Program-made: the position numbers and the translations under genes | Shown: piece after piece, positions 1 to 64,000 of the stretch | How positions within the stretch are numbered: position 1 is the stretch's first letter | Layout of the letters: every line of letters starts with the position of its first letter | Assembly (NCBI RefSeq): GCF_900103825.1 | Contig: NZ_FNIF01000003.1 | Span: 210,947 to 274,946, forward strand | Length of the DNA: 64,000 bases | Source: Paenibacillus sp. yr247 | GTDB taxonomy: Bacteria; Bacillota; Bacilli; Paenibacillales; NBRC-103111 | Direction of reading: 5' to 3' | The notes under the pieces: generated by a model | Told to the model about the DNA's origin: nothing | What the model saw: only the letters and a program-made list of their open reading frames with translations | The model's database searches: none

Positions 1-91
1 CGGAGACCAAAGTCTCTCCTTTGTTGGGATCTTTGGGCGGAGACCAAAGTCTCTCCTTTGTTGAGATCTTTGGCCTAGACCAAAGCTCTCC
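1..91. repeat. array of hairpin repeat units (family also at 12125 and 59411)
   Basis: Two and a half copies of a unit of about 37 bp. Units start near 26 and 63, with a truncated copy at 1-25. Each has the core CTTTGG-(6-7 nt)-CCAAAG flanked by GGGATC or GAGATC on the left and TCTCTCC on the right. The same flanks surround CTTTGAGC-NNN-GCTCAAAG at 12125-12154 and 59411-59512. G-C in one copy is replaced by A-T in another at the same stem position, so pairing is conserved. No coding potential was seen. The element continues beyond the left edge. Confidence 0.7.
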
Positions 92-183
92 ACTGGTTTT
101 CCATCTATTCTCATTCATTATGCCCTAATTATTACTCTGTCACAACCGAGGTAAGCTTTCGTTTTGCGACAAAAGTATGACAA

Positions 184-267
184 AAGAACCATCCGCGTCT
201 AGAAAAAGCAGGCTGGTACGTTTCCTCGGGAAACTGTCGCCAATGCATTCTAGGATGAATGGTTCTT
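184..267 (-). other. long interrupted hairpin downstream of hemB, possible terminator or structured RNA
   Basis: Arms 184-192 and 259-267 pair over 9 bp. Then 199-204 pairs with 248-253, 208-213 with 239-246 (with bulged bases), and 220-225 with 229-234, closing a 3-nt loop. That is about 27 pairs in one irregular rod. Read on the minus strand it follows hemB and is trailed by TTTTGTC, so it may end the hem operon. The internal loops are unusually elaborate for a simple terminator. Nothing else was recognised between 92 and 276. Confidence 0.5.
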
Positions 268-276
268 CTATGGAGA

Positions 277-1272
277 TTAGCTGTTTTTTAAATAACGGGC
301 AATATCTTTGGCAAAATAAGTTAGGATAATATCCGCACCTGCACGTTTGAAGCTCATCATGGTTTCCATTACGATGGCCTCTTCGTTAATCCAGCCCTGC
401 TTAGCAGCAGCCTTAATCATGGAATATTCTGCACTTACGTTATAGGCCACAACAGGCAGGTCGAAGTTGTCCTTCAGCATTCGAATAATGTCCATATAAG
501 CAAGAGCCGGTTTCACCATGAGGAAGTCGGCACCTTCGATAACGTCACTTTCGGCTTCACGCAAAGCTTCACGCCCGTTGGCAGGATCCATTTGATACGT
601 TTTGCGATCACCGAATTGCGGCGTAGAATGAGCAGCATCTCGGAATGGACCATAAAAGGCCGATGCATATTTAACAGAATAAGCCATAATCGGTGTATTC
701 TCGTAACCAGCTTCATCTAATCCTGAACGAATCGCATGCACATAGCCGTCCATCATATTAGATGGAGCGATAATGTCTGCACCCGCTTTGGCTTGCGATA
801 CAGCTGTACGAACCAGCAGCTCCAAGGATGGATCATTCGCCACATCGGCAGCTCCTGTTACCGGATGATGATGAATAACACCACAGTGACCTGTATCCGT
901 GAACTGACATAGACAAGTATCCGCGATAATGAGCAGATTCGGATTCAACTCTTTAATAAAACGAGCAGCCTGCTGCACAATGCCATCATCCATATAGGCT
1001 GATGTTCCTGTCGCATCTTTATGATCAGGTACCCCAAATAAAAGGATAGCTTGAATGCCAAGCTTTGTAATCTCTTCAATCTCTTCTTGAACTCTGTCTA
1101 ACGAAAAATGATACACGCCCGGCATTGAGGCAATCTCTGCCTTGATGTTTGAACCGTGTGTGACAAAAATCGGCTGTACAACATCATTAACCGACACTTG
1201 ATTTTCACGAACAAGATTACGGATAGCTGCATTGCCGCGTAAACGGCGATTACGAACGATAGGGAAACTCAT
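277..1272 (-). CDS. hemB: delta-aminolevulinic acid dehydratase (porphobilinogen synthase)
   Basis: Cytosolic enzyme that condenses two 5-aminolevulinate molecules to porphobilinogen, the second common step of tetrapyrrole synthesis. The 331 residues match the family length. The two Schiff-base lysines are visible as K201 (YSVKYAS) and K254 (LMVKPAL). The zinc-binding cysteines are C120, C122 and C130 ([14 protein letters not shown]), so this is the zinc type rather than the magnesium-only type. The ATG is preceded by TAAAGGAGG. It is the last gene of the hemA-hemX-sirC-hemC-cobA/hemD-hemB run, 18 bp after the fused gene. hemL, which often follows hemB in Bacillales, is not seen before the left edge. 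Confidence 0.97.
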
Positions 1273-1290
1273 AAGGGAATTCCGCCTCCT

Positions 1291-2823
1291 TTATTTTTGA
1301 CGAGAAATACTTTGTACTAATGAAGCAACTGTAGCCTCTTCGGCCATATACGTAATCGGCAGTCCGCATTGACGTACCGTTTCTGCGGTTTGGGGACCGA
1401 TACAGGCAATTTCAACACCATGAAGCAAAGATAAAGGATCTTTCACACCCAATTTGCGCAAAGCCTCAAGTAAATTTGTAACCGTAGATGAGCTTGTAAA
1501 AGTTATAATATGAATGCTTTGATTTTGTAGAAGGTGAATGATTTCTTCCCCATCTTCTGTTGTAAGCACATTCTCATATACGTCGACCTGGGTTACCTGA
1601 AGACCAAGTTCTCTGAGCTTTGCAGGTAAATAATCACGTGCCAGATCAGCAGTTGGTAAAAGTACCTTTTGACCCGCTTTCAAATCGGATTGAATAGCTT
1701 GTAGGATGCCTTCACCCTGATACTTGGCTGGGAGAATATCCGCAATGATTCCTCGCTCAGCAAGCGCCTCAGCGGTCTTCGGACCTACGGCAGCGATGCG
1801 AGCATTCCCCATTCTGCGAACATCAATACCTTTCTCACGCAGCTTGTTGAAGAAATAGTCAACTCCGTTGACACTAGTGAGTAAAATCCAGTCAAATTCA
1901 TGCAGCTCATCTAGCGCCTGGTCCAGCGCCTGTACCGCCTCAGGACGACTAGGCGGTTGTATTCGAATTACAGGGAATTCGACAGCTTCTCCCCCCATAT
2001 CATCGATTAAATCAACAAGCTCACTCGCTTGATTTCTAGCTCTCGTGACAAGCACTCGCCGTCCAAAAAGCGGCTTCTTCTCGACCCAAGCCAGCTTCTC
2101 ACGCAGCTTAACAACCTCACCAACAATGATAACAGCCGGCGATTTGAAATCAGCTTGTCTCACCTTTTCTGTGATATCGGCGAGAGTTCCAGTAATCGTA
2201 GCCTGATCCGCCCAGGTTCCCCACCTTACGAGCGCAACAGGCATCTCTGACGGTTTGCCGCAGCGTATCAATTCGCGGCAAATTTGTTCGAGATTCGCTA
2301 CACCCATCAAGAAAACCATGGTGCCAATCGCTTTTGCTAAATGCTCCCAGTCTAAACTGGAGTAAGTCTTATTCGGATATTCATGACCGGTTATTATCGC
2401 AACAGACGAAGTAAAGTCACGATGAGTGACAGGAATACCTGCATAAGTCGGAACCGCAATCGAAGATGTGATACCTGGGATGATATCGAATGTCACTCCG
2501 TTATCTGCCAGCAGCTCCGCTTCCTCACCTACTCGGCCGAAAACGCTGGGATCGCCGCCTTTGAGACGAGTCACGACTTTTCCTTGCAGGGCCAAATCAA
2601 CGAGTAATTGATTGATTTCTTCTTGCTTGAGTATATGCTTATCCGGCAGCTTACCAACAAAGATCAGCTCGGCTTCCGGTTTACGATGCTTGAGTAGACG
2701 AGGGTTTGCCAGCCGGTCGTAGACAACGACATCGGCTTTCTGAATGGCTTCCATACCGCGAACTGAGATGAGTTTTGGATCTCCGGGACCGGCACCAACG
2801 AGATAGACTCTTCCTTTGTTCAC
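1291..2823 (-). CDS. cobA-hemD: fused uroporphyrinogen-III C-methyltransferase / uroporphyrinogen-III synthase
   Basis: Bifunctional protein of about 510 residues. Residues 1 to about 250 form a SUMT (CobA) domain starting with VYLVGAGPGDP and containing the substrate-loop type sequence RLKGGDPSVFGR. Residues from about 260 to the end form HemD (RRVLVTRARNQASEL), which closes hydroxymethylbilane to uroporphyrinogen III. One polypeptide therefore makes uroporphyrinogen III and also methylates it to precorrin-2 for siroheme or cobalamin. A GTG at 2832 overlaps the hemC stop, but the AAGGAA site lies directly against it. The GTG at 2823 has normal spacing and is preferred. The fusion is known in Paenibacillus and Clostridia. 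Confidence 0.93.
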   Translation of the reverse strand: MNKGRVYLVGAGPGDPKLISVRGMEAIQKADVVVYDRLANPRLLKHRKPEAELIFVGKLPDKHILKQEEINQLLVDLALQGKVVTRLKGGDPSVFGRVGEEAELLADNGVTFDIIPGITSSIAVPTYAGIPVTHRDFTSSVAIITGHEYPNKTYSSLDWEHLAKAIGTMVFLMGVANLEQICRELIRCGKPSEMPVALVRWGTWADQATITGTLADITEKVRQADFKSPAVIIVGEVVKLREKLAWVEKKPLFGRRVLVTRARNQASELVDLIDDMGGEAVEFPVIRIQPPSRPEAVQALDQALDELHEFDWILLTSVNGVDYFFNKLREKGIDVRRMGNARIAAVGPKTAEALAERGIIADILPAKYQGEGILQAIQSDLKAGQKVLLPTADLARDYLPAKLRELGLQVTQVDVYENVLTTEDGEEIIHLLQNQSIHIITFTSSSTVTNLLEALRKLGVKDPLSLLHGVEIACIGPQTAETVRQCGLPITYMAEEATVASLVQSISRQK

Positions 2824-2828
2824 GCAAC

Positions 2829-3773
2829 TCACTTCCTTACCTCAGCCAGGATATGTTCTGCACCTTGTGCGATTAGCTTATCGGCTACAAGCAAACCTAA
2901 CGCTTCCGGATCGCTCCCGGAAGCGGATTCCTTAAGCATGGTGACGCCATCCGGCGTACCCACCATGCCCGTTAGCGTAAGCAGCGGCTCTCCGCCACTG
3001 CTGTCCTCGCTTACGCTCGCGTAAGCGCCGAGCGGCACCTGGCAGCCTCCATTGAGTCTGCCAAGGAAAGCCCGCTCCGCTCGCACCGCGATCGCAGTAG
3101 GTTCATGCTGGAACCTGCTCAGCAGGTCCAGAATGAAGGCGTCGCCGCCCCGGCACTCGATGCACAGCGCTCCCTGCCCTACCGCAGGGAGGCAGACCTC
3201 GGGCGGCAGGTACGCACTGATACGATCCTGCCAGCCGATCCGGTGTAAACCGGCCGCGGCAAGCAGAATCGCATCGAAGTTCTCTTCATCGAGCTTGCGC
3301 AGCCTCGAATCAATGTTCCCGCGGACCGACTCGATGCGGAGGTCCGGGCGGTGGTGCTGCAGCTGGCTTGCGCGACGCAGCGAGCTGGTGCCGACGAGCG
3401 CGCCCTGCGGCAGCTCGTCCAGGGAGCGGTGCCCGCGTGTGATGAGCGCATCGCGCGCGTCCTCACGCATCGGCACCGCTCCTACCACTAGCCCTTCGGG
3501 TAACTCGAAGGGCATATCTTTCATGCTGTGGACGGCCATGTCAATGTCGCCGTCCACGAGTGCCTGTTCGATTTCTTTGACGAACAGCCCCTTGCCGCCT
3601 ACCTTGGACAAGGTCACATCCAAGATACGGTCGCCCTTGGTGACAATTTTCTTTATTTCAAATTGACAATCAATCCCATGTTCAGCTGCAAGCTGCTTTA
3701 AAAGTTCCACGACTTGCCCTGTCTGAGTTAGTGCCAATGCGCTCTGCCTAGTACCTACAATAATGGTTCTCAT
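2829..3773 (-). CDS. hemC: hydroxymethylbilane synthase (porphobilinogen deaminase)
   Basis: Polymerises four porphobilinogens into hydroxymethylbilane. The 314 residues have the family start MRTIIVGTRQSALAL. The dipyrromethane cofactor cysteine is C244 (NGGCQVPLGA), and the catalytic-loop aspartate lies in VHSMKDMP near residue 86. An in-frame upstream extension to 3824 exists, but GGAGG sits 9 bp before the ATG at 3773, so I chose that start. The middle of the gene (about 2930-3600) is much richer in G and C at third codon positions than its neighbours in the same operon. Confidence 0.96.
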   Translation of the reverse strand: MRTIIVGTRQSALALTQTGQVVELLKQLAAEHGIDCQFEIKKIVTKGDRILDVTLSKVGGKGLFVKEIEQALVDGDIDMAVHSMKDMPFELPEGLVVGAVPMREDARDALITRGHRSLDELPQGALVGTSSLRRASQLQHHRPDLRIESVRGNIDSRLRKLDEENFDAILLAAAGLHRIGWQDRISAYLPPEVCLPAVGQGALCIECRGGDAFILDLLSRFQHEPTAIAVRAERAFLGRLNGGCQVPLGAYASVSEDSSGGEPLLTLTGMVGTPDGVTMLKESASGSDPEALGLLVADKLIAQGAEHILAEVRK

Positions 3774-3787
3774 CTCTACCCGCCTCC

Positions 3788-4528
3788 CTATACTCGCTGC
3801 CCGAAATCTTTGATCACCGGCCAAGCAATCTGGTCAGTAACTTCTTCACCTGCTTGTTCATGCATCCAAGGTTCTTTCTCTAAAGCTATGTATAGCATCT
3901 CTTTCCAACTCTCGAACGTGCCTTCTCGTATTTTGGCAAGTACATCCCATTCAAGTATCTCTTTAAACATCTTTTGTCTAGCTGGTTTATCAGCCACTTT
4001 ACTCTGAACCAACAAACGTATGTCACTAAGAAATTCAAGATAACAGGCATATTCTTCACCATACACGTTGTCTAATTCTTGGGCGATGTTGCGAGCTGCA
4101 GAAGGACTTGCTCCCCCCGTTGAAACGGCAATAACCAACTTCCCTCTGCGAACAACTGAAGGCAGAATGAATGAGCTCAACTGAGGTTGATCAACAACGT
4201 TGACAAGCCGTCCTTGCCGCGAAGCCAGCTCATACACTTGAACGTTAATATCGGCATCATTCGTTGCGGCTACAATCAAAGTATAAGGACCCTCTTTCGG
4301 ACATTCATCCGTAATAATCGCTGGCTGAAACGGCTGCCTATTCAGAACCACTTCTGACCGATTCTCCATCTCTGCAAGCTCAGCAGTGAATTCTGTGCTT
4401 ACCACTGTCACATGTGCCCCTGCTTGCAGTAGTGATAGCACTTTACGTTCTGCTACTTGCCCACCGCCGACAACCAGACATTTGCGTCCTGACAGATTCA
4501 CCATAATGGGGTATGGATGATTCATCAT
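3788..4528 (-). CDS. precorrin-2 dehydrogenase (SirC/YlnF type, siroheme branch)
   Basis: NAD-dependent oxidation of precorrin-2 to sirohydrochlorin. About 246 residues, with the N-terminal Rossmann motif GRKCLVVGGGQVAERK (residues 14-29) and the conserved ATNDAD with D91, the position of the catalytic Asp in Met8p-type enzymes. There is no methyltransferase domain; that activity is in the downstream fused cobA-hemD. Start at the second ATG (4528), because ATGGAG lies 6-7 bp upstream; the ATG at 4540 has no ribosome site. It sits between hemX and hemC, so siroheme and heme synthesis are co-transcribed. The siroheme-requiring NirB is encoded in this window. No ferrochelatase for the last step was seen. 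Confidence 0.88.
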   Translation of the reverse strand: MMNHPYPIMVNLSGRKCLVVGGGQVAERKVLSLLQAGAHVTVVSTEFTAELAEMENRSEVVLNRQPFQPAIITDECPKEGPYTLIVAATNDADINVQVYELASRQGRLVNVVDQPQLSSFILPSVVRRGKLVIAVSTGGASPSAARNIAQELDNVYGEEYACYLEFLSDIRLLVQSKVADKPARQKMFKEILEWDVLAKIREGTFESWKEMLYIALEKEPWMHEQAGEEVTDQIAWPVIKDFGQRV

Positions 4529-4530
4529 CG

Positions 4531-5361
4531 TTAGCTCCATATCCAGTCATGAAAACCTGAAAACAGATTGGAAACAACGAAATTAAGAACAACAATTAAG
4601 AAAGCCGCAAGGTTCCATGCTGCTAGTTTATAGCCAGATATACGCATAGATTTCTGTTGAAATAAATAAAAAGCGTAAGCGGCTAATACAAAAAAGGAGT
4701 TAATAACCTTGGGATCATAAAGCAAGTTATGATTCCCCTCCAGTACGACCCACACCACACCAAGACTTAAAGCCAGAAGAAGTAACGGTGCACCGATAAT
4801 GACGGAGAAGTAGGTGTAATGTTCAATTTTCTCAAGCGATGGTAACCTCATAACCGTTTGTGAAAACTTCTTCGCTTTCAGCATTTTGTGTAAGAATACA
4901 TACATGCCTGAGAAAATTGCTGCAATCGAAAACGCCGCGTAGCTGCCTATAGCTAGGGTAATATGAATAAATAATAGCTCGTCGTTGATGTCCCAACCGG
5001 CCTTAATCGGCGTTACATGCGGATTTCCGAATACATTCAATGCCAAAATCGCAAACCCAAGAACATTTACAAAAAACACAAACAATTCAATGCGAAAAAA
5101 TCGGTTTATTAATAATGATATCGTCACAATCAACCAAGATAACATAAAAAGTACGTCCAATCGAGCAAAAGCCCACTCCGTCAAATGACCGTACAAACTA
5201 ATACACAGATAAGCGGTCTGCAGAACCCATACAAACAAAAGCAGCCCCGTCCCCATCCGTTTCGCACTCCGGTTCGCATTAGCGAAGTCCGAAAAGTAAA
5301 ACAATAGGCTCAGGGCATACAAATAAATCATCGCATCAAACAACCAGCTACGTGTTACCAT
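4531..5361 (-). CDS. hemX: HemX-like integral membrane protein (cytochrome c assembly/CcsA superfamily)
   Basis: 276 residues with about eight hydrophobic segments, including a membrane segment at the very N terminus. Position between hemA and hemC is that of hemX in Bacillus. There the protein negatively affects HemA amount; this is known for Bacillus and inferred here. It belongs to the same superfamily as CcsA/ResC heme handling proteins. CCAAGGAGAGG precedes the ATG. The stop codon lies just beyond the sirC-like gene start, so the two are probably translationally coupled. Confidence 0.85.
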   Translation of the reverse strand: MVTRSWLFDAMIYLYALSLLFYFSDFANANRSAKRMGTGLLLFVWVLQTAYLCISLYGHLTEWAFARLDVLFMLSWLIVTISLLINRFFRIELFVFFVNVLGFAILALNVFGNPHVTPIKAGWDINDELLFIHITLAIGSYAAFSIAAIFSGMYVFLHKMLKAKKFSQTVMRLPSLEKIEHYTYFSVIIGAPLLLLALSLGVVWVVLEGNHNLLYDPKVINSFFVLAAYAFYLFQQKSMRISGYKLAAWNLAAFLIVVLNFVVSNLFSGFHDWIWS

Positions 5362-5393
5362 GGCACCTCTCCTTGGCGATTAGCGCCTTTATT

Positions 5394-6797
5394 TTAAGAT
5401 TGTGCTAGAACATCAGCGGTTTGTAAACCGAGCACGGATAACTTGTCTTCCATTTTGTGCTTAGCTTCCACTGCTTTTTGCCCGGCTTCTAGTTTTTCTG
5501 CTAACTGATTGGCTTTCTCTTGTTGTTCAAGGGTCTCTTCTAGGGCAAACAATTTCGTGAATAGTTCAAGCGCTTCATCCCCGTGACGTTCTCCCGCCAT
5601 TTCCTTAACACGCAAGATCGGGTCTCGCAGCACTTGATTCACAATGCTTTTTGTTAATTTACGAATGACTTTAATTTCACGTTCATCGAGGTCAGGCAGT
5701 TTCTTTAACATACTATCCATCGTCTCTTCGTGAATCTGACTCGCTTTGGCTTGCAGAGCATTAATCACTGGACTCACACCTAAAGTCTTCGTCCATTGTT
5801 CGAAAACGCCCATTTCATTTTCAATCATCGTTTCAATCTTGGCTGCTTCTTTCTTTCTCTCTTGCAAATGCTTGTCTACGATATGCTCCAGATCATCGAT
5901 ATCATAGAGAAACACATTCGGTAAGCCGCTAATCTGTGGATCTAGATCACGAGGAACAGCAATGTCCATCATAAAGAGCGGACGAGATTTCCTTTTTTGC
6001 ACATAGGACTGGATATCATTCTTCGTAAGAACATACCCCGGAGCGCCTGTCGAGCTAATGATAATATCCACCTCTGGCAATAGCTCCAACATATTATCGA
6101 TGGTACATGGAACGCCGTTGAATTTCTCCGCCAACTCCACTGCACGTTCAAACGTGCGATTCACCACGATAACTTTGTTAGCGCCGTTCGCGTATAAATG
6201 CTTAACGGTTAATTCACTCATCTTACCGGCGCCAATAATCATAACCGTCTTATTCATGTAAGAACCGAATATTCGCTTACCGAGTTCCACCGCGGCGTAG
6301 CTGACGGAAACCGGATTGTTGCTTATGCCAGTTTCGGAGTGCGCTTTTTTGGCAAGTGTCACGGATTGCTTAAACAATGTATTGAAATAAGCTCCGGTTG
6401 CTTTCATATTTTGAGATGATAAAAAAGCATCCCGCACTTGTCCAAGAATCTGGGTTTCCCCGATAACCATAGAATCTAAACCGCTTGTTACGCGGAATAA
6501 ATGCTCAATCGCTTTCTCATTTTCATACATATATAAATGTTTTTGGAACTCATCCTTGGTAACTTGGAACCAACGTTCAATGAAGTTTGTCAAATAATGA
6601 CTGCATGTGTTTGGTCGATCCACAACGGCATAGATTTCCGTGCGATTGCAGGTGGCGACAATTACACACTCCATTATGCTTTTGGTTTCTTTCAATTCTG
6701 CCAATGCCTTAGGTAAATCGTGTTCAGAGAAAGCGAACTTCTCCCGAATTTCCACCGGGGCCGTACGATAATTCAAGCCAAGTGCGATAATATGCAA
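5394..6797 (-). CDS. hemA: glutamyl-tRNA reductase
   Basis: NADPH-dependent reduction of glutamyl-tRNA to glutamate-1-semialdehyde, the committed step of C5 tetrapyrrole synthesis. The nucleophilic Cys is C50 in VATCNRTEIYA. The conserved GETQILGQV follows near residue 115, and the nucleotide-binding IIGAGKM lies in the middle. About 467 residues. I place the start at a TTG (6797), giving the family N terminus MHIIALGLNYRTAP with AGGTGG 5 bp upstream. A GTG at 6806 lies inside that ribosome site. First gene of the hem operon. Confidence 0.95.
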   Translation of the reverse strand: MHIIALGLNYRTAPVEIREKFAFSEHDLPKALAELKETKSIMECVIVATCNRTEIYAVVDRPNTCSHYLTNFIERWFQVTKDEFQKHLYMYENEKAIEHLFRVTSGLDSMVIGETQILGQVRDAFLSSQNMKATGAYFNTLFKQSVTLAKKAHSETGISNNPVSVSYAAVELGKRIFGSYMNKTVMIIGAGKMSELTVKHLYANGANKVIVVNRTFERAVELAEKFNGVPCTIDNMLELLPEVDIIISSTGAPGYVLTKNDIQSYVQKRKSRPLFMMDIAVPRDLDPQISGLPNVFLYDIDDLEHIVDKHLQERKKEAAKIETMIENEMGVFEQWTKTLGVSPVINALQAKASQIHEETMDSMLKKLPDLDEREIKVIRKLTKSIVNQVLRDPILRVKEMAGERHGDEALELFTKLFALEETLEQQEKANQLAEKLEAGQKAVEAKHKMEDKLSVLGLQTADVLAQS

Positions 6798-6833
6798 AGG
6801 TACCACCTGCCTTTCCGTCTATTTCTATGTACC

Positions 6834-6842
6834 ATTATAGCA
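6834..6842 (-). promoter_or_regulatory. extended -10 promoter of the hem operon
   Basis: On the minus strand TGCTATAAT, a TGn-extended -10 with a perfect hexamer, lies about 30 bp upstream of the hemA start. No good -35 is present at 17 bp, which is usual for extended -10 promoters. No PerR-type box was recognised. Confidence 0.5.
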
Positions 6843-6953
6843 CAGCAAAACATGCAATCCGACAAATTTTTTGTATAATTTATGAATGCTTCGTCTGCTC
6901 GTTAGTTTTAACAGCATTGGGCTCCTATATACCTTTATAGGCACAAAGTCCAT

Positions 6954-7490
6954 TTATTGAAGCAGCTTTTTCCGTATAAAAGCGGTCAAATTACGATCTA
7001 ACTCAGCCAGCTTCGTATTTTGAGAAGAAACAATATCACCATTCGAGGCCATGATTTTCTCATAAATATCATATATACTCTTGTACTGCAGCCCAGCTTC
7101 CTTCAATGTCTGCAGCTCATCGGGCTTTAATGCTCGCACTCCGCCCACCTGTAGACGCTGTAAATACTGTGTGAGCTGAGTCATACTGTCTAAAGGCGTT
7201 AGATATTCACTTCCTCCCGCGGCTAGCACGAGACGTTCATGTGTATATCCTGCCGAGTAAAGAGCTTGTTTACTCGCATCCAGTGCATCTGTATTTTTAC
7301 TTTGAGCCGATTCTTCTAAATAGCTTTTCAGAAGCTCCATCTGAAACAGAGACACTTGATACAACAAATGAGTAGCGTCGTGCTCTTCTTTATGATGACC
7401 TAGCATTTGAGTGAGTTGATAGACAGGCCAGATGATGAGAAAGAGAACAATACTATAGATCACTGTTTTTCTTACCATTTTTTGTTTCAA
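6954..7490 (-). CDS. hypothetical protein with one N-terminal membrane segment
   Basis: Family not recognised. About 178 residues: a short basic start (KQKMVRK), one hydrophobic stretch (VIYSIVLFLIIWPVYQL), then a soluble, mainly helical region. The likely topology is a single anchor with the bulk outside the membrane. The frame is open up to 7559, but that reaches the speD terminator. A TTG at 7490 with GGGGTG 7 bp upstream gives the most natural start; ATG codons at 7478 and 7511 are alternatives. It lies between hemA and speD, both on the same strand, and probably has its own promoter after the speD terminator. Confidence 0.6.
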   Translation of the reverse strand: MKQKMVRKTVIYSIVLFLIIWPVYQLTQMLGHHKEEHDATHLLYQVSLFQMELLKSYLEESAQSKNTDALDASKQALYSAGYTHERLVLAAGGSEYLTPLDSMTQLTQYLQRLQVGGVRALKPDELQTLKEAGLQYKSIYDIYEKIMASNGDIVSSQNTKLAELDRNLTAFIRKKLLQ

Positions 7491-7549
7491 ATCTTCGCAC
7501 CCCCACTTCATGTTTGGACATGTGTCGCAATAACATTGTATGGGCATAA

Positions 7550-7583
7550 GGGCAAACAAATAACCACGGATTTCTCCGTGGTT
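7550..7583 (-). terminator. terminator of speD
   Basis: Minus-strand hairpin AACCACGGA-GAAA-TCCGTGGTT (9 bp, GAAA loop) followed by ATTTGTTTG, 25 bp after the speD stop codon. Confidence 0.8.
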
Positions 7584-7607
7584 ATTGTTATTGTTATGTG
7601 CAGACTC

Positions 7608-8015
7608 TTATTTAACAAGCTCTGCTTGCTTAATTTCAGGAGTTTCTACTTTCAATTCACCCATTCCGCGAACTAGCTTCTTCGCATAGAATGTTTCTGG
7701 TTTCAATACGGATACCATGAAATCGATCGCTAATTGAGGGTCCACTGTCTCACCGCATGTATAACAATCAAGCGCGGCAAAACCTCTCTCAGGATAAGTA
7801 TGAATGGAGAGATGACTCTCAGACAACATAACAAGTACAGTTGCTCCTTGTGGTTCAAATTGCTTGGATTGTACAGATAGTACGGTTGCTCCGCATACCT
7901 CGGCAGCTTCTACCATCTGAGCCTGCAGCCAATCTGCATTGTTCAGAAGTTCGAAATCTACCCCCCAAGTATCTACAGCAACGTGTCTTCCGAAAGTTGA
8001 GTATTCTGTTTCCAT
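7608..8015 (-). CDS. speD: S-adenosylmethionine decarboxylase proenzyme
   Basis: Pyruvoyl enzyme that decarboxylates AdoMet to provide the aminopropyl donor for spermidine. 135 residues, the short prokaryotic class. Self-cleavage is expected between E66 and S67 in LSESHLSIH, with the new Ser becoming the pyruvoyl group. H72 and the Cys pair C84/C87 (ALDCYTCG) belong to the active-site set. The start is METEYSTFG, 8 bp after GGGGGA; the longer in-frame reading to 8063 lacks a ribosome site. It is a single-gene unit with its own promoter, leader and terminator. Confidence 0.95.
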   Translation of the reverse strand: METEYSTFGRHVAVDTWGVDFELLNNADWLQAQMVEAAEVCGATVLSVQSKQFEPQGATVLVMLSESHLSIHTYPERGFAALDCYTCGETVDPQLAIDFMVSVLKPETFYAKKLVRGMGELKVETPEIKQAELVK

Positions 8016-8080
8016 CTTTCGGTTCCCCCTTCCTAGGAATAAAATGTTTGAAAAAAATTTCATCCGCTAGGACCTACGTC

Positions 8081-8132
8081 ATTCACTTCCCGAGGGTATT
8101 ATCTCTCGCAACATTCAATGTCCTGAGTGAAT
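8081..8132 (-). promoter_or_regulatory. structured 5' leader of speD (candidate three-way junction)
   Basis: In the minus-strand RNA, ATTCACT (8132-8126) pairs with AGTGAAT (8087-8081). This encloses two small hairpins, ACAT-TGA-ATGT and CGAG-(9-10 nt)-CTCG. It lies between a possible promoter and the speD ribosome site, about 65 nt before the start codon. I do not recognise it as a known riboswitch class. Drawn by eye only. Confidence 0.35.
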
Positions 8133-8162
8133 CCTGGTTCCTATATTGTTTCAACGAGAATA

Positions 8163-8191
8163 AAAATAACATCTATCGACGAGAAATGCAA
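8163..8191 (-). promoter_or_regulatory. possible sigma-A promoter of speD
   Basis: Minus strand TTGCAT, 17 bp, TATTTT. This would give a leader of about 140 nt before speD. Match is moderate. Confidence 0.4.
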
Positions 8192-8204
8192 TAGTTTTTT
8201 TTAC

Positions 8205-8236
8205 CAAACAAAAAAGACCCTAAAAGCCGGGTCTTT
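8205..8236 (-). terminator. terminator after the gene at 8259-8846
   Basis: Minus strand AAAGACCC-(8 nt)-GGGTCTTT followed by TTTTG: 8 bp stem and U-run, 22 bp after the stop codon. Confidence 0.8.
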
Positions 8237-8258
8237 ATGAATGTTAGTATATGTGTTG

Positions 8259-8846
8259 TTAAGCCTCTAGAATAAACAAACGGTGAGTTAACTCATTGAG
8301 GCGAGTATCAATCTGCTGATGTTCTTCCAATTTCTGCAGTATATTACGCAAATCAAGAAGATGGTTAATTTGATCGTAAATCATTTCGATCTCCTGTTCG
8401 ACTTCTCTTTTTTGGAACATTTGCTGCATGAGACCAATGCTGTCTCGGTACTCATAAATAACCGTTAACAATTGCCCTTTGACTTCCTCGATTTTAACAA
8501 CGGTTCCGTGTTCATAATAGTAAACCATTGTATAACTAGGGTATATACGGTTTACTGTTGCACTTCCTTTAAACTCTGATACCGCTTTACGCATTAAATT
8601 AGCCAATAAGGTATTACTTAATCTGCAGGATCCTGTACATTCATATAGGCCCGATTTCTTTTCAAATGAGAGGACGATTTCCTGACCTGCTCCATCTTGA
8701 AAAACAACCTCTTGGTTGCCATTTTCCAAAACTTTCACTTGTAAGGTCACTTGATGATCCACGAACATCTGAAAAAACCTGAACATCTCGGCTTCTGTTA
8801 ACTGGAGGCAGGTTTTGACATATTCAGTCGCTAACCTTTGTGCCAT
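8259..8846 (-). CDS. conserved hypothetical protein
   Basis: 195 residues, no signal peptide, no membrane segment, no catalytic motif that I recognise. The first half looks mixed alpha/beta (EYVKTCLQL, VTLQVKVLENGNQEVVFQD). The last third (about 145-195) is strongly helical and charged, likely coiled coil. Start chosen at the ATG with GAGGG 6 bp upstream (MAQRLATEY) rather than the ATG 9 codons earlier, which lacks one. It has its own terminator and lies between speD and engB. Function unknown. Confidence 0.75.
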   Translation of the reverse strand: MAQRLATEYVKTCLQLTEAEMFRFFQMFVDHQVTLQVKVLENGNQEVVFQDGAGQEIVLSFEKKSGLYECTGSCRLSNTLLANLMRKAVSEFKGSATVNRIYPSYTMVYYYEHGTVVKIEEVKGQLLTVIYEYRDSIGLMQQMFQKREVEQEIEMIYDQINHLLDLRNILQKLEEHQQIDTRLNELTHRLFILEA

Positions 8847-9071
8847 AAAAATCCCTCGATTCTTTGTTTTCAAGCCATTAACTATTACCTTGTTTATTAT
8901 TATACTACATGCGTGCTTAATATTCCTGCGAGTATTTCATGATAATCAGCCAAATATTCTGAAAAAACCAAGAAAATACGGAATGCCAGCAAATTTTCCC
9001 CAGAAAACCTCACTTTCCCGTGTGCTTCTTCTTGATTTTCTCTCTCTTATGACGAGCTGCTCATTATTACA

Positions 9072-9102
9072 CAAAAAACCGCCCTCTGTATCAGGACGGT
9101 TC
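9072..9102 (-). terminator. terminator overlapping the engB stop codon
   Basis: Minus strand AACCGTCC-(7-8 nt)-GGGCGGTT followed by TTTT. A T-G wobble makes it pair only in the minus-strand RNA. The engB TGA (9093-9091) falls in the loop just after the left arm, so the last codons form half of the stem. Confidence 0.75.
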
Positions 9103-9735
9103 TTGTTCACTCTCTACATCGCTTGCTTTTACTTCTGGCGTTGGCTCTCCGTAAGCAATTGCTTGCTCCAAGATGCTCCAAAGCTCGTCTTTGCCTAGGC
9201 CAAGCTCAGAGGAAAACATCAATGGCTGAACACCTTTATCCATCCCCAGTGTTTCTCGCACAATTTTGATGTGCTTGGGCCATCTGCTTTTCGGGATCTT
9301 GTCGGCTTTGGTAGCAATAACGATGACTGGAACATCATTGTGTCTTAGCCACTCGTACATAGCCTGATCATCTTTGGAAGGAGGATGCCGTAAATCAACT
9401 AATTGCATAACAAGGCGCAATGTTTCACGATTCATCAAATAGCTTTCAATGAACTTTCCCCATTGCTCCCGTTTCGTTTTAGATACTTTCGCATAACCAT
9501 AACCGGGAAGATCTACAAAATATAAGTCCTGATTGATTTTATAATAGTTAAGGGTTTGTGTTTTTCCGGGTTGTGAGCTGGTTCTGGCCAAATTCTTGCG
9601 GGAGATCAAACAGTTAATCAATGAGGATTTCCCGACATTAGAACGCCCTGCCAGAGCAATCTCTGGCAAGGCATCCTCTGGATATTGACTAGGACCAACC
9701 GCACTGATAATAAACTCAGCTTGATTGACTTTCAT
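9091..9735 (-). CDS. engB: ribosome biogenesis GTPase EngB/YsxC
   Basis: GTPase needed for late assembly of the 50S ribosomal subunit. 214 residues. G1 is GRSNVGKS (30-37), G3 is DLPGYG (75-80), G4 is TKAD (142-145), and an SSE near residue 168 fits G5. Immediately downstream of lonA (23 bp), the same order as lonA-ysxC in Bacillus subtilis. The ribosome site before the ATG is weak, suggesting coupling to lonA translation. The stop codon lies in the terminator hairpin. Confidence 0.95.
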
Positions 9736-9758
9736 GGATGTTCAACTACTTTCTATCG

Positions 9759-12104
9759 TTATCCGACATGAGCGGGAGGCTTATTTTTGACAAGCGCATG
9801 TTCCAGTACTTGATCCATATGGCTAACTGGAATAAAGGTCATCTCAGCGCGGACACTTTCTGGAATTTCTATAATGTCTTTCTCATTATCCTGAGGCAGC
9901 AGGATGATACGGATACCGGCTCGATGAGCAGCGAGCGCTTTTTCTTTCAATCCTCCGATTGGAAGCACTCGGCCGCGCAGCGTAATCTCTCCAGTCATGG
10001 CAACGACGCGAGAGACAGGAATATTCGTCAATGCCGAAATCAATGCTGTCGCCATCGTGATACCAGCGGATGGACCATCCTTTGGAATGGCACCTTCAGG
10101 AATGTGGATGTGGATGTCATTTTTCTCGTGGAAATCAGGTGAAATACCGAACGCCTCAGCTTTCGTGCGTGTATAACTGAAAGCAGCTTGTGCAGATTCC
10201 TTCATCACATCACCGAGTTTACCCGTCAAGGTCAATTTGCCTGTTCCCGGCATAACAGTAACTTCAATGACTAATGTATCTCCGCCGACTTCTGTCCAAG
10301 CAAGGCCTGTCACAGCACCTATCTGATCCTCCTCTTCCGCGACACTATAACGGAACTTGATCGGCCCTAAAAAGTCCTTTAGATTTTCTTCCGTTACATG
10401 TACGGGCGCAGATGGGTTTGACACAATCTTTTTGGCTGCTTTACGGTTCATGCCAGCGACTTGCTGTTCCAAGTTACGAACGCCTGCTTCTCGTGTATAT
10501 TCTCGTACGATCTTCATTAAGGCAGCTTCATCCACAACAAGCTGATCTTCCTCTAAACCATGTTCACGCTTCTGCTTAGGCAGCAAATATTTCTTTGCAA
10601 TTTGCAGCTTCTCAATTTCCGTGTAGCCAGGTATATAGAGAACCTCCATCCGATCTAACAGAGGGCGCGGAATGTTGTGAACAGCATTCGCCGTTGTCAC
10701 GAACATGACATTGGACAAGTCAAACGGAACTTCAATGAAATGATCACTAAAAGTGCTATTCTGCTCGGGATCAAGGACTTCAAGCAATGCCGATGCCGGA
10801 TCACCACGGAAGTCCATCGCCATTTTGTCGATTTCGTCTAGCAAGAAAACAGGGTTTTTGGCTCCAGCATTCTTCATCCCTTGGATGATCCGTCCAGGCA
10901 TCGCTCCTACATACGTACGGCGATGTCCGCGAATCTCAGCTTCATCTCTGACGCCGCCGAGCGAGATGCGTATGAACTGTCTTCCCATCGATCTTGCGAT
11001 GGAACGAGCAATAGATGTTTTACCAACACCCGGAGGGCCAACTAAACAAAGGATTGGGCCTTTCAGCTTCTTAACGAGCTTCTGTACCGCTAAGTACTCC
11101 AGCACGCGCTCCTTAGGTTTCTCAAGTCCGAAATGATCCTCATTCAGGATTTCTTCGGCTTTATCCAGATCCAAGTCATCATCTGTTTGTTTGGACCAAG
11201 GCAGTCCCAGCAACCAATCAATATAGTTGCGAATGACGCCTCCCTCCGCAGAAGTCGATGGCATCTTCTCTAGACGGTCAATTTCCTTCTCGACCTTTTC
11301 ACGGACTTTGTCAGGCAATTCAGCTTCAGCCAGCTGGGTACGCAGGTCATCCACTTCGCCAGCACGGCCTTCCTTATCCCCTAGCTCCTTCTGGATCGCT
11401 TTCATCTGTTCGCGAAGATAGTATTCCTTCTGCGTTTTTTCCATTTGTTTCTTAACGCGTTGGCTAATTTTGCGTTCTAGTTCAAGCACTTCTCGCTCAT
11501 TGTTCAGGATATTAAGCATTTTCTCGAGACGCTCACGTACATCTACTGTCTCCAGAATCTCTTGTTTATCCTTAATTTTGAGTGATAAATGGCTGCATAT
11601 GACATCAGCTAAGCGGCCCGGTTCATCGATATCCGAAACTGCAGCTAGCGTTTCCGGTGTAACCTTTTTCGATAAATTAATGTAATGCTCGAATTGGTTT
11701 AGTACCGTTCGCATTAACGCATCGATTTCAGGATCGGTAATTTCTTGTTCCGGTAATTCTTTTGCGGAGACTTCATAATATTCATCATTCACGAGGTACT
11801 CAACAATCTCAGCACGCAACACGCCTTCTACTAAAACACGGATTGTTCCGTTCGGTAGTTTCAGCATCTGCCGCACCTTTGCAATTGTCCCGATGCGATA
11901 AATATCCTCTTTGGAAGGTTCTTCTATGTTGATCTCTGATTGAGAGCAGAGGAGAATCATGCTGTCATCCACCATTGCCCGCTCGAGTGCTTTAACCGAC
12001 TTTTCCCGCCCTACATCCAGATGTAGAACCATGCTCGGATAAACAAGCAGTCCCCTTAGAGGCAATAACGGCATTCTGCGCATCTTGATTTTTCCGGGTC
12101 CCAT
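9759..12104 (-). CDS. lonA: ATP-dependent protease La (LonA)
   Basis: AAA+ serine protease of 781 residues that degrades damaged and regulatory proteins. It has an N-terminal substrate domain ([12 protein letters not shown]), Walker [10 protein letters not shown] near residue 350, Walker B FLLDEIDK, and the protease Ser-Lys dyad in PKDGPSAG and GLKEKALAA. The frame stays open to 12146, but that part is made by an inserted hairpin repeat. GGAGGTG lies 6-7 bp before the ATG at 12104, giving [25 protein letters not shown] pair around 12190-12220 could be the promoter. Paired with lonB just upstream and engB downstream. Confidence 0.96.
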
Positions 12105-12124
12105 CCTCTGCACCTCCATATATA

Positions 12125-12154
12125 GGGATCTTTGAGCTGTGCTCAAAGTCTCTC
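12125..12154. repeat. single hairpin repeat unit in the lonA leader
   Basis: GGGATC-TTTGAGC-TGT-GCTCAAAG-TCTCTC: an 8-bp perfect stem (CTTTGAGC/GCTCAAAG) with a 3-nt loop. Same flanks as the units at 1-91 and 59411-59512. It ends about 10 bp upstream of the lonA ribosome binding site, so it would be a hairpin in the 5' untranslated RNA. Confidence 0.7.
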
Positions 12155-12253
12155 ATTTTTATATCCTTACTTGCCTTTTACATTTTATCAAAACTGCCAA
12201 CAAAACACCAATTGGTATCTATCGCATTGTGTAAGGTTTTTTGCAATTTGAAA

Positions 12254-13972
12254 TTATGAATCAATCGTATGCTGTGAATTGGCATGCAGAATTGGCAAAG
12301 ATGTTGCAGGAATCGTCCTTTCCGCAGCAAAAGGCAAGGGAATAACATTGTCATGAAGTTCGATTCCTAACGCAACTCCCAGCACTTCCTCGATGGAATC
12401 AGCAGCAATGACCTCTACACCCGGCAAATTAGCGAACAAGACCTGCCAATTTTCTTTGGGGATAATGACCTTGGTAGCCCCTGCTTGGAATGCTGCTTCA
12501 ACCTTCGCCACAACTCCACCTACGGGTTTAACCTTACCATGGATACTCATTTCCCCAGTCATGGCGAGTTTGTTATCGACAGGTATTTTATGCAGCGCAG
12601 ATGCAATCGCTGTTGCCATCGAAATGCCCGCAGAAGGCCCGTCGATAGGCACCCCGCCAGGGAAATTAATATGCAGATCATAATCTGACGTATTAAATCC
12701 AAGCTTGCGAAGGACCGTCAGCACATTCTCTACCGATCCTCGTGCCATGCTCTTTCTGCGTATGGTTCGAGAACCTCCTCCCATTTCCTCTTCATCTACT
12801 ACACCCGTAATATTGAATTTCCCAGTGCCCGGAACTGCAACTGGAATTGCCGTCACTTCGATCTCAAGTAGTGTACCTAAATTAGGACCATACACAGCTA
12901 ATCCATTAACAAACCCAATTTGCGGCTGTGCAGGCACTTTACGTTCTGGTCTAGGTGGAATTTGCGATGAATTTACAACCCACTCAATGTCAGCTGCGGT
13001 AATTTCATCACGCTTATCCGTTAAGGCAATGCCCGCGGCAAGCTGAATCACATTCACAGCCTCTCTCCCGTTGGTTGCATACTTCATCACAACTTCAACA
13101 GCAGCTTCACATTTCTTGAAGCCAATCTTATCGAGCGCTTTCCGAGCAATTTCTCCTACCTCATTTGGTAAAAGAGGACGGAAATAAATTTCCAAACAGC
13201 GCGAACGGATAGCAGGAGGAATCTCGCTAGGTGTGCGTGTTGTAGCCCCTACTAAACGGAAATCAGCGGGCAGACCATTTTGAAATATATCATGAATGTA
13301 GCCTGGAATATTCGTATCTTCGGAGCTGTAATAAGCACTTTCCAGAAATACTTTACGATCCTCCAGCACCTTTAATAATTTGTTCAATTGCGTCGGGTGT
13401 AATTCACCAATTTCATCGATAAATAAAATGCCGCCATGCGCCTTCGTAACAGCACCCGGTTTGGGCTGCGGAATCCCTGCGACACCCATTGCACCTGCAC
13501 CTTGATAAATAGGGTCATGAACGGAACCGATCAGCGGATCGGCAATCCCTCTTTCGTCAAAGCGCGCTGTCGTGGCATCAATCTCTGTAAACTTCGAATC
13601 AGGACGGAATGGAGATTCCTGGTTCTTCTTCGCTTCTTCTAGTACGACACGGGCAGCAGCCGTCTTACCCACACCCGGCGGGCCATAAATAATGACATGC
13701 TGCGGATTGGGACCACACAGTGCAGCTTTCAAAGCTTTCAATCCTTCAATCTGTCCTACAATATCCTGCATGGAAGATGGTCTCGTTTTCTCCGAAAGCG
13801 GCTTGGTTAGAGAGATGGATCTCAGCTTTCTCAGCTTCTCCAATTCTTTTCTGGACTCTCTATCGACAGCAGAACGGTTCGTCTGTTGATTACGCAGTAA
13901 ATTCCAGAAATATAGCCCGATTACAACGGCAAAGAAAACTTGAATTACCATAAGAATAATACTTAAACTCAT
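12254..13972 (-). CDS. lonB: membrane-anchored ATP-dependent protease LonB
   Basis: 572 residues. It starts with a hydrophobic helix (IILMVIQVFFAVVIGLYFW), then an AAA+ module (GPPGVGKTA near residue 95, ILFIDEIGE), then a Lon protease domain with catalytic Ser in DGPSAGISMA and the lysine further on. The N-terminal Lon substrate domain is missing, as in the LonB of spore formers. In Bacillus subtilis this protein is made in the forespore; that is family knowledge. AGGAGG lies 8 bp before the ATG. Divergent from the amidase gene, 160 bp away. Confidence 0.93.
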   Translation of the reverse strand: MSLSIILMVIQVFFAVVIGLYFWNLLRNQQTNRSAVDRESRKELEKLRKLRSISLTKPLSEKTRPSSMQDIVGQIEGLKALKAALCGPNPQHVIIYGPPGVGKTAAARVVLEEAKKNQESPFRPDSKFTEIDATTARFDERGIADPLIGSVHDPIYQGAGAMGVAGIPQPKPGAVTKAHGGILFIDEIGELHPTQLNKLLKVLEDRKVFLESAYYSSEDTNIPGYIHDIFQNGLPADFRLVGATTRTPSEIPPAIRSRCLEIYFRPLLPNEVGEIARKALDKIGFKKCEAAVEVVMKYATNGREAVNVIQLAAGIALTDKRDEITAADIEWVVNSSQIPPRPERKVPAQPQIGFVNGLAVYGPNLGTLLEIEVTAIPVAVPGTGKFNITGVVDEEEMGGGSRTIRRKSMARGSVENVLTVLRKLGFNTSDYDLHINFPGGVPIDGPSAGISMATAIASALHKIPVDNKLAMTGEMSIHGKVKPVGGVVAKVEAAFQAGATKVIIPKENWQVLFANLPGVEVIAADSIEEVLGVALGIELHDNVIPLPFAAERTIPATSLPILHANSQHTIDS

Positions 13973-14132
13973 TTGTCATACCTCCTAAGAGTTTGCTTTT
14001 GGGAAACTTGCGACGAATACCATAGCGATAACATCCATTATTCCCGTGTAAAAGAAGGTTAATCCAATCCAAGCAAACTTTTGCAGGATGTATGATAGCT
14101 CCCTTGTGGAAGAAGGATAAGGGTAGATATTC

Positions 14133-14831
14133 ATGCAAAAGGATGTGGCCGGTTTGAAGCGTCTCTTGACTATACTACTGCTTTCCCTTTGCCTTTGTAC
14201 GGCAAGTTCAGGTGCACACGCTTTTGCGAGTAACCCCCTGCTGCCATATGCCGATGTCATCATTGACGTAGGGCATGGCGGCATAGATAGCGGTGCCCTA
14301 TATGGTAAACATCAAGAAAAAGATATGAATTTAGCCATTTCCAAAAAAACGTACAAGCTCCTTAAGAAAAGGGGCTATCGCGTCATTATCAATAGAACCG
14401 AGGATTATGCATTAAGTGAGGATAACAAATGGTCTTCAGGAGGAAGACACCGCAAAGATCTAGCGCAGCGCTCCGGGATAGCCAATACGATTAATCCCAA
14501 AATGATGCTAAGCATGCATATTAATTGGTCCGGCAAATCCAATCGAAGAGGCCCTCTTGTTATTTACCAGAATCAATCGGAAAGCATTTTACTTGCACAT
14601 ATTTTGCAAGGATCACTGAATCGTGTTTATGGTACGGATGAATTGCCCGTTCTCGGCAAAAAGTATTATGTGCTCAGGCATACAAAATGTCCTTCCGTTA
14701 TCGTCGAATTAGGATTCATATCCAATAAAGCGGACCGCAAGCTGCTTAACAGTTCACATCACCAAGCCAAGCTTGCAGAAGCTATTACTCATGCCGTGGA
14801 ACAATATTTTGCGATGATTCATCCCAGTTAA
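14133..14831 (+). CDS. N-acetylmuramoyl-L-alanine amidase (Amidase_3, CwlD-like)
   Basis: Exported zinc enzyme that cuts the amide between muramic acid and the peptide stem. 232 residues with a signal peptide (about 1-31, ending GAHAFA). Zinc ligand positions: His in IDVGHGG, Glu in HQEKDMN, His in LSMHINW; the catalytic Glu is in VELGFISN. The insert EDNKWSSGGRHRKDLAQR before the second half resembles CwlD, which makes muramic lactam in the spore cortex, but I cannot assign that role with certainty. Its 3' end overlaps the convergent deacetylase-like gene by 47 bp. Confidence 0.88.
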   Translation: MQKDVAGLKRLLTILLLSLCLCTASSGAHAFASNPLLPYADVIIDVGHGGIDSGALYGKHQEKDMNLAISKKTYKLLKKRGYRVIINRTEDYALSEDNKWSSGGRHRKDLAQRSGIANTINPKMMLSMHINWSGKSNRRGPLVIYQNQSESILLAHILQGSLNRVYGTDELPVLGKKYYVLRHTKCPSVIVELGFISNKADRKLLNSSHHQAKLAEAITHAVEQYFAMIHPS

Positions 14832-15642
14832 CATTGAACTTCATCGTTTGTGAAATGGGTACAAAGCTTGCTTCTTTTTGAATGGTCGGAATAGCTTCTT
14901 TAATCACTTGGGCTGTTTTTTTCCCAGGTGGTCCTACATGTCCGATAGCGATAACGGTGTCTCTCTCATGGATTAATTTTTTAAACTTCACCATTTGTTT
15001 ACTGATGTGGCTGTAGGTGTAAAGATCATCGAAGAAAAGCTGGTTCTCCGAAAACGGAACTCCCTTTTGACCCGCCAGCTTGCCAATCAGACTTTTAGGA
15101 GTCGTACGGCTATCTAATAAAATCAGATTCTTCTCTTTGCAAATATCGACGAGGATTTTCATCACTCTTTCATCCGCTGTAGCTTTGGATCCCATATGAT
15201 TATTGATTCCTATCGCATAAGGAACATCCTCAATAGCGGCCACAATCCGCTTGTGAATCTCATCGTTCGATAAGTCAGTTGTAATGGCTCCTGGACCTAG
15301 CCAGCTCTTCTTGCCCCGCACAGGCTCCATAGGTAGGTGTAAAATGACTTCACGCCCTTTATCGTGGGCTAGCTGTGCATCTTGTTTAGTAGAGGGCAGG
15401 AACGGCATGACAGCGACGGTAAAAGGGATGGGCAGATTCAGCATCTCTGTTGTACCGTCCATATTGTTGCCAAAGTCATCAATGACAATGGCCACCTTCT
15501 TCGTCTTTAACTCGGTGGCAGGCTGTGACGGCCTTACAACAACCGAAGCACCCGAATGCAAAGGTAACAAAAGCAGTATCATCCCTACTGTTACCGTAAG
15601 GGTAACTTGACGCATTGCCGCATTCTTGCTTAGCAAATTCAT
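14785..15642 (-). CDS. divergent polysaccharide deacetylase family protein (YibQ/DUF610)
   Basis: 285 residues with an N-terminal signal segment (TLTVTVGMILLLLPLHSGAS). The domain begins VAIVIDDFGNN, continues VAVMPFLPSTKQDA, ILHLPMEP, INNHMGS, LLDSRTTPKS and ends with a conserved IGHVGPP. These are the hallmarks of the divergent deacetylase superfamily found in many bacteria. The substrate is not established; secretion suggests a cell-wall polymer. Start at 15642 with GGAGA 6 bp upstream. Tail-to-tail overlap of 47 bp with the amidase gene. Confidence 0.85.
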   Translation of the reverse strand: MNLLSKNAAMRQVTLTVTVGMILLLLPLHSGASVVVRPSQPATELKTKKVAIVIDDFGNNMDGTTEMLNLPIPFTVAVMPFLPSTKQDAQLAHDKGREVILHLPMEPVRGKKSWLGPGAITTDLSNDEIHKRIVAAIEDVPYAIGINNHMGSKATADERVMKILVDICKEKNLILLDSRTTPKSLIGKLAGQKGVPFSENQLFFDDLYTYSHISKQMVKFKKLIHERDTVIAIGHVGPPGKKTAQVIKEAIPTIQKEASFVPISQTMKFNVNWDESSQNIVPRHE

Positions 15643-15793
15643 GATCATTCTCCTTGTTTACTTTTCAGCATTAGAAAAACTTACGTCTGTTGAGCAAGCT
15701 TTCCAGTTTCCTCATTATGCTTCTCTTGCGTTCCAAATATGCGTACCACGGTTAACCGTCTTATGCCGGCCTACTTACACATACTTATCAATA

Positions 15794-15840
15794 CAAAAAA
15801 GCCGTTAAGCGCCCCTCGCCGAGGCATCTTTAACGGCTTT
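15794..15840 (-). terminator. terminator of ispG
   Basis: Minus strand AAAGCCGTTAA-(21 nt)-TTAACGGCTTT followed by TTTG: 11 perfect pairs and a T-run, 17 bp after the ispG stop. Confidence 0.88.
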
Positions 15841-15856
15841 CTTTATAATAATGCTA

Positions 15857-16954
15857 TTAGTGCTTACGTCCAGGAATGACACCTGTCTTCTCAAATGATT
15901 CTACGATAATATCAATTTCTTTCTTCAACTCATTGAGCAATTCAGCCTCAGGCACTTTGCGGATCATTTCTCCATAACGGAACAACATTCCTTCGCCACG
16001 AGCGCCCGCAATTCCGATATCGGCTTCACGCGCTTCACCTGGTCCGTTTACTGCGCAGCCCAAGACAGACACCTTGATAGGCACCTTGATCTTCGCAATG
16101 TATTCTTCGACCTCGTTAGCAATCGAGAACAAATCAATATCCAAGCGGCCACAAGTAGGACAGGATACGAGAGTTGCAGCGTTCGTGATCAAACCGAAGG
16201 TTTTCAGCAACTCGCGCGCTACCTTAATTTCTTCAACAGGGTCCGCGCTAAGCGAGATACGAAGCGTATTACCGATTCCCATGTTGAGCAGCGTTCCAAT
16301 CCCCGCAGCACTCTTCACAGCCCCTGTAAAAAGGGTTCCAGCCTCTGTGATACCGAGGTGCAGAGGATAGTTAAATGCTTTCGCCGCTTGTGAATAAGCT
16401 GCAATCGCCATAGGTACATCGGAGGCTTTAAGTGATACGATAATATCATGGAAATCAAGCTCTTCCAGAATATTGATGTGGAACAAAGCGCTTTCTACCA
16501 TAGCTTCAGGCGTTGGGTATCCATATTTCTCGAGAAGATGGTTCTCCAGCGAGCCGGCGTTGACGCCAATCCGAATCGGAATGCCGCGTTCCTTACAAGC
16601 TTTAACGACCGCTTCCACTTTCTCTCGGCGACCGATATTACCTGGGTTGATACGCACTTTATCGATGCCATTTTCAATTGCAGCAAGGGCTAGACGATGG
16701 TCAAAATGAATATCTGCAACTAGCGGGATATGAATTTGTTTCTTGATCTCTTTGATTGCCTCAGCAGCTTCTTTGTTGTTCACAGTAACACGGACGATTT
16801 GGCAGCCTGCTTCTTCTAAACGAAGAATCTCTGCCACCGTCGCTTTCACATCCGCTGTCTTCGTTGTACACATGCTTTGCATGATGACTTCATTGCTGCC
16901 ACCGATCGTCAAATCGCCTACACGAACGGCCCGCGTATCTTTTCTATGGAACAT
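15857..16954 (-). CDS. ispG: 4-hydroxy-3-methylbut-2-enyl diphosphate synthase (flavodoxin)
   Basis: Iron-sulfur enzyme of the MEP isoprenoid pathway, converting MEcPP to HMBPP. 365 residues. The cluster ligands are the two cysteines of VSCPTCGR and the one of [10 protein letters not shown]. The N-terminal barrel has the conserved [12 protein letters not shown] and RINPGNIG. The reading frame continues upstream to a TTG at 16996. GGGGAGAG lies 8 bp before the ATG at 16954, which gives the family start [13 protein letters not shown], so I use that. Single gene with its own terminator. Confidence 0.95.
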
Positions 16955-17051
16955 TATGGTTTCTCTCCCCATGACACCAAACATCCTCCGCTCCAATTCC
17001 CTTTGCAGGAAATCGGATTGGAGGCTGTGTGTTAGTTTATGAAATTATGGG

Positions 17052-18320
17052 TTACGCACTTTCTTCTTTCTTCTTACCAGTCGCCTGTGCGCCATCTTTA
17101 GTAGTCAAAACAGGAGTGATCTTGTTTTGAACTGTTTCCTTAGATACTACACATGTGGTAACGTCTGTTCTCGAAGGGACCTCGAACATCACATCAAGCA
17201 TAATGCTTTCGATGATAGCTCTGAGACCGCGCGCGCCAGTATTACGTTTAATCGCTTCTTTGGCAATGGCATCAAGCGCCTCTGCGTCGAATTCGAGTGT
17301 AACGTTATCCATCTCGAGCATCTTCTGGTACTGTTTCACGAGCGCATTTTTAGGCTCGGAGAGAATCCGAACAAGGGCTGCTTCATCCAACGGCTCTAGC
17401 GTAGAGATGACCGGTAAACGACCAACGAATTCCGGAATTAGCCCGAATCTCAATAGATCTTCTGGAAGCACCATGGATAAGTACTCGCCTGGTTTCAAAT
17501 CAACTTTTGCACCATCTGTGCTAAAGCCAATTACTTTTTTACCGATTCTGCGCTTGATAATTTGCTCAAGACCATCAAAAGCTCCACCGCAAATAAACAG
17601 AATGTTGGTTGTATCAATTTGAATGAATTCTTGGTGCGGATGCTTACGTCCACCTTGCGGAGGAACAGATGCAACCGTGCCTTCTAGAATTTTCAACAAA
17701 GCCTGTTGAACACCTTCACCGGAAACGTCTCTTGTAATAGATGGGTTCTCCGATTTACGTGCTACTTTATCGATCTCATCAATATAGATAATACCGCGTT
17801 CGGCTTTTTCTACATCGTAATCAGCGGCTTGAATCAATTTGAGCAAAATATTCTCAACGTCTTCACCCACATAACCAGCTTCTGTCAACGAAGTTGCATC
17901 AGCTATCGCGAAAGGAACATTCAGAATTTTGGCAAGCGTTTGCGCAAGCAACGTTTTACCGCTTCCTGTTGGTCCTAGAAGCACGATATTACTTTTTTGA
18001 AGTTCAACATCTTCCAGCTTGTTTTGCGAATTGATTCGCTTGTAGTGATTATACACCGCTACAGCTAGCGATTTTTTCGCTTGTTCCTGCCCGATCACGT
18101 ACTGATCCAAAATATTGCGAATTTCCTTTGGTTTCGGAACGTCTTTTAGATCCAGTTCTTCTTCATGACCTAATTCTTCTTCCACAATCTCCGTGCAAAG
18201 CTCTATACATTCATCACAAATGTAAACTCCCGGACCTGCAACAAGTTTGCGAACTTGATCCTGGGATTTTCCACAAAAGGAACATTTGAGTTGGCCTTTT
18301 TCATCGTTAAATTTAAACAT
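17052..18320 (-). CDS. clpX: ATP-dependent Clp protease ATP-binding subunit ClpX
   Basis: AAA+ unfoldase that feeds substrates to ClpP. 422 residues. The N-terminal zinc finger has C13, C16, C35 and C38. Walker A is GPTGSGKT (116-123) and Walker B ends DEIDK (181-185). A pore-type loop GGRKHPH and the ClpP-docking IGFS tripeptide loop are present. AAAGGAGTGATCCC precedes the ATG. It lies 12 bp after clpP, and tig is upstream, giving tig-clpP-clpX; in Bacillus subtilis clpP is elsewhere. Confidence 0.97.
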
Positions 18321-18332
18321 GGGATCACTCCT

Positions 18333-18923
18333 TTATTTCAAGTCGTTTCGAGTGATAACCTCGTCGATTAACCCATATGTCTTCGCTTCTTCAGCGCTCA
18401 TAAAGTTATCCCGGTCGGTGTCTCTTTCGATCTTTTCAAGCGGCTGTCCCGTACGCTCCACATAGATCTGGTTGAGTTTTTGTTTCGTTTTGATGATCCA
18501 ATCCGCGTGAATTTTGATATCGGTCGCTTGACCTCTAACACCGCCGAGCGGCTGGTGAATCATGACTTCTGCATTCGGCAGCGCGTATCGCTTGCCTTTG
18601 GCGCCTGCCGTTAAAAGCAAAGAGCCCATACTTGCAGCCATACCTACGCAAATGGTAGATACATCCGGCTTAATAAATTGCATGGTATCGAAGATACCCA
18701 TTCCAGCTGTTACAGATCCACCTGGTGAGTTGATATATAAGTGGATATCCTTATCGGGATCCTGAGCGGATAAAAAGAGCAGCTGGGCAATGACCAAATT
18801 AGCCACATCGTCATCAATAGCGCTCCCGATGAATATAATGCGGTCCTTAAGCAGACGCGAGTAGATATCGTAAGAACGTTCCCCACGAGCCTCTTGTTCA
18901 ACAACCATAGGAATAAGACTCAT
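18333..18923 (-). CDS. clpP: ATP-dependent Clp protease proteolytic subunit
   Basis: 196-residue serine peptidase forming the tetradecameric ClpP chamber. The catalytic triad is S98 (GMAASMGS), H123 (MIHQP) and D172 (DTDRDN). The frame is open to 18962, but AGGAGTTGG lies just before the ATG at 18923 ([10 protein letters not shown]), the usual family start. Directly upstream of clpX, so the two subunits are made together. No CtsR heptad repeat was found upstream. Confidence 0.97.
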
Positions 18924-18979
18924 TGTACCAACTCCTTTTGCGGCCATAGCCATGTTCTCCAAATTGGGATTTCAGTAAC

Positions 18980-19008
18980 AGTTTATCACGTTTGAGCAGC
19001 AAAGTCAT
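18980..19008 (-). promoter_or_regulatory. possible sigma-A promoter of clpP-clpX
   Basis: Minus strand ATGACT, 17 bp, TAAACT, placed about 50 bp upstream of the clpP start and downstream of the tig terminator. Moderate match. Confidence 0.4.
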
Positions 19009-19077
19009 TTTTTCAGAGAACTGCTATGTATTAGGGTATTTCCTTATGTTCCCCAGCAATTTGGGGCTAAAATAGGG

Positions 19078-19112
19078 TAAAAGAAAGGCACGTTGCTTAC
19101 GTACGTGCCTTT
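19078..19112 (-). terminator. terminator of tig
   Basis: Minus strand AAAGGCACGT-(9 nt)-ACGTGCCTTT followed by CTTTT: 10 bp perfect stem just after the tig stop. Confidence 0.85.
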
Positions 19113-19123
19113 ACTTACCTTAT

Positions 19124-20425
19124 TTATACAGCTGCGGAAACATGCTTGCTATTTTCAAGCAAGAAGTCAACCGTTTTTCTAATGACTAGGTCGTTGCTCA
19201 GACCTTCTAGGCTGCCGTTGGAAGCAAACAGTTCACGAAGCTCTGCCGTTGTTTTTTGGTAGGATTGTGCATATTTCTCAAGTTCCGCGTCAACTTCTTC
19301 ATCGGATACTGTGATTTTTTCTGCAGCTGCGACGGCCTCAAGAACAAGATTGTTACGAACACGCTTTTCAGCATCTTCTCTCATTTGTTCTTTCAGAACG
19401 CCCTCGTTTTGACCGGAGAACTGGAAGTAAATCTCAAGCGTCATGCCTTGGGAGCGAAGACGTCTTTCGAATTCTTTCACCATTACATCAAGCTCTGCCT
19501 CTACCATGGAAGCTGGAATTTCAACTTCTGCATTCGCAGCAGCTTTTTCAACAACAGCTGTTTCCAGAGCAGCCTCTGAATCTTTTTCTTTGCGCTCTTG
19601 AAGGCGTTTTTTCAGTTCTTCTTTGTACTCTACAAGTGTATCGTACTCGCTCACATCTTTTGCAAATTCATCATCAAGCTCTGGCAAGTTTTTGCGTTTA
19701 ATGTCGTGAATTTTCACTTTAAACACAGCCGCTTTGCCTTTCAAATCTTCGGATTGGTAGTTTTCTGGGAAACTAACGTTAACATCCTTTTCTTCACCTT
19801 TACCAAGTCCTACGAGTTGCTCTTCGAAACCTGGAATGAAGGAGTTGGATCCAAGCTCAAGGGAGTATTTCTCCGCTTTACCGCCTTCGAATGCTTCTCC
19901 ATCAACGAATCCTTCAAAATCCAGAACAACAACATCACCGTTTGCTGCCTGTCCTTCTTCAAGAACAACCAATTCAGCATGACGCTGTTGCAAACGTCCA
20001 AGCTCTTCATTCAATTCTTCGTCAGTAACAGTTGTGCTTACCGCTTCAACTTCGATACCTTTGTAATCGCCAAGCGTTACTTCAGGTTTAACAGTTACTT
20101 TCGCTTTGAACTTCAAGACTTGGCCTTTGCCGAATTGCTCAACATCTACTTCAGGACGATCAACAGGCTCAATCTTAACCTCTTCAATCGCTTCTACGTA
20201 AACCTCTGGCAAAATGATATCCAATGCATCTTGATAAAGGCTTTCTACGCCAAATTTAGCTTCAAAGATTGAACGCGGCACTTTCCCTTTACGGAATCCT
20301 GGAACGTTTACTTTCGCGGAAACTTTTTTGAATGCTTTATCCAATGCATCTGCGACGCGCTCTGCGCCAACTTCCACTTCAAGAACGCCTACGTTCTTCT
20401 CTATTTTTTCCCAACTTGCTTTCAT
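19124..20425 (-). CDS. tig: trigger factor (ribosome-associated chaperone)
   Basis: 433-residue peptidyl-prolyl isomerase and chaperone that meets nascent chains at the ribosome exit. The ribosome-docking signature is present in [20 protein letters not shown]. The middle FKBP-type domain follows ([20 protein letters not shown]) and then a long helical C-terminal domain. Start at [11 protein letters not shown] with GGGGAAGG upstream; an in-frame extension to 20455 has no ribosome site. Its own strong promoter lies 70-95 bp upstream. Confidence 0.96.
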
Positions 20426-20492
20426 TTTATGCCTTCCCCTCCAAAAATGTACCATGACATATTTTTCACGTTACGCTCATTACAACCATTCT

Positions 20493-20520
20493 ATTATACC
20501 ATATAACATTTTCATTTCAA
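20493..20520 (-). promoter_or_regulatory. sigma-A promoter of tig
   Basis: Minus strand TTGAAA, 16 bp, TATAAT, the latter preceded by TGG. Near-consensus. Confidence 0.65.
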
Positions 20521-20535
20521 GGCAGCTTTCTTACC

Positions 20536-21453
20536 TTATGATGGATCTGGATTAAACTGCTTCACGAACGTATGCAGCACATGGTTAGCCCGCTTCCATT
20601 GAAGCTTCATGGAATCAACAATCCCGTAATTGTCTAGTAATTCTTCACGGTTCACCGTGCCAAACAATTTCTCCTGAAGAATAGCATGCAGTGCAGACGC
20701 CCACACATCAACTGCACCTTCCTCCGCTTTTTGTAAATCTGTATAGATCGCTGTCCCATAGGCATAGGCCAGGAATTCCTGCCAAGTCTGTTTTGCAAAA
20801 TAAACAAAATCTGGCTGGCTTATCTCACTAATGTCCCCTACTCTGCGAATCATATCACGAATACGTAATGGAAACTCTTCGGGGCCCATCGGTGTCTCTT
20901 CGATCTCTACCAAGATCTTCTCCCCATTCTTTGGAAACTCAATAAATCCATGCTCCCCCATCTGTTTGAGTGCTTGCAGCGCTTTGAACTGAATGTGAGG
21001 GTGCCGCGGCTTCTCGCAAAGCCAATCCTTTACACCTTGACTAACTTCAGGTTGATCAATAAAAGCCAGCTGGTCTAAAGCATTAACTTGCTGCTCCAAA
21101 GTACCTTCTTTTAGCATATTCTGCAGCTTAAGCGCATAGGCTCCGTCATCTGCCGTCTTTTCTTGTATGTATTGGCGTAATAAATCCTCTTCCTCTACTT
21201 GGTCCTCTTCGGTTTGAGGCGTCATGGGAAATAGGGTTTCCGGAAACATGGTATGCAGCCAAATCCGCAGCGCTTCCCATTGTTCGGTTTTGTGAGGGTC
21301 AACTGCCGGAAATTGCAGTAAAAATGTTAGCAGCTGGAGCGCATCACTATACTGCTCTGTTCGTAGAAAACGAGTCAGCTCCTCTTCGTAATATTGTTCT
21401 GTTTTCGGAAAAAGAATTAAATTATTAATGGATGGGTCTGTTATGGTGATCAC
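20536..21453 (-). CDS. TPR/HEAT-like repeat protein (position of ysoA)
   Basis: 305 residues, soluble, mostly helical and acidic (DQVEEEDLLRQY). The repeated helix pairs (YSDALQLLTFLLQF, QVNALDQLAFI, IQFKALQALKQMGEHG) suggest an alpha-solenoid. It sits immediately upstream of tig on the same strand, which is where Bacillus subtilis has ysoA, a TPR-like gene. I make the link by position and general character only. The start is a GTG at 21453 within a GAGGTG; no better start codon exists in the first 60 residues. Function unknown. Confidence 0.7.
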   Translation of the reverse strand: MITITDPSINNLILFPKTEQYYEEELTRFLRTEQYSDALQLLTFLLQFPAVDPHKTEQWEALRIWLHTMFPETLFPMTPQTEEDQVEEEDLLRQYIQEKTADDGAYALKLQNMLKEGTLEQQVNALDQLAFIDQPEVSQGVKDWLCEKPRHPHIQFKALQALKQMGEHGFIEFPKNGEKILVEIEETPMGPEEFPLRIRDMIRRVGDISEISQPDFVYFAKQTWQEFLAYAYGTAIYTDLQKAEEGAVDVWASALHAILQEKLFGTVNREELLDNYGIVDSMKLQWKRANHVLHTFVKQFNPDPS

Positions 21454-21529
21454 CTCAGAAATCTTGGTCTCGCTGGTGACAGTTTACTTGATTGTCCAGA
21501 TGATTGCAAAATAAACATTCAACATAGGG

Positions 21530-21557
21530 TTGACTTCACTTTAATCTATGTGATAAT
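21530..21557 (+). promoter_or_regulatory. promoter of tRNA-Arg
   Basis: TTGACT, 16 bp, GATAAT (or TAATAT at 18 bp), ending about 53 bp before the tRNA 5' end. Confidence 0.6.
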
Positions 21558-21610
21558 ATAACTCTTGCTTCGCTAAACGGATCGCATCCGCAAGGTAAGA
21601 AGAGGTCTAT

Positions 21611-21684
21611 GTCTCAGTAGCTCAGCTGGATAGAGCACACGCCTTCTAAGCGTGCGGTCGGGGGTTCGAATCCCTCCTGGGACG
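21611..21684 (+). tRNA. tRNA-Arg (anticodon TCT)
   Basis: Cloverleaf read directly. The acceptor arm GTCTCAG pairs with CTGGGAC. The D-arm contains AGCTCAGCTGGATAGAGC. The anticodon arm CACGC-CTTCTAA-GCGTG carries TCT, and the T-arm has GGGGTTCGAATCCC. The 3' CCA is not encoded. It has its own promoter and terminator and reads AGA codons. Confidence 0.97.
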
Positions 21685-21700
21685 TCTTATATTCACTACT

Positions 21701-21733
21701 AAAGAGATCACAACACATCGTGGTCTCTTTTTT
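21701..21733 (+). terminator. terminator of tRNA-Arg
   Basis: AAAGAGATCAC-(8 nt)-GTGGTCTCTTT followed by TTT: 11 pairs with one wobble. Confidence 0.85.
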
Positions 21734-21782
21734 ATTTCTTTGAAAAAGTTATCTTCGATGATGCTGCGAATCTCTCATATTG

Positions 21783-21791
21783 TGTTATAAT
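21783..21791 (+). promoter_or_regulatory. extended -10 promoter of the metE transcription unit
   Basis: TGTTATAAT: a TGn-extended perfect -10, about 30 bp before the first riboswitch stem. Confidence 0.5.
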
Positions 21792-21819
21792 CTTTTCAAT
21801 TACATATTTTTCGAATAAT

Positions 21820-21995
21820 TGAGGTGCCCTTGCATGCAGCAAGGGGTAACAGGGAATCAGGTGCAAATCCTGAGCGGTCCCGCCACTGTATTCGGGGAGC
21901 TTCTTTCTATCAATGTCACTTGATGAACAATCAGGGAAGGCTGAAAGAATACGACGATCCGAAAGCCAGGAGACCTACCTTCATTTATGCACCCA
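21820..21995 (+). promoter_or_regulatory. cobalamin riboswitch 1 of metE
   Basis: Contains the conserved B12-box core: GGGAA, GGTGCAAATCC, GCGGTCCCGCCACTGT, then AGCCAGGAGACCTACC. Closing stem GGTGC (21823-21827) with GCACC (21989-21993). Followed about 80 bp later by an intrinsic terminator. When adenosylcobalamin is bound, metE (the B12-free enzyme) is expected to be switched off. Confidence 0.93.
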
Positions 21996-22076
21996 GAAAC
22001 CTTCGCGGAAAGGAGCGGTGTACGTTAAGTCTTTCGACATTTAGCTTTTGTTTGTCGTTTATTCGAACGTACCCAC

Positions 22077-22106
22077 GACCAATCCATAAGGATTGGTCTT
22101 TTTTTG
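22077..22106 (+). terminator. terminator of riboswitch 1
   Basis: GACCAATCC-ATAA-GGATTGGTC then seven T residues. Upstream, GTACGTT near 22020 can pair with AACGTAC near 22066, a possible alternative structure. Confidence 0.9.
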
Positions 22107-22257
22107 TATTCAGATTACTATGTATGAAGAAGGGAAATCTTTGTTCATTAATCAACATCATCATAAAATCGGGCTGCCCAAAACGTTATCACAAAAAAAC
22201 TTTGCATAATTATAATATATCATGTATATTTATTCAAATTAAAGAATTGCATATTGT

Positions 22258-22440
22258 GGGAATAGGTTCTCTGGTCCGTCAAGTAATAACCAGAGCTTAA
22301 AAGGGAAGTTCGGTGCAATACCGACGCGGTCCCGCCACTGTAACAGAGGAATCTACGCTATTACTGCCACTGATCGGAAGATTGGGAAGGCCAGCGTTTG
22401 ATGATGATTCTGGAGCCAGGAAACCTGCCTATTCTGACAG
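22258..22440 (+). promoter_or_regulatory. cobalamin riboswitch 2 of metE
   Basis: A second complete cobalamin aptamer. It has GGGAA, CGGTGCAATACCG, GCGGTCCCGCCACTGTAA and, at the 3' side, AGCCAGGAAACCTGCC. The closing stem is AATAGG (22261-22266) with CCTATT (22428-22433). It is diverged in sequence from riboswitch 1 outside the core, so it is not a very recent duplicate. Confidence 0.93.
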
Positions 22441-22470
22441 CACTGCTTTACCTACGGGAGATAGGGAGGT

Positions 22471-22549
22471 GTTAAAGATAGCAACCACTGTATATACGTA
22501 CACGGGGTATCTTTAACCTTTATTAAACAGGTTAAAGATACCCCTTTTT
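22471..22549 (+). terminator. antiterminator/terminator switch of riboswitch 2
   Basis: The terminator is GGGGTATCTTTAACC (22504-22518) paired over 15 perfect bp with 22530-22544, then TTTTT. The ten bases GTTAAAGATA at 22471-22480 duplicate the right arm and can pair with the left arm, forming the antiterminator. Both states are visible in the sequence. Confidence 0.9.
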
Positions 22550-22590
22550 ATTCCGACCAAACCAAAATTAATTAGGAGGCATCAAACAAA

Positions 22591-24888
22591 ATGAATACAA
22601 TCTTAAGCAGTAACTTAGGGTTCCCAAGAATTGGAGAAAACAGAGAATGGAAAAAAGCTTTAGAGGCTTTCTGGGCAGGTAAACTCGAAGAAAGTGATTT
22701 CATTAAGCAAATCGAAGAGATTCGCCTCAATAATCTTAGATTGCAGCAGCAAAAGGGAATTGATCTCATTCCAGTCGGCGACTTTAGCCTTTATGATCAT
22801 GTGTTGGACACATCGACGATGTTTGGTATTGTACCTAAACGCTTCTCTTATGAAGGCGGTGTGGTCCCCCTCTCCACCTACTATGCGATGGCTCGAGGAA
22901 CTCAGGGTGCTGCAGCATGCGAAATGACAAAATGGTTCAATACGAACTACCACTACATTGTGCCAGAATTGAAAGAAGTCAAACCCGTGTTGACGGTAAA
23001 TAAACCATTAGAGGCTTATCGAGAGGCTAAACAAAAGCTTGGCATTGAAGGAAAACCAGTAATAATTGGACTATATACGTTTCTCAAGCTATCTAAGGGC
23101 TATAAATCGGAGCAAATCGATGATCTTATTCATGTATTTCTTCCTCTTTATTCGCGTATATTGGCAGAGCTTTCGCAAGAAGGTGTCCAATGGGTACAAA
23201 TGGATGAGCCAATCTTAGTTCAGTCCTTATCGAAATCGGATATTAGCCGTATTCAGCATATCTATACAACACTTGCTGCAGCGGCTCCTAATCTCAAATT
23301 AATTGTTCAGACTTATTTTGATTCCGTCGAGCACTATCAAGATGTTGTTGCGCTTCCCGTTCACGCCATAGGTCTGGATTTCATCCACGGCTTGGAACAA
23401 AACTTGAGCAATATCCAGACCCATGGATTCCCGGCGAATAAGGTTCTTGGCGTCGGTCTCATTGATGGACGCAACATTTGGCAAGCTGATTTGGAACAAA
23501 AGCTAGAATTCCTTCAGGGTCTAGCGGAGACCGTGCCTTATGATCGCCTCCTTATTCAACCTTCATCCAGCTTGCTGCATGTTCCTGTCTCTACCCATAA
23601 AGAGAACAAGTTAGACCCCATATTGCGCGATGCGTTGGCTTTTGCTGAGCAAAAGCTAACTGAACTATCCATTTTGACCAAGGCACTAATCGAAGGCCAA
23701 GAATTCATAGCTTTGGAGCTCGCTAATAATCAGAAATCCCTCTCTGCATTGAATACTTCATCTTATAGAAACAAAGAAGTCGTTCAACAAGAAATAGCCC
23801 AATTAAACAGTCTACCATCTGCTAGAACTAGTAACTTTGCAAAACGTAGAGTTATTCAAGAGGAGAAATGGCAGCTTCCTTTCTTGCCAACTACCACCAT
23901 TGGTTCCTTCCCTCAAACCATTGAAGTGCGCAATGCGCGGAAAAACTGGAGAAACGGTAAATGGAGCCCAGAACAGTATGAGCAGTTCATACAAGAGCAG
24001 ATCGCAGAATGGATTAAGCTACAAGAAGATCTTGGACTGGATGTGCTCGTTCATGGCGAGTTTGAGCGTACCGATATGGTCGAATTTTTCGGAGAGAAGC
24101 TAGATGGCTTCGCCTTCACCTCGAATGGTTGGGTGCAATCCTATGGATCTCGTTGTGTGAAGCCGCCAGTCATTTTTGGCGATGTCGAATTCATTCAAGC
24201 GATGACCGTTAAAGAAACCGAATATGCCCAGACACTTACGGATAAGCCTGTTAAAGGGATGCTTACTGGTCCTATCACGATCTTGAACTGGTCGTTTGTC
24301 CGTAGTGATATAACTCGTGAACAAGTTGCCTATCAAATTGCACTAGCGCTTCGCCATGAAGTTGAAGCACTAGAACAAGCAGGTATCGAGATGATTCAGG
24401 TGGATGAACCCGCGCTTCGTGAAGGCTTACCTTTGAAGAAAAAAGACTGGCAGGCTTATTTGGATTGGTCCGTGCGCGCATTCCGCTTATCAACAGCTAC
24501 CGTTCGAGATTCAACGCAAATTCACACGCACATGTGTTACTGCGAATTCCACGATATTATCGATTCGATTCGCGCACTAGACGCCGATGTGATCTCCATC
24601 GAAACTTCGCGGAGCCATGGCGAGCTCATTCATAGCTTTGAAGAACATACTTATGACCAAGGTATAGGCCTAGGTGTGTATGATATCCATAGTCCTCGGG
24701 TTCCTTCCGTTAACGAAATGGTAGAAATGATTGAACGCGCGCTTAAAGTGTTAGAGCCGGAGCTGTTCTGGATTAATCCCGATTGTGGTCTGAAAACAAG
24801 AGGGAAAGACGAAACAATTGCTTCGTTGCAGGTCATGGTAGAAGCTGCGAAGTTGTTCAGAGAAAAAAGAGCCAAACCTGCTTCCTAA
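22591..24888 (+). CDS. metE: cobalamin-independent methionine synthase
   Basis: Transfers the methyl group of 5-methyltetrahydropteroyltri-glutamate to homocysteine. 765 residues with the two-barrel MetE architecture. Zinc ligands H647, C649 and C732 are visible in HTHMCYCEF and PDCGLKTRGK. The N terminus LGFPRIGENREWKKALE is typical. TAGGAGG lies 12 bp before the ATG. Transcribed behind two cobalamin riboswitches, so it is expected to be off when B12 is plentiful. This implies that a B12-dependent methionine synthase exists elsewhere. Confidence 0.97.
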   Translation: MNTILSSNLGFPRIGENREWKKALEAFWAGKLEESDFIKQIEEIRLNNLRLQQQKGIDLIPVGDFSLYDHVLDTSTMFGIVPKRFSYEGGVVPLSTYYAMARGTQGAAACEMTKWFNTNYHYIVPELKEVKPVLTVNKPLEAYREAKQKLGIEGKPVIIGLYTFLKLSKGYKSEQIDDLIHVFLPLYSRILAELSQEGVQWVQMDEPILVQSLSKSDISRIQHIYTTLAAAAPNLKLIVQTYFDSVEHYQDVVALPVHAIGLDFIHGLEQNLSNIQTHGFPANKVLGVGLIDGRNIWQADLEQKLEFLQGLAETVPYDRLLIQPSSSLLHVPVSTHKENKLDPILRDALAFAEQKLTELSILTKALIEGQEFIALELANNQKSLSALNTSSYRNKEVVQQEIAQLNSLPSARTSNFAKRRVIQEEKWQLPFLPTTTIGSFPQTIEVRNARKNWRNGKWSPEQYEQFIQEQIAEWIKLQEDLGLDVLVHGEFERTDMVEFFGEKLDGFAFTSNGWVQSYGSRCVKPPVIFGDVEFIQAMTVKETEYAQTLTDKPVKGMLTGPITILNWSFVRSDITREQVAYQIALALRHEVEALEQAGIEMIQVDEPALREGLPLKKKDWQAYLDWSVRAFRLSTATVRDSTQIHTHMCYCEFHDIIDSIRALDADVISIETSRSHGELIHSFEEHTYDQGIGLGVYDIHSPRVPSVNEMVEMIERALKVLEPELFWINPDCGLKTRGKDETIASLQVMVEAAKLFREKRAKPAS

Positions 24889-24902
24889 TTTAATTTGAAA
24901 AT

Positions 24903-24934
24903 GCCCCATCCAGTTAGTTTTGGATGGGGCTTTT
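24903..24934 (+). terminator. terminator of metE
   Basis: GCCCCATCC-(10 nt)-GGATGGGGC followed by TTTT. Confidence 0.85.
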
Positions 24935-24968
24935 GGGTGCACTATTCACGGAATTCAAATTCACTATC

Positions 24969-25100
24969 TTAAACTGACGGACGATTAGGCTGGTGATGAC
25001 CAGGCTCTGTTGAATCCAAATTGGACTGAATGCGAGAAGATTGCTTCGAGTGATCGATCGTGCTCTGTGTTTTTTGTTTCATACTTTTGTTTTTGCTCAT
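24969..25100 (-). CDS. 43-residue SspM-like small spore protein candidate
   Basis: Short hydrophilic, basic protein: it starts MSKNKSMKQKTQST and ends HHQPNRPSV. AGGAGGAG lies about 10 bp before the ATG. The promoter upstream (25141-25170) is a perfect match to the forespore sigma-G pattern. Size, composition and the PNRPS tail recall the minor small acid-soluble spore protein SspM of Bacillus subtilis; the resemblance is from memory and short. Expected in the forespore core. Confidence 0.7.
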   Translation of the reverse strand: MSKNKSMKQKTQSTIDHSKQSSRIQSNLDSTEPGHHQPNRPSV

Positions 25101-25140
25101 AATGGGTTTACTCCTCCTGAAAATGAAATGATCACTCGAT

Positions 25141-25170
25141 TAGTATGTAGAGATGCTGACTCAATTATGC
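25141..25170 (-). promoter_or_regulatory. sigma-G (sigma-F) type forespore promoter
   Basis: Minus strand GCATA, exactly 18 bp, CATACTA. This matches the forespore consensus G-H-A-T-R / CATWMTA at every position. It ends about 40 bp before the start of the 43-residue gene. Confidence 0.7.
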
Positions 25171-25206
25171 TGTATAAAGTATCCATGTAGGACGAAGGAC
25201 AAAGCA

Positions 25207-25238
25207 GAGCCTGTAAGGAAAACTCCCTACAGGCTCTT
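25207..25238. terminator. hairpin after the 37-residue gene
   Basis: AGCCTGTA-(12 nt)-TACAGGCT, 8 perfect bp. The T-run is poor on the minus strand (CTGCTTTG) and slightly better on the plus strand (CTTGTTT). Confidence 0.45.
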
Positions 25239-25255
25239 GTTTGGTGCCATTAGAC

Positions 25256-25369
25256 TTAGTGCTTGTTGTTCGGCAGATTGCTGCCTGGCTGCTTATCACC
25301 TTGTGTCCTGAAATTCTTCTGGGCTTTCCTCTGCTTGTCATGCAGCTTGCTAATGAAGTGACTATCCAT
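25256..25369 (-). CDS. 37-residue hypothetical spore protein candidate
   Basis: Starts MDSHFISKLHDKQRKAQ and ends SNLPNNKH; very hydrophilic and basic. AGGAGG lies 9 bp before the ATG at 25369 and only 3 bp before another in-frame ATG at 25375. CATTCTA, the typical forespore -10, lies 40 bp upstream. Not recognised as a named family, but size, composition and promoter type agree with a minor small acid-soluble spore protein. Confidence 0.6.
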   Translation of the reverse strand: MDSHFISKLHDKQRKAQKNFRTQGDKQPGSNLPNNKH

Positions 25370-25408
25370 GAGCATTCGCCTCCTGAAGAAAGAATGGCAC
25401 TACGTCTT

Positions 25409-25438
25409 TAGAATGTCACACAAGCTCTAAATTTAAAC
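25409..25438 (-). promoter_or_regulatory. sigma-G (sigma-F) type promoter of the 37-residue gene
   Basis: Minus strand GTTTA, 18 bp, CATTCTA. The -10 is perfect and the -35 differs from GHATR at one position. The -35 lies within the end of the upstream gene (25416-25772). Confidence 0.55.
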
Positions 25439-25772
25439 GCATGGCTAAATTTAGAATTGCGCCTCTTGCTTCTGCATCGGTTTTGACTTTTTCGTACAAT
25501 TCCTCAAAGTTGCTGCGGTTTTGAATAAATTCGGGCTCCGTTTTGATCGCGGTTTGCGTCCAATTGATCAGAACATTTTCCGCTTGTGTAAGTTCATTGT
25601 AAGCACGATGCAAGCCAATTCGTTCAATAATTTCTTCCATTTCAGCCTGCCCAACTTCTTTTCCTGCCTCTTTTAATTCGGCAATTCGTTTGTCAGCTTG
25701 ATTACTAATTTGCAAAAAATGCTCTCTGGAGGCCAAATAATCGATTTGTGCTTTGGAGTGCTTCTTTTTCAT
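25416..25772 (-). CDS. hypothetical helical protein
   Basis: 118 residues, no membrane segment. Almost entirely helical by composition (DKRIAELKEAGKEVGQAEMEEIIER, here described by its charged pattern). No motif recognised. Start at MKKKHSKAQIDY with AAGGTGA about 6 bp upstream; an ATG six codons earlier is possible. The stop codon directly abuts the sigma-G-like -10 of the next small gene. Confidence 0.65.
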   Translation of the reverse strand: MKKKHSKAQIDYLASREHFLQISNQADKRIAELKEAGKEVGQAEMEEIIERIGLHRAYNELTQAENVLINWTQTAIKTEPEFIQNRSNFEELYEKVKTDAEARGAILNLAMRLNLELV

Positions 25773-25948
25773 TGTCATCACCTTCGTCATTTAGTAAGTC
25801 AGAATTGGGTTTATTGTAACAGCCCTGTCCACAAAACACAAAAACTGTCTGAAAGACTAAGCCCATCCCTTTGGACAGACATTATATACCCCTATTTTGC
25901 ATAACCTTTATCATCATGCTCTCTTCATAAAGAAAGGAAGGAACGTCT

Positions 25949-27793
25949 ATGTGCGGAATAACGGGTTGGATAGATTGGCGGAAAGACTTGACCGGGTACC
26001 CGTCCATTCTAGAAAATATGACGGAAACGCTCCATTTGCGTGGACCAGATGCTTCAGGCACTTGGATTTCACAGCATTGTGCCCTCGGCCATCGGCGCCT
26101 TAGTGTAATGGATCCGGAGAACGGCGCTCAGCCCATGGTTCGGAAACAAGGAGACTACACGTACACGATTGTATATAATGGCGAACTCTATAACGCCCCT
26201 GAACTGAAAAAGGAGCTCGAACTTCGTGGACATCATTTCCGCACTACCTGTGATACCGAGGTGCTGCTTGTTGCCTTTATGGAATGGGGAAGGGCTTGTG
26301 TAGACCGTCTTAATGGTATTTTCGCTTTCGCAGCGTGGAATGATCAGGAGCAATCTCTCTATTTGGTCAGAGATCGGCTCGGCGTAAAGCCGCTTTTTTA
26401 TTCTCATCAGAATGGCGTCCTTCTATTCGGTTCAGAACCTAAAGCCATACTCGCACATCCCGACTTCAAAGCTGAGGTTGGCGCTGAAGGATTGGCCGAA
26501 ATCTTCGCAGTAGGCCCAGCTCGCACACCTGGACATGGAATTTATCGCAACATGTCTGAGCTAAAGCCAGGGCAATGCGCTGTATTTGACCGCAATGGCT
26601 TATCTATCCGAACGTACTGGAAGCTAGAAAGTCATCCTCACCCAGACGACATTACCGCTACGGCATTGCAAGTTCAACAACTGCTTAGGGACACATCTGA
26701 GCGCCAACTAGTCTCTGATGTGCCAATCTGCACCCTTCTTTCGGGAGGTCTTGACTCTAGCGCGCTCACGTCACTTGCCTCCGTTCATTACAAGGAAAGC
26801 GGTCATGGTGCTCTGCATACCTTTTCTGTCGATTACAAAGATAACGACAAGCATTTTAAAGCAAACATATTCCAACCGAATTCCGATGCTCCTTGGATTA
26901 AACGAATGACAGAGCACCTGGGAACAGAACATCATTATATTGAGTTCGATACACCAGAACTTGTGGAATCACTGAAAACAGCCGTTTTTGCCCGTGATAC
27001 ACCAGGGATGGCTGATGTCGATGGGTCCCTTTATTTGTTTTGCCGTGAAATCAAAAAGGAAGCCACGGTTGCAATCTCAGGTGAAGCGGCCGATGAAATT
27101 TTTGGAGGATACCCTTGGTTTCACAACGAAGAAGCCTTGGCAGCCAATACGTTTCCTTGGTCTCTTAAATTGAATAATCGGGTCGATCTGTTAGCGCCCG
27201 ATCTCGTTGATTGGATCAAGCCTGTTGAGTATGTCAGCAATCGATATCAGCAAGCTTTGAGTGAAGTGCCGCGGTTAGCTGGAGAAACTCAGCAGCAAAA
27301 TCGAATGAGGGAAATGTCTTACTTAAACATTACCCGGTTCATGCCAACACTCCTCGATCGCAAGGATCGCATGAGTATGGCCGTCGGCCTTGAAGTTCGC
27401 GTCCCCTTCTGCGATCACCGCCTTGTCGAATATGTATGGAATATTCCCTGGGAAATCAAAACGTCAGGTGATCGGGAGAAAGGGATTCTGCGCAAAGCGC
27501 TCAAAGGCGTTCTTCCTGAGGATGTGCTAACTCGCAAGAAAAGTCCGTATCCTAAGACACATAATCCCAACTATTTAGCAGCTGTGCGAAAATGGGTTCT
27601 AGAAATTCTCGATGACCCTAGTTCACCCTTACTACCCTTCATCGATGTGAAAAAAATTCGTGCACTCGCCAGCTCGGAGACGAATGACTTTGATCTTCCA
27701 TGGTTCGGTCAATTGATGACAGGACCTCAATTATTCGCCTATTTGGCACAAGTTGATACTTGGTTACGAACCTACCAAATATCCATTCGCTAA
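25949..27793 (+). CDS. asparagine synthetase, glutamine-hydrolysing (AsnO/AsnB type)
   Basis: 614 residues, the same length as Bacillus subtilis AsnO. The N-terminal glutaminase has the nucleophile C2 (MCGITGWID) and later RGPDASGTW and YNGELYN. The C-terminal ATP-pyrophosphatase has the PP-loop LLSGGLDSSALTS. It makes asparagine from aspartate, ATP and glutamine. AAGGAAGG precedes the ATG. Monocistronic, with a terminator shared with rdgB. AsnO in Bacillus subtilis is a sporulation enzyme; CATAACCTT upstream is only a weak hint of such control here. Confidence 0.93.
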   Translation: MCGITGWIDWRKDLTGYPSILENMTETLHLRGPDASGTWISQHCALGHRRLSVMDPENGAQPMVRKQGDYTYTIVYNGELYNAPELKKELELRGHHFRTTCDTEVLLVAFMEWGRACVDRLNGIFAFAAWNDQEQSLYLVRDRLGVKPLFYSHQNGVLLFGSEPKAILAHPDFKAEVGAEGLAEIFAVGPARTPGHGIYRNMSELKPGQCAVFDRNGLSIRTYWKLESHPHPDDITATALQVQQLLRDTSERQLVSDVPICTLLSGGLDSSALTSLASVHYKESGHGALHTFSVDYKDNDKHFKANIFQPNSDAPWIKRMTEHLGTEHHYIEFDTPELVESLKTAVFARDTPGMADVDGSLYLFCREIKKEATVAISGEAADEIFGGYPWFHNEEALAANTFPWSLKLNNRVDLLAPDLVDWIKPVEYVSNRYQQALSEVPRLAGETQQQNRMREMSYLNITRFMPTLLDRKDRMSMAVGLEVRVPFCDHRLVEYVWNIPWEIKTSGDREKGILRKALKGVLPEDVLTRKKSPYPKTHNPNYLAAVRKWVLEILDDPSSPLLPFIDVKKIRALASSETNDFDLPWFGQLMTGPQLFAYLAQVDTWLRTYQISIR

Positions 27794-27800
27794 AATAAAA

Positions 27801-27842
27801 AAAGGCCTGTTATCCACAGATGAAGTGGAAGCAGGTCTCTTT
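27801..27842. terminator. bidirectional terminator between asparagine synthetase and rdgB
   Basis: GGCCTG-TTA-TCCAC-(7 nt)-GTGGA-AG-CAGGTC with A-run on the left and T-rich sequence on the right. Both convergent genes end within 8 bp of it. Confidence 0.75.
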
Positions 27843-27848
27843 ACTTTA

Positions 27849-28496
27849 TTAGTCGCTTTGATCAGGAAGCCTGTCCAAAAACAAGCGTAAAGCTTTGGCT
27901 CGATGACTCATCTCATTCTTTTCTTCCATTGTAAGTTCCCCCATCGTTCTTTCTAGAGCAGGAATATAAAACAATGGATCATAACCAAAGCCGCTCTCGC
28001 CACGTTCTTCACCGATAATGTAACCACGGCAAGAATCCTCCGCTTCAATCATTTCATTCGCTACAGGGTCGATGAGTGTGAGAGCACAAACGTAGGAAGC
28101 TTCACTAAGAAGCTTCGGGTGCCCATCATCAGTAGGCATTCCTCCCACAGGTGCTGCGTTGCTCAAAGCTTGCAGCAGCTTAGCATTATTGTCCGCATCC
28201 GTTGCATTCTCTCCGGCATATCTAGCCGAGTAAACACCTGGTTCACCACCCAAAGCTTTTACACACAAGCCGGAGTCATCGGCAAGAACGGGCACATGGA
28301 GATGTGCCGAAATGATCTGCGCTTTAATCCGTGCATTTTCAGCAAACGTCGTTCCGCTCTCAATAATTTCAGGAAGATCTGTATAGTCCGCCAAGCTGCG
28401 AACTTTGTAGCCTTTTGCTCCAAAAAGTTTCGCAAACTCTTTTACTTTGCCTTCGTTACGTGTTGCAATGACGACGATATTACTTTGTAGCCGCAT
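27849..28496 (-). CDS. rdgB: XTP/dITP diphosphatase (RdgB/HAM1, non-canonical purine NTP hydrolase)
   Basis: House-cleaning enzyme hydrolysing dITP, XTP and similar nucleotides. 215 residues with the family start [15 protein letters not shown], the magnesium region [24 protein letters not shown] and the tail [10 protein letters not shown]. The ATG at 28496 has GGGGTG 6 bp upstream and lies inside the end of rph (17 bp overlap), which suggests coupled translation. rph-rdgB order as in Bacillus. Confidence 0.94.
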
Positions 28497-29238
28497 GTTG
28501 TACACCCCGAATACGATCAGCGATCGGCCCTAGCACTTTACATTGCTCTTCAATCATCGTATGGATGCCTGTTTCAGCAAGAGCTAGCAACTCATCCAGT
28601 TCCGTACGGGAAAACGGTGCATCCTCACCTGTACCTTGAATTTCTACAAATTGACCTTGCCCTGTCATCACGACATTCATATCCACCTTAGCTTGTGAAT
28701 CCTCTTCATAGTTAAGATCCAGCCGCGGAGTTTGACCGATAACACCAACACTAACTGAAGCCAGAAAGTCATTAATCGGGAATTTAGACAGATTTTTGTC
28801 TGTAGCCAGCTTATTCATAGCAAATGCCATCGCAACGAAAGCACCGGTAATCGAAGTCGTACGGGTACCGCCATCTGCTTGAATTACATCGCAATCAAGT
28901 GTGATGGATCTCTCGCCTAATGCTTCCAAATTAACAACGGAACGAAGCGCTCGTCCGATTAAACGCTGAATCTCCATCGTACGTCCGCCAAGCTTACCTT
29001 TGGCAGCTTCACGCTGATTTCTCACCTGTGTAGCACGCGGCAGCATGGAATACTCGGCTGTTACCCACCCTTTTCCTTGGCCTTTCATGAAAGGAGGGAC
29101 GCGCTCTTCAATCGTTGCAGTACAAATCACCTTGGTATCCCCGACCTCAATAAGCACCGAGCCTTCTGCGTGTTTTATATAATGAGGGGTAATTTTCATA
29201 GGACGCAGTTCTTGATTCGTTCTTCCGCCAATTCTCAT
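28480..29238 (-). CDS. rph: ribonuclease PH
   Basis: Phosphate-dependent 3'-5' exoribonuclease that trims tRNA 3' ends. 252 residues with [16 protein letters not shown] at the N terminus, [12 protein letters not shown], and the conserved [26 protein letters not shown] before the ATG. Followed with overlap by rdgB; gerM lies upstream on the same strand, as in Bacillus subtilis. Confidence 0.96.
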
Positions 29239-29376
29239 AATGTTGTTCTCCTCCTGTTGCTTCCATCAGATGCTTTGAGTACCTTACGCCCCATTGTAAC
29301 AAAGTAGCCAGGGAAAAGCATCCTAGTCAAGAACAATGTAATGGGAACAAGGTGATTATGCTGAGAAAACCCCTAA

Positions 29377-29407
29377 GCAAACGCCTTGTCAATGACAATG
29401 CTTTTGC
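29377..29407 (-). other. symmetrical imperfect hairpin between gerM and rph
   Basis: GCAAA-x-GC-x-TTGTC-ATT-GACAA-x-GC-x-TTTGC, twelve pairs with two symmetrical mismatches, 30 bp after gerM. Minus-strand tail TTAGGGGTTTTC is a poor terminator tail, so it could be a weak terminator or an operator. Confidence 0.4.
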
Positions 29408-29436
29408 ATAGAGGTCTTTAGAACGGAGCAAGCTTC

Positions 29437-30483
29437 TTACAGCTTCGCCGGATTAATATGAGCAGGTCTAGTCACAGGCTTGCTATAGTTTTGACTATCA
29501 GTCGAAGTGATTTTCACAGCGCCGTCCACTTTAATTTGCACTTGTTTATACCCTGTGTTCTCTGTTAATGAAAGAATAACGGATTGCAAGGCATCAGCGG
29601 ATGCTTTCTGATCTGCACCAAGAATTTTACTGGAGAAATCAACCGTAATTAATCCCTCGGACGGCTTAATGCTCTTCACTTCGGTGGTTGCGTTCAGAAC
29701 AGCAGCCAGCCCTTTTTTCTGATCAGGCCCTTTGATCAACTGATCGACAACCGCTTTGGCAACATCATCCGTTCGTTTGACGAGCCTTGTAACAGGTACA
29801 TAATATTTGTAATTTTGATCATTTTGATTCAAGAAATACAGTGTAACCGGCGTAGATTGCCCAAACTCGGCATCTTCTGCCTTCTCAAGATTAATACCCA
29901 TTGAACGCGCAAGAGGCGTGTCCAGCGGCGTCTTCCCTTTCGGCATCTCTTTCAGATCTTTACCATCCACACGCAGCTGTACTTTCTCTACAGATGGGAA
30001 GTTCGTCAGATTCCAAGTGATAGCCTCTAGAATTTTTCTCTCATTCTGTTGATCATACGTTAGAAACTCCTTTGAAAAATCAACGATGGCACGCTTATCT
30101 GGTGTGACATTCAAACTAATCACTTTCGTACCTTTCGGTAACAGTGCCCCAAAGCCTGATGGAAGCAGGCTTGTAACCGGACCTCCATCCACCATGTATT
30201 CGAGTGTTGTTTTTGCAACAGACACTGTTTTCGGTAATCCTAAACTGAGTGGCGCAACGAAGCCTTTGGCATCTTTCACATAAACCGTCATCTGTGATGA
30301 ATTGTCTTCGATCATATCGATCGTAACTGCAGCTGATGTCGTCTTCATGTCTGCTTCCGCACCCGTTTTCGGAGGTGCATCGATGTCACTTTTCTTCCCA
30401 GTGCCCAGAACCGAACATCCCGTGGTCAGCAAGGCAATCACCCCCGCGATAGCGGCTGAACGAATCCAATGTTGATGTTTCAT
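29437..30483 (-). CDS. gerM: spore germination lipoprotein GerM
   Basis: 348 residues. Signal peptide with lipobox LTTGC (Cys at about 23), then two GerMN domains: the first about residues 70-200 (LVTPD-type core VDFSKEFLTYDQQNERKI), the second from about 205 (VTLYFLNQNDQNYKYYVPV to VDFSSKILG). In Bacillus subtilis GerM is made in the mother cell and is needed for sporulation and germination. GGAGG 8 bp before the ATG. Upstream of rph-rdgB, conserved order. Confidence 0.93.
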   Translation of the reverse strand: MKHQHWIRSAAIAGVIALLTTGCSVLGTGKKSDIDAPPKTGAEADMKTTSAAVTIDMIEDNSSQMTVYVKDAKGFVAPLSLGLPKTVSVAKTTLEYMVDGGPVTSLLPSGFGALLPKGTKVISLNVTPDKRAIVDFSKEFLTYDQQNERKILEAITWNLTNFPSVEKVQLRVDGKDLKEMPKGKTPLDTPLARSMGINLEKAEDAEFGQSTPVTLYFLNQNDQNYKYYVPVTRLVKRTDDVAKAVVDQLIKGPDQKKGLAAVLNATTEVKSIKPSEGLITVDFSSKILGADQKASADALQSVILSLTENTGYKQVQIKVDGAVKITSTDSQNYSKPVTRPAHINPAKL

Positions 30484-30687
30484 TTGCTTATTTCCTCCTT
30501 CGAGTTTTCGCAGAAGCTTACGTCAGAAGCATCTGCCCTGTATTTTCTTTGCATGGCCTGTACATTGCTTTTTCGTATTATTATGTATACTAGGCTTTGT
30601 CCGATTTATAACTACTTTTTGTCCACATTTTTAAAAAACTGCTTTCAGCGAAATACCAGCCTTTTTCCCTGTATATACTTGCTTTTT

Positions 30688-30715
30688 TTGGCATCTAATA
30701 CGGATATGCTATACT
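30688..30715 (+). promoter_or_regulatory. sigma-A promoter of the PgpA-family gene
   Basis: TTGGCA, 16 bp, TATACT, the last preceded by TGC (extended -10), ending 39 bp before the start codon. Confidence 0.6.
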
Positions 30716-30753
30716 TGTAAATATACAGATTCAACCTAACTGGAGGCACTGTG

Positions 30754-31716
30754 ATGAGAACATTCCTCAAAGACAAAACACTCATTTTCAACGAATTCCG
30801 TGATGAAGTTTTCAGTCACTATTCCCAGGCTGTCATTGAAGAAGCCGTTGCTCGCTTGCTCGTCGAAATCAAAGGAATCAAGAAAATTCCGTATGATTTG
30901 ATCACATCAACCCTGCTAGGTGTATTAAGCAAAACAGAAACCTATAACGTCATGTCCACGCTCTTGGAGCTGCAAAAGAAAATCAAACATGACTCCGAGC
31001 TGCTCGCTAGTATGAAGGATCCTGCGTATAATGTTCATCGCACCATTGCCATGTCTATCTGTGGTCTATATGGCAGCGGAGCCATCTCTCTTTTTGGATT
31101 CATGGATTGTAAATTCCGCTTCTTCTTTCCGACCAAACGTCCTAAATCTTTTATTTCCAAAGGGATTTGCGCCATTGTCGCGTCAACGGCAAGTGTGATC
31201 ATTTCGGAGAATGTAAAAGAGGATTATACCGAACGTAACCTGGCTATGTTGGCGTCAAGAGGCGTGGCACTAGAGGATATGGTTGATATTCTCGATACAC
31301 TTCAACGGCCTTACAATCCAGATATGGAGCGTAGTCTTTGCGAAGAACATGTCCTTGCCGTGTTACGTAAACAGCAAACGTTCCACGCACTTCAACTGGC
31401 GATCAAAATTGATACAGCCGTCGAAAAAGGAGAATTTAATCCACAATACAATCATATTGTCGGACAAGACGAGGGGCTTTTCGGGGTTGATGAAAGCATA
31501 GCAACTGCTGTTCCACTTATGTATGGGACGATCGCTCTCACGAATTTCGGTTACCTGGATAAAGAGAAAATCGGAATTATCAAAGACCTTGATAGTGATC
31601 ATTCCGAAGGAAAATGCAATACGTTTATTGATGATATGGTATGTGGGATTGTAGCCGCAGCTTGCGGTCGATTAGCGCATAATGATATTCCTACTTATAG
31701 TAAGCCTTTGAAGTGA
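30754..31716 (+). CDS. PgpA/YutG-family protein with an extra N-terminal domain
   Basis: 320 residues. The C-terminal half (from about 158, ERNLAMLASRGVALEDMVDI) resembles the YutG/PgpA phosphatidylglycerophosphatase A family of Gram-positives, including QDEGLFGVDE and the end TFIDDMVCGIVAAACGRLAHN. The first half (1-155) is not part of YutG, which is about 165 residues; it has a helical region and a hydrophobic stretch near 100-150 (SGAISLFGF, CAIVASTASVII). Catalysis on phosphatidylglycerophosphate is not proven for this branch. GGAGG lies 7 bp before the ATG; a GTG just before is less well spaced. Confidence 0.8.
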   Translation: MRTFLKDKTLIFNEFRDEVFSHYSQAVIEEAVARLLVEIKGIKKIPYDLITSTLLGVLSKTETYNVMSTLLELQKKIKHDSELLASMKDPAYNVHRTIAMSICGLYGSGAISLFGFMDCKFRFFFPTKRPKSFISKGICAIVASTASVIISENVKEDYTERNLAMLASRGVALEDMVDILDTLQRPYNPDMERSLCEEHVLAVLRKQQTFHALQLAIKIDTAVEKGEFNPQYNHIVGQDEGLFGVDESIATAVPLMYGTIALTNFGYLDKEKIGIIKDLDSDHSEGKCNTFIDDMVCGIVAAACGRLAHNDIPTYSKPLK

Positions 31717-31781
31717 TGTCGTTCCAGAAGGCACATATAAGTTGGAGCTACGCCCGCACAAAAAGTTTAGATCTCTTAATT

Positions 31782-31824
31782 AAATAGCCTCCAACCACTA
31801 ACTTACGGTTGGAGGCTATTTGTT
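31782..31824. terminator. bidirectional terminator
   Basis: AAATAGCCTCCAACC-(10 nt)-GGTTGGAGGCTATTT, 15 perfect bp, between the convergent PgpA-family and metallo-hydrolase genes. Confidence 0.9.
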
Positions 31825-31826
31825 AA

Positions 31827-32804
31827 TTACTTCGATATCACTATATATTGAATGAGCTCGGCGGCAGGGTCTACTTGCCGGATGCGCCCTTCCGTTTCCA
31901 GCAGGATGAGGTGAGCAATCGTCTCCGACAGCGCGAACCTCATCTGATGAATGCTGAGCCGTTCGCCAAACGTCGCCCGACATACATCATAAGCGTTAAG
32001 CGGCGCGCTTAGCTGCCCTTCCATGAGCGCAAGCCGCTCATGATGATGGCGCACCAGCTCCTCTGCGCGTGCGCCAAAGCCTGACCATGGCTCCCGATGA
32101 CCCGGGTAAGCCATCTTAACCGGCAGCCTGCCGATCTCCTGCAGGCTGCTGAGGTACGCGCCGAGCGGGTTCTCTTCCACCTGCGGGAGGAAGGAAACGT
32201 TCGGCGATATTTGCGGCAGGACGTGGTCGCCGCAAAAGATCACCTCAGCATCGGTGTCGTAGAAGCAGAGATGACCCGCGGCGTGGCCGGGGGTCTCGAT
32301 GGTTTCGTACACGCGGTCCCCGAGGCGAACGGGCCCTTCTCGCAGCAGCGTCACCTCCGGCTGCGGCGAAACCATCTCGACGAAGCTATCCATATGCTTC
32401 GTCATCTCAATCAGCCCGGCCTCCGGGAAGCCGTTCCGGGCGAAGAGCGTCAAGAGCAGCGCCGACATCGGCTGCTCTGGGCCCCACAGGAGCTGCACCT
32501 GGGCTAGGCCGGTCTCCGATAGGAGAACCGGCGCGCCCGTGCGCTCCTGGAACCAACCCGCCATCCCGTAGTGATCGGGATGGTGGTGGGTGAGCACGAT
32601 CTGCTCAACGTGCTCAAAGGCGATCCCGCATTCCTGCAGCACCTGCAGCCAGAGCGCCTCCGCGTCAGGGGTGTGAAGCCCCGGATCGATCACGGTATAC
32701 CCGTTGCTGCCGCGAACGAGGTATGCATTCACCCAACGCAGCGGAAAAGGCAGCGGGACTTTCACTTGCGTAATTTCGTCTGTATGTGCAGTCACAAAGT
32801 TCAT
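31827..32804 (-). CDS. MBL-fold metallo-hydrolase
   Basis: 325 residues. The metal-binding motif is THHHPDHYGM (about 74-83), followed by ETPGHAAGHLCFY and FCGDHVLPQ, and then the late His in YPGHREPW. This is the glyoxalase II/RNase Z-like arrangement; the substrate cannot be told. The C-terminal helical extension (RAEELVRHHHERL to the end) resembles YqjP-like proteins. Third codon positions are strikingly G/C-rich compared with neighbours. The ribosome site is weak (AAGGAAGGATG about 13 bp upstream). Confidence 0.88.
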   Translation of the reverse strand: MNFVTAHTDEITQVKVPLPFPLRWVNAYLVRGSNGYTVIDPGLHTPDAEALWLQVLQECGIAFEHVEQIVLTHHHPDHYGMAGWFQERTGAPVLLSETGLAQVQLLWGPEQPMSALLLTLFARNGFPEAGLIEMTKHMDSFVEMVSPQPEVTLLREGPVRLGDRVYETIETPGHAAGHLCFYDTDAEVIFCGDHVLPQISPNVSFLPQVEENPLGAYLSSLQEIGRLPVKMAYPGHREPWSGFGARAEELVRHHHERLALMEGQLSAPLNAYDVCRATFGERLSIHQMRFALSETIAHLILLETEGRIRQVDPAAELIQYIVISK

Positions 32805-32814
32805 TTCCGAGTAT

Positions 32815-33546
32815 TCATCCTTCCTTATGCCCTACAAAAATCAACCGACTCGATGTTTCAGCCTCATAAGCCTGCCCATCATAGCCGCCATAAACGTTAT
32901 CAATATGTAAGCCGGCTTTATCCAGCATCATCTCAAACGCAGCCCGATCATATAGCTTAACCTGTTCTAGATAATGTCGGTCAGGCGCACCTTTTTGCGA
33001 AATCACAATCCGTTTACGCACACAGCCATCTTCAATGACTCTTGTTTCACGAATCAGCATATCTTCTTCTGTCCGATCCGATTGAGGAACGAGATGCTCC
33101 TGCACATAACCCGGATTCAGAAAATCAATGATGAAACGGCCGTTTTCTTTTAGAAGCCGATACATTTCATGGAGCACCTTCTCATTTTGTTCATCATTAT
33201 CAAAATAGCCAAATGAAGTAAACAAATTCACAACAGCATCGAATTGCCGCTCGAGCGGAACTTTGCGCATATCTCCATGCAGCCACTTTACCTGCTTGCT
33301 ATTGTCTAGATTTACCGCCTCATTCAAAAGTACCTCGGATAGATCGACACCTGTTACCTCGTAACCAAACTCTGCCAGCGCCATCGAATGTCGGCCCATG
33401 CCGCAGCACAAATCCAGTACTTCTGCCCCTTGCTTCAGCCCTAACCAATCAATCATTTTTTTCACTTCATGGTAAGCGCCTTGTAAATCACGGTGTTTAT
33501 AAACTTTTAAATAATCATCCCCAAAGCTCTCTTGGTACCAAGCCAT
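32815..33546 (-). CDS. class I SAM-dependent methyltransferase
   Basis: 243 residues. Motif I is EVLDLCCGMGRHSMALAEFG (about 42-61), followed by VTGVDLSEVLL, WLHGDMRKVP and VVNLFTSFGYF. The substrate is unknown. Ends 10 bp before the metallo-hydrolase start on the same strand, so the two probably share a transcript. AGGTGTGAAGTA precedes the ATG. Confidence 0.9.
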   Translation of the reverse strand: MAWYQESFGDDYLKVYKHRDLQGAYHEVKKMIDWLGLKQGAEVLDLCCGMGRHSMALAEFGYEVTGVDLSEVLLNEAVNLDNSKQVKWLHGDMRKVPLERQFDAVVNLFTSFGYFDNDEQNEKVLHEMYRLLKENGRFIIDFLNPGYVQEHLVPQSDRTEEDMLIRETRVIEDGCVRKRIVISQKGAPDRHYLEQVKLYDRAAFEMMLDKAGLHIDNVYGGYDGQAYEAETSSRLIFVGHKEG

Positions 33547-33584
33547 TACTTCACACCTTCAATTTCTATTATTCTAATTAAGAG

Positions 33585-34271
33585 TTAGGAATTTTCAAAA
33601 GAGTGCAGTTTTTGCTTTACAATACGCAACCCATCAAGCGCTTCTTCTTTGCTAAAATTACCTGCTTGTAGTAATTCTTCTTCCATTTCCAGCAGTTTTT
33701 TATAAAATATAACACCTTGTTCGAGTACAAGCGATTGGTCGGGATGGTCTTCTATATAATGAAACAGCACGTCCTCTACCTTGGCGTAATTACCCTGTTT
33801 CTCATAATGCGCGAAGAGCAGCGTCTTGATATCTTCTGGGATGATCCATCCTTGAAGACGTTCCAGGCTATGGATCATACGTGTTGCGATTTCCTCGTTC
33901 ACTTCATCCTTTGGTTCAACCTCTGATGAAAGCGATAGGTGAAGAAGCAAATCAACGGATTTGAGATGAGCACGGTACGCCTCCTCGGTCTGCCCATGCT
34001 GCTGAAGCATATCCCCCTGGACTACGAACATATCGCTGAGCACCATCGCTTTAGCTGTATCCAAATTGCCATGATAGGACAATAATTCTAGAATATCCTT
34101 ACTCGACAACGCCTGAAGAGAGCGAATGTTTAGCCCCAAAAGATGGCGGCTCGCCTCATCTAACAGCTGCTGGGCATCTTCCAGCGGGATATGTTCCTTA
34201 TTAAAAAGAATCCGATGCAGTATCACGGTCATTTGCTCGATCTGCCGCATAAAATAATCACGCTTGAACAT
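33585..34271 (-). CDS. DUF6483-like hypothetical protein
   Basis: 228 residues, soluble and helical, tetratricopeptide-like (QGDMLQQHGQTEEAYRAHLKS, HYEKQGNYAKVEDVLFHYIE). The start MFKRDYFMRQIEQMTVILHRI is the hallmark of a family of Bacilli and Clostridia proteins of unknown function. AGGAGG 8 bp before the ATG. First gene of a small minus-strand group with the methyltransferase and metallo-hydrolase; divergent from gerE. Confidence 0.75.
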   Translation of the reverse strand: MFKRDYFMRQIEQMTVILHRILFNKEHIPLEDAQQLLDEASRHLLGLNIRSLQALSSKDILELLSYHGNLDTAKAMVLSDMFVVQGDMLQQHGQTEEAYRAHLKSVDLLLHLSLSSEVEPKDEVNEEIATRMIHSLERLQGWIIPEDIKTLLFAHYEKQGNYAKVEDVLFHYIEDHPDQSLVLEQGVIFYKKLLEMEEELLQAGNFSKEEALDGLRIVKQKLHSFENS

Positions 34272-34372
34272 AAGAAGAGCCTCCTTTGCTCAAAAAAATA
34301 CCTTATTTTAGCTTACCATGCCTCGGGAGGAAACTCAAAAACGGATATCGCCTATTTTTAAGCTTATACCGC

Positions 34373-34400
34373 ACCATTGGCAACAGCCCTTCATAAACTA
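34373..34400 (+). promoter_or_regulatory. sigma-K type promoter of gerE
   Basis: AC at 34373, 17 bp, then CATAAACTA (34392-34400), a full match to the late mother-cell -10 CATANNNTA. In Bacillus subtilis gerE is transcribed by sigma-K. Confidence 0.65.
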
Positions 34401-34465
34401 ATTTTGACTGTATCCCTTAACCTTGTATTTCCCAATACCCGAGCAAGGAGGGGTGACACACATCC

Positions 34466-34687
34466 ATGGGCAGCGACCACAAAAACAAATTTCTACTTAC
34501 GAACCGCGAACGCGAAGTATTCGAACTTTTAGTGCAGGACAAAACGACAAAAGATATCGCACAGCAGCTTTTTATAAGTGAAAAGACTGTGAGAAATCAT
34601 ATATCTAATGTCATGCAAAAGCTGAACGTAAAGGGTCGTTCACAAGCGGTTGTAGAACTGATCAAGCTTGGGGAATTAAAGATCTGA
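34466..34687 (+). CDS. gerE: spore coat transcription regulator GerE
   Basis: 73-residue LuxR-type helix-turn-helix protein without a sensor domain. It contains LLTNREREVFELLVQDKT, then the recognition helix region ISEKTVRNHISNVMQKLNVKGRSQAVVEL, close to Bacillus subtilis GerE (which it matches in length). It controls late coat genes in the mother cell together with sigma-K. AGGAGGGGTG precedes the ATG; a sigma-K-type promoter lies 66 bp upstream. Confidence 0.96.
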   Translation: MGSDHKNKFLLTNREREVFELLVQDKTTKDIAQQLFISEKTVRNHISNVMQKLNVKGRSQAVVELIKLGELKI

Positions 34688-34712
34688 TTCCGTCAGCAAA
34701 AGGGATCCATGT

Positions 34713-34756
34713 AAGCCTTCGAGCCTCCTGTTGGAGGGATTCGGGGGCTTTAATGT
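34713..34756 (+). terminator. terminator of gerE
   Basis: Hairpin AAGCC..CGA..CCTCC-TGTT-GGAGG..TCG..GGCTT followed by TTAATGTTTATT, interrupted by small internal loops. Confidence 0.7.
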
Positions 34757-34900
34757 TTATTGCTTATCTAATCTGAAATTAGCAAATCAGTATCGGGCAA
34801 AATATTGAAAGTTTTGTTAACCCAACATTTCGACAACAAGTGACCTCAAGCATAGACTATGATACATTTACAAATCTTCCTTAGGAGGCTATTATGCTAA

Positions 34901-35086
34901 ATGGTTGAAGTAATGACTGATCAAAAAAATATTTTTTCACTTTCAACGCTTCTGAATATAGAACCAAATATTCTGCTTAGACTCTGCAGTTATATTGAGT
35001 CCAGAGGTCATCTCTTTACTAAATCAGAAGAGGGTACCCTTCAATTTAATGATAGAGATATTGCTGTTATCTTAGCCCTTTATTAA
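34901..35086 (+). CDS. short MerR-like DNA-binding domain protein, possibly a remnant
   Basis: 61 residues: FSLSTLLNIEPNILLRLCSYIE, SRGHLFTKSEEGTLQFNDRDIAVI. This follows the helix-turn-helix plus wing of MerR-like regulators, but stops right after the wing. The stop codon lies in the loop of a terminator. A perfectly placed TTAGGAGG serves a five-codon reading frame (34894-34908, MLNG then stop) that overlaps this start; the spacing to 34901 is 12 bp. Either a genuine mini-regulator or a decayed one. Confidence 0.5.
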   Translation: MVEVMTDQKNIFSLSTLLNIEPNILLRLCSYIESRGHLFTKSEEGTLQFNDRDIAVILALY

Positions 35087-35101
35087 AGGGCTTATTTTTT
35101 T
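35074..35101 (+). terminator. terminator containing the stop codon of the 61-residue gene
   Basis: AGCCCTTT-ATT-AAAGGGCT then TATTTTTTT. The TAA stop (35084-35086) starts in the loop. Confidence 0.85.
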
Positions 35102-35250
35102 GTTAGAACCTCGGGTATGAGTGCGAATGTTAACTTCATTTAAACTGTCATATTTTGATGGAGGATTCAGAGGCTCTTTAGGTTATTTGTTTGGTGATGG
35201 CCCCACAATATGCTATGTTGGAAGAAATTGTGAGCAAGGGAGCGAACGTA

Positions 35251-36673
35251 ATGACCGAAAGTGCACTGGATTTATCTCATTTTCATCCCATTCTGAAGGA
35301 ATGGTTTTCTTCCCGTTTCGGTGAACCCACCGATGTGCAGAAGCAAGCTTGGAAAGAAATATGATCTGGTACACATACCCTCATCTCTTCCCCTACGGGC
35401 TCAGGTAAAACACTGGCAGCATTATTGCCTTGTTTGGACGGACGGCGAGGGTATCTCCTCGTTCACCTATTTGGCGCATATGCCGCTTAGGCGTAAACCC
35501 ACTGACAGAGCTGATGTTCCCGGTATGGATCTGCTTCGTGAAATTATTGAAGATTTGCAAGGCTTCTTCCTACCTGTTTCACACTGGGAGTCCATCTTAT
35601 TTCCGACTCGTCAGCTATCGTACCGCAAACAGGACCTGGACACTCTGTGCTCTTCAGGTGAAATTGTTTGGATAGGCCGCAAAGAACCCAAGGAGAAAGA
35701 AGGCCGCATTGCCTTCTTTCTGGCGGAAAGCAGCACTCTTTTCGAGCCCTGCCTCGCCATCGTTAACCATAGACCTGCCTCACACCCTGAGCTTCTTCGT
35801 CTATTACAGGAAAAAGGAGCCATCTTTCTTAGCAAACTAGGTATTGAAACCGGGCGGCCTCCTTCCTCATTATTAGAGGAATTGTTCCAATTAGTATGGG
35901 ATGGGCAAGCTGCCAATGATCAATTCGCTCCTCTTCGACTTCATGCCGCTGGAATTTCTAAGAAACAGGATAAATTCAAGTCAGGTCTTGGTCGTTGGTA
36001 TTCTCTTGACACGCTGCTTAGCCCCGCCTTTGATAAGCAATCGTCCGCCATGCAGTGGACACATCATCTGTTAGCGCGTTTTGGCATCATCACCAAAGAT
36101 CTTGTCTCTGGCCTGTGTCCATTTCCATGGGAAGCCATTCAGACAGCACTTCGTCAGTTGGAAGAGTGGGGACTTGTTGTTCGCGGTTTTTTTATTACCG
36201 ATTTACATGCTCTGCAATTCGCAACCAGAGAATTCATTGCTCTCCTGCACCAACATGCAGCTAACACGCCCGAGAGTCAGCAAAAATTCAACCTATTAAG
36301 CGCTGCTGATCCGGCTAATCCCTTTGGATTACTACTCCCATGGCCTGAAGTTACAGGCATTTCGTTCTCTCGGAAAAGCGGTAATTACTTAGCCCTCAAG
36401 GGCAACCAATAGTTGTATTGGATCGAAAATAATGGCAAGCGGATTTATCAACTTGAATCAATAAAAAACCCGAACGGCGATCAAACGACCATCGTAAACG
36501 AGTTGAAAAGTATGTTCCGTCAATTCCTTAAACAACATCAGCTGCGTAAAATCGTCATTGACACTTGGAACGGTGTACGTATCTCCGAAGCGCCCGAACA
36601 GGAATATTTTAAGCTTCTAGGCGCAGAAAAAGACCGCACCAGCTTAGTTCTTTGGCCAAGCCAACTAAGCTGA
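35251..36673 (+). pseudogene. decayed Lhr-type ATP-dependent helicase
   Basis: Starts with a good GGGAG site and MTESALDLSHFHPIL, then the Q-motif-like PTDVQKQAWKEI, an in-frame TGA at 35362-35364 (probably from CGA), and the Walker [16 protein letters not shown]. The helicase core is then missing. After a frame change near 35425-35480 the C-terminal part of Lhr follows (LLREIIEDLQGFFLP, LDTLCSSGEIVWIG). A TAG at 36410-36412 interrupts it before the last 87 residues (KLLGAEKDRTSLVLWP). Intact Lhr is about 1500 residues. The last bases lie in the nasC terminator. Confidence 0.85.
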
Positions 36674-36682
36674 GTGCGGTCT
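36626..36682 (-). terminator. terminator of the nitrate operon
   Basis: Minus strand AGACCGCAC..AGCTTAGTT-(13 nt)-AACTAAGCT..GTGCGGTCT followed by TTTTT, directly at the nasC stop codon. The hairpin is shared with the 3' end of the helicase pseudogene. Confidence 0.85.
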
Positions 36683-38786
36683 ACACACGTTCCACTTTAA
36701 CTGCACAAATTTTAAACTCGGGCATCCGACTCGTTGGATCCAGCGCATCATTCGTTAATAAATTGATCGAATGCTCATCGCCCCAATGAAAGGGTACAAA
36801 TACAGTACGAGGCTGAATGCCTTCCGTCACTTTGACTGCGAAGATTAAGGATCCACGACGGCTTGTAATACGGATCTTGTTATCCAGACCCAGACCGATT
36901 CGCTTAGCGAGCCAAGGATGAATCTCGGCTACGGGAACGGGAGCCTTCTTATTCAATGCTTTCGTTCGACGTGTTTGTACGCCGCTTAAATAATGATTCG
37001 CAAGTCGCCCTGTTGTTAGCACAAAAGGATAATCCGAATCGATTGGTTCTGCCGGCATTTTCGGCTTAATACCAAACAATCTAGCTTTGCCATCTGGGTG
37101 ATGAAACCGATCCCCGAATAACTGCGGCGTTCCTGGGTGATCAGGAGCTGGACAAGGCCAGAATATGCCTTTCTCCTCTTGAAGTCTTTGGTATGTAATG
37201 CCGCTGTAGTCGGCTTTCCCTCCGGCCGTAGCAGCCGCTAGTTCGCGAAACACTCCTTCAATACCTGCATATTGAAAATAGGCGCCACGCCCCAACGCTT
37301 CCGCTAGCTGACATATAATTTGGTAGTCAAGTTTACTGTTCCCCGGCAGCTCCATCGCTTTCTGCCGGTGGAACACACGACCTTCCAGATTGGTCATCGT
37401 GCCTTCCGCTTCAGCAAAAGAAGACCCTGGTAACAAATAGTGGGCATAACGTGCCGTTTCAGTTTCGAACATGTCAACGACAACAAGCAATTCCAGCTTT
37501 TGCAGCGCCCGCTCTACCATTCGGTTATTCGGGCTGGATACAAGTGGATTCGATCCAAGGACGATTAGAGCCTTGATTTCGCCTTGATCTACCTTTTGCA
37601 GCAGCTCATAGGCGGAAACTCCTTTGCCGGGCAGGTCACTCGGATCGATTCCCCATACCTTGGCAACATGCTCACGAGCAGCCGGATCTTCAATTAAACG
37701 GTAGCCTGGAAGTTGGTCCGCCTTTTGTCCATGCTCGCGTCCGCCTTGACCGTTGGCTTGGCCGGTTACTGCACCGTAGCCGCAGCCTTTGCGCCCTATT
37801 TTACCGGTGACCAATGCCAAATTAATATAATTCAGTGTGTTCTCTACACCGTTCACTTGCTGTTCCAAGCCGCGTGCTGTAAGCACAATCCCTGTCTCCG
37901 CCTTAGCGAATCCACGAGCAATGGTACGAATAACAGCTTCCAGAACACCGGTTAGCTCCTCCACTCTGGCTGGCGTGAAAGGCTGAACCGTTTCCTTCAA
38001 CTGCTCGAAACCAACCGTACGTTCTCGAATGAAACGATCATTGAAGAGCTTCTCCTCCACCATGACATGCAGGAGTCCGTTTATAAACACGGAGTCGAAT
38101 CCCGGTTGTATACGCACATGGATATCGGCTGCCTTCGAGGTCATCGTATTCCGCGGATCGATCGTAATGATCACAGCGCCTTTTTTCTTCGCTTCGAGTA
38201 AATAAGGCATCATTGTCGGCTGGCATTCAGCAATATTCGTACCTGCGAGAATAATATATTTAGCATTCGGTATTTCCGTTAAAGGCATCGTCATCCCGCG
38301 ATCGATTCCGAATGCTTGATTACTGGCTGCCGCCGCTGAAGACATACAGTATCGGCCATTGTAATCAATAAATTTAGACCTCAGCGCTACACGAGTGAAC
38401 TTTCCAAGCAAGTAACAAACTTCATTAGTTAATGATCCGCCACCGTACACACCAATTGTATCAGGACCATACTCAGCTTGCAGGCCTTGGATACGCTGAG
38501 CAATGTCATCAAACGCGTGATTCCATGTTACGGATTGCCACCGACTCGGTTCACCCTCTGCCCTGGCCAAGGGCTCGAGAATCCGATCAGAATGAAGCAC
38601 ATGATCCAGTGCGTTCAATCCTTTCTGACAGAGACGGCTAGTCGCTACAGGAAAATTCGGACTTGGTTTAATCGTGAGACCTGACGTCTTCTCACCCGGA
38701 ATAATCTCCAGTCCGCACTGCATGCTGCAGAAGCAACAATGGGAGGAGGGTTGTTCTGTAGGCAATGTTAGTATTGGTGATTTCAA
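36681..38786 (-). CDS. nasC: assimilatory nitrate reductase, molybdopterin subunit
   Basis: 701 residues. The N-terminal [4Fe-4S] ligands are C17, C20, C24 and C53 (C-x2-C-x3-C-x28-C). The bis-MGD oxidoreductase body follows (GVYGGGSLTNEVCYLLGKF, SNPLVSSPNN) and a dinucleotide-binding tail domain from about 590 (TTGRLANHYLSG). It reduces nitrate to nitrite in the cytoplasm. The start is a TTG with GGGGGTGGG 5 bp upstream. Fourth gene after the transporter, nirB and nirD. A NasB-like flavoprotein donor gene is not seen, so the electron donor is unclear. Confidence 0.93.
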   Translation of the reverse strand: MKSPILTLPTEQPSSHCCFCSMQCGLEIIPGEKTSGLTIKPSPNFPVATSRLCQKGLNALDHVLHSDRILEPLARAEGEPSRWQSVTWNHAFDDIAQRIQGLQAEYGPDTIGVYGGGSLTNEVCYLLGKFTRVALRSKFIDYNGRYCMSSAAAASNQAFGIDRGMTMPLTEIPNAKYIILAGTNIAECQPTMMPYLLEAKKKGAVIITIDPRNTMTSKAADIHVRIQPGFDSVFINGLLHVMVEEKLFNDRFIRERTVGFEQLKETVQPFTPARVEELTGVLEAVIRTIARGFAKAETGIVLTARGLEQQVNGVENTLNYINLALVTGKIGRKGCGYGAVTGQANGQGGREHGQKADQLPGYRLIEDPAAREHVAKVWGIDPSDLPGKGVSAYELLQKVDQGEIKALIVLGSNPLVSSPNNRMVERALQKLELLVVVDMFETETARYAHYLLPGSSFAEAEGTMTNLEGRVFHRQKAMELPGNSKLDYQIICQLAEALGRGAYFQYAGIEGVFRELAAATAGGKADYSGITYQRLQEEKGIFWPCPAPDHPGTPQLFGDRFHHPDGKARLFGIKPKMPAEPIDSDYPFVLTTGRLANHYLSGVQTRRTKALNKKAPVPVAEIHPWLAKRIGLGLDNKIRITSRRGSLIFAVKVTEGIQPRTVFVPFHWGDEHSINLLTNDALDPTSRMPEFKICAVKVERV

Positions 38787-38852
38787 TGCGTCCCACCCCC
38801 GATGATAAAGCTCTCTTTAGAGTTTTAATTATACTTTGTGGTCAAAATAGCG

Positions 38853-39203
38853 TTAGCAGGCCATTTCTTTTTTTATCGGAAATCCAATAAACACCGTTCC
38901 TTCATGAATTTTCGTCGAATACGTTTGTACGCAGCCTGTATCCGGAGCCTGAACAAGACCGGAAGGAAGGTGAATCTTGCGATCATGCATCGGACAGAAG
39001 ATATGATCATCACATACAATTCCTTCAGCAAGGACGCCCTCTTTATGGGGACAACGGTTCTGAATCGCTTGAAGCTTGCCGCTTTTCAACTTGAAAAGTG
39101 CAACCTCTTCCCCTTGATATCGAATTGTTTTCCCTGTGTTTACGGCTAAATCCTCATAAGAAACGGCCTGCACCCAAATCATATGCTCCTCTTGTGTTTT
39201 CAT
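38853..39203 (-). CDS. nirD: nitrite reductase small subunit (Rieske-type NirD)
   Basis: 116 residues. All four Rieske ligands are present: C51 and H53 in CPHKEG, C70 and H73 in CPMHDRK. It should therefore bind a [2Fe-2S] cluster, unlike enterobacterial NirD that lost them. Partner of NirB in ammonia-forming nitrite reduction. AGGAGGAG precedes the ATG; 25 bp after nirB. Confidence 0.93.
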   Translation of the reverse strand: MKTQEEHMIWVQAVSYEDLAVNTGKTIRYQGEEVALFKLKSGKLQAIQNRCPHKEGVLAEGIVCDDHIFCPMHDRKIHLPSGLVQAPDTGCVQTYSTKIHEGTVFIGFPIKKEMAC

Positions 39204-39228
39204 AGTCTGCTCCTCCTGGGCGATTTAA

Positions 39229-41652
39229 TTAATTAAGCTCTACGACTTCATAAAGGTCACGCTGAATTTTTTTGCTATCAATCGCTTGTTTCCAAGGGTC
39301 CTTCGTCACAGAAAGCGCAAGATCCATCCGAGCGCACAATTGTTTGCGTTCTTCTTCATTTTCTACCACTTCACGAATATGCCCGATACCAAGTCGGTAC
39401 ACCCACTCACTTGTGCGCTCACCATATTTACCTGTTTCGCGGTAGTACTGCAAGTAAGCTTCTGTATATTCGATAATTTCTTGCTCTGTTTTGACGGTAG
39501 TCAAGAGGTCGCCAACGCGTACCTTCACACCGCCATTTCCTCCGGCATACAGCTCCCAACCGCCATCTACCGATACAACCCCTAAGTCTTTAATGCCTGA
39601 TTCCGCACAATTTCGAGGACATCCCGATACAGCTAGCTTTACTTTGGCAGGTGTGTTCAAGCGTTCAAAACGTTTCTCCAGCTCGATCCCTACGCCCATC
39701 GCATCACCTGTACCAAATCGGCAGAAGGTTTCACCCACGCACGTTTTTACAGTACGCAAGGCTTTACCGTAAGCATAACCAGAAGGCATATCCAGGGCTT
39801 CCCACATCGCTGTAAGATCTTCTTTCTTCACACCTAGCAAGTCGAGACGCTGTCCACCAGTAAACTTCACTGTGGGGACATTGAACTGTTCAGCTACTTC
39901 TGCAATCCTCTTCAACTCAGCAGGATTCGTTACACCGCCATAAATCCGTGGAACAACCGAATACGTACCGTCCTTCTGGATATTGGCATGCATACGTTCA
40001 TTTACAAAACGTGAGGTACTATCGTCTTTATAAGTTTCAGGGCTAACCATACCCAAATAATAGTTGAGGGCAGGACGGCATTTCGAGCATCCTTCTTCAT
40101 TTTTCCAACCAAGCACGTTCATCACTTCACGAACATGAGATAAACCTTTTTCACGAATCGCTGTAACAACCTCATCCCGTGTATGGTCTGTACAAGCGCA
40201 AATCGACTCTTTAGCTGCGTTCTTATCATAGGAAGAACCTAATGTAAAAGCCAACAAATCACTTACCAGTGGCTTACAACCACCGCAAGAGCGGGAAGCC
40301 GTCGTACAATTTTTGACTTCGTCGACTGTGGTTAATCCTTGATCCTTAATTGCTGAACAGATGGTTCCTTTGGTGACGCCGTTACAACCGCAAATAATCG
40401 CATCGTTTTTCATTTCAGCAACACCCGATGCCGCTCCACTGCCACCCGAGGCATCCGTCAATATCGCCGTTTTCCCCATGCCGCTAATATCGGTTTCTTC
40501 CCGAATCATTTGCATTAGCCTCGTACCATCCGACGTATCTCCGAAGAGAACCGCACCGATGATCTTATTGTCTTTAATCACTACTTTCTTATAGACGCCG
40601 GTGAATTCATCATGAATGCGAATGGCTTTCGTTCCTTCCGCATCGCCGAACTGTCCACCTGAGAATACATCTACACCGGATACTTTAAGCTTCGTATAAA
40701 GGATGGATCCTTCATAGGGTCCCGTCTCCAAGCCCGCCAAATGTTTAGCAAGTACAGCACCTTGCTCGTAAAGAGGCGCTACCAGTCCGTATGCGATACC
40801 TCGATGCATGGCGCATTCTCCAACCGCATAGACATTCGCAATACTCGTTTGCAAATAATCATTCACGATGATGCCCGGATTGCACTCAACGCCAGCCTTC
40901 TTCGCGAGCTCTACATTTGGACGAATACCTACGGCCATCACGATCAGATCTGCCTCAGCAACGGTACCATCTTTGAATTTCAAGCCAGTCACCCGCTTGT
41001 CACCTATGATTTCTGCTGATTGCTTCTCGAGCAAGAAGTTGATACCTTGCTCTTCAAGCGCTGCTTGCAACATTTTGGAAGCCGTTCGATCAAGCTGACG
41101 CTCCATAATGGTATCCACGATATGAACAACATCCACTTTCATACCTAAGTTAAGGAAGCCCCTTGCTGCTTCTAATCCAAGCAAGCCCCCACCAATAACG
41201 ATCGCTTTTTTATACTTTTTAGCGGACTCGATCATGATCTCGCAATCACGAATGGTCCGGTAAGCCATAACCCCTTCTTTATCAGCTCCAGGCATTGGAA
41301 TCATAAAGGGGTTAGACCCTGTGGCCAAAATTAATTTATCATAGGAAACCGTTAGCCCTTTATCGCTCGTTACCGTTTGCGCGGTCGTATCAATGTCAGT
41401 GACCGTCTGGTTTATATGAAGGGTGATGTGGTTGTTCGCATACCACTCATAGGGATGAATGACGATATCCTCTACTTTGGAATCTCCGGCAAGTACGTAG
41501 GACAATAAGATTCTGTTGTAGTTCGGATGCGGTTCACTGCCAAAAATCGTAACCTCATATTTATCAGGTGTAAGTTTAAGTAAATGTTCAACTGCGTTAA
41601 CGCCCGCCATTCCGTTTCCGACCAGGACCAACTTCTCTTTTTTGTATGTCAT
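39229..41652 (-). CDS. nirB: NAD(P)H-dependent nitrite reductase large subunit
   Basis: 807 residues. An FAD/NAD(P) reductase domain (LVLVGNGMAGVNAVEHLL; AIVIGGGLLGLEAARG) comes first. A BFD-type [2Fe-2S] domain follows (CGCNGVTKGTICSAI ... SCGGC), then a second Cys-rich copy (CACTDHTRDEVV ... GCSKC). Last is the sulfite/nitrite reductase domain with siroheme-[4Fe-4S] ligands in CVGETFCRFG and SGCPRNCAES. It reduces nitrite to ammonium in the cytoplasm. The frame is open to 41871, but AAAGGA lies 8 bp before the ATG at 41652. Siroheme can come from the cobA/sirC functions at 1.3-4.5 kb. Confidence 0.95.
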   Translation of the reverse strand: MTYKKEKLVLVGNGMAGVNAVEHLLKLTPDKYEVTIFGSEPHPNYNRILLSYVLAGDSKVEDIVIHPYEWYANNHITLHINQTVTDIDTTAQTVTSDKGLTVSYDKLILATGSNPFMIPMPGADKEGVMAYRTIRDCEIMIESAKKYKKAIVIGGGLLGLEAARGFLNLGMKVDVVHIVDTIMERQLDRTASKMLQAALEEQGINFLLEKQSAEIIGDKRVTGLKFKDGTVAEADLIVMAVGIRPNVELAKKAGVECNPGIIVNDYLQTSIANVYAVGECAMHRGIAYGLVAPLYEQGAVLAKHLAGLETGPYEGSILYTKLKVSGVDVFSGGQFGDAEGTKAIRIHDEFTGVYKKVVIKDNKIIGAVLFGDTSDGTRLMQMIREETDISGMGKTAILTDASGGSGAASGVAEMKNDAIICGCNGVTKGTICSAIKDQGLTTVDEVKNCTTASRSCGGCKPLVSDLLAFTLGSSYDKNAAKESICACTDHTRDEVVTAIREKGLSHVREVMNVLGWKNEEGCSKCRPALNYYLGMVSPETYKDDSTSRFVNERMHANIQKDGTYSVVPRIYGGVTNPAELKRIAEVAEQFNVPTVKFTGGQRLDLLGVKKEDLTAMWEALDMPSGYAYGKALRTVKTCVGETFCRFGTGDAMGVGIELEKRFERLNTPAKVKLAVSGCPRNCAESGIKDLGVVSVDGGWELYAGGNGGVKVRVGDLLTTVKTEQEIIEYTEAYLQYYRETGKYGERTSEWVYRLGIGHIREVVENEEERKQLCARMDLALSVTKDPWKQAIDSKKIQRDLYEVVELN

Positions 41653-41761
41653 TGTGATCATCCTTTCCATCCGTTTCCTATCAAGAAGTATTGATTTTGG
41701 TAAAAGTGGGCCATTCGGGAACTGACGTCCCCAAATGACAAAATTGGGATATGGAGCTTGA

Positions 41762-41838
41762 GTAGTTCCAATTGAACTACCAAAGACGGTTAGTCGTAAA
41801 CGTCTTTGCCCATGCAGCCTGAACACGCAAGCTGCATG
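41762..41838 (-). other. three consecutive hairpins between the nitrate transporter gene and nirB
   Basis: Back-to-back stems: 41811-41818/41831-41838 (CATGCAGC/GCTGCATG), 41781-41788/41801-41808 (CAAAGACG/CGTCTTTG) and 41762-41768/41774-41780 (GTAGTTC/GAACTAC). None is followed by a U-run, so they are not plain terminators. They could be mRNA-processing or stability elements inside the operon. The 246-bp gap also leaves room for a promoter, but I see none that is convincing. Confidence 0.5.
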
Positions 41839-41898
41839 AGCAAAAGCTTTTACGCTTATGCAACTGACCATTCACGATCAGCCGCCCCAGCCTATTAC

Positions 41899-43140
41899 TT
41901 AGGCATGCACACTATCCAAAGATGCCGGTGTTGCCTTCACTTTACCGCCTTCGCCAATCCAACTGCGCTTCCATTGTCCTTGTACAACGGCAATCAACAA
42001 GAGACATATAATCGCAATACCACTCAAGATTAGAAAGCCTGGTGTGAAAGAACCTGTCGCTAGTTTCAAATTGCCGAGAATTTTGGGCAAGAAATAACCG
42101 CCCAAACCGCCTGCTGCTCCAACAATTCCCGTTATAACACCAATTTCCGTCTTGAAACGCTGCGGAACGAGTTGGAAAACCGATCCATTCCCCATACCGA
42201 AAGCCATCATGGCGATGAAGAGCATGACTGTTGTCATGGTAAGAGAAGGAAGTGTAGAGATTCCAGCCATCATCAAACCGACAACGCCATAAAGTACCAT
42301 CAGCATCCGAATACCGCCTATTTTATCAGCAAGCCAGCCGCCTACCGGGCGGAAGAAGCTTCCACCGATTACGCATAAGGTAGTAAAATCAGCGGCACGA
42401 ACCGGTGATAAACCGTATTGGGTATTGAAGAAAATGGTTAAATAAGATGCCATACCAACGAAACCGCCGAACGTCACACTATATAAAATGCAGAACAACC
42501 AGGAATCCTTCTGTTTCAATACTTTGCCATATTCAGCAATTGTTTTCGGTGCCGGTTTATTGGGACTATCCTTCGCCAACACGCTAAAGATGATAAGCGT
42601 TAGCGCAATTGGAATCATCGCGATCCCAAAAACAACATGCCAATCACCATAATGTTGAGCAATTCTGTTTGCAAACAAAGTAGCGAAGATCGTACCGCTA
42701 TTCCCCGCTCCTGCAATCCCCATCGCTAATCCTTGATACTGCGGCGGGTACCAGCTGCTGGCGAGTGGCAGTGCTGCTGCAAAACTTGCTCCCGCAATAC
42801 CGAGCATCAATGCCACGAAGTACATATCACCCATCGTGTTAGCGAACTGCCAGCCCCAGAATAAAGGGATTAAGGTTAACGTCAGTCCGATTTGTCCAGT
42901 AAGCTTAGGACCTATCTTATCTGTCAAAACACCTAGTACCAGTCTTAGCACCGCTCCCCCCAAGGTAGGTAAAGCAACGAGATTCGCCTTTTCTGCAGCG
43001 TTCAAATGAAAATCATTAGCCAGAATAACCGCTAATGGTCCAAGAAGAACCCAAACCATGAAGCTCATGTCAAAATACAAGAATGAACTGAACAATGACC
43101 CTTTGTGTCCTACTTGCATAAAGCTTTTCCGATCAACCAT
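41899..43140 (-). CDS. nitrate/nitrite transporter, MFS (NarK/NasA family)
   Basis: 413 residues with about 12 hydrophobic segments. Conserved positions of the nitrate porter family are recognisable: FMVWVLLGPLAVIL in the first segment, GAGNSGTIFATLFANRIA, and the glycine-rich GIVGAAGGLGGYFLP in the second half. It imports nitrate across the cell membrane. AAAGGAGAGGG precedes the ATG. First gene of the nitrate operon, behind an attenuator leader. Confidence 0.93.
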   Translation of the reverse strand: MVDRKSFMQVGHKGSLFSSFLYFDMSFMVWVLLGPLAVILANDFHLNAAEKANLVALPTLGGAVLRLVLGVLTDKIGPKLTGQIGLTLTLIPLFWGWQFANTMGDMYFVALMLGIAGASFAAALPLASSWYPPQYQGLAMGIAGAGNSGTIFATLFANRIAQHYGDWHVVFGIAMIPIALTLIIFSVLAKDSPNKPAPKTIAEYGKVLKQKDSWLFCILYSVTFGGFVGMASYLTIFFNTQYGLSPVRAADFTTLCVIGGSFFRPVGGWLADKIGGIRMLMVLYGVVGLMMAGISTLPSLTMTTVMLFIAMMAFGMGNGSVFQLVPQRFKTEIGVITGIVGAAGGLGGYFLPKILGNLKLATGSFTPGFLILSGIAIICLLLIAVVQGQWKRSWIGEGGKVKATPASLDSVHA

Positions 43141-43204
43141 GCTTTCCCTCTCCTTTTATGAGGCTTTCCGCCTTCTTTTTTTCCTACCCAAACGTGATTC
43201 TTTG

Positions 43205-43255
43205 ACAGAAAAGGCCGACAAACATACCCTTACACGCGCGGGATGTTTATCGGCC
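43205..43255 (-). terminator. leader terminator (attenuator) of the nitrate operon
   Basis: Minus strand GGCCGATAAACAT pairs with ATGTTTGTCGGCC (13 pairs, one wobble), the loop itself holding CCC/GGG, then TTTTCTGT. It lies inside the leader, 65 bp before the transporter start, so transcription must be allowed through it for expression. Confidence 0.85.
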
Positions 43256-43354
43256 TCTTTGCCACCGCTGCCACATCATCGTGAACAGCATGTTAGATGA
43301 TATTCGGTAAATAGAACATAAATAGCCCATCCGGTTACGTATTTGTAAGGGGAT

Positions 43355-43392
43355 AGGCGCCATTGCCTTCGTCAGAGGCACATCATTGTGCC
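43355..43392 (-). promoter_or_regulatory. ANTAR-type double hexaloop RNA element
   Basis: Hairpin 1: GGCAC-AAUGAU-GUGCC. Linker of 8 nt. Hairpin 2: AGGC-AAUGGC-GCCU. Both have six-base loops with A at position 1 and G at position 4, the published recognition pattern of ANTAR-domain antiterminators. Hairpin 1 starts about 7 nt after the predicted transcription start. The 3' arm of hairpin 2 can alternatively pair as GCCTATCC (43358-43351) with GGATGGGC (43332-43325), so the two states exclude each other. Confidence 0.75.
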
Positions 43393-43405
43393 GATTTCTA
43401 ATTTG

Positions 43406-43434
43406 ATTATAGTATGACATTTCGTGCATGTCAA
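43406..43434 (-). promoter_or_regulatory. sigma-A promoter of the nitrate operon
   Basis: Minus strand TTGACA, 17 bp, TATAAT: perfect consensus. The spacer carries the inverted repeat TGACAT-GCACGAA-ATGTCA, which includes part of the -35, a possible repressor site. Confidence 0.85.
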
Positions 43435-43445
43435 TAAACATAACA
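43429..43445. promoter_or_regulatory. GlnR/TnrA-type nitrogen control box
   Basis: TGTCAATAAACATAACA fits TGTNA-N7-TNACA exactly. It overlaps the -35 of the nitrate operon promoter and faces the divergent ANTAR gene, so GlnR bound here could block or influence both. Confidence 0.7.
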
Positions 43446-43494
43446 CAAAAAAATCGCATATGAGATTCCCTATAACATATCGACAAAATTTAAA

Positions 43495-43522
43495 TTCATA
43501 TGCTATAGTAATGCCGTATAAT
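43495..43522 (+). promoter_or_regulatory. possible promoter of the ANTAR gene
   Basis: TTCATA, 16 bp, TATAAT, about 70 bp before the start codon. Good -10, mediocre -35. The rest of the 454-bp gap between the transporter gene and this gene holds the leader elements listed separately. Confidence 0.5.
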
Positions 43523-43594
43523 AAATCATTTCACCAAATAAACCTTACATAAAGTTCCCATTAGGTGAGAAGTATCCACGATGGAGGTATTCAA

Positions 43595-44245
43595 ATGTTG
43601 CAATCATTTATACTGATCGACGAGTTTAAACAAACTCGCTCAGCTACCTCCACCTCGTCATCGACTACCGAGCTGAATTTTTCTGATAATAGAAAGGAAT
43701 CCTTACCTGAAAAGATGCTGAAGGATTTGGGATTTCGTATATATGCAGCGTCTAGTGTAAAAGAAATTTCATTTATGATCCCCAAGGTCGATGCTGTATT
43801 ATTATCAGTAGGCCCTGATCAAGTGGAGACATGGCGTTCGCGTGTGCTTACTCATCGAAGCCTTCCTCTCTTCTGGTGGTGTGACGCTCACACTTTTCCT
43901 TCAAATGAATGTAGAATAGATGCAGGTATTGATGGTTTAATTGGATCAATGATGAGTCCTCTTGAAATTCACTGTGCTCTGCTCCTTGGCATGAATCATT
44001 ATTTCCAACGAACCGAGTGGCAGCAAGAGCGCGAACAACTTCTCTCCAAACTTGAGGAGCGCAAATGGGTCGATCAGGCAAAGCGAATCTTATGTGAAAT
44101 TAAAGGTATCTCCGAAGCGGAGGCTTACGATTTTTTGCGTAAACAAGCCATGAATGAACGTAAACGTATGGTAGACGTCGCTACCTCCATCGTCAAGGTG
44201 TATCAAATACTACAGGATCAGAACCAAGGAGGGCGCAAACGATGA
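43595..44245 (+). CDS. ANTAR-domain RNA-binding antiterminator (NasT-like)
   Basis: 216 residues. The C-terminal ANTAR domain (about 147-203) shows the conserved L-x2-LEERKWVDQAKRIL and EAEAYDFLRKQAMNERKRMVDVA. The N-terminal part (1-130) resembles a degenerate receiver domain (FILIDE, VDAVLLSVGP, LFWWCDA). It lacks a clear phospho-acceptor aspartate set and carries a Ser/Thr-rich insert near 14-25. GGAGG precedes the ATG at 43595. Divergent from the nitrate operon, whose leader has a matching double-hexaloop target, so it probably allows readthrough of the attenuator. Its stop overlaps the next gene by 4 bp. Confidence 0.88.
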   Translation: MLQSFILIDEFKQTRSATSTSSSTTELNFSDNRKESLPEKMLKDLGFRIYAASSVKEISFMIPKVDAVLLSVGPDQVETWRSRVLTHRSLPLFWWCDAHTFPSNECRIDAGIDGLIGSMMSPLEIHCALLLGMNHYFQRTEWQQEREQLLSKLEERKWVDQAKRILCEIKGISEAEAYDFLRKQAMNERKRMVDVATSIVKVYQILQDQNQGGRKR

Positions 44246-45273
44246 TATCTTTATTAAAAGAAGTAGGCCGCGGAAAACGCGGAGCAAGAGACCTTTCATA
44301 TGAAGAAGCTTCCCAAGCAGCGGAACTCATCCTCACAGGAGGCGCTACACAAGCACAAATGGGTGCTTTTCTCGTTGCGGAACGAATCAAAATGGAATCC
44401 CCCGATGAGATTAAGGCCTTCATCCATGCCTTGCGTCAGCGGATCACTTCCTATCCAATCCCCGGCAGCCTGGATTGCGCAGGACCATATGACGGACGCT
44501 CCCGTACGTTCATCGCGACCTTGCCGACCGCGTTCGTTCTCGCGGCCTGCGGACTTCCCACCACGCTGCATGGCAGCCCCAGCATGCCGCCCAAATGGGG
44601 GATCACGCTGACAGATGTGCTGGCCGCGCTCGGTGTGCCCGCACTATCCGCGTCGCGCGAAGCCCTTGTTTCCGCTGCGGCGCGAACAGGCTTCCTGTTC
44701 ACGCCTACGGAAAGCTGGTGCGCACCGCTCGGCGAGCTGCGCGAGCTGCGCATGGAACTCGGCCTGCGGACCGTGTTCAACACAGCAGAGAAGCTGCTTC
44801 GTTTCACGGAAGCGCCATTCATGGCTGTCGGTGTGTTTCACGGCACTGTGTTCGAGAAAATTACCAATTTATTAATCGAATTGGGGGTGTCTCGCGGCAT
44901 CGTTGTGCAGGGCATGGAAGGCTCTGAAGATCTTTCCGTGGACAAGCGCACACGAACACACCTCATTCAAGAGGGCACCAGCGAATTATTCATAGTTGAT
45001 CCTGAGATTTACGAATTAATGGTAGAAGTGCCGGAAGTCGAATGGACTGCTCAACTGCAGGCAGAAACTGCTCTGTCCGTACTGCGTGGAGAAGCCGAAC
45101 TCCCCTACTTGAATATGGTATTACTCAACAGCGCAGTGCGTTTGTGGGTTTCCCAGAAAGCCGGATCCATTGAGGAAGGTATTTATTTGGCTCGACATGC
45201 GATTGAACAAGGGGCAGCCTTACAGAAATATACCGAATGGACAGAAGCAATTAAACCAGTATCGGCTACTTAA
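44242..45273 (+). CDS. TrpD2/YbiB-like glycosyltransferase-fold protein
   Basis: 343 residues related to anthranilate phosphoribosyltransferase. The N-terminal helical domain (RDLSYEEASQAAELILTGGATQAQMGAFLVAERIKMES) is followed by the catalytic-type fold (GPYDGRSRTFIATLP, FNTAEKLLRF, VQGMEGSEDL). The usual TrpD diphosphate loop GTGGD is absent, being replaced by CAGPYDGR. This points to the TrpD2 (YbiB) branch, known in Escherichia coli as a nucleic-acid-binding protein, not to tryptophan synthesis. ATGA overlap with the ANTAR gene indicates a coupled pair. The middle (44450-44850) is notably G/C-rich. Confidence 0.82.
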   Translation: MISLLKEVGRGKRGARDLSYEEASQAAELILTGGATQAQMGAFLVAERIKMESPDEIKAFIHALRQRITSYPIPGSLDCAGPYDGRSRTFIATLPTAFVLAACGLPTTLHGSPSMPPKWGITLTDVLAALGVPALSASREALVSAAARTGFLFTPTESWCAPLGELRELRMELGLRTVFNTAEKLLRFTEAPFMAVGVFHGTVFEKITNLLIELGVSRGIVVQGMEGSEDLSVDKRTRTHLIQEGTSELFIVDPEIYELMVEVPEVEWTAQLQAETALSVLRGEAELPYLNMVLLNSAVRLWVSQKAGSIEEGIYLARHAIEQGAALQKYTEWTEAIKPVSAT

Positions 45274-45300
45274 TGGCAACAGTAAAGTTAATGTACTTAT

Positions 45301-45327
45301 AAAAAAAAGCCCCTAGGGGCTTTTTTC
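45301..45327. terminator. bidirectional terminator
   Basis: AAAAAGCCCC-TA-GGGGCTTTTTT between the convergent TrpD2-like and CAP-domain genes. Confidence 0.9.
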
Positions 45328-45348
45328 TCATTTCAATTCCTATTCAAT

Positions 45349-46107
45349 TCATTTCCCAATAAACTGCTGTGTAAACATTTTACCGCACGGACCACCGTCC
45401 ACGATGCCAATCCCAATATGATTGTAATCTTTGCTTAATATATTAGCTTTGTGACCCGGAGAATTCATCAGCGCCTCATGGGCTGCTTGCACAGTTTGAT
45501 TACAAGCAATATTCTCTCCTGCCGCATTATACGTAATACCGAATTTTTCCATCATATCAAAAGGCGAGCCATATGTCGGTGAATCATGGGAGAAGTATTT
45601 GTTATCGTCCATATCTTGGCTTTTTAGTCTTGCCGTTTTGGTAAGCGCAGCGTCGACAACTAGCGGGGAAAGTCCCACGGCAGCCCGCTCCTTATTAACC
45701 TGATCAAGCATCTGCTGCTCCTCAACCGTTAAATCTGTTGATGGTGGAGGTTGCGGTACAGGCGTTGACTTCGGTGCAGGTGGTGGCGGTGGTGGCGTCG
45801 GCTTTTTGGCAATTTTCATATTCCCATATGCCCATAGGATGGACTGCAGCGTTTGGTCATCCACATTTCCGGTAACAGGAAGACCATATTTGCTTTGAAA
45901 AGCTTTAACACCAGCTTGTGTTTGGTTACCATAGTAGCCAGTAATAGGTCCGCCATAGTAGCCAAGAGATTTCAACATCCCTTGCACCGCGTAGACATCA
46001 GGTCCCTTAGCCCCTTTCCCATAGGCAAACACGGTGGTTGTGGATGAGCAGTACAATGCTATACAAATTAGTATTATCCAGACATGCTTTTTTTTGCCCT
46101 GTAACAT
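45349..46107 (-). CDS. exported CAP (SCP-like) domain protein with peptidoglycan-binding domain
   Basis: About 252 residues. Signal peptide (WIILICIALYCSSTTTVFAYG), a PG_binding_1 repeat (DVYAVQGMLKSLGYYGGPITG ... VKAFQSKYGLPVTG, here abbreviated), a Pro-rich linker (PTPPPPPPAPKSTPVP) and a C-terminal CAP domain with FSHDSPTYG, AGENIA and HEALMNSPGHKANIL. YkwD-like architecture, probably held at the cell wall or spore; catalytic activity unknown. Several in-frame ATGs up to 46149; I use the one after GGGGAGTG although the spacing is long. Confidence 0.85.
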   Translation of the reverse strand: MLQGKKKHVWIILICIALYCSSTTTVFAYGKGAKGPDVYAVQGMLKSLGYYGGPITGYYGNQTQAGVKAFQSKYGLPVTGNVDDQTLQSILWAYGNMKIAKKPTPPPPPPAPKSTPVPQPPPSTDLTVEEQQMLDQVNKERAAVGLSPLVVDAALTKTARLKSQDMDDNKYFSHDSPTYGSPFDMMEKFGITYNAAGENIACNQTVQAAHEALMNSPGHKANILSKDYNHIGIGIVDGGPCGKMFTQQFIGK

Positions 46108-46256
46108 GAGTTTACGTTCACTCCCCGTCATCAGCATCATTCGTCGCACAGTGGACGATAGCCATTAGAGTGACCTATTTCTCGAATATTATCCATAATA
46201 ATGAAATAATGCTAAAACGTACGTTCCTACATTTCTGGTTGATGTTACAACACCCA

Positions 46257-46285
46257 TTGACTTTAATCCCCGTATCCGATACAGT
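46257..46285 (+). promoter_or_regulatory. sigma-A promoter of fabH
   Basis: TTGACT, 17 bp, TACAGT. The FapR-type operator follows at the expected transcription start. Confidence 0.55.
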
Positions 46286-46295
46286 AAAAATATAA

Positions 46296-46315
46296 ATTAG
46301 TACCTAGTCCTAATA
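46296..46315. promoter_or_regulatory. FapR-type operator
   Basis: ATTAGTACCTAGTCCTAATA closely fits the known FapR box (ATTAGTACCTnnTCTTAATA from memory). It lies at the start point of the fabH promoter. FapR represses fatty acid synthesis genes and is released by malonyl-CoA. Confidence 0.75.
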
Positions 46316-46342
46316 ACAGATACTAAAAGGAGCGAATCAATA

Positions 46343-47332
46343 ATGTCTATCTCTACTCCCTTACAGGCTCGAATCACAGCCATTGGCAGCTATGTGCCCG
46401 CGCATATCCTAAGCAATGCGGATCTCCAGGGAATGGTTGATACTAACGATGAATGGATTGTTCAACGCACAGGGATCAAGGAACGCAGAATTGCTGCAGC
46501 CAATGAATTTACAAGCCATTTATGTATAGCTGCCGTACAGAATATGCTCACTAGATACCCATCTTCACTTGACGATGTTGAGTTAATCATTGTCGCTACT
46601 CATACGCCAGATCTTCCCTCCACGCCAGTCGCTTGCCAAATTCAAGCTCATTTCTGTATTCCCGAAACAGGCGCCTATGACCTGAACGCTACCTGCGCTG
46701 GGTTCACCTATGCCTTGCATACCGCAAGTGGACTTGTTGCTGCTGGGGTACACAGCAAAGTTCTTGTCGTCGGCGGGGACTCCATGTCCAAAATCACAGA
46801 CTATACAGACCGTTCCACTTGCATTCTTTTTGGAGATGGCGCTGGAGCCGTGTTGGTTGAAAGGGAAGAAGAGCGCCCTGCTTTCCTTGCTCACCATCTG
46901 GGATCTGATGGTTCAGGGGGTAAGCATGTATACCGAACCGGCCTTTCCTCGAACTTAAACGGAATTCCGTTAGCCGGTGAAGGCAAGCTTGTCCAAAATG
47001 GCCGCGAGGTTTATAAATTCGCTGTAACGACGGTCCCACAAGGGATTGAGAAGCTGTTAATGAAAAGCGGTTTACCGCATACGACCATTGATTGGTTCAT
47101 TCCTCATAGCGCTAACCTTCGAATTATTGAATCCATCAGTGAAAAGTGCGGCATTGCATTTGAAAAAGCTTTGTACAGCCTTGAATACTATGGGAATACA
47201 TCTGCGGCGTCCATACCCCTTTCTCTGGATTTGGGCATCAAGGAAGGAAAGGTGCGATCAGGAGATACGCTGCTGCTTTATGGCTTCGGGGGCGGCTTGA
47301 CACACTCAGGATTAATCGTTCGTTGGGGGTAA
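46343..47332 (+). CDS. fabH: 3-oxoacyl-ACP synthase III (KAS III)
   Basis: 329 residues. It condenses acyl-CoA primers with malonyl-ACP to start fatty acid synthesis. The triad is Cys in NATCAGF, His in IPHSANLRI and Asn in YYGNTSAASIP. N terminus ITAIGSYVPAHILSN and NDEWIVQRTGIKERR are typical. AGGAGCG before the ATG. It stands alone rather than in a fabHF operon, like the second copy (FabHB) of Bacillus subtilis. Upstream FapR-type operator. Confidence 0.95.
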   Translation: MSISTPLQARITAIGSYVPAHILSNADLQGMVDTNDEWIVQRTGIKERRIAAANEFTSHLCIAAVQNMLTRYPSSLDDVELIIVATHTPDLPSTPVACQIQAHFCIPETGAYDLNATCAGFTYALHTASGLVAAGVHSKVLVVGGDSMSKITDYTDRSTCILFGDGAGAVLVEREEERPAFLAHHLGSDGSGGKHVYRTGLSSNLNGIPLAGEGKLVQNGREVYKFAVTTVPQGIEKLLMKSGLPHTTIDWFIPHSANLRIIESISEKCGIAFEKALYSLEYYGNTSAASIPLSLDLGIKEGKVRSGDTLLLYGFGGGLTHSGLIVRWG

Positions 47333-47345
47333 TAGAAAGACGGCA

Positions 47346-47383
47346 GAGCTTTTACAAGCTGTGTCAGCAGCTCGTAAAAGCTC
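47346..47383 (+). terminator. hairpin downstream of fabH
   Basis: GAGCTTTTAC-A-AGCTG-(6 nt)-CAGCT-C-GTAAAAGCTC, 15 pairs with one mismatch, 13 bp after the stop. The tail GCTTTGCC is a poor U-run. Confidence 0.55.
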
Positions 47384-47414
47384 GCTTTGCCTTAAGCCGA
47401 GCCCGCTCATTTAG

Positions 47415-47615
47415 TCAGTGTTGTTTTTTCCTTCTTAAAAGCAGCGTTAGCTTATGATTAATTACATCTAATTTGGTGTCTATTTGTCTTAGGCCCCTAA
47501 TTAATCTGACTAAGCCTAATCCTAAACTTTTGTCCTTTACTTCCTTGAAATTTTTCCGAGCTTCTCTCGTCCGTTTATTAAACTTATGCCGAGCTCTTCC
47601 AAATGCATCAGCCAT
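47415..47615 (-). CDS. small basic hypothetical protein
   Basis: 66 residues, Lys/Arg-rich at both ends (FGRARHKFNKRTREARKN; LLLRRKKQH), with a central amphipathic stretch (LGLVRLIRGLRQIDTKLDVI). No family recognised. GGGAG lies 9 bp before the ATG at 47615. It lies downstream of two CotS-like genes on the same strand. Confidence 0.55.
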   Translation of the reverse strand: MADAFGRARHKFNKRTREARKNFKEVKDKSLGLGLVRLIRGLRQIDTKLDVINHKLTLLLRRKKQH

Positions 47616-47736
47616 ATTCACAATCTCCCTTCAAATATATAATCGGTACATTGTAATAAATGCGCGGATGCGTTATATGGCATGGGCGAATACACTGTAG
47701 GTACAAAAATTCTTTTTTGAGCTTGTACGGTCCCTT

Positions 47737-48642
47737 TCATAACAAAAGCTTTAACTCATTCGTATAATTCTTGATCTGTATGGTTGTCGGAAGAGCGACT
47801 TTGGCGTGGTGTGACTTCTTTTTGTACTGCAGCGCCCTTATGACGGGATATGGGACCAGCAGCAAAGCGTATAGTAAGCGCAGATCTTCCTCACTCAACG
47901 GGCGTTTACGGTTATAATAGTCAATCCAGTGCAGGGTTTCTTTCCCCTGCCAGGGGAAATTACGATGCAATATATGCGAAAAATCCTGCATCCGCACATG
48001 CAATGACGTGTTTTCGAAATCAATCATATGCATAGAACTCGCCCCGTTCAGGACGAGATTCGGATAATTAAAATCTCCATGCACAAAAGATCGTGCAGTT
48101 TGTTCTTGTTCAATAGCTTTTACGACTTTGGGATGGCTCAAATGTTCCTTAGCCTTATTACAAATTGAAATAAGACGTCCCATCTTTGAATGCTCACCCA
48201 AGATATTTTGATAAGATGTGAATCGCTCATGTAACCAGTGGTATCTTAATCTTGCTTCTGGAACATCTTTGGCAGGCAACCCCTGCGCGACGGAATGAAA
48301 CTTTGCAAGAAGACGAAGCGCTTTTTTGAAAAGAGCACTATTTTCGAAATCTGGACTATGACCTTCTGTCCAGTTAATGAGCATGTAATGAACTTCATTT
48401 CTTGTGATCCAAGGACGTTGGCTAGTTGTTAAGAGCATCTTCGGGCCATACATAAAGCCGCTTTCAGCTAAATGTGTTATCACTTGTGCAATAAATCGGA
48501 TTTCCGATTCGGGGACACGGTACCTTTTCAGACATAAGATTCCGTGATTTTGAGTGAATAACTGGTATACGCCGTCGCGAACCGTTACCTGATTCAGGAT
48601 ATGGATCCCATACTCTTGTTCAACATCAGACTCTACTAACAT
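47737..48642 (-). CDS. CotS-like spore coat protein, kinase fold
   Basis: 301 residues with an aminoglycoside-phosphotransferase/kinase-like fold: catalytic loop HGDFNYPNLVLN and metal-binding MIDFENTS. The N-terminal lobe has LFTQNHGILCLKRYR with the lysine candidate. The CotS family comprises spore coat proteins of Bacillus with such a fold; substrate unknown. AGGTGAG before the ATG. Lies 29 bp after a related gene. Confidence 0.83.
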   Translation of the reverse strand: MLVESDVEQEYGIHILNQVTVRDGVYQLFTQNHGILCLKRYRVPESEIRFIAQVITHLAESGFMYGPKMLLTTSQRPWITRNEVHYMLINWTEGHSPDFENSALFKKALRLLAKFHSVAQGLPAKDVPEARLRYHWLHERFTSYQNILGEHSKMGRLISICNKAKEHLSHPKVVKAIEQEQTARSFVHGDFNYPNLVLNGASSMHMIDFENTSLHVRMQDFSHILHRNFPWQGKETLHWIDYYNRKRPLSEEDLRLLYALLLVPYPVIRALQYKKKSHHAKVALPTTIQIKNYTNELKLLL

Positions 48643-48671
48643 TCATCTCACCTGGCCCACCCTATATTTTG

Positions 48672-49682
48672 CTACTTACGAGCCCACTCATCCAAAATTT
48701 GAATAGCGTTCAAACGTTCATCCCATGTTTGTTCCAGCACATGAAAACCACGTTGACTTCTACCCAGTATAATGTTCCGGACTTCACACCATGCTTCACG
48801 CGGCAGACGGAATAAAGCGCTTATCAAAAGGCGTTCGGCTGATTTTAGCGGGTTTATTTCTTCATAGCCGCGCAGCAGTGCAGATATTTGAACCGGCTTA
48901 TAAAACGTTGTGTTTGAAAGAGTTTTAGCAATTTCGTAATAGGTTGAACCCATCCTTAAAGAATCCCAGTCAATCAGGAATAATCCATTCGGATTAACAA
49001 CGATATTAGGGATCGTGACATCACCATGAATTAATGCAGGATGATTCTTTTCTTTAGAAAGTATTTTTTTCACTTCTGAGGTGCCAAGCATATCCCACGC
49101 TTCATCAGCCAACGCTCTGCATCGCTCACCATGTTTCTCGAACCATCTTTTGGCGATCGTTTTTTTCTTCTGAATGTTCGGCAGCCGGAGCCGATAGAGG
49201 CGATCTTCAAGTTTAAAAAGGTTAATTTGCCTTTTCGTAAAATAAGACATGGACCTTGACGAAAGGTGGTCCTTACAAATGGTGTGAAGGTTGGCCAGCG
49301 CTCTGCCGAGGGCCTCGTAGTCTTGAACATCGTCTTGCATTCCACGTCCCCTAATCCATTCCGCCATATAGTAATGCCTGCCATATTTGTTCACGTAATA
49401 CGTACCAGAGCTTGTAGTAAGCCAATTCGGGAAATTGGGATACTTGCAATCCTTTAATTTTTTGATATAAAAGAAAACCCTGTTTACATGTTGTTCTCTG
49501 GTTAAGTTTTTTTCAAGCGTTCTAAAATTCATTGCTTTAATCAGGAATTTGCCCTTGTCTGTTGACGCGCGATAAACCGCGTTTTTTCTGTACAGGGAGT
49601 CATATGTTTTTATACGGCGAAGGCGTAACCCGTAACGGTTCGCGATATCTTTAAACCATACTTTATGGTACAGATGTGCCAC
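48672..49682 (-). CDS. CotS-like spore coat protein, kinase fold (paralogue)
   Basis: 336 residues. Catalytic loop LIHGDVTIPNIVV and LFLIDWDSLRMG with the DxD-like metal site; the N-terminal lobe has GKFLIKAMNFRTLEKN. It is only distantly similar to the neighbouring copy. The start is a GTG with GGAGGAG 6 bp upstream. First gene of a two-gene unit, divergent from the small membrane/ArsB genes. Confidence 0.83.
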   Translation of the reverse strand: MAHLYHKVWFKDIANRYGLRLRRIKTYDSLYRKNAVYRASTDKGKFLIKAMNFRTLEKNLTREQHVNRVFFYIKKLKDCKYPNFPNWLTTSSGTYYVNKYGRHYYMAEWIRGRGMQDDVQDYEALGRALANLHTICKDHLSSRSMSYFTKRQINLFKLEDRLYRLRLPNIQKKKTIAKRWFEKHGERCRALADEAWDMLGTSEVKKILSKEKNHPALIHGDVTIPNIVVNPNGLFLIDWDSLRMGSTYYEIAKTLSNTTFYKPVQISALLRGYEEINPLKSAERLLISALFRLPREAWCEVRNIILGRSQRGFHVLEQTWDERLNAIQILDEWARK

Positions 49683-49851
49683 TCAGCGCTCCTCCATTCA
49701 TTTCAAGGATAAAGCTTATTGACAGTCTATTCGGCAGATGTTGCGGGGTGTCTGTTTTTCAACGTACAAAAATAACACAAAGAAAAAAGCCGGTCATCAT
49801 CTTACGATGAGAGAGGGCTCCTCATTCAACTTTATATTTCAAGGATAAATC

Positions 49852-49890
49852 AGGGGAAGGCGAACTTTTAAGTTCGACCTTCCCCTTGTT
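49852..49890. other. strong hairpin in the cotS-arsB divergent gap
   Basis: AGGGGAAGG-C-GAACTT-TT-AAGTTC-GA-CCTTCCCCT followed by TGTTAATT on the plus strand. It looks like a terminator although no gene ends here on the plus strand. It lies in a 370-bp gap between divergent genes. The gap also holds two copies of ATTTCAAGGATAAA (near 49702 and 49838) and is otherwise without recognised content. Confidence 0.5.
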
Positions 49891-50053
49891 AATTAGCTAA
49901 CATTTCGTCGCGGAGTTTTCGAAAATAAGGCGAACCAATCAGAGCAATAAAATGACTGATACATATACATGTAGGAACAATTTCTATTCATCAGGAACGG
50001 CTGATAACTATGTAGGAAGGGTCAATAACTCACATTATCAGGGAGGGATTATT

Positions 50054-50242
50054 GTGGTTGTTTTATTTATCATTCTTTTATCCGGCTTTGGATTATATGC
50101 TTTGTTGGCACCTTCTAGAAATATTAATGAAGAATCCGCCTTAGAGGAACTTTTTACAGAGGTGAAATTAAGCAGTATCCCTTTACCCGAGTATTCGAAT
50201 GCAGGGCAGACACATGCAACGATTTCGGCTAAAAAGGAGTGA
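50054..50242 (+). CDS. small single-pass membrane protein
   Basis: 62 residues from a GTG with GGGAGGG 6 bp upstream. It starts with a hydrophobic helix (VVLFIILLSGFGLYALL) and continues with a short acidic tail (NINEESALEELFTEVKL). An ATG at 49952 would add 34 residues of low-complexity look without a ribosome site. The end overlaps the leader of the ArsB-like gene by a few bases, so the two are probably co-translated. Function unknown. Confidence 0.55.
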   Translation: MVVLFIILLSGFGLYALLAPSRNINEESALEELFTEVKLSSIPLPEYSNAGQTHATISAKKE

Positions 50243-50250
50243 GCCTATCC

Positions 50251-51600
50251 ATGCTAAGTTCACCTACGGTAACTCTTACGATCATAGCATTTTTCCTTAC
50301 CATGATACTGATTCTTTGGCGCCCGAATGGTTTAAATGAAGCCATACCATCCTCCGCCGGTGCTATTTTGGTACTTTTAAGCGGAAGTGTTACGTTGCAT
50401 GATTTGGGGACGATTGGGTCAACCATAAGTAGCGCTGCGATAACAATCATAGCAACGATCGTGATGGCGATTATCTTGGAAAGCTTTGGCTTCTTTTATT
50501 GGGCTGCTGAAGGACTAGCTGCTAGGGTAAGAGGTTCCGGAATACGCCTTTTCTGGTACACCAATTTACTCTGTTTTCTCATGACGCTATTCTTTAACAA
50601 TGACGGCAGCATTTTAATTACAACGCCCATTCTGCTCATCGTACTCGATCGTCTTGGTCTAAAAAATCATGAGAAGATTCCCTATCTGCTTTCAGGTGCT
50701 TTAATAGCAACTGCCTCAAGTGCTCCTATTGGCGTCAGCAATATTGTGAATCTCATTGCGCTTAAAATTATCGGAATCGATCTTTACACGAATACACTCA
50801 TGATGTTCGTTCCGGCAACACTTGGATTGTTACTTCTCTTGTTCTTGTTATATTTGTGTTTCTATCGAAAGTTACCGCGTAAACTTCCAACAAAAATACG
50901 ATCCCCTATAGGTCCTGGCAAACATCCTCTAGTTACAAAAACCATTTCACCTCTTTCCATCAAAAATCGAAGCCGATTTATGCGGAATGTTCTTCTTTTT
51001 GTATTTTCCATTCGTATTAGTCTTTTTATCGCCTCCTATTTTGGAATCCCCATCGAGATCGTAGCTGTTTTAGGCTCATCTATTTTGATGGGGTGGAGGT
51101 GGATAGCTTTGAAAATTCCTCCATCAGATATGTTGAAGAAAACGCCTTGGCACATTCTTGTATTTGCCTTCGGCATGTATGTGATCATTTACGGTTTAAA
51201 AAACATTGGATTAACAGATTGGTTGACCACAGTCTTTCGACCTGTCGTTTCAGGAGATTTGGTCAATGCCAGCATATGGATGGGCTCGCTTCAATCCCTT
51301 ATGTCTATTTTTTTCAATAACCATCCTGCTTTAATGATTGGAACACTAACCTTAACGAATATGGGGCTGGACCCTCTGACCTTAAAAATTGCTTATTTGG
51401 CAAGCGTTATCGGAAGTGATATGGGCTCATTGTTATTACCGACGGGAACACTGGCTTCGTTGATTTGGATGCATATCCTTAAACAAAATAAAGTAAAAAT
51501 AAAGTGGAGTGATTACGTCAGAATCACATTAATCGTCATACCGCCGGCTGTCTTATTCACATTAATTTTCTTGGCTTATTGGGTGAGATGGATTTTCTAA
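50251..51600 (+). CDS. ArsB/NhaD-family transporter
   Basis: 449 residues with about 11-12 membrane segments. Ion-transporter superfamily patterns: a conserved TLFFNNDGSILITTPI and, in the second repeat, SIFFNNHPALMIGTL. This duplicated FFNN-type re-entrant loop is typical of ArsB, the arsenite efflux carrier, and relatives. No arsR, arsC or arsA lies nearby, so the substrate is uncertain. AAGGAG lies 11 bp before the ATG at 50251; a GTG at 50239 is the alternative. Confidence 0.8.
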   Translation: MLSSPTVTLTIIAFFLTMILILWRPNGLNEAIPSSAGAILVLLSGSVTLHDLGTIGSTISSAAITIIATIVMAIILESFGFFYWAAEGLAARVRGSGIRLFWYTNLLCFLMTLFFNNDGSILITTPILLIVLDRLGLKNHEKIPYLLSGALIATASSAPIGVSNIVNLIALKIIGIDLYTNTLMMFVPATLGLLLLLFLLYLCFYRKLPRKLPTKIRSPIGPGKHPLVTKTISPLSIKNRSRFMRNVLLFVFSIRISLFIASYFGIPIEIVAVLGSSILMGWRWIALKIPPSDMLKKTPWHILVFAFGMYVIIYGLKNIGLTDWLTTVFRPVVSGDLVNASIWMGSLQSLMSIFFNNHPALMIGTLTLTNMGLDPLTLKIAYLASVIGSDMGSLLLPTGTLASLIWMHILKQNKVKIKWSDYVRITLIVIPPAVLFTLIFLAYWVRWIF

Positions 51601-51639
51601 ATATATAACATGCATATGAAGGAGAGGTGGATCATAGAG

Positions 51640-52305
51640 ATGGATTTATTCTACCCCTATCTAGGTAAGCAGATCGACTTTGAAATACTGGGAGATAGAA
51701 GGCATATTGGATACCTAATCGACATGGGTCCTGATATTATTGTGGTATTTAAAGAATCGAAATTTCTATACATTCCCCTTTCCCATGTTCGCCATCTAAT
51801 GATTCCTCCCATAATCGTACCGAATATAGCAGCTCCTGATTTACCTACAAGCAGTCAGCATGAAGTGATTTCTTACTGTTCAATTTTAAGAAATGCTAAG
51901 GGAGTATTATGCGAAATTTATTTGGCTGATCATCAATCAATGTATGGCACTATTTCAGACATCCTCACGGACTACTTTATTTTCACAACTCCGCTGAACA
52001 AAATTATGATCATCCCGCTGATTCATTTGAAATGGATCAGTCCGAATCCAAGCAGCGCAACCTCTGCTTCTTTGAAGTTTGAGCAAATCGATCTCCAGCA
52101 ACAGCCTGCTTTTACATTTGCCGAAACATTTGAAGAGCAGCTAAAACTTCATGAAGGCAGTATCATTTCTATAGATGAAGGATTAAAAACAAACAAACTA
52201 GGGCTGTTGCAAAAACAAAAAGACCGTATTCTCGAGTTAGTTACGTTGGATGAAAAGAAGCATTACTATCACCTGCAGCATATAAAAAATGTTTGCATAG
52301 GTTAA
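51640..52305 (+). CDS. hypothetical protein with three Sm-like repeats
   Basis: 221 residues. Three repeats of about 50 residues can be aligned by eye: GKQIDFEILG...PDIIVV...YIPLSHVRHL; GVLCEIYLAD...DYFIFT...IIPLIHLKWI; GSIISIDEGL...DRILEL...YYHLQHIKNV. The beta-strand pattern and the closing H[VLI]+ motif recall the DUF2642/Sm-like domains of some spore coat proteins, but I cannot name the family. Start at 51640 with GAGGTGG 9 bp upstream. Follows the transporter by about 40 bp. Confidence 0.7.
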   Translation: MDLFYPYLGKQIDFEILGDRRHIGYLIDMGPDIIVVFKESKFLYIPLSHVRHLMIPPIIVPNIAAPDLPTSSQHEVISYCSILRNAKGVLCEIYLADHQSMYGTISDILTDYFIFTTPLNKIMIIPLIHLKWISPNPSSATSASLKFEQIDLQQQPAFTFAETFEEQLKLHEGSIISIDEGLKTNKLGLLQKQKDRILELVTLDEKKHYYHLQHIKNVCIG

Positions 52306-52367
52306 TAATCAGCAGGAGACGGAAAGCTCGTCCATAACTGCGCAGTAAAAGAAGAATTTGGACGATC

Positions 52368-52425
52368 CCCGGAGAAGTAGGGACGGAGCGCAGCGGTTTG
52401 CTACGTGAGTGCCGGACTTCCCGGG
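52368..52425. other. large GC-rich hairpin in a convergent intergenic gap
   Basis: CCCGG-A-GAAGT (52368-52378) pairs with ACTTC-CCGGG (52416-52425), ten pairs with one bulge. The enclosed 37 bases are rich in CG dinucleotides. It lies between the three-repeat gene and the small tag protein gene. No U-run. Base composition differs from the surroundings; it may be a dispersed repeat. Confidence 0.4.
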
Positions 52426-52478
52426 TTCGTTCAAGATTCGATGTTGATATTTAGCCGCTCAGCAAAGCTCGACTTGCC

Positions 52479-52721
52479 CTAGGATGCCGAGTAAAGGTGT
52501 TCAAACCCTTCCTCGAATCCTTTGTTAAACCCTTCGTTATACCCTTGATTATATCCCTGGTTGAAGCCTTTATTATAACTCCCGCGATAGACAGTAGACC
52601 GGGTGAACCGGGTTTTCTTTTTGGCAGTTGACTTCGTGAATCGCTTCTTGGTTTGGGTCAGCCGCATCTTCTTAGGAGATGCGTTTTTGCGTTTTCTGCG
52701 AACAGTCGATTTTGTACTCAT
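52479..52721 (-). CDS. 80-residue GX3-repeat protein (tag-only)
   Basis: Residues 1-44 are rich in Lys, Arg, Ser and Thr (VRRKRKNASPKK; AKKKTRFTRS). Residues 47-73 are a regular repeat with Gly every fourth residue followed by Phe or Tyr (GSYNKGFNQGYNQGYNEGFN continuing KGFEEGFE). There is no catalytic domain. Four adjacent genes encode enzymes carrying the same kind of segment, so this may be a scaffold or adaptor. AGGAGC 8 bp before the ATG. Last gene of the glycan operon. Confidence 0.75.
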   Translation of the reverse strand: MSTKSTVRRKRKNASPKKMRLTQTKKRFTKSTAKKKTRFTRSTVYRGSYNKGFNQGYNQGYNEGFNKGFEEGFEHLYSAS

Positions 52722-52736
52722 GGATTCCTAGCTCCT

Positions 52737-54122
52737 TTATACGTTATTCGCCACAATCACAGCGGGTGCCAGAATCGGCAGTCCCTGCGTATAGCGCTGA
52801 AGTGTTTCTTGGCTGATCGGCTTTGGTTGACGCTGCGTCAAATTCCAATACGATAACGCCCACTCATTGATGATCCGATGTATCTTATTCCCTCTTACTT
52901 GAAAGACATAATCGCCATTCTTCACCAGCATACCATCCTTAAGCTGCACCGCATTCCAACTTTCGCTGGCGAGTTCGGTCAGCTTGTTAAGCACCTCTTG
53001 GCCGTTGACCGGCATCCCCATACGCCAATTGCGCAAGTCCAACTGCGAGATGCGGCTGGAAGACAGCTCTACAGAGTCCATAATGGGATGACGGAACTCA
53101 TTTTCAATCCAGTAGAGCTGTGAAGTGACACCACGAACCACCATATGCGTCGGGTAGAAATGGTTCATGGCTGCTGTTGTCCCTTCCAGCTTCTGCTGCA
53201 CTTCCTGCAGCAGGCTGTGCGAGTCGCTCCATTTACGCGAATAAAAGTTTAGGTTCTTGCCATACACCTCTTCTAATCGTTCCCCCAGCGCCTTGATGCT
53301 GACACTGCCCACATGATGAATGAAGGTGTCCTTGACAATGATGAGGTCAAGCCCCATTAGACGCGTCCGTAATCCGTAATCGTCATCTTCGCAATTGCCA
53401 ATTTCGAATCCTTCATCCAAATAACCAAGACGATCAAATACGTCACGGCGCATGAGAACGCAGAAACCCGTTAGTCGTCCTGTCCGATACCACTTGCTTG
53501 AATCCGATTGGTTATACACTGCAGCAAAGCGGTGCATCTCTTCCGTCGATGAGTAATTCGTCTCGATGAGCTGCTCGCCGCTAATGTAGTTCGTTACAGG
53601 GCCTACGAGACCGTATTTCTCATTGCTATACAGGCAAGTAAGCATATTCTTCAACCAGTTTTTTGTGACGATCGTATCATTGTTTAGAAATAACAGCGTT
53701 GTGCCGCGTGCCAGCCTGAGCCCCTGATTCGTCCCCCCGGCAAAACCAAGGTTAGATTTATATACTCTATAACGGACTTTACCTGTAAGCGTCTTGAGAT
53801 AAGCTTCTGTGTCATCCGTCGAGGCATTATCAATAATAATAATTTCAAAAGGCTCCGGTGTATGCTCGTAAATACTTTCGATACAATTCTGAAGATGTGC
53901 CCGCTGGTCGTTCGTCGTCACGATAATGATGCTCGTTCCATGAAAAGGCTGAAGGAAGCTGGAAATTCCCGCCTCCCAGCCGCTCTGATAAGCTTGATCA
54001 TGCCCCCTATCATAACCGCAATTATAGCCTCGGTTAAAAGAATGATTATATTTAACTCTGGCTGCTCTGGCTTTTACCACAGATTTCCTCGCAGCAAGAA
54101 CTCGCTTGCTTCCCTTTTTCAT
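52737..54122 (-). CDS. GT2-family glycosyltransferase with N-terminal GX3 tag
   Basis: 461 residues. Basic residues 1-24, GX3 segment 26-52 (FNRGYNCGYDRGHDQAY), then a GT-A domain: TSIIIVTTNDQR, IIDNASTDDT, LFLNNDTIV as the metal/sugar-nucleotide site and NCEDDDYGLRTR. A C-terminal extension of about 150 residues (from about 310) has no recognised family. It transfers a sugar from a nucleotide donor to an unknown acceptor, and no membrane segment is visible. GGAGG 10 bp before the ATG, and ATGA overlap with the upstream gene. Confidence 0.88.
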   Translation of the reverse strand: MKKGSKRVLAARKSVVKARAARVKYNHSFNRGYNCGYDRGHDQAYQSGWEAGISSFLQPFHGTSIIIVTTNDQRAHLQNCIESIYEHTPEPFEIIIIDNASTDDTEAYLKTLTGKVRYRVYKSNLGFAGGTNQGLRLARGTTLLFLNNDTIVTKNWLKNMLTCLYSNEKYGLVGPVTNYISGEQLIETNYSSTEEMHRFAAVYNQSDSSKWYRTGRLTGFCVLMRRDVFDRLGYLDEGFEIGNCEDDDYGLRTRLMGLDLIIVKDTFIHHVGSVSIKALGERLEEVYGKNLNFYSRKWSDSHSLLQEVQQKLEGTTAAMNHFYPTHMVVRGVTSQLYWIENEFRHPIMDSVELSSSRISQLDLRNWRMGMPVNGQEVLNKLTELASESWNAVQLKDGMLVKNGDYVFQVRGNKIHRIINEWALSYWNLTQRQPKPISQETLQRYTQGLPILAPAVIVANNV

Positions 54123-55150
54123 CGGTACGGTGCCTCCCCTACAACAATGGCATCAGCAAGATGACCGAAATCGATCGCTACCTTCCCCATCTCGGAGGCA
54201 ATCCACTCAGACAGAATAACCGCTGAGACGCCTGCAGAAACAAGTGCAAGATCGAAGTCATGCTGAGCAATGACAGATTTGATACGGGGTATATCCGTCA
54301 CACCATGAACTGGGGTTACTTCTCCCGCTATCGTTACGTTATGATTGCGAAGCACTTCCGCCAGCTGTGAAGCCTGGTTACCAACGACCAAAACCCGACG
54401 TCCTTGCGTGATTCGTGACAAATAACCCGTTTGGTATAAATAATAATTGACGAGTGAATCCGTCAAAGTAAGCTGATGATAATCAATGTTCTCTGTCCGG
54501 AACACGGAAAACGCAAGCGGCTGAAAGTTACGTACACGCAGCTTCGGAATACCGACCACGCTCGCTCCCCGAATTGCTTTCACCAGCTCACCTTTCACTT
54601 CCAAATTAGGAACGTTTACGCCCGCATAAGGAAGAAAAGGCCCTTCTTCTAAGATTTGTTCGATAGGCATAATCGTTTCTTGCGCCATGGTCAGCAGCTC
54701 CCCATCCCCTAATCGGACCAACGAAAAAGGAGCTCGGCTATTCAATGCTGCGACGATTCTGTCTCCAAGCTGCTCTGCGGTAAGCAAATGGAGGATTTGT
54801 GAACGTAGACGCTCGACGCCGGCTGCAATGAGTTGTTCAACAGATACTTCGGGCAAAATCTGATATTTAGGCAAGCATTTATCGACAATGGCATCTCCGC
54901 CAGTGTGTTTCCCGTCTCGAAACCCTTTGCTGAAGCCTTTATCATAACCTTGATCATAGCCTTGGTCATAAGTCGGGAGCGCTTCAGAAGCCGACGTTGC
55001 TGCTGGCTGAACATATACGATTTTCACTTTTTTTCGGGCTGTAATTATACGTTTCCGGTATTTCCTCGCCACAGCCAGACGGGAATTCCCTTTACGGTTG
55101 CCTCTTGATTTTTTCCGTCTCACGTCACGTTTCTTTTGAACGGGTAACAT
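54119..55150 (-). CDS. GT-D fold glycosyltransferase with N-terminal GX3 tag
   Basis: 343 residues. Residues 1-45 are very basic (KKRDVRRKKSRGNRKG). Residues 61-85 are the GX3 repeat (YDQGYDQGYDKGFSKGFRDG). The rest is a DUF1792/GT-D type domain: FSLVRLGDGELL with the conserved DGE, VVGIPKLRV, VLVVGNQASQL and AIDFGHLADAI. GT-D enzymes transfer sugars in bacterial surface glycan synthesis. AGGTGA precedes the ATG. Stop overlaps the next gene by 4 bp. Confidence 0.82.
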   Translation of the reverse strand: MLPVQKKRDVRRKKSRGNRKGNSRLAVARKYRKRIITARKKVKIVYVQPAATSASEALPTYDQGYDQGYDKGFSKGFRDGKHTGGDAIVDKCLPKYQILPEVSVEQLIAAGVERLRSQILHLLTAEQLGDRIVAALNSRAPFSLVRLGDGELLTMAQETIMPIEQILEEGPFLPYAGVNVPNLEVKGELVKAIRGASVVGIPKLRVRNFQPLAFSVFRTENIDYHQLTLTDSLVNYYLYQTGYLSRITQGRRVLVVGNQASQLAEVLRNHNVTIAGEVTPVHGVTDIPRIKSVIAQHDFDLALVSAGVSAVILSEWIASEMGKVAIDFGHLADAIVVGEAPYR

Positions 55151-55192
55151 AGTTCACCTGCCTTAACTTATTTCCATGTGTGACTACTGCTT

Positions 55193-56284
55193 TCAGCCAA
55201 AAATAAGCTCAAACATCTGCAAAATCCGGTTGCGGTACGTATGCTCCCGCATGGTTCGTATCAGTCCTCTCAAAGCGATTTGCTGCCGTTCTGCCTCATG
55301 TTCAAGATAGTAGTCGATCTTCGCGAGAAGATTCTGCGGCGAATCGTAGGTGACAACCTCTTCTTGAGGCACGTACATGCTGCTCAAATTAGCACGACTA
55401 TCCGTCAGCTGCAGCTGACCGCAGGCACTAATTTCAAATGAGCGCGGGTTGATCGAATTCGCTGGTATACACTTGCTGTTTTGATTGGACGCATCGTCGA
55501 TGGCACGATGCATATTAATGACGATTTTGGCACCATTGTAGTAACTTGCACTTTCCTCCGGGGAGACCCAGTAGCCTGATTTGATTTTACTTTCCAGCAC
55601 AGTATAGCCTTTCAGTCGATCCCACCAGTAACCTGCAATAAGTAATTTTTTAGAAGAAAGCTCATGAGCAATTTGGTCAAAGAAGGCGACTCGGTTCCAA
55701 AAGGCAACGCCGATAAAACAGATATCGACGCGATAATTGCTGCTTACCGCTTTGGGATGGAAGATCGAGCGATTTACACCAAACGGCAAATGGTGCACTT
55801 GTTCGCAGCCTGCTTTCCGGTACAAGGGCACACAGCTTTGCTCTAGTGTAAACACAACATCGTAATGAGTGGCGATATCGATCGTGACATCGGTATAGTA
55901 AGGATCGTCTGTGAACCATACGGCCGTCTTGATGCCCAATGCCCGCACAGCATCGACCACTTGAACCTTCAGCAGCTCTGCTGAGTTGAGTGAAAGCAGC
56001 AGATCGGGCCGAAAGGCATTGGCCGCGTCCAGAACGCCACCCTCCGGAGTCACGATTAGTACCTCCGCACACAGTGCTTTCAGCTCAGCGATAATACCTT
56101 GATCCATAGGACGGTAAGACCAGAGTCCTGACTCTACATACATCACTTTGATATCTCGACGGGAGCCAATCTCCGGAATTCGCTTCACGATCGCTTCACA
56201 ACGACCCAAATGATACCCGTGCCTCCAACCGCTGTCGTACCCTTCCCTAAGTCCCCGATTCCAACCGTTTCGGCTTCCTAACAT
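55193..56284 (-). CDS. CgeB-like glycosyltransferase with GX3 tag (copy 1)
   Basis: 363 residues. The GX3 segment is at residues 6-27 (GWNRGLREGYDSGWRHGYHL), followed by a two-domain GT-B-like fold: VMYVESGLWSYRP, LLSLNSAE, WFTDDPYYTD, VDICFIGVAFWNR, and the C-terminal group-1 part NPRSFEISACGQLQLTD. CgeB of Bacillus subtilis is linked to the outermost spore layer; the match is to the domain family. Start at 56284 with GAGGTG 6 bp upstream; an extension to 56320 lacks one. Paralogue directly upstream. Confidence 0.83.
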   Translation of the reverse strand: MLGSRNGWNRGLREGYDSGWRHGYHLGRCEAIVKRIPEIGSRRDIKVMYVESGLWSYRPMDQGIIAELKALCAEVLIVTPEGGVLDAANAFRPDLLLSLNSAELLKVQVVDAVRALGIKTAVWFTDDPYYTDVTIDIATHYDVVFTLEQSCVPLYRKAGCEQVHHLPFGVNRSIFHPKAVSSNYRVDICFIGVAFWNRVAFFDQIAHELSSKKLLIAGYWWDRLKGYTVLESKIKSGYWVSPEESASYYNGAKIVINMHRAIDDASNQNSKCIPANSINPRSFEISACGQLQLTDSRANLSSMYVPQEEVVTYDSPQNLLAKIDYYLEHEAERQQIALRGLIRTMREHTYRNRILQMFELIFG

Positions 56285-56309
56285 GATCGTCACCTCTTCG
56301 AAATGGCAG

Positions 56310-57461
56310 CTACATGCCATTCGTAATACTTAACAATGTTTGCAAACGGCTCCGGTATGTGTGCTCCCGCAGCGTACGGGATAAGCCTTTTATGGCGATT
56401 CGCTGTCGCTCTTCTTCATGGCTCAGGTAATACTCGATCTTTTCTATCAACTCTTGCGGAGATCTGAATGTATCCAACTCTTGCCCCGGTGAATACATAT
56501 TCGTCAATTCTTGGCGTATGTCTGTCAACTGAAGAGTCCCACAAGCTGAAATATCAAACACTCTGGGATTGGGTGAATAAGCGGGAATGCGTCTGCTGTT
56601 GCTGTTATGAGATTCATCATCAATGGAACGGTGCAGGTTAATGACAATTTTGGATCCTTGATAATACTTCGCGGTTTCTTCCGGGCTCAGCCAATAACCT
56701 TGAATTTTGGAAGCAAGTTTATTATAGGATTGAAGCCGATCCCACCAATAGCCATTGATCATGACGTTTTTGTCTTTTAAGTAATCCGCGATTTGATCAA
56801 TAAAAGCAACACGATTCCAGAACGCGGAGCCAATGAAGCAAATATCTTTGCGATACGACGCGGGTAAGTAATCCAGCTTGATGCTGTCCGGATTGATGCC
56901 GAAAGGAAGATGATGTACTTGAGGGCAGCCCTGCTCTTTATAGGTATCCACACAGCTAATTTCTAATGTAAATACAAAATCATAGTGGGGTACAATTTGT
57001 ATCGTTTGATCGGAATGATAGGGATCATCAGGAAGCCATACTGCTGTCCGAATGCCCGACGTTCGAATGTCTTTCACTTTGGCGACAGGGAATGATTGAC
57101 CAATGGCGTCCAGCACGAGGACGAGATCAGGGCGGGACTCCTGCGCAATGGCGACAACGTTATCGTTCGGGTTAACGACAATAACCTCACGCACCAGCTT
57201 ACGTAGTCCATCCGCAATGCCATCGTCCATAGCGACGTACGGAGCGCCATCGGCCCGTACATACAGTACCTTAAGTTCCCAGAGAATCCCGCGCTCTTGC
57301 GGCGTATCTCGCAGTATCCTTTGGCTTCGTCCCAAATGGTAGCCGTGCGACCAGCCCTGCTTGTAGCCTGCCTGCTTACCGCGAACCTCTGTCGAAACGG
57401 TTTGCGATATCGGCTTGGCAGTCCTAGACTGTTTGTTCATCCGTGCACTCGTGGCCTTCAT
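56310..57461 (-). CDS. CgeB-like glycosyltransferase with GX3 tag (copy 2)
   Basis: 383 residues, colinear with the downstream copy: GX3 segment at 28-44 (GKQAGYKQGWSHGYHLG), VLYVRADGAPYVAMD, WLPDDPYHSD, KDICFIGSAFWNR, NPRVFDISACGTLQLTD. The two share HGYHLGR exactly. An extra basic/Ser/Thr N terminus (1-27) is present here. GGGGGTG 6-7 bp before the ATG. A tandem duplication that then diverged. Confidence 0.83.
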   Translation of the reverse strand: MKATSARMNKQSRTAKPISQTVSTEVRGKQAGYKQGWSHGYHLGRSQRILRDTPQERGILWELKVLYVRADGAPYVAMDDGIADGLRKLVREVIVVNPNDNVVAIAQESRPDLVLVLDAIGQSFPVAKVKDIRTSGIRTAVWLPDDPYHSDQTIQIVPHYDFVFTLEISCVDTYKEQGCPQVHHLPFGINPDSIKLDYLPASYRKDICFIGSAFWNRVAFIDQIADYLKDKNVMINGYWWDRLQSYNKLASKIQGYWLSPEETAKYYQGSKIVINLHRSIDDESHNSNSRRIPAYSPNPRVFDISACGTLQLTDIRQELTNMYSPGQELDTFRSPQELIEKIEYYLSHEEERQRIAIKGLSRTLREHTYRSRLQTLLSITNGM

Positions 57462-58354
57462 GGCGATTCACCCCCGTTTCCAACATATCCTTTTTCCTGT
57501 AAGTAAGCTTTTAACGAGCTTTTCCAGCAAGGCATTGGATAAATGCTGTTGATTTTACTGTTATCCAGAACGCTGTAGGAAGGTCTTTGACATTTGGCCT
57601 CATACGCGCTGGAGAGGATCGGCGATGCATCATAAGGAAGACCGCAAAGGGTAAATGCTTCAATCGCTAGCTCATACCAGCTGCAATCCCCTTCGCCCGA
57701 ACAATGATAAATGCCGTATTCGATCACATTTCCGTCGAGGAACGCTTGAACAGCTTGCGCCACATCCAGCGAGTAGGTTGGCGACATCCTCATATCATTG
57801 ACAACGGAAACCGGCTTGCCTTGTTTAATCAAACGGATCATGGTTTCAATGAAGTTCCCACCCTTTCCGCTTGATCCCGCAATGCCATACAACGAGGAAA
57901 TGCGGAAAATAAAATAGTGATCCAGATAGGCGGCCATAACCTTCTCCCCTGCTACCTTGGTGCTGCCGTACACATTCAGAGGGTGCGTTTCATCTTCCTC
58001 GGTGTAGGGCGAATTTTTGATCCCGTCAAACACATAATCCGTGCTGAAATGTATCATGGTGGCATTATGCTCTTTGCAATATAACGCCATTCGCAGCACG
58101 GCAATGGTGTTAACCATTAGTGCCTTTAAGGGGTCTCTCTCGCATTGCTCCGTATTGTGGAAGGCTGTACAGTTGATCAATACGTGGATATAACCAAGAC
58201 CCTCCAAGAAGGGAATGATCGATTCGGTATTCTCCACGTTCAATTGTTCACGAGTAATAGGAATGATCTCATAACCGTTGTTCCCAGCAAAGACGCTGCG
58301 GATATCCGAACCTAATTGTCCATTGGCGCCTAATAGCGCGATCCTTTTCATCAT
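57458..58354 (-). CDS. dTDP-4-dehydrorhamnose reductase-like SDR (RmlD family)
   Basis: 298 residues. N-terminal LLGANGQLG (NADPH binding), then HFSTDYVFDG, YGSTKVAGE with the Tyr-Lys catalytic pair, and a C-terminal substrate region. RmlD makes dTDP-L-rhamnose from the 4-keto sugar. With rmlA- and rmlC-like genes upstream, a dTDP-deoxysugar is likely, but no classical rmlB is in the window. ATGA overlap with the preceding gene. Confidence 0.88.
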   Translation of the reverse strand: MMKRIALLGANGQLGSDIRSVFAGNNGYEIIPITREQLNVENTESIIPFLEGLGYIHVLINCTAFHNTEQCERDPLKALMVNTIAVLRMALYCKEHNATMIHFSTDYVFDGIKNSPYTEEDETHPLNVYGSTKVAGEKVMAAYLDHYFIFRISSLYGIAGSSGKGGNFIETMIRLIKQGKPVSVVNDMRMSPTYSLDVAQAVQAFLDGNVIEYGIYHCSGEGDCSWYELAIEAFTLCGLPYDASPILSSAYEAKCQRPSYSVLDNSKINSIYPMPCWKSSLKAYLQEKGYVGNGGESP

Positions 58355-59391
58355 TCATTCAATCCTTTGAGATCGATGATGCCACCGTATAATTTGACAT
58401 CCTCAATAATCCGATGCCATTTCACGAGCTCACTATACCAATCTAACGTAATCGATTGATCCATACCGGATACTTCGCCTGCTTCCAGCGCGTTGTAGAT
58501 TTCAAGTGCACCTTGGGCAGCTGTCCACTTGCCCTTCCATTGCAAAGCCTTCTCAATCTTGTCAAAGCTGACGCGATAAGAACGATGATCGGGGGCTCCG
58601 TACCAATCAATGCTCACTTTTTTGGGCATCACTTGGGTAATCTCTTCGGCCAATTTGCCAAGCTGATAGTTATTGCTATCGGTGCCTACATTAAAAATTT
58701 GCCCATTGATCACATCAGGGACTGCTTCCAAGAGGAGACACATGACGTCCGTCGTATCCTGCACATGGACGAAGGGCCTCCACTGAGAACCGTCTCTCAT
58801 CAGCGGAATTACACCATGCTTCCATGCGCCTAACGTCATGCCGTTAATTGCCAGATCGAAACGAATACGAGGAGAATGGCCGTAAACCGTAGCCTGACGA
58901 ATGACGACAACCGTAAATGTATCGTCTGCCAGAGGCAGAACGCCGTGCTCAGCCATTTCATTCGCTTTGGCATAGGTCGTGAGCGGATTCGTAGGGGAGG
59001 TTTCATCAATGATGACCTCCGGCAGCTGAAAACCGTAAAGGCTGCAAGAAGAGGGAAGGATGTAACGTTTCACACCCAGCTTCTTGGCCTTATGGGCCGT
59101 ACTTACACGGGAGATATGATTGATTTGGTAAGTTGCTTCCTGAAACAATTCGCCGCTAGGGTCGTTGGAGATGGCAACCAAATCAATGACCGCATCAACA
59201 CCTGCGAACACCTCTTCTTTAAGACGACGAGAATCTTCCTTGATTACTACGAGGTTCGGATGCCCCGGAAGTTTATCTATGCCAAAGAAGAAACGGTCAA
59301 CCGCTTTTACTTTATAGCCTTTATCCAGCAGCTTCGGTACCAATACACTGCCGATATAACCTCCAGCTCCCGTTACCAGGATTGTTTTCAT
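58351..59391 (-). CDS. NAD-dependent epimerase/dehydratase (extended SDR)
   Basis: 346 residues. ILVTGAGGYIGSVLVPKLL gives the nucleotide site, followed by LPSSCSLYG and TTYAKANEMAEHG. In the last motif the usual Lys four residues after Tyr is Asn (Y-A-K-A-N), with a Lys two residues after Tyr. It acts on a nucleotide sugar, identity unknown. TTAGGAGG lies before the ATG at 59391. The frame runs on upstream to 59715 only because three hairpin repeats (59411-59512) have a 36-bp period that keeps it open. Confidence 0.85.
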   Translation of the reverse strand: MKTILVTGAGGYIGSVLVPKLLDKGYKVKAVDRFFFGIDKLPGHPNLVVIKEDSRRLKEEVFAGVDAVIDLVAISNDPSGELFQEATYQINHISRVSTAHKAKKLGVKRYILPSSCSLYGFQLPEVIIDETSPTNPLTTYAKANEMAEHGVLPLADDTFTVVVIRQATVYGHSPRIRFDLAINGMTLGAWKHGVIPLMRDGSQWRPFVHVQDTTDVMCLLLEAVPDVINGQIFNVGTDSNNYQLGKLAEEITQVMPKKVSIDWYGAPDHRSYRVSFDKIEKALQWKGKWTAAQGALEIYNALEAGEVSGMDQSITLDWYSELVKWHRIIEDVKLYGGIIDLKGLNE

Positions 59392-59410
59392 GACCGTCCC
59401 TCCTAATATA

Positions 59411-59512
59411 GGGATCTTTGAGCGTAGCTCAAAGTCTCTCTGCTCAGGGATCTTTGAGCGTAGCTCAAAGTCTCTCTGCTCAGGGATCTTTGAGCGTAGC
59501 TCAAAGTCTCTC
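59411..59512. repeat. three tandem hairpin repeat units
   Basis: Three identical 30-bp units GGGATC-TTTGAGC-GTA-GCTCAAAG-TCTCTC separated by TGCTCA (period 36 bp; starts 59411, 59447, 59483). Each forms an 8-bp stem with a 3-nt loop. They fill the gap between rmlC and the ribosome site of the epimerase gene. Same family as at 1-91 and 12125-12154. Confidence 0.9.
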
Positions 59513-59515
59513 CAT

Positions 59516-60064
59516 TTAAATAAAATTAATCTCCGCTTGCTGCAAATGCGGATGCTGACGATCTTTATCCGATAAAATCGGATCGGACACAGGCCAATCG
59601 ATGCCAAGCTGTGGATCGTTCCATAGAATTCCTCTGTCATGCTGCGGTGAATAGTATTGATCAACTTTGTAAAGAAGCTGTGTATTCGGGACAAGGGTGC
59701 ATACACCGTGTGCAAATCCTTGCGGCACTAGGATTTGCCGTTTATTCTCGGCGCTCAGTATGACACCTACCCACTCTCCAAACGTCGGCGAGCCTTTGCG
59801 AATATCAACGACCACGTCATATACGGCCCCCGACAAGACACGAACGAGCTTGGACTGAGCTTTGGGCGCCAACTGATAGTGGAGACCACGTAGAATGCCC
59901 GCTTGAACGGATAAGGAATGGTTATCCTGAATGAATTCTTGGTGAATACCGAGATTAGCCAGTATTTGACGGTTGTAGCTTTCCATGAAGAAGCCACGAT
60001 GATCACCATGTGCGGTCGGTTCGAACACGCGCACATCCGGCAGCTTAGTAGAAATCTCTTTCAT
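59516..60064 (-). CDS. rmlC: dTDP-4-dehydrorhamnose 3,5-epimerase
   Basis: 182-residue cupin. RGFFMESYN, the catalytic-base region GILRGLHYQ (His near residue 62), YDVVVDIRKGSPTFG, and VPQGFAHGVCTL are family hallmarks. It epimerises C3 and C5 of the 4-keto deoxysugar on the way to dTDP-L-rhamnose. GAGGAGGAG before the ATG; ATGA overlap with the LhgO-like gene. Confidence 0.93.
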   Translation of the reverse strand: MKEISTKLPDVRVFEPTAHGDHRGFFMESYNRQILANLGIHQEFIQDNHSLSVQAGILRGLHYQLAPKAQSKLVRVLSGAVYDVVVDIRKGSPTFGEWVGVILSAENKRQILVPQGFAHGVCTLVPNTQLLYKVDQYYSPQHDRGILWNDPQLGIDWPVSDPILSDKDRQHPHLQQAEINFI

Positions 60065-61272
60065 GAAATAGCTCCTCCTCGTAGTTCCATCATTTGATCG
60101 ACCACATAAACGGCAAAAGGCATCGAACAGGTAAAGGCTGGTGACACTGCGTTCAACACATGCATGGAGTATTGATCACCTTCGATGACGAAGTCCTGCA
60201 CGAGCTCGAGCGTCTCCTTATGGAGCAGCTGTGCCCGGATGCCTGCCCGTAAAAATGGGCCGAAGCCTTGCGGATCGATATGCTGAACCAAACTCATTCC
60301 AAGTCCGATAAAAGAGGATTTGATATATTTGCGCATTTCCTCCAGCGCGAGGCGCCTGAAGTTAAACGAATTGGTGGCGAACAGCTTCGCCTCATAGCCG
60401 ACGATTTGTATAAATTCTTTTAATCTGAATCCATGCAACCCCGAATAATTTTCGCGCCAAAATGCCGGTATCGCCGTAGGTCCGATCTTAATGCTGCCAT
60501 CTACTGTCTTCGTATAGTGCACACCAAGGAACGGATTCCCAAGATTCGGAACGGGGTATATGTTCGTTGCGACATCGGTCTTGTTTTTCGTATATTTCAA
60601 ATACATGCCTTTGAACGGAATGATTGTATATGAAACCCCAAAGCCGAAATCATGCGCAATGCTGTCTGCATAAAGACCAGCCGCATTGATCAAGTATTTA
60701 AATTGATATGTGCCTGCGCTTGTGAAAATAAGGTCGTCTCGATGTTTACGGTATCGGGTGTGAAAACGAAAATCCACGCCATTCGCCATATTTTCATGCT
60801 TCAGCATCTGACATACCTCGATGGGATCGACGGATGCTGTAGTTGGCGAATAGAGTGCTTTGCGAAACGTCCGGGCATTCGGATCGATGACCTCGATGTC
60901 TCCCTCATCCAACCAGATGAGTTCAACACCATTGTTATCTGCTCTGCGTTTCAATTCTTCGAGTCCCGCAAGTTCCGATTCATCCCTGGCCACAACCAGC
61001 TTTCCGCATTCATTGATGCGTAAGCCGTGCTGCTGGCAGTAAGCTCGCATCGCTTGGTTGCCCTCTTTGGTAAATTTGGCTTTTAAGCTGTTCGCTGTAT
61101 AGTAAAAGCCGGCATGCAGCACACCGCTATTGCGCCCGCTCGCGTGAGCAGCGACATCGGCCTCTTTTTCCAGTACACACACTGTACTTCGAGGCTCCCT
61201 TTTCTTTAACTCGCGAGCAATCGTAAGACCGATGATTCCCCCTCCGATGATGATGTAATCGAACTTGTTCAA
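60061..61272 (-). CDS. FAD-dependent oxidoreductase, L-2-hydroxyglutarate oxidase-like
   Basis: 403 residues of the DAO superfamily: FAD site YIIIGGGIIGLTIARELK, ASGRNSGVLHAGFYY (typical of LhgO), INAAGLYAD, and the C-terminal IDPQGFGPFLRAG. LhgO oxidises L-2-hydroxyglutarate, but its place between rmlA and rmlC suggests another 2-hydroxy acid or sugar acid substrate. The start is a TTG with GGGGTG 7 bp upstream, overlapping the rmlA stop by 4 bp. Confidence 0.85.
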   Translation of the reverse strand: MNKFDYIIIGGGIIGLTIARELKKREPRSTVCVLEKEADVAAHASGRNSGVLHAGFYYTANSLKAKFTKEGNQAMRAYCQQHGLRINECGKLVVARDESELAGLEELKRRADNNGVELIWLDEGDIEVIDPNARTFRKALYSPTTASVDPIEVCQMLKHENMANGVDFRFHTRYRKHRDDLIFTSAGTYQFKYLINAAGLYADSIAHDFGFGVSYTIIPFKGMYLKYTKNKTDVATNIYPVPNLGNPFLGVHYTKTVDGSIKIGPTAIPAFWRENYSGLHGFRLKEFIQIVGYEAKLFATNSFNFRRLALEEMRKYIKSSFIGLGMSLVQHIDPQGFGPFLRAGIRAQLLHKETLELVQDFVIEGDQYSMHVLNAVSPAFTCSMPFAVYVVDQMMELRGGAIS

Positions 61273-61988
61273 TTGCCATCACCCCGTAATTTATTGGTTG
61301 CTTCATACCAGGAGGGGAACGTGCCGGCGTCAATCCACCAGCCTGCCAATATGTGATGGGTCAATGCCCCTTTGTCCGCATACAAGTTGTTTACATCGGT
61401 AATTTCCAGCTCACCGCGCTTTGATGGTCCAATTACCTTAATCTTGTCAAACACCGAGGAATCGTACATGTAAATGCCCGTTACGCAATAAGAAGATTGC
61501 GGATGCTCAGGCTTCTCTTCGATTCGCTTAATTACAGCACCATCCATAACAGGAACTCCATAGCGCCCAGGATCATCGACTTCTTTTAAGAAAACTTTCG
61601 CCCCCTCTGGCTGCAGCTCGAACTCCTTCACATTGACAACTAAAGAATCTTCAAACAAATTATCACCCAGCAGCACAAGCAACTTTTCACCCGGATGCAC
61701 GAAACTTTCCGCAAGCTCCAGCGCTTCGGCAATACCGCCGGCTTCTTCCTGGATCTTGTAGGTAAGCTTTACGCCCCATTCCTTACCGCTGCCCAAAAAT
61801 CCGGTAAACAGGGAAGCCGATTGCTTACTCATCACCAACAAAATATCGACGATTCCCGCTGCTCGCAGCTTCTCAATGGCATAATAAATCATAGGATATT
61901 TGCCGACCGGAAGAAGATGCTTATTGATCAACTTCGTCAAAGGCCAAAGGCGCGTTCCCGTTCCCCCAGCAAGAATGACTCCCTTCAT
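61269..61988 (-). CDS. rmlA: glucose-1-phosphate thymidylyltransferase-like nucleotidyltransferase
   Basis: 239 residues, short type. The signature GVILAGGTGTRLWPLT is followed by NKHLLPVGKYPMIYYAIE, LLVLLGDNLFED, and WIDAGTFPSWYEA at the end. It activates a hexose-1-phosphate with dTTP. Start at 61988 with AAAGGA 9 bp upstream; the extension to 62054 would run into the upstream glycosyltransferase gene. Confidence 0.9.
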   Translation of the reverse strand: MKGVILAGGTGTRLWPLTKLINKHLLPVGKYPMIYYAIEKLRAAGIVDILLVMSKQSASLFTGFLGSGKEWGVKLTYKIQEEAGGIAEALELAESFVHPGEKLLVLLGDNLFEDSLVVNVKEFELQPEGAKVFLKEVDDPGRYGVPVMDGAVIKRIEEKPEHPQSSYCVTGIYMYDSSVFDKIKVIGPSKRGELEITDVNNLYADKGALTHHILAGWWIDAGTFPSWYEATNKLRGDGN

Positions 61989-62023
61989 AACAACGCATCC
62001 TTTCTCCCTTTCTTCAAGGTCCC

Positions 62024-62761
62024 TTATATAAATGTTTGGGGATCCACGCCCCATTTATCTATAAATGACTGCCGAGAACGTGCGACAATCTGCTGAAATT
62101 GCTCTTTACCCTTTTTATCAAAGCTGGCACTGCCATAATGAAATATAAAGGTGTCTTCCGCTAACATAAGCCGATAGCCCGCTTGTCTTGCGCGATAACA
62201 GTAATCGTCATCTTCGTAATGGCCTGGACTGAAGCGCTCGTCGAGCAGTCCGATTCTCTGCATCACTATACGTTTGAACAAGAAACAGAAGCCGACCAGA
62301 CGTTGAACTTCTTGGTATGCTCCTTTTTTTTCAACATTGTATTTGCGGGTCATCTCTTCCAAGCTCGTATAAGCTTCCTGAATTTTTTGCCTTCCGCTGA
62401 CATAATTGCTCATGGGTCCAACGATACCGATATCCTCCTGATGATAAAGAGCATCCAGCATATTTCTCAGCCATTTCGGGGTAAGGAGCACGTCATTATT
62501 TAATAGGAGAATGGTGCTGCCCTTCGCTAACTTCATACCTGCGTTACAGGCTGCTGGAAACCCCTTATTTTCATAAAAGGATACAAACGGGACCTTTTCC
62601 CGAAGCAAAAAATCGATCGTTCCGTCGGTCGACCCGTTATCAATTACAATGATTTCATAAGGTGTATCGCTGTTTTTTGTGTTCTTGCGCAACGAATAAA
62701 GACAATCCTGCAGCAGTTTATTTTCGTTATAAGTCGGGATGATAATACTGGTTATATCCAT
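62024..62761 (-). CDS. GT2-family glycosyltransferase
   Basis: 245 residues of one GT-A domain: SIIIPTYNENKLL, VIDNGSTDGT, ILLLNNDVLL (metal site) and GHYEDDDYCYRARQAG. It matches the catalytic part of the tagged enzyme at 52737-54122 but has neither the N-terminal GX3 tag nor the C-terminal extension. AGGGA precedes the ATG, and its first 10 bp overlap the preceding gene. Confidence 0.9.
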   Translation of the reverse strand: MDITSIIIPTYNENKLLQDCLYSLRKNTKNSDTPYEIIVIDNGSTDGTIDFLLREKVPFVSFYENKGFPAACNAGMKLAKGSTILLLNNDVLLTPKWLRNMLDALYHQEDIGIVGPMSNYVSGRQKIQEAYTSLEEMTRKYNVEKKGAYQEVQRLVGFCFLFKRIVMQRIGLLDERFSPGHYEDDDYCYRARQAGYRLMLAEDTFIFHYGSASFDKKGKEQFQQIVARSRQSFIDKWGVDPQTFI

Positions 62762-63831
62762 GTTAATCCCTCCGCAAGTGCGGACCGTTTTCGGATAGGA
62801 TCCTCAAAGCCCAACCGGCTGCTATGGCTTTTTATTAGCATATGCATAGCCTCCAGATGATCGCCTAGGATCAGGTTCGCTACTGGATTAGAAGTCCCCG
62901 TGTTCAGCTGAGTGACCTTGTTCACCGTAATAACATCGACGCTAGCTGGGGCGCAAATATTTAAACCTAGCTTAATGGCTAGTGATTGGGCTTTGGGTGG
63001 CACAGCCAAATGAGCTACCCCTATTTGCTCGATTGCTTTTCGGGAAAGCATGTGGGGAATGGCCGTCATGGAGTTTGATTTCAAGTCCGGCCTGTCTTGG
63101 ATGGTATTCAAAAATTCTTTCATCATCGTCACGCCATCTCGACGTGCGAATTGGCCGATGAATGGCGTCATGTCGTTTAGCGCTACATCTACCCCTCGAT
63201 CCATCGCTCGAATAAACGGAACTAGTTGTTCCGCTTTAATCGGAATATCACCGTCGAGAAACAGCACCATGTCTGCAGTCGTCAGTTTAGCGCCGATCGA
63301 GCGCCCCACATCATGCCCGACAGAGCCTGGATAGTGCACGATGGTCGCTAGTGTGTTTTGTCTTGCGATAGCAAAGCTGTTATCGGTAGTGCCATTGACA
63401 ACAACGATGATTTCCTTCATGGGAAAACGCCGCAGTTCTGCTAGTACGTTTCCAATCGTACCTTCTTCATTGAAAACTGTAATGACAGCTGCCAAACTCT
63501 TTAGCGTCGGAATCAGCACCCCTTCCGGCTTCTCCATACCCAATTGCGTGCAGTAACCTTCGAGAAAAGCGTTCGCACAGGCGGCATATCGCTCATTCGG
63601 AATTTGTTGCACCTTGCCGATGTAGTAGTAATACCACAGTGACTGGATAAAAGTGAGGGGCTGTTCGTCTCCTGGAATCGGATGATCGACAGCATATCGC
63701 CTTCCATCCCGCTGAGTGGCCTGCTTCCAGATTGCGAAAGGTGTAATCCGTTTTCGTCTTTTCATGAACATTCTTTTTCTTCTTAATGGCAATTTCTTGC
63801 GTAATTTTCGAACGATAGCTTTTCGTTTCAT
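62752..63831 (-). CDS. GT2-like glycosyltransferase with basic N terminus
   Basis: 359 residues. Residues 1-30 are extremely basic (IVRKLRKKLPLRRKRMFMKR), like the leaders of the GX3-tagged proteins. A short helical region follows (FLEGYCTQLG near 95), and then a GT-A domain (LAAVITVFNEEGTIG, MVLFLDGDIPI). The C-terminal sequence LILGDHLEAMHMLIKSH recurs in the partial gene upstream. Start at 63831 with GGGGTG 5 bp upstream. Confidence 0.82.
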   Translation of the reverse strand: MKRKAIVRKLRKKLPLRRKRMFMKRRKRITPFAIWKQATQRDGRRYAVDHPIPGDEQPLTFIQSLWYYYYIGKVQQIPNERYAACANAFLEGYCTQLGMEKPEGVLIPTLKSLAAVITVFNEEGTIGNVLAELRRFPMKEIIVVVNGTTDNSFAIARQNTLATIVHYPGSVGHDVGRSIGAKLTTADMVLFLDGDIPIKAEQLVPFIRAMDRGVDVALNDMTPFIGQFARRDGVTMMKEFLNTIQDRPDLKSNSMTAIPHMLSRKAIEQIGVAHLAVPPKAQSLAIKLGLNICAPASVDVITVNKVTQLNTGTSNPVANLILGDHLEAMHMLIKSHSSRLGFEDPIRKRSALAEGLTWI

Positions 63832-63835
63832 ATCA

Positions 63836-64000
63836 TCACCCCACAAAAGATCGATCCCGGGATAGATCTGTCTGCTGACCTCGCTCGTTCGTATCATTCA
63901 GTAACCATTCGATGGCTTCCAAGTGATCTCCGACAATAAGATGCCGCAGCGGATCTACCTTGAATGCCCTCCTTCTTATTGGATTCATTTTACCGACGTT
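63836..64000 (-). CDS. 3' end of a second related glycosyltransferase (partial)
   Basis: 54 codons and a stop, open at the right edge. It reads NVGKMNPIRRRAF, then DPLRHLIVGDHLEAIEWLLN, then a hydrophilic tail ending RDRSFVG. The GDHLEA block and its surroundings match the C terminus of the gene at 62752-63831, so the two are tandem paralogues. The stop lies only 4 bp before the next start codon. The start and catalytic domain are outside the window. Confidence 0.8.
   Translation of the reverse strand, partial: NVGKMNPIRRRAFKVDPLRHLIVGDHLEAIEWLLNDTNERGQQTDLSRDRSFVG

Follow-up and report, generated by a model that had tools for sequence, protein, structure and literature searches.

Several ANTAR systems that regulate by antitermination have been described. 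NasR of Klebsiella acts at the nasF leader, which resembles the leader described here in that a double hexaloop and a terminator precede genes for nitrate assimilation (PMC3369931), and NasR carries its own nitrate sensor, a NIT domain. AmiC-AmiR of Pseudomonas controls amidase, unlike the nitrate system considered here. EutV-EutW acts on the T-loops of eut genes, and the layout in which hairpin 2 overlaps the terminator has been described for EutV (PMC3369931). Ramesh et al. 2012 (PMC3369931) also reported ANTAR motif matches before nitrate/nitrite transporters and nitrite reductase. The word "Paenibacillus" is absent from the main text of that paper, and the present leader may be in its supplementary tables. 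A literature search over titles and abstract openings, mostly from open journals, gave nothing on an ANTAR protein at Paenibacillus nitrate genes among the matches listed.

The window, a 64,000-nucleotide stretch of the genome of Paenibacillus sp. yr247, contains a nitrate assimilation operon on its minus strand. The operon comprises a narK-type nitrate/nitrite transporter (41899..43140; NCBIfam TIGR00886, 4e-88, 296 bits, under the cut-off of 311.7), nirB for the nitrite reductase large subunit (39229..41808; TIGR02374, above cut-off), nirD for the small subunit (38853..39203; TIGR02378, above cut-off) and the catalytic subunit of an assimilatory nitrate reductase (36681..38786; NF047855, 972 bits, under the cut-off of 1100). 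The nirB frame opens at 41871, and its true start is not certain. A probable ribosome-binding region for narK, AAAAGGAGAGGG, is at 43146..43157 (minus strand). Divergent from the operon is a plus-strand gene for an ANTAR antiterminator (43595..44245), and its stop overlaps (ATGA) a TrpD2-like gene on the same strand (44242..45273). The initial annotation had proposed that the ANTAR protein and a matching double-hexaloop attenuator control these nitrate genes, and this is supported by sequence and conserved over many genera. We think it likely, at roughly 85%, that the leader acts as an attenuator with two gates, both read by the divergent ANTAR protein, so that the operon would be controlled by nitrate-responsive serial antitermination under nitrogen-status control. 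Elsewhere in the window, a tRNA (21611-21684) precedes a tandem pair of cobalamin riboswitches on the plus strand (21805-21996 and 22247-22446; 121.1 and 119.3 bits).

Two sets of related loci were compared. The best 80 of 260 loci found via the TrpD2-like protein were named, and these span Paenibacillus, Cohnella, Brevibacillus, Aneurinibacillus, Halalkalibacter and others. The ANTAR gene adjoins the TrpD2-like gene in 75 of the 80, and 73 of these 75 have a divergent narK or nirB. Many of these 73 loci, found through the TrpD2-like protein, are close relatives, and 22 of them are the same as genus loci of the relatives search. In the remaining two of the 75 (L086 and L097), the divergent genes were read by sequence inspection as a nitrate-type ABC transporter. 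A second set of 40 loci was picked by the ANTAR protein among the matches listed; it was chosen to span genera and is not a random draw. Eight of the 40 coincide with the 73, and the other 32 are absent from the named set. All 40 have the hexaloop together with divergent nar/nir genes. The ANTAR protein itself was found in 46 of 60 relatives, and a profile of it matches at least 162 of 246 genomes of the order.

The nitrate operon has a perfect sigma-A promoter, as the initial annotation stated: TTGACA-17-TATAAT (43406..43434, minus strand) agrees with the consensus at 12 of 12 positions. The transcription start is a predicted one. An element missed earlier, a GlnR/TnrA-type box TGTTATGTTTATTGACA (43429..43445, no strand assigned), matches the consensus TGTNA-N7-TNACA (PMC3412718) exactly, and the -35 hexamer sits inside its right half. 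Exact boxes occur in 67 of the 73 related intergenic regions and in 14 of 730 shuffles; with at most one mismatch, the counts are 71 of 73 and 174 of 730. The box overlaps a -35 in 63 of the 73 regions, an overlap count made without a shuffle control. Because an exact and conserved box covers the -35, control by nitrogen status through GlnR or TnrA is a candidate mechanism. This suggests a division of labor in which GlnR or TnrA would set the promoter by nitrogen status and the ANTAR protein would add a pathway signal.

The first part of the leader contains two hairpins, both supported by covariance model R1 and by folding. P1 (43377..43392, minus strand; GGCAC-AAUGAU-GUGCC) and P2 (43355..43368, minus strand; AGGC-AAUGGC-GCCU) are 8 nt apart and have the hexaloops AAUGAU and AAUGGC, each with A at position 1 (A1) and G at position 4 (G4). 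The initial annotation had described these hairpins, and we found them where it placed them. A1 and G4 are present in the P1 loop of all 28 genus leaders and in the P2 loop of all 27 that possess P2. The 3' arm of P2 is also the 5' end of T1, a putative first terminator seen in alignment and folding (43315..43358, minus strand), with an 8-bp stem (GCCUAUCC/GGAUGGGC), an inner 4-bp stem and the tail UAUUUAUGUU; P2 and T1 are mutually exclusive. We read the 8-bp hairpin as a terminator because a U-rich tail follows it here and in many relatives, and since T1 takes its 5' arm from hairpin 2, P1-P2 would be the antiterminator of T1. In minimum-energy folds of the growing RNA, P2 is present at 54-70 nt and is displaced by the longer hairpin T1 at 86 nt.

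The initial annotation had noticed the pairing of 43358-43351 with 43332-43325 as an alternative to hairpin 2. That pairing is real and displaces P2; what changes is its role, which is best read as that of the first terminator, and the switching order proposed with it gives way to two classical ANTAR modules in series. The proposed order had GGATG, freed from the pairing, invade CATCC in the downstream terminator (T2, below). We rejected this 5-bp match because the required G occurs only in the window among the 27 genus leaders with T1: the other 26 read GGATAGGC, and the window alone reads GGATGGGC. One observation on this region counts against the ANTAR reading: the linker between P1 and P2 is about 10 nt longer in four relatives, L014-L017, than in others, although antitermination by EutV was abolished by a 20-nt extension of its linker (PMC8934654).

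A second module, missed by the initial annotation, is a pair of hexaloops that overlaps T2. P3 (43267..43289, minus strand) has the hexaloop GAUGAU (G1, G4) and one bulge in its stem, and P4 (43251..43264, minus strand) has the hexaloop AAAGAG (A1, G4); both rest on the genus alignment and R1. The 3' arm of P4 falls within the 5' arm of T2 (43205..43256, minus strand), a second, strong terminator with a 14-bp outer helix and a U tract (-29.0 kcal/mol). T2 is the intrinsic terminator that had been placed ahead of the transporter gene, and its presence there is confirmed. In folds of the growing RNA, P3 and P4 form and T2 then displaces P4. All 28 genus leaders have G4 in both loops; position 1 of the P3 loop is G in 24, including the window, and A in 4, and position 1 of the P4 loop is A in 25 and G in 3. 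T2 has 94.4% of cells paired across the 28 leaders, with three pairs changed on both sides. A simple terminator scan of the minus strand, with a loop limit of 8 nt, detected neither T1 nor T2.

Both modules show the ANTAR layout. The 3' arms of P2 and P4 fall within the 5' arms of T1 and T2, so that in each module hairpin 2 overlaps a predicted terminator with which it is mutually exclusive. P1 and P2 both have 6-nt loops with A1 and G4, and the P3-P4 module shares this feature in part, P3 having G1. Position 1 of the EutV targets mattered for binding, with A1 being important (PMC3369931), and since P3 is without A1 in 24 of 28 leaders, the P3-P4 module may bind the ANTAR protein weakly. The best reading of the predicted structures is that the leader contains two ANTAR attenuators in series. 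More than one attenuator per unit is not unheard of, because Desulfotomaculum acetoxidans has 13 attenuation systems in six transcription units (PMC3369931).

Searches with the whole leader agree with this placement. The 216-nt leader (43420 down to 43205) has a folding z of -5.27, and none of 200 shuffles is as stable. R1 matches the leader at 43392-43355 (44.6 bits) and at 43285-43251 (34.9 bits); the model was built from the window's own P1-P2 plus relatives of both sites, so the two matches are not independent of it. These are the only sites with E < 0.01 in the whole-genome search, and the next has E = 2.13, with 150 of 2272 first-look candidates scored. Rfam gave no match in the nitrate leader at the gathering score.

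The predicted structures are conserved within the genus. Alignment A2 holds 28 genus leaders, 27 of which have T1 (L027 is without P2 and T1). Part of the P1 loop belongs to the pattern with which the leaders were cut out; all 28 genus loci passed it, L030, from another genus, failed, and L029 was omitted from A2. The antiterminated structure has 96.9% of cells paired and 4 pairs changed on both sides, and the terminated structure has 96.5% and 7; none of 500 shuffles reaches either result, and in slid controls the pairing drops to 21-57%. Outside the genus-level set, we also examined 51 loci (those of L071-L128, minus L096, with ANTAR and divergent nar/nir genes), choosing loops by a GGC/GCC stem alone and leaving the loop letters free. 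A1 is present in 55 of 55 of these loops and G4 in 54 of 55, and positions 3 and 6 are variable. The best hairpin just upstream of the stem-selected loop has A1 in 48 cases, G1 in 4 and C1 in 1, and G4 in 50 (n = 53). In the 40 protein-picked loci, stem-selected loops have A1 in 43 of 46 and G4 in 42 of 46, chance stems included.

The initial annotation had also asked whether the loops persist in relatives, and they do: each of the 73 related loci that have divergent narK/nirB contains at least one P2-type hairpin (GGC-[AG]NNGNN-GCC), in addition to the 40 of 40 protein-picked loci. A module finder that looks for P1, P2 and an overlapping terminator succeeds in 65 of the 73 intergenic regions, in 1 of 730 shuffles and in none of the 73 reverse complements. 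In a cross-genus set of 40 modules there are 44 double-change cells versus 18.0 in shuffles, and 4 pairs show double changes, a count not above shuffles (480/500); the double-change count is weak support, because the modules were picked for pairing stems. It could be argued, given that the genome search with R1 scored 150 of 2272 candidate sites, that the two terminators reflect ordinary attenuation or fold by chance, and that the ANTAR protein regulates something else. We regard this as very improbable, in view of loops that are conserved without having been selected, stems that change on both sides within the genus, and linkage in 40 of 40 loci.

A different question is whether both modules work. 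T2 with P3-P4 could be the operative attenuator while P1-P2-T1 serves in recruitment or pausing, or the roles could be exchanged. Many relatives have the T1 stem followed by UUUUUAUG or similar, with the tail UUUUUAU; the tail is UAUUUAU in the window, in whose subgroup the U tract is interrupted. This interruption speaks for a single working module, as does the lack of A1 in the P3 loop. In Paenibacillus whitsoniae (L027/L068), P2 and T1 are lost and P1, P3, P4 and T2 retained, and 3 loci (L071, L072 and L114) among the 51 beyond the genus-level set have two P2-type loops with A or G at position 1 and G4. On the other hand, P2 and T1 are the least variable part of the leader: T1 has 100% of cells paired in the 27 genus leaders that possess it, and 7 of its 8 pairs are invariant across these sequences. 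G4 is likewise kept in the P2 and P4 loops of every genus leader that has them. We consider a single working module rather unlikely; serial action of the two remains our preferred reading. Independently of this question, the near invariance of T1 (43358-43325; A2 columns 59-93), which includes the inner UUAC-N6-GUAA hairpin, exceeds what pairing needs.

Other loci outside the genus mostly have one module. The second P2-type loop of L081 carries A4, L034 and L170 also hold two P2-type loops, and L048 seemingly has two terminators. From these patterns, tandem use is a variant that one group conserves and that turns up sporadically outside it. We also observed, in L035, L037 and L038 (Chengkuizengella and kin), a third A1/G4 hexaloop hairpin after the terminator, near the start of the first gene, and L038 has an additional dual motif at 427-469.

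The divergent gene does encode an ANTAR protein, as had been stated: the 216-residue product scores 66.9 bits against Pfam ANTAR (curated cut-off 27.3), and a domain search found ANTAR alone. In the AF2 model (pLDDT 87.4) the best fold matches are EutV and AmiR, a ranking among the matches listed in searches that group many receiver domains closely. EutV is phosphorylated, whereas the window's protein is without Asp at the aligned residue: its VLLSVGP, with Ser, aligns with VIMDVKMP, with Asp, of the EutV-like protein from this genome, and the other four aligned rows have A, P, H and H. As modeled, the protein combines a receiver fold without the phospho-Asp, a long helix and ANTAR, which is the AmiR type. 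Because the N-terminal receiver is a pseudo-receiver, activity is probably set by binding of a ligand or partner, as in AmiR, and not by phosphorylation. Besides this ANTAR gene, the genome has one other, which is linked to eut genes. The second (L033:6243-8293) is EutV-like with an intact phospho-Asp motif and is beside an EutW-like kinase in an apparent ethanolamine cluster.

The signal could be something other than nitrate, such as general nitrogen status or nitrite. ANTAR targets elsewhere precede many nitrogen genes (PMC3369931). A whole-genome search at E <= 0.01 found no NIT domain, so the protein is not of the NIT-ANTAR type of NasR, and there is no PF13379 (NMT1_2) match on the window's contig. 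The GlnR/TnrA box on the promoter, however, probably accounts for nitrogen status, and narK, nirB or their kin are divergent in 73 of 75 named and 40 of 40 ANTAR-picked loci. We consider a signal other than nitrate unlikely, if well worth keeping in mind, and favor nitrate. A second alternative is that a remote NasS-like protein sequesters the ANTAR protein, as NasS does with NasT in Paracoccus (PMC3795266). The genome encodes four PF13379 proteins that could serve, but all four genes are on contigs other than the window's, and members of this common family occur in 12 of 14 control genomes; this alternative seems to us distinctly improbable.

A more novel and less likely possibility is that the TrpD2-like protein is the signalling partner, a phosphoribosyltransferase (PRT) fold without the PRPP motif that would bind a nitrogen signal and control the antiterminator by direct contact. 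Its gene, overlapping the ANTAR gene, had been overlooked by the initial annotation. The protein has the anthranilate-PRT fold of TrpD2 and is without the PRPP motif GTGGD, CAGPYDGR aligning with CGTGGDGA of the genome's own trpD. TrpD2 is defined with <20% identity to anthranilate PRTs (PMC9835598); the protein is 28% identical to the genome's own trpD, which exceeds this limit, and we therefore call it TrpD2-like rather than count it within TrpD2. By sequence it is nearer anthranilate PRTs (9.5e-34) than YbiB (1.2e-15), and YbiB was not named among the 50 matches listed. Its best NCBIfam model is NF005635, which we take to be a cyanobacterial family, at 185 against a cut-off of 287, thus below it. 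Nine of 14 control genomes, including Synechococcus elongatus, match NF005635, one above the cut-off.

The two genes are frequently neighbors. The TrpD2-like gene adjoins ANTAR in 34 of the 40 ANTAR-picked loci (32 by filter plus L140 and L157, which the filter missed and inspection added), or in 26 of 32 without the 8 coinciding loci. Among 15 loci at the family and order levels, 12 have an intact adjacent copy, 1 has the gene in fragments and 2 are without it. An obligatory TrpD2-like partner is not supported, as 6 of the 40 loci (L164 and L166-L170) are without the gene. The ANTAR-linked kind was not found in the six partnerless genomes (G133, G218, G165, G187, G190 and G080; G218 is only 70% complete). 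Five of these have one match, at 151-179 bits (the trpD range), and G190 also has one at 316 bits; the ANTAR-linked kind scores 511-574 bits in four other genomes, and G042 and G050 resemble the partnerless genomes (157-159 bits). The TrpD2-like gene occurs without ANTAR in 5 of the 80 named loci (L069, L083, L085, L089 and L093). L069, from Paenibacillus sp. SYP-B3998 (taken as the same as G017, also without ANTAR, since the coordinates agree), has no ANTAR gene, no R1 match at E <= 1 and a narK that is a short fragment, and it keeps the TrpD2-like gene. In its gene content, L069 is a natural loss of the system. A TrpD2-like paralogue outside the window (L178:4863-7415, G000:C48) has the same strand as obg and follows it at a distance of 171 bases; in 14 of 15 relatives' regions obg and such a paralogue are within about 1.2 kb of each other and keep this order, and the fifteenth, L190, stops at a contig end.

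We propose the following order of events. RNA polymerase would start at a promoter that GlnR or TnrA could control according to nitrogen status. When the ANTAR protein is not active, P2 would be brief and then displaced by T1, and transcripts that pass T1 would meet the stronger T2, which would likewise displace P4. When the protein is active, a dimer would hold P1-P2 and then P3-P4 as hexaloop hairpins. The held hexaloops would block both terminators and allow transcription of narK-nirBD-nasC. With one gate behind another, repression should multiply and induction should become sharper. The window's genus, with its two serial attenuators, is a naturally occurring system in which this effect on the response can be studied.

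If the TrpD2-like protein is the partner, it would fill the role that NasS and AmiC hold elsewhere. The same principle could explain CnaT, which is an anthranilate-PRT-like protein, and with the obg-adjacent paralogue, which recalls YbiB-ObgE, partner proteins of this kind would form a general class. CnaT regulates nitrate genes in cyanobacteria (PMC9430850). Its putative likeness to the window's protein is through NF005635, scored below cut-off, and a search of a plasmid collection on the CnaT question gave matches all below 60% identity, 28-30% in the 30 listed of 92. YbiB, the TrpD2 of E. coli, binds nucleic acid and ObgE (PMC10123104) and, like the window's protein, has the anthranilate-PRT fold without the PRPP motif. 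A TrpD2-like protein with no assigned job is here tied to a defined regulator, making the role of such proteins, perhaps including CnaT, directly testable.

The closest parallel is NasS-NasT of Paracoccus and Azotobacter, which shares with the window an ANTAR protein with a receiver-like N-terminal domain, a nitrate/nitrite operon and leader hairpins (PMC3795266). The locus studied here, from the Bacillota, differs in having tandem attenuators and in the gene that overlaps the ANTAR gene, which is TrpD2-like; no NasS-like gene is on the window's contig, the four PF13379 genes of the genome being on other contigs. The locus provides a conserved Gram-positive system for nitrate antitermination. 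The ANTAR class and the principle by which it acts are known; the tandem layout, the AmiR-type pseudo-receiver as the sensor half and the TrpD2-like gene appear to be new.
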